A stretch of 5,067 nucleotides of DNA from a bacterium (GTDB lineage Bacteria > Coprothermobacterota > Coprothermobacteria > Coprothermobacterales > JAADFF01): NCBI GenBank assembly GCA_027063755.1, contig JAMORD010000139.1:1-5067 (forward strand), given 5' to 3'. The position numbers and the translations under genes are program-made. Below are positions 1 through 5,067 of this stretch, piece after piece. How positions within the stretch are numbered: the stretch's first letter is position 1; each line of letters opens with the position of its first letter. The notes under the pieces were generated by a model, which did not search any database, was not told the origin of the DNA, and saw only the letters and a program-made list of their open reading frames with translations.

Positions 1-516
1 CTTCAAAGCCGTATACACAACATTACCATCTACATCTATAAGAATTACATCGGCAAATTCATTGGCCTCTCTGAGTTTTTCAAGAATAGGATGATAGTAA
101 GAGTGATAATCATCATAAGAAAACAGTGTGGAAACCAAATCATCAGGAATACCCTCTATAGAACGAATAGTAACAAGTTTATTCTTCTGCCCATTAGGAT
201 TAAGCTCTATATACGCTTTTTGGAGAAGCTCCATACGTTCTTCAGGCTCATCAGATACCTCGTAAAATGCTGTAGAAAAACTTGAAACAGCCGATACAAT
301 ATCGTTATTTTGAGAGAGGGCATAAAGCACCCTATCAAGCTGATTAAAATACTCGTGAAGGGTAACAGCCCTATTATCACGGGCTACCACAAGCTTATCT
401 CTTTCACTATCCAAAAGACTTTTAGAGGAATACGAAACTGACAGCCATGCAATAATAATCGCTGCCACGACTACTATCGCTACCGTTGCGATAATAGTCT
501 TCATCCTAATGCTCAA
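1..516 (-). CDS. Membrane-anchored extracytoplasmic sensor protein, N-terminal fragment (chemotaxis receptor or cyclase/kinase type)
   Basis: The reading frame runs open from base 516 to the window edge, giving 172 residues with no stop; the C-terminal part is outside the window. A short basic start (SIRMK) is followed by a hydrophobic helix at about residues 7-26, which fits an uncleaved signal anchor. A mostly hydrophilic helical region follows (about 30-110), with a YHSYYHP motif near residue 138 and VILIDVDGNVVYTALK at the edge. This Y..YHP...D..LID..G.VVY arrangement is known from sensor domains on methyl-accepting chemotaxis proteins, sensor adenylate/diguanylate cyclases and histidine kinases, so a stimulus-sensing role in the periplasm or outside the membrane is likely. 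The output domain cannot be told from here. TTG at 516 is preferred because an ideal ribosome binding site lies 6 nt upstream; an in-frame ATG at 504 is the alternative. The gene is transcribed away from the neighbouring operon. Confidence 0.8.
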   Translation of the reverse strand, partial: MSIRMKTIIATVAIVVVAAIIIAWLSVSYSSKSLLDSERDKLVVARDNRAVTLHEYFNQLDRVLYALSQNNDIVSAVSSFSTAFYEVSDEPEERMELLQKAYIELNPNGQKNKLVTIRSIEGIPDDLVSTLFSYDDYHSYYHPILEKLREANEFADVILIDVDGNVVYTALK

Positions 517-522
517 CGGTCT

Positions 523-530
523 TCACCTCC
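523..530 (-). promoter_or_regulatory. Ribosome binding site that selects a TTG start
   Basis: On the minus strand this reads GGAGGTGA, near-perfect complementarity to the 16S anti-Shine-Dalgarno, followed by 6 nt and then TTG at 516-514. The closest in-frame ATG (504-502) is 18 nt from the motif, too far for efficient initiation. The ATG upstream of the motif (536-534) is in another frame and stops after nine codons. Confidence 0.65.
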
Positions 531-609
531 ACCATTAGTTTCTCTTCTATTTATGATACCAGAAAAATTAAAACGCAGTTCTTCTTTAAGCAATGCTGCC
601 CATCTGTTT

Positions 610-638
610 TTTTTCTTTTCACTCTAATGCTGTATAAT
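610..638 (+). promoter_or_regulatory. Candidate sigma-70/sigma-A-type promoter for the four-gene operon
   Basis: A perfect TATAAT sits at 633-638, about 33 nt before the likely start codon at 671, in the 154-bp gap between divergent genes. The -35 region at the usual distance (about 609-616) is only a T-rich stretch with no TTGACA match, so the promoter is either weak or dependent on an activator. A TG dinucleotide directly precedes the -10 box but is one base off the extended -10 position. The rest of the gap (517-609) shows no clear operator, riboswitch or paired -10/-35 for the minus-strand sensor gene. Confidence 0.4.
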
Positions 639-670
639 TTATCAAACTATCTTTGGAGATGTGGTGTGGC

Positions 671-1741
671 ATGAAAATAAATAGATATATTAAAGAAGCA
701 GAGGCTTACTCTTCACCGGGGTGGCCCGATAACATAGAGGACATCATAAGACTAGGTATGAACGAGGGTGATTTCATATCACCCCATGTTGTTGAATATA
801 TACAATCTTTAAGTATAGATCTCATTGCAAGACACTACCCACCTGGAGAGATACCCGAGCTTATAAATGTCATAAAGGAAGTGCATAATATTGGCGACAA
901 TGCAGAAGTACTCTTGTATCCCGGCTCTGACAATGCCATAGACAATATCATTCGCACATTTTCCGAACCTGGAGACACCATTATTATGAGATTTCCCGAA
1001 TATGGCAATACCGTATTATTTGCCCAAACACACGGACTAAATATTGTATACATAGATGTCAACCCCATCAACAATCTAACAGTAGAAGCACTTATACAGG
1101 CATACCACAAGCATCACCCTGCCATTATCTACTTTTCCAACCCACATAATCCGTCGGGACAATTTTTAGGACCAGATGAAATAGAAATACTGGCTCAAAA
1201 AGCCCAAAATTCTCTAATTATTGTTGATGAAGCATACTTACACTTTGCCGACACAACATTCATAGGAGCAATACCACTGGTAGAAAAATATTCTAATATT
1301 GTTATAACACGGACATTCTCCAAACTATTTGGTTTAGCAGGTCTCCGTATTGGATTTGCCGTAGCAAACACTAAGATATCGCCACACCTTCGCATTTTGC
1401 AACGAACAAAGGACCTAACATATATTTCCCAAATGGCAGCACTCCAGAGCCTCAAGCATATAGAAGAATACAGGCAGGTAGCCCATGAAATCATAGAAAG
1501 TAGACAATTTGTAGAAAACAGCCTTAAGGAAATAGGCTTTGAAGTTATAGGTCCGTCATATGGAAATTTCGTATTATTTAAACCAACAGTAGAACCTAAA
1601 ATACTTTACGAAAGACTTCATGATAGGGGATATATCACTCGCTTTTACACTGAGCCCCGTATGGCAAATTACATGAGAGTATCTATATGGAGAAAACCTG
1701 TAATGGAAGGCTTCATTAGAACACTAAAGGAAGTGTTGTAA
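671..1741 (+). CDS. PLP-dependent aminotransferase class I/II, HisC/CobD-like
   Basis: A 356-residue fold-type I PLP enzyme of the usual length for the HisC/CobD group. Seen in order (numbering from ATG 671): LGMNEGD near 28-34, GSDNAID 85-91, a PEY segment near 109-111, NPHNPSG 157-163, VDEAYLHF 185-192 with Asp186 and Tyr189 expected to touch the cofactor, FSKLFGLAGLRIGF 215-228 with Lys218 as the Schiff-base lysine and Arg226 for cofactor phosphate, and Arg336 in MRVSIWR as the probable substrate carboxylate or phosphate contact. The family includes histidinol-phosphate aminotransferase, threonine-phosphate decarboxylase (CobD) and a serine-phosphate decarboxylase. GSDN replaces the common GSDE, and IWR replaces the usual IG[TS] after the last arginine, so plain histidinol-phosphate activity is doubtful. 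No other his or cob gene is in the window. The next gene begins 2 nt downstream, which implies that its product feeds a nucleotidyltransferase. ATG 671 was chosen, with GGAG at 655-658 and a rather long spacer; an in-frame TTG at 653 would add six residues. Confidence 0.88.
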   Translation: MKINRYIKEAEAYSSPGWPDNIEDIIRLGMNEGDFISPHVVEYIQSLSIDLIARHYPPGEIPELINVIKEVHNIGDNAEVLLYPGSDNAIDNIIRTFSEPGDTIIMRFPEYGNTVLFAQTHGLNIVYIDVNPINNLTVEALIQAYHKHHPAIIYFSNPHNPSGQFLGPDEIEILAQKAQNSLIIVDEAYLHFADTTFIGAIPLVEKYSNIVITRTFSKLFGLAGLRIGFAVANTKISPHLRILQRTKDLTYISQMAALQSLKHIEEYRQVAHEIIESRQFVENSLKEIGFEVIGPSYGNFVLFKPTVEPKILYERLHDRGYITRFYTEPRMANYMRVSIWRKPVMEGFIRTLKEVL

Positions 1742-1743
1742 AG

Positions 1744-2427
1744 ATGTGGACTGTGATACTTGCTGCCGGTCTGGGAACAAGGCTTGAGAGAGAAGACACA
1801 GACAAACCTAAGCCCCTCGTGTCTATAGGTAATGAGACCTTTCTTGACAGACTCTATCGTATGCTGAGGCCCTACACAGAAAAGTTTGTCATAGTCGGAG
1901 GACACGGATATCACTATGTGGAGGCATGGGCTAAAGGCAAAGATGATGTTATGACCATTCAGAACCCAGAATACACCAACACAGGCAACAGTCTCTCGGC
2001 ACTGCTGGGCCTTATGGTTGTTCCAGAAAAACATGATGTTATTCTCACCGACGGAGATGTTGTCATAAAAGAAGAATATATAGAAAAGTTGGCAAGCACA
2101 AAAGGCAGTGCATTTCTTATAAGCAAGACAGAACTTGATGAAGAAGCCATGAAGGCAAAAATAGAAGACGGTTGTATTGTAATGCTTGGTAAAGGCATTA
2201 ACGGAGACGGAGAAACTGTTGGTATGCAAAAACTATCTGATAAAATGGTAGAGAATTATATCTGGCACTTTGACAGAAAAAGGCATGTTATGGGATACTA
2301 TGAAGATGTATTAACAGAACTTTTAACGAAGGAGTGTGTAAAAGCAATATGGGTAAATCAAACACACTGGGCAGAGATAGATACCAAAGAAGACCTACAA
2401 AGGGCCAAGGAGATTGGCCTCATCTAA
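1744..2427 (+). CDS. Nucleotidyltransferase, LicC / inositol-1-phosphate cytidylyltransferase-like (NTP_transferase family)
   Basis: A 227-residue single-domain cytosolic enzyme expected to join an NTP, most likely CTP, to a phosphorylated small molecule and release pyrophosphate. It starts directly with the nucleotide-binding signature LAAGLGTRL (6-14), followed by KPKPLV (21-26) with the conserved lysine. NPEYTNTGNSLSAL (74-87), the metal-binding segment LTDGDVV (101-107, Asp103 and Asp105), YYEDVL (185-190) and EIDTKEDLQRA (211-221, Asp213) follow. The TGN.LS, YYED and EIDT..DL pattern fits cytidylyltransferases for phosphocholine, phosphoethanolamine, aminoethylphosphonate or inositol phosphate better than large hexose-1-phosphate enzymes. 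It starts 2 nt after the PLP enzyme, with AAGGAAGTG in that gene's last codons as ribosome binding site. Its last 79 nt overlap the CDP-alcohol phosphotransferase gene; in IPCT/DIPPS proteins these two activities are fused. The exact substrate cannot be read from the sequence. Confidence 0.88.
   Translation: MWTVILAAGLGTRLEREDTDKPKPLVSIGNETFLDRLYRMLRPYTEKFVIVGGHGYHYVEAWAKGKDDVMTIQNPEYTNTGNSLSALLGLMVVPEKHDVILTDGDVVIKEEYIEKLASTKGSAFLISKTELDEEAMKAKIEDGCIVMLGKGINGDGETVGMQKLSDKMVENYIWHFDRKRHVMGYYEDVLTELLTKECVKAIWVNQTHWAEIDTKEDLQRAKEIGLI
2329..2336 (+). promoter_or_regulatory. Ribosome binding site inside the nucleotidyltransferase gene
   Basis: AAGGAGTG lies within the upstream coding sequence, 12 nt before the ATG at 2349 that I chose for the CDP-alcohol phosphotransferase. 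The spacer is longer than ideal. The only other in-frame start, GTG 2334, overlaps this motif and has no ribosome binding site of its own. No canonical start codon exists in that frame between 2350 and the first conserved residues, so the overlap is real whichever start is used. Confidence 0.45.
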
Positions 2428-3074
2428 CATATAGAGAAGTTCTTGAAAGCCTCGGGGGGCCTCTCCCCATATGGGAATACTTTTTCCTCAGATATATATT
2501 CGGCTTTCTTGTGTACATTAACATAAACTGGCTCCACCTTCATCCCAATATTATTTCTCTATTATCTATGGCATCGGCCATAGCGGGAGTATATGCCTTC
2601 TGGCAAGGCAATTTTGTATGGGGGGCTTTGCTATTTGAGCTAGCCTTCATCTTTGACTGTGTAGATGGGCCAACAGCCCGCATAGCCAAGAGGACATCAA
2701 AATTGGGGGTAGCCCTTGAAGTATGGACAGACAGCATGAGACTTATAGGAAGCATGTGGGGACTTGTTCATGGATTGGGAGCAAACAATACTACTATGCT
2801 ACTTGGCATGATATACAGTATCTCATTTGGAGCAGGTATCTGGTTGTATACCAAGAGTGTAGAAAGTGCAATGAAAGGCGGAGAAAGTATCAATCAGTGG
2901 ATATCTTCAGGGCCTTTCTGGAAAATTCCCACATGGATTGAGTTGGAAACGGTGGGTTTCTTTTTACTCCCCCTTATAGGCAAACCACTATGGGGATTGT
3001 GGACCTTAGCTGCTATTCACCCTATTATGACCCTTATTATGACGGTCCACGGAGTGGTAACAGGTGAAGAATAA
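2349..3074 (+). CDS. CDP-alcohol phosphotransferase family integral membrane enzyme
   Basis: A 241-residue membrane enzyme that should transfer a phospho-alcohol from a CDP-activated donor to an acceptor hydroxyl and release CMP. The basic N-terminus (about 1-25) lies in the overlap with the previous gene. An amphipathic segment with LTYREVLESL (26-35) and a P-N-I motif (66-68) at the start of the first hydrophobic region follow, as in this family. The CDP-binding motif begins at Asp103 and reads DCVDGPTAR (103-111), then G120, Glu124 and Asp128. The consensus is D-x2-D-G-x2-A-R-x8-G-x3-D-x3-D, so the third aspartate is a glutamate here, while the putative catalytic last aspartate is kept. 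Hydrophobic stretches near 48-62, 67-84, 88-104, 130-168 and 203-235 suggest about six membrane segments. Placement between a nucleotidyltransferase and a UPF0104 protein supports use of a locally made CDP donor. GTG 2334 is an alternative start. The acceptor (diacylglycerol, inositol phosphate or other) is unknown. Confidence 0.87.
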   Translation: MGKSNTLGRDRYQRRPTKGQGDWPHLTYREVLESLGGPLPIWEYFFLRYIFGFLVYININWLHLHPNIISLLSMASAIAGVYAFWQGNFVWGALLFELAFIFDCVDGPTARIAKRTSKLGVALEVWTDSMRLIGSMWGLVHGLGANNTTMLLGMIYSISFGAGIWLYTKSVESAMKGGESINQWISSGPFWKIPTWIELETVGFFLLPLIGKPLWGLWTLAAIHPIMTLIMTVHGVVTGEE

Positions 3075-4098
3075 GCACCTAATCAGAAATATTTTTATCG
3101 CCATTGTTCTGTCTATCTCCGCCTTCATTATAGTAGGAGATAAAGACATATGGAAAGCATTAAAACTAATACCTACCATTCCATTCTATGTATGGATTAT
3201 AGGAATAACACTCATCGTCATCAAATGGCACATTGAGGCTCTAACTTTATATATATTAATAAAGGAAAAAGGCTATACTCCAAAGTACTTTTCTCTTGTA
3301 AAATTTATTATTTCCAGCTATCTATTTCACTATATTACCCCATTTCAAAGCGGTGGTCAGGCCTTCCAAATTTACTATCTTTCCCTTATGGAAATGCCAC
3401 CTGGTGTAGCCACAGGTATTATTCTTATACGAAGCCTAATGTTTCAAATGGCTATGATATTGGCCATAATAGTGGGATTACCAGCACTCAACCGCATAGG
3501 TCATACCAAGATAAGCCAGTTCGTATGGTTGGCTTTGGGGCTTATACTTTTCCTAATACTAATATATTTTCTCGCAGCTTCGCGAAAAATATGGCGCAGT
3601 GGTCCCATTAAGGGCATGCGAAAATTTATACATGAAAAATATGAATCTTTCTACAAAAAGTTAGCAGGAGAACTCATTCTATTTAGAAAAATTTGGCGAA
3701 CCACAAAACACCAAACATTTTTTATCGGGGTCATTCTATCATTTTTGCAAATAATACTATTCATATCCCCACTCATTGTTGTTCTATATTACCTTGAACC
3801 TAATATCAACATTGTTAGCACATTTGAATTGGCTCTGCTGGCAGACACTATAGGCGGACTCATACCAACCCCAGGTGGCAGTGGTGGTGTTGAAGGCGCC
3901 ATGTCAATCATCCTTACAGCATCTGGTATAAATAAACCAGATGCCCTACTTGCTGTTGTTATATGGAGACTGATGGCATACTACATGCCCATTGGAGCAG
4001 GCATGATAGCCCTACTCCTATCAGGCATAGATAACCCCGAAGACTTTATAGGGAAGAAAGAGCATATCCAAGAAGAATCCCCCAGCTCAGAAATGTGA
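3064..4098 (+). CDS. UPF0104 / lysylphosphatidylglycerol synthase transmembrane-region family protein (putative lipid translocase)
   Basis: A 344-residue polytopic membrane protein. Hydrophobic segments lie near residues 9-25, 41-60, 79-92, 113-139, 152-172, 218-245, 254-267, 278-287 and 296-320, giving roughly seven to nine spans. Two family hallmarks are clear: TPFQSGGQAFQIYYL (92-106) and PTPGGSGGVEGAM (268-280), the Pro/Gly-rich motif of the UPF0104 (YbhN/AglD-like) family and of the membrane half of MprF. The soluble aminoacyl-transfer domain of MprF is absent, so tRNA-dependent lipid lysylation is not expected. The membrane half of MprF is known to flip lipids, so moving the product of the upstream phosphotransferase across the membrane is a reasonable inference. 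The GTG start overlaps the previous gene by 11 nt, with GGAGTGG 6 nt upstream, which points to translational coupling. The charged tail (about 322-344) is encoded opposite the 3' end of the convergent bactofilin-like gene. Confidence 0.86.
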   Translation: MKNKHLIRNIFIAIVLSISAFIIVGDKDIWKALKLIPTIPFYVWIIGITLIVIKWHIEALTLYILIKEKGYTPKYFSLVKFIISSYLFHYITPFQSGGQAFQIYYLSLMEMPPGVATGIILIRSLMFQMAMILAIIVGLPALNRIGHTKISQFVWLALGLILFLILIYFLAASRKIWRSGPIKGMRKFIHEKYESFYKKLAGELILFRKIWRTTKHQTFFIGVILSFLQIILFISPLIVVLYYLEPNINIVSTFELALLADTIGGLIPTPGGSGGVEGAMSIILTASGINKPDALLAVVIWRLMAYYMPIGAGMIALLLSGIDNPEDFIGKKEHIQEESPSSEM

Positions 4099-4462
4099 AC
4101 GGGTCATTTTTAATGACAATATTTTTCACCTTAGCTGGTCTCAGCACATCACCCCAAGAAGCTACAATAACAATATTATCATAGTGTCCACCATCTACAA
4201 CAAGTTCTGAATACGAAATAACTACATTCTTTATATAGCATGACAAAACAATCTTGCTATACAAGGCTACCAGAGAGCCTTCAATGTGCCCACTTATTTT
4301 TACCTTGCCACGAAGAGATACCACATTACCTTTTACAGTACCTTTTACAAGGAGAACACCTCCCATAACAACGATATTACCTTCATAGACCTCTCCTTTA
4401 GGCACAATAAATACATCATCTCTTTTTACAATGGTCTTGTTAGTTTGCCTTTTTTCTTTCAT
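4046..4462 (-). CDS. Bactofilin-like small beta-helix protein (polymer-forming cytoskeletal type)
   Basis: A 138-residue protein with a short basic, Lys-rich start (1-15). About 90 residues (22-110) of short repeating hydrophobic/glycine strands follow, such as GNIVVMGG, VKGTVKGNVVSLRG and IEGSLVALYSK, spaced in the way of bactofilin and related right-handed beta-helix repeats. Such proteins polymerise or scaffold at the membrane; the role here is unknown. The protein ends in a short hydrophobic tail (FLSWGILLGYALSSL). That tail is encoded in the 53 nt antisense to the UPF0104 gene, so the protein may have lost a longer C-terminal membrane part. Three in-frame starts (ATG 4468, GTG 4465, ATG 4462) follow one strong GGAGG. 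I chose ATG 4462 because it forms a TGATG overlap with the stop of the upstream activase gene, but the choice shifts the start by two residues at most. Confidence 0.7.
   Translation of the reverse strand: MKEKRQTNKTIVKRDDVFIVPKGEVYEGNIVVMGGVLLVKGTVKGNVVSLRGKVKISGHIEGSLVALYSKIVLSCYIKNVVISYSELVVDGGHYDNIVIVASWGDVLRPAKVKNIVIKNDPFTFLSWGILLGYALSSL
4103..4126 (+). terminator. Weak possible intrinsic terminator after the four-gene operon
   Basis: A perfect inverted repeat, GTCATT / AATGAC, with a 3-nt loop (4103-4117) begins 4 nt after the UPF0104 stop codon and is followed by a T-rich stretch ending in TTTTT (4118-4126). The stem is only 6 bp and AT-rich, the T-run is not directly adjacent, and the region also codes for the convergent gene, so function is doubtful. 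No other terminator candidate was seen between the converging operons. Confidence 0.25.
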
Positions 4463-5067
4463 CACCATCTCACCTCCACATTACCCACATGGGGCCTCAC
4501 AATATCGGCAAACCTTTCAAGTTCTTCTCTACTGTATGTGTCATCGGGAGATTCACCTTCATTAAGCACCTTATCTTTATGGTACCGTTGAATAGCATAA
4601 TAGGAGGCTCCTTTTATCCACTGGGCTATATCGTAAAAATCGTTTTCCTCCACATATGTGGGTACCGCCGTTGTTCTCAGTTCAAATGGTATATCCGAAA
4701 ACATGAGTATATCTAAAGACTCAGAGACAGCCTTTACCATATTTCTACCTTTCTCTTCTGACAAGCCAATAGCCCTATAATAGTTCTGCCTTGATGTCTT
4801 GATATCCATAGCCACATAGTCTACAAGTCCATTTTCAATATAGCCCTTCAGAATATCAGGATTGCTACCGTTGGTATCTATTTTCACCTTATACCCCAGA
4901 GACTTGACCTTTTCCATAAAACTGGCAAGATTTTCACCGTGAAGTGTTGGTTCTCCACCGGTAATACACAGTCCCTTTAACATGCCTTTTCTCTTTCTCA
5001 GGAAATCAAGGACATCTTCTTCTTCATAAATACCCTCTGCAAGGGGTGGCGCAACAAGTTCAGGATT
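4462..5067 (-). CDS. Radical-SAM activating enzyme, NrdG-type (anaerobic ribonucleoside-triphosphate reductase activase-like), 5' end missing
   Basis: The frame is open from the window edge at 5067 to the TGA at 4464-4462, giving 201 visible residues. It begins NPELVAPP, which in NrdG/PflA-like proteins directly follows the last cysteine of the CxxxCxxC [4Fe-4S] cluster (CHNPELV), so only roughly 25-30 residues should be missing. Visible family features, numbered from the window edge, are the S-adenosylmethionine-binding ITGGEPT (35-41), KIDTNGSNP (62-70) and VDYVAMDIK (82-90), a FELRTTAVPTY segment and a C-terminal YAIQRYHK. These match the short NrdG-like group (TIGR02495 type), which installs a glycyl radical on anaerobic ribonucleotide reductase in the cytosol under oxygen-free conditions. 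The partner reductase (nrdD) would be expected upstream, beyond the window. The stop overlaps the start of the bactofilin-like gene (TGATG). Activation of a different glycyl-radical enzyme is possible. Confidence 0.85.
   Translation of the reverse strand, partial: NPELVAPPLAEGIYEEEDVLDFLRKRKGMLKGLCITGGEPTLHGENLASFMEKVKSLGYKVKIDTNGSNPDILKGYIENGLVDYVAMDIKTSRQNYYRAIGLSEEKGRNMVKAVSESLDILMFSDIPFELRTTAVPTYVEENDFYDIAQWIKGASYYAIQRYHKDKVLNEGESPDDTYSREELERFADIVRPHVGNVEVRW
4471..4477 (-). promoter_or_regulatory. Ribosome binding site for the bactofilin-like gene
   Basis: On the minus strand this is GGAGGTG, inside the last codons of the radical-SAM gene. From GGAGG the spacers are 4 nt to ATG 4468, 7 nt to GTG 4465 and 10 nt to ATG 4462, so it does not decide between the three starts. 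It does show that the gene is translated in tight coupling with the activase. Confidence 0.55.

Follow-up and report, generated by a model that had tools for sequence, protein, structure and literature searches.

The window, that is, the whole 5,067-nt stretch of DNA analysed here, is one contig of a MAG of 1.5 Mb in 251 contigs (G000, 88% complete), taken to come from an uncultured relative of Coprothermobacter. ORF calling and a Pfam scan place four plus-strand genes between positions 671 and 4098 (Table 1), spaced by +2 nt and then overlapping by 79 and 11 nt. Opposite-strand genes border this cassette, a divergent one upstream and convergent ones downstream. The close packing and the family motifs that an earlier note had read from the DNA are thus confirmed. 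The gene for the PLP enzyme has a further possible start, TTG at 653, upstream of its ATG, and the CDP-alcohol phosphotransferase (CAPT) has an alternative GTG start at 2334, which would extend its overlap with the cytidylyltransferase (CCT) gene to 94 nt. In a promoter scan, sites were no commoner than in shuffles.

Table 1. Genes of the cassette and their positions in the window
Gene	Product	Length (aa)	Position	Strand	Start	Pfam match
PLP	HisC-like fold-type I PLP enzyme	356	671..1741	+	ATG	Aminotran_1_2, 2e-47
CCT	LicC/PntC/IPCT-type cytidylyltransferase	227	1744..2427	+		NTP_transf_3, 8e-13
CAPT	CDP-alcohol phosphotransferase	241	2349..3074	+	ATG	CDP-OH_P_transf, 6e-13
UPF0104	UPF0104 / LPG_synthase_TM flippase-like membrane protein	344	3064..4098	+	GTG	PF03706, 7.5e-37

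A second genome of the genus (G001, locus L041) carries all four genes in unchanged order, with matching neighbours on both sides. Identities between the window and G001 are 79, 88, 87 and 77% for the PLP enzyme, CCT, CAPT and the flippase-like protein, respectively; dN/dS is 0.063–0.066 for the last three, and the PLP gene has a saturated dS and a dN of 0.126. The cassette is conserved in the genus and under strong purifying selection. Its tightness and the order shared by the two genomes available for the genus support the suggestion that the genes form an operon. Within the 79-nt overlap, the two genomes differ mainly at third positions of CCT codons, so that no selection on the CAPT N-terminus is visible there; both candidate CAPT starts, ATG and GTG, are kept in each. 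Because G000 and G001 are 88% and 93% complete, gene absences given below for the genus are provisional.

Judged by its residues, the cytidylyltransferase CYTIDYLYLTRANSFERASE looks amine-type. The GxG(T/S)R...PK motif is present as GLGTR...PK. In PntC, Glu104 and Glu196 touch the substrate amine, and their LicC counterparts are D105 and D192 (PMC6697681); D103 and E187 of the window's enzyme sit at these same positions, a match that supports the amino-type substrate foreseen in the earlier note. Asp or Glu occupies the two positions in all 53 cassette cytidylyltransferases, the window's included. Of 28 other nucleotidyltransferases, only two (L011 and L023) have an acidic first position; most carry Asn, Met, His, Tyr or Ser there, and IPCT has Met. 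Compared with solved structures, a three-row CCT profile matched PntC-AEPT best (6pd1, 7e-25), followed by IPCT (3e-21) and LicC (5e-13), and the window's sequence alone preferred IPCT. CCT homologues from Coprothermobacteraceae have Asn at the first amine position and retain Glu at the second. These homologues adjoin an iron-containing alcohol dehydrogenase of the Fe-ADH_2 family. PEP mutase (PF13714) had no match in G000 or G001, which points to a phosphate ester as the product and makes the phosphonate analogue, one of the chemistries first considered, unlikely.

A different reading separates the PLP gene from its neighbours: CCT, CAPT and the flippase-like protein would serve, in the manner of IPCT/DIPPS, to produce a polyol-type lipid or solute based on inositol- or glycerol-phosphate, with an unrelated aminotransferase sharing the operon. 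The best NCBIfam match of CCT is indeed the IPCT-DIPPS model NF041135, at 72 bits for CCT and 21 bits for CAPT; neither reaches the cut-off of 580, which a split pair hardly can because the model spans both domains fused. Moreover, G008, a genome from this phylum, encodes a fused CCT-CAPT protein beside a gene that, judged by its N-terminus, is inositol-phosphate-synthase-like. We nevertheless hold this reading to be improbable, as IPCT has Met in place of D103, and other lineages again combine a PLP enzyme with CCT and CAPT, in some cases as a fusion with CCT.

The PLP enzyme belongs to fold-type I. It matches Aminotran_1_2, and the expected PLP-binding lysine, Lys218, lies in the FSK motif of RTFSKLFG (starting at residue 214); its structure model (pLDDT 88) matches HisC structures with Z ~41 and CobD structures with Z ~37.7. 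The model is consistent with a HisC/CobD-like enzyme, a fold that does not decide the reaction; sequence motifs and fold do not tell a transaminase from a decarboxylase, as HisC and CobD structures both match. Scores against the curated models fall below their cut-offs, at 225 bits for HisC (TIGR01141, cut-off 276.55) and 131 bits for CobD (TIGR01140, cut-off 290.55). Histidine biosynthesis was rejected as a role, because histidinol dehydrogenase (hisD, PF00815) had no match in G000 or G001, whereas 13 of 14 control genomes gave one; the worry voiced in the earlier note, that this might be the sole HisC of the genome in its normal role, falls with it. Besides this gene, the window's genome carries three or more that are HisC-like; in the stretches read, none of them adjoins a CCT or CAPT gene.

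In the textbook route, bacterial amino-phospholipids are made from CDP-DAG via PS. PS decarboxylase was not detected in G000 or G001 (it is present in G004, G007, G008 and G327), and no PS synthase-type CAPT was found in either. Both genomes encode two CAPT-family proteins, that of the cassette and a PgsA-like one, which is taken to be PgsA on its strong PF01066 score. With no PS decarboxylase detected and the only other CAPT PgsA-like, no conventional PS-to-PE route is seen in the genus.

Two chemistries proposed at the outset could supply an amino-alcohol phosphate, and both have precedents among the PLP enzymes of Campylobacter jejuni: Cj1437 converts DHAP to serinol phosphate, and Cj1436 converts phosphoserine to ethanolamine phosphate (PMC11800397, PMC12409886). 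Neither G000 nor G001 yielded a SerC or a clear SerA; the sole PGDH-like protein lies beside a glycerate kinase and has its best score, 425 bits, as a glyoxylate reductase (cut-off 455). The obvious source of O-phosphoserine is thereby removed, which weakens decarboxylation as the candidate reaction and tips the balance towards a transaminase that acts on a keto-phosphate, such as one turning DHAP into serinol phosphate. Were the PLP enzyme to decarboxylate O-phosphoserine all the same, ethanolamine phosphate would lead by way of CDP-ethanolamine to phosphatidylethanolamine, in a de novo Kennedy-type route that replaces PS synthase and PS decarboxylase. The amine-type cytidylyltransferase, the genus without PS decarboxylase or PS synthase-type CAPTs, and the activity of Cj1436, another PLP enzyme (PMC11800397), would all fit such a route. 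Given that the phosphoserine supply is not evident and that the enzyme lies nearer to HisC than to CobD models, we regard it as unlikely, at perhaps one chance in four, and take keto-phosphate transamination as the preferred first step.

CAPT scores 50 bits against PF01066 (cut-off 22) and has the invariant R48. Its motif, DCVDGPTARx8GxxxExxxD, agrees with DxxDGxxARx8GxxxDxxxD at all residues save the third Asp, which is Glu124; this Glu is found in the window and G001, and Asp in the remaining 39 cassette homologues. Such a change in the catalytic motif counts against the pathway proposed below. Among structures, the CAPT family profile matched AF2299 best (7e-23), then PIP synthases and, further down, eukaryotic choline/ethanolamine phosphotransferases (1e-7). 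The closest curated families, archaetidylinositol phosphate and PIP synthases, use CDP-lipid donors, so the direction of transfer by CAPT is assumed from the adjacent cytidylyltransferase. The flippase-like protein belongs to its family by both PF03706 (128 bits) and TIGR00374 (91 bits, cut-off 43.2), and it scores 37 bits against the MprF model (cut-off 600). The best characterised relative of UPF0104 is the MprF membrane domain, which moves phospholipids.

Scanning named genomes with the PLP alignment yielded 80 loci from Ignavibacteria, Bacteroidetes, Chlorobi, Calditrichota, Krumholzibacteriia, Acidobacteria, Aminicenantes and Spirochaetes. PLP, CAPT and CCT genes form a triad in 49 of the 80, always on the same strand and in 45 cases within 3 kb; several triad-less loci stop too near the PLP gene to judge. 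Holders of the triad include Ignavibacteriota, Bacteroidota, Calditrichota and Krumholzibacteria. The order is PLP-CAPT-CCT in 34 triads, PLP-CCT-CAPT, as in the window, in 12 and CAPT-PLP-CCT in 3; G033 also has PLP-CAPT-CCT. In G327, PLP, CAPT, flippase and CCT genes lie together (confirmed with Pfam), so that one genome there unites all four families. A profile search found no UPF0104 protein near the named triads, its occurrences being confined to the window, G001 and G327; in 14 loci the triad is followed by another membrane protein, a LysE-type translocator in the case of the representative that was tested. CCT and PLP domains are fused into a single protein in Acetatifactor and Treponema, beside LicD or Glyphos_transf. 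Of the triad proteins scanned (PLP, CAPT and CCT), none matched an NCBIfam model at cut-off. Searches of open-access papers found nothing relevant on the triad, on CDP-serinol or phosphatidylserinol, or on Coprothermobacter lipids, and as far as we found, this combination of gene families, recurrent across phyla, is apparently undescribed in the literature.

Another reading concerns the acceptor. LicD and Glyphos_transf proteins modify glycans and teichoic acids, and behind many triads stands a LysE-type translocator where the window has a UPF0104 protein; both would suit a pathway in which a glycan, polyol or polyprenyl compound accepts the amino-alcohol phosphate and the product leaves through the flippase-like protein, with no new glycerophospholipid. 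In the window, however, the transferase is an integral-membrane CAPT, not LicD, and the translocator is a UPF0104 protein, with the relationship to a phospholipid-moving domain given above. We therefore rate such an acceptor as a long shot and prefer a diacylglycerol-type lipid.

How far the triads inform on the window depends on their relationship. Hold-out profiles, made from the triad with the window's genus left out, scored 152, 108 and 55 bits for the window's PLP enzyme, CCT and CAPT, no better than unrelated family members; a true HisC from the his operon of Ilyobacter reached 166 bits with the PLP profile. The PLP tree groups the window and G001 with another gene from their genus (support 100/99), outside the clade that holds the triad and fusion enzymes (98/97). 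Orthology of the window's cassette with the widespread triad, which family matches had first suggested, is thus unsupported, and guilt by association applies at the family level only. Either a separate, convergent assembly of the same families or deep divergence would account for the sequences. The expectation that the four families are conserved together therefore holds for one genus and is echoed by analogous assemblies elsewhere; what did not follow, on hold-out scores and tree, is conservation of orthologues. The recurring combination backs a functional link among the families and does not transfer the identity of the substrate.

On balance, we give about an even chance that the operon is a compact pathway which builds an amino-bearing head group, places it on a membrane acceptor and then flips the product. 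This reading is built on the gene families, the conservation within the genus, the amine-type residues and the failure to detect hisD, PEP mutase, PS decarboxylase or SerC, from which we infer the substrates, the acceptor, the direction of transfer and the flipping. The HisC-like PLP enzyme would make an amino-alcohol phosphate, most likely by transamination of a keto-phosphate; the best candidate is DHAP to serinol phosphate, with decarboxylation of O-phosphoserine to ethanolamine phosphate less likely. The cytidylyltransferase would join the amino-alcohol phosphate to CTP, giving a CDP-amino-alcohol, and CAPT would place the phospho-amino-alcohol on a membrane acceptor, for which a diacylglycerol-type lipid is the likeliest choice, to form a phosphatidyl-amino-alcohol. 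The UPF0104 protein may then carry this lipid across the membrane. More speculatively, and with the odds against it, bacteria may have assembled such a de novo CDP-amino-alcohol pathway (PLP enzyme, CCT, CAPT and translocator) several times independently, making an undescribed phospholipid such as phosphatidylserinol, or PE without PS, and in the window's genus it could be the sole route to amino-phospholipids.

If true, this would give bacterial phospholipids a second de novo entry, in which the head group itself is made and activated. It would predict a specific, measurable lipid in a lineage with no detected PS/PE route, with analogous gene sets across several phyla, and would give a likely function to many genes now named ‘histidinol-phosphate aminotransferase’.

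Each part of the cassette has relatives in known systems. With HisC and CobD, the PLP enzyme shares fold and family but falls below both curated cut-offs; the NEN and RISIG motifs of HisC read NEG and RVSIW, and the histidine pathway was not found in the two genomes. Cj1436 and Cj1437 of the C. jejuni capsule locus are likened to it by reaction, with the same proposed products, ethanolamine phosphate and serinol phosphate; these are amidated onto glucuronic acid without CDP activation, whereas CDP activation is proposed for the cassette (PMC11800397). In the Pnt pathway (PntC-AEPT), as is proposed for the cassette, a PLP enzyme feeds an aminoalkyl compound to a LicC-like cytidylyltransferase, and the acidic amine-contact positions are identical, but that PLP enzyme is a class V aminotransferase and works with PEP mutase, for which the cassette genomes gave no match (PMC6697681). 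IPCT/DIPPS likewise pairs CCT with CAPT; it has no acidic amine position, acts on inositol and includes no PLP enzyme, in contrast to the cassette with its D103 and PLP gene. The CDP-choline pathway of Treponema denticola, as outlined in a citing paper, consists of LicCA and CPT (Kent 2004, cited in PMC8590670). There, as would be expected of the cassette from its genes, a cytidylyltransferase provides a CDP-amino-alcohol and a CAPT puts the head group on a lipid. On the same outline, Treponema scavenges its choline and phosphorylates it with a kinase domain, whereas the PLP enzyme of the cassette would draw on central metabolites to make the amino-alcohol phosphate, and the cassette includes a flippase gene as well. 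By analogy, the cassette may operate in the manner of a bacterial CDP-choline pathway whose entry step is new: a PLP enzyme would take over from choline uptake and the kinase, and a flippase-like gene is added.

The nearest paralogue of the cassette's HisC-like PLP enzyme shares 35% identity with it, and the two are sisters in the PLP tree (support 100/99). In both genomes of the genus (the host G000 and G001), the PLP-binding lysine is replaced by Gln in this paralogue (FSK to FSQ), whose gene overlaps that of a family-2 glycosyltransferase. The Lys-less protein, conserved in the genus, is perhaps a pseudoenzyme or a partner subunit. Beside the operon, the gene of the 140-aa protein overlaps the flippase gene at the latter's 3' end and is kept in G001; by eye, its product resembles bactofilins.

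Coordinates of features in the window and related loci
Feature	Locus	Coordinates	Strand	Source	Remark
Membrane-anchored sensor-like protein	window	1-516	(-)		truncated; flanks operon
140-aa protein, repetitive, beta-rich	window	4046-4468	(-)		no Pfam match
NrdG2-type radical SAM activase	window	4462-5067	(-)		TIGR02495 over cut-off; flanks operon
Nearest PLP paralogue	L046	8263-9366	(-)	G000:C211	counterpart L214 in G001:C6
Nucleotidyltransferase-CDP-alcohol phosphotransferase fusion, then inositol-phosphate-synthase-like gene	L051	2592-5001		G008	
LicC/IPCT-like nucleotidyltransferase + Fe-ADH_2 pair	L050	7870-9655		Coprothermobacteraceae	
LicC/IPCT-like nucleotidyltransferase + Fe-ADH_2 pair	L052	6487-8242		Coprothermobacteraceae	
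Cytidylyltransferase-HisC-like PLP fusion	L167	4972-6984		Acetatifactor and Treponema (with L177)	
Cytidylyltransferase-HisC-like PLP fusion	L177	5023-6993		Acetatifactor and Treponema (with L167)	

In three Coprothermobacteraceae genomes (G002, G003 and G004; 91-99% complete), no CDP-alcohol phosphatidyltransferase family protein was found; the same search recovered one in 14/14 control genomes. Even so, a PS decarboxylase was found in G004. The Fe-ADH_2 proteins encoded beside the Coprothermobacteraceae nucleotidyltransferases are glycerol-1-phosphate dehydrogenase-like, and these pairs possibly serve CDP-glycerol-type activation. The fusion and its neighbour in G008, from the same phylum as the window, are probably devoted to di-inositol phosphate synthesis. 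Cytidylyltransferase-PLP fusion genes in Acetatifactor and Treponema adjoin LicD or Glyphos_transf genes, and the fusions themselves represent a class I analogue of PntC-AEPT, the PLP and LicC-like cytidylyltransferase of the phosphonyl tailoring pathway.
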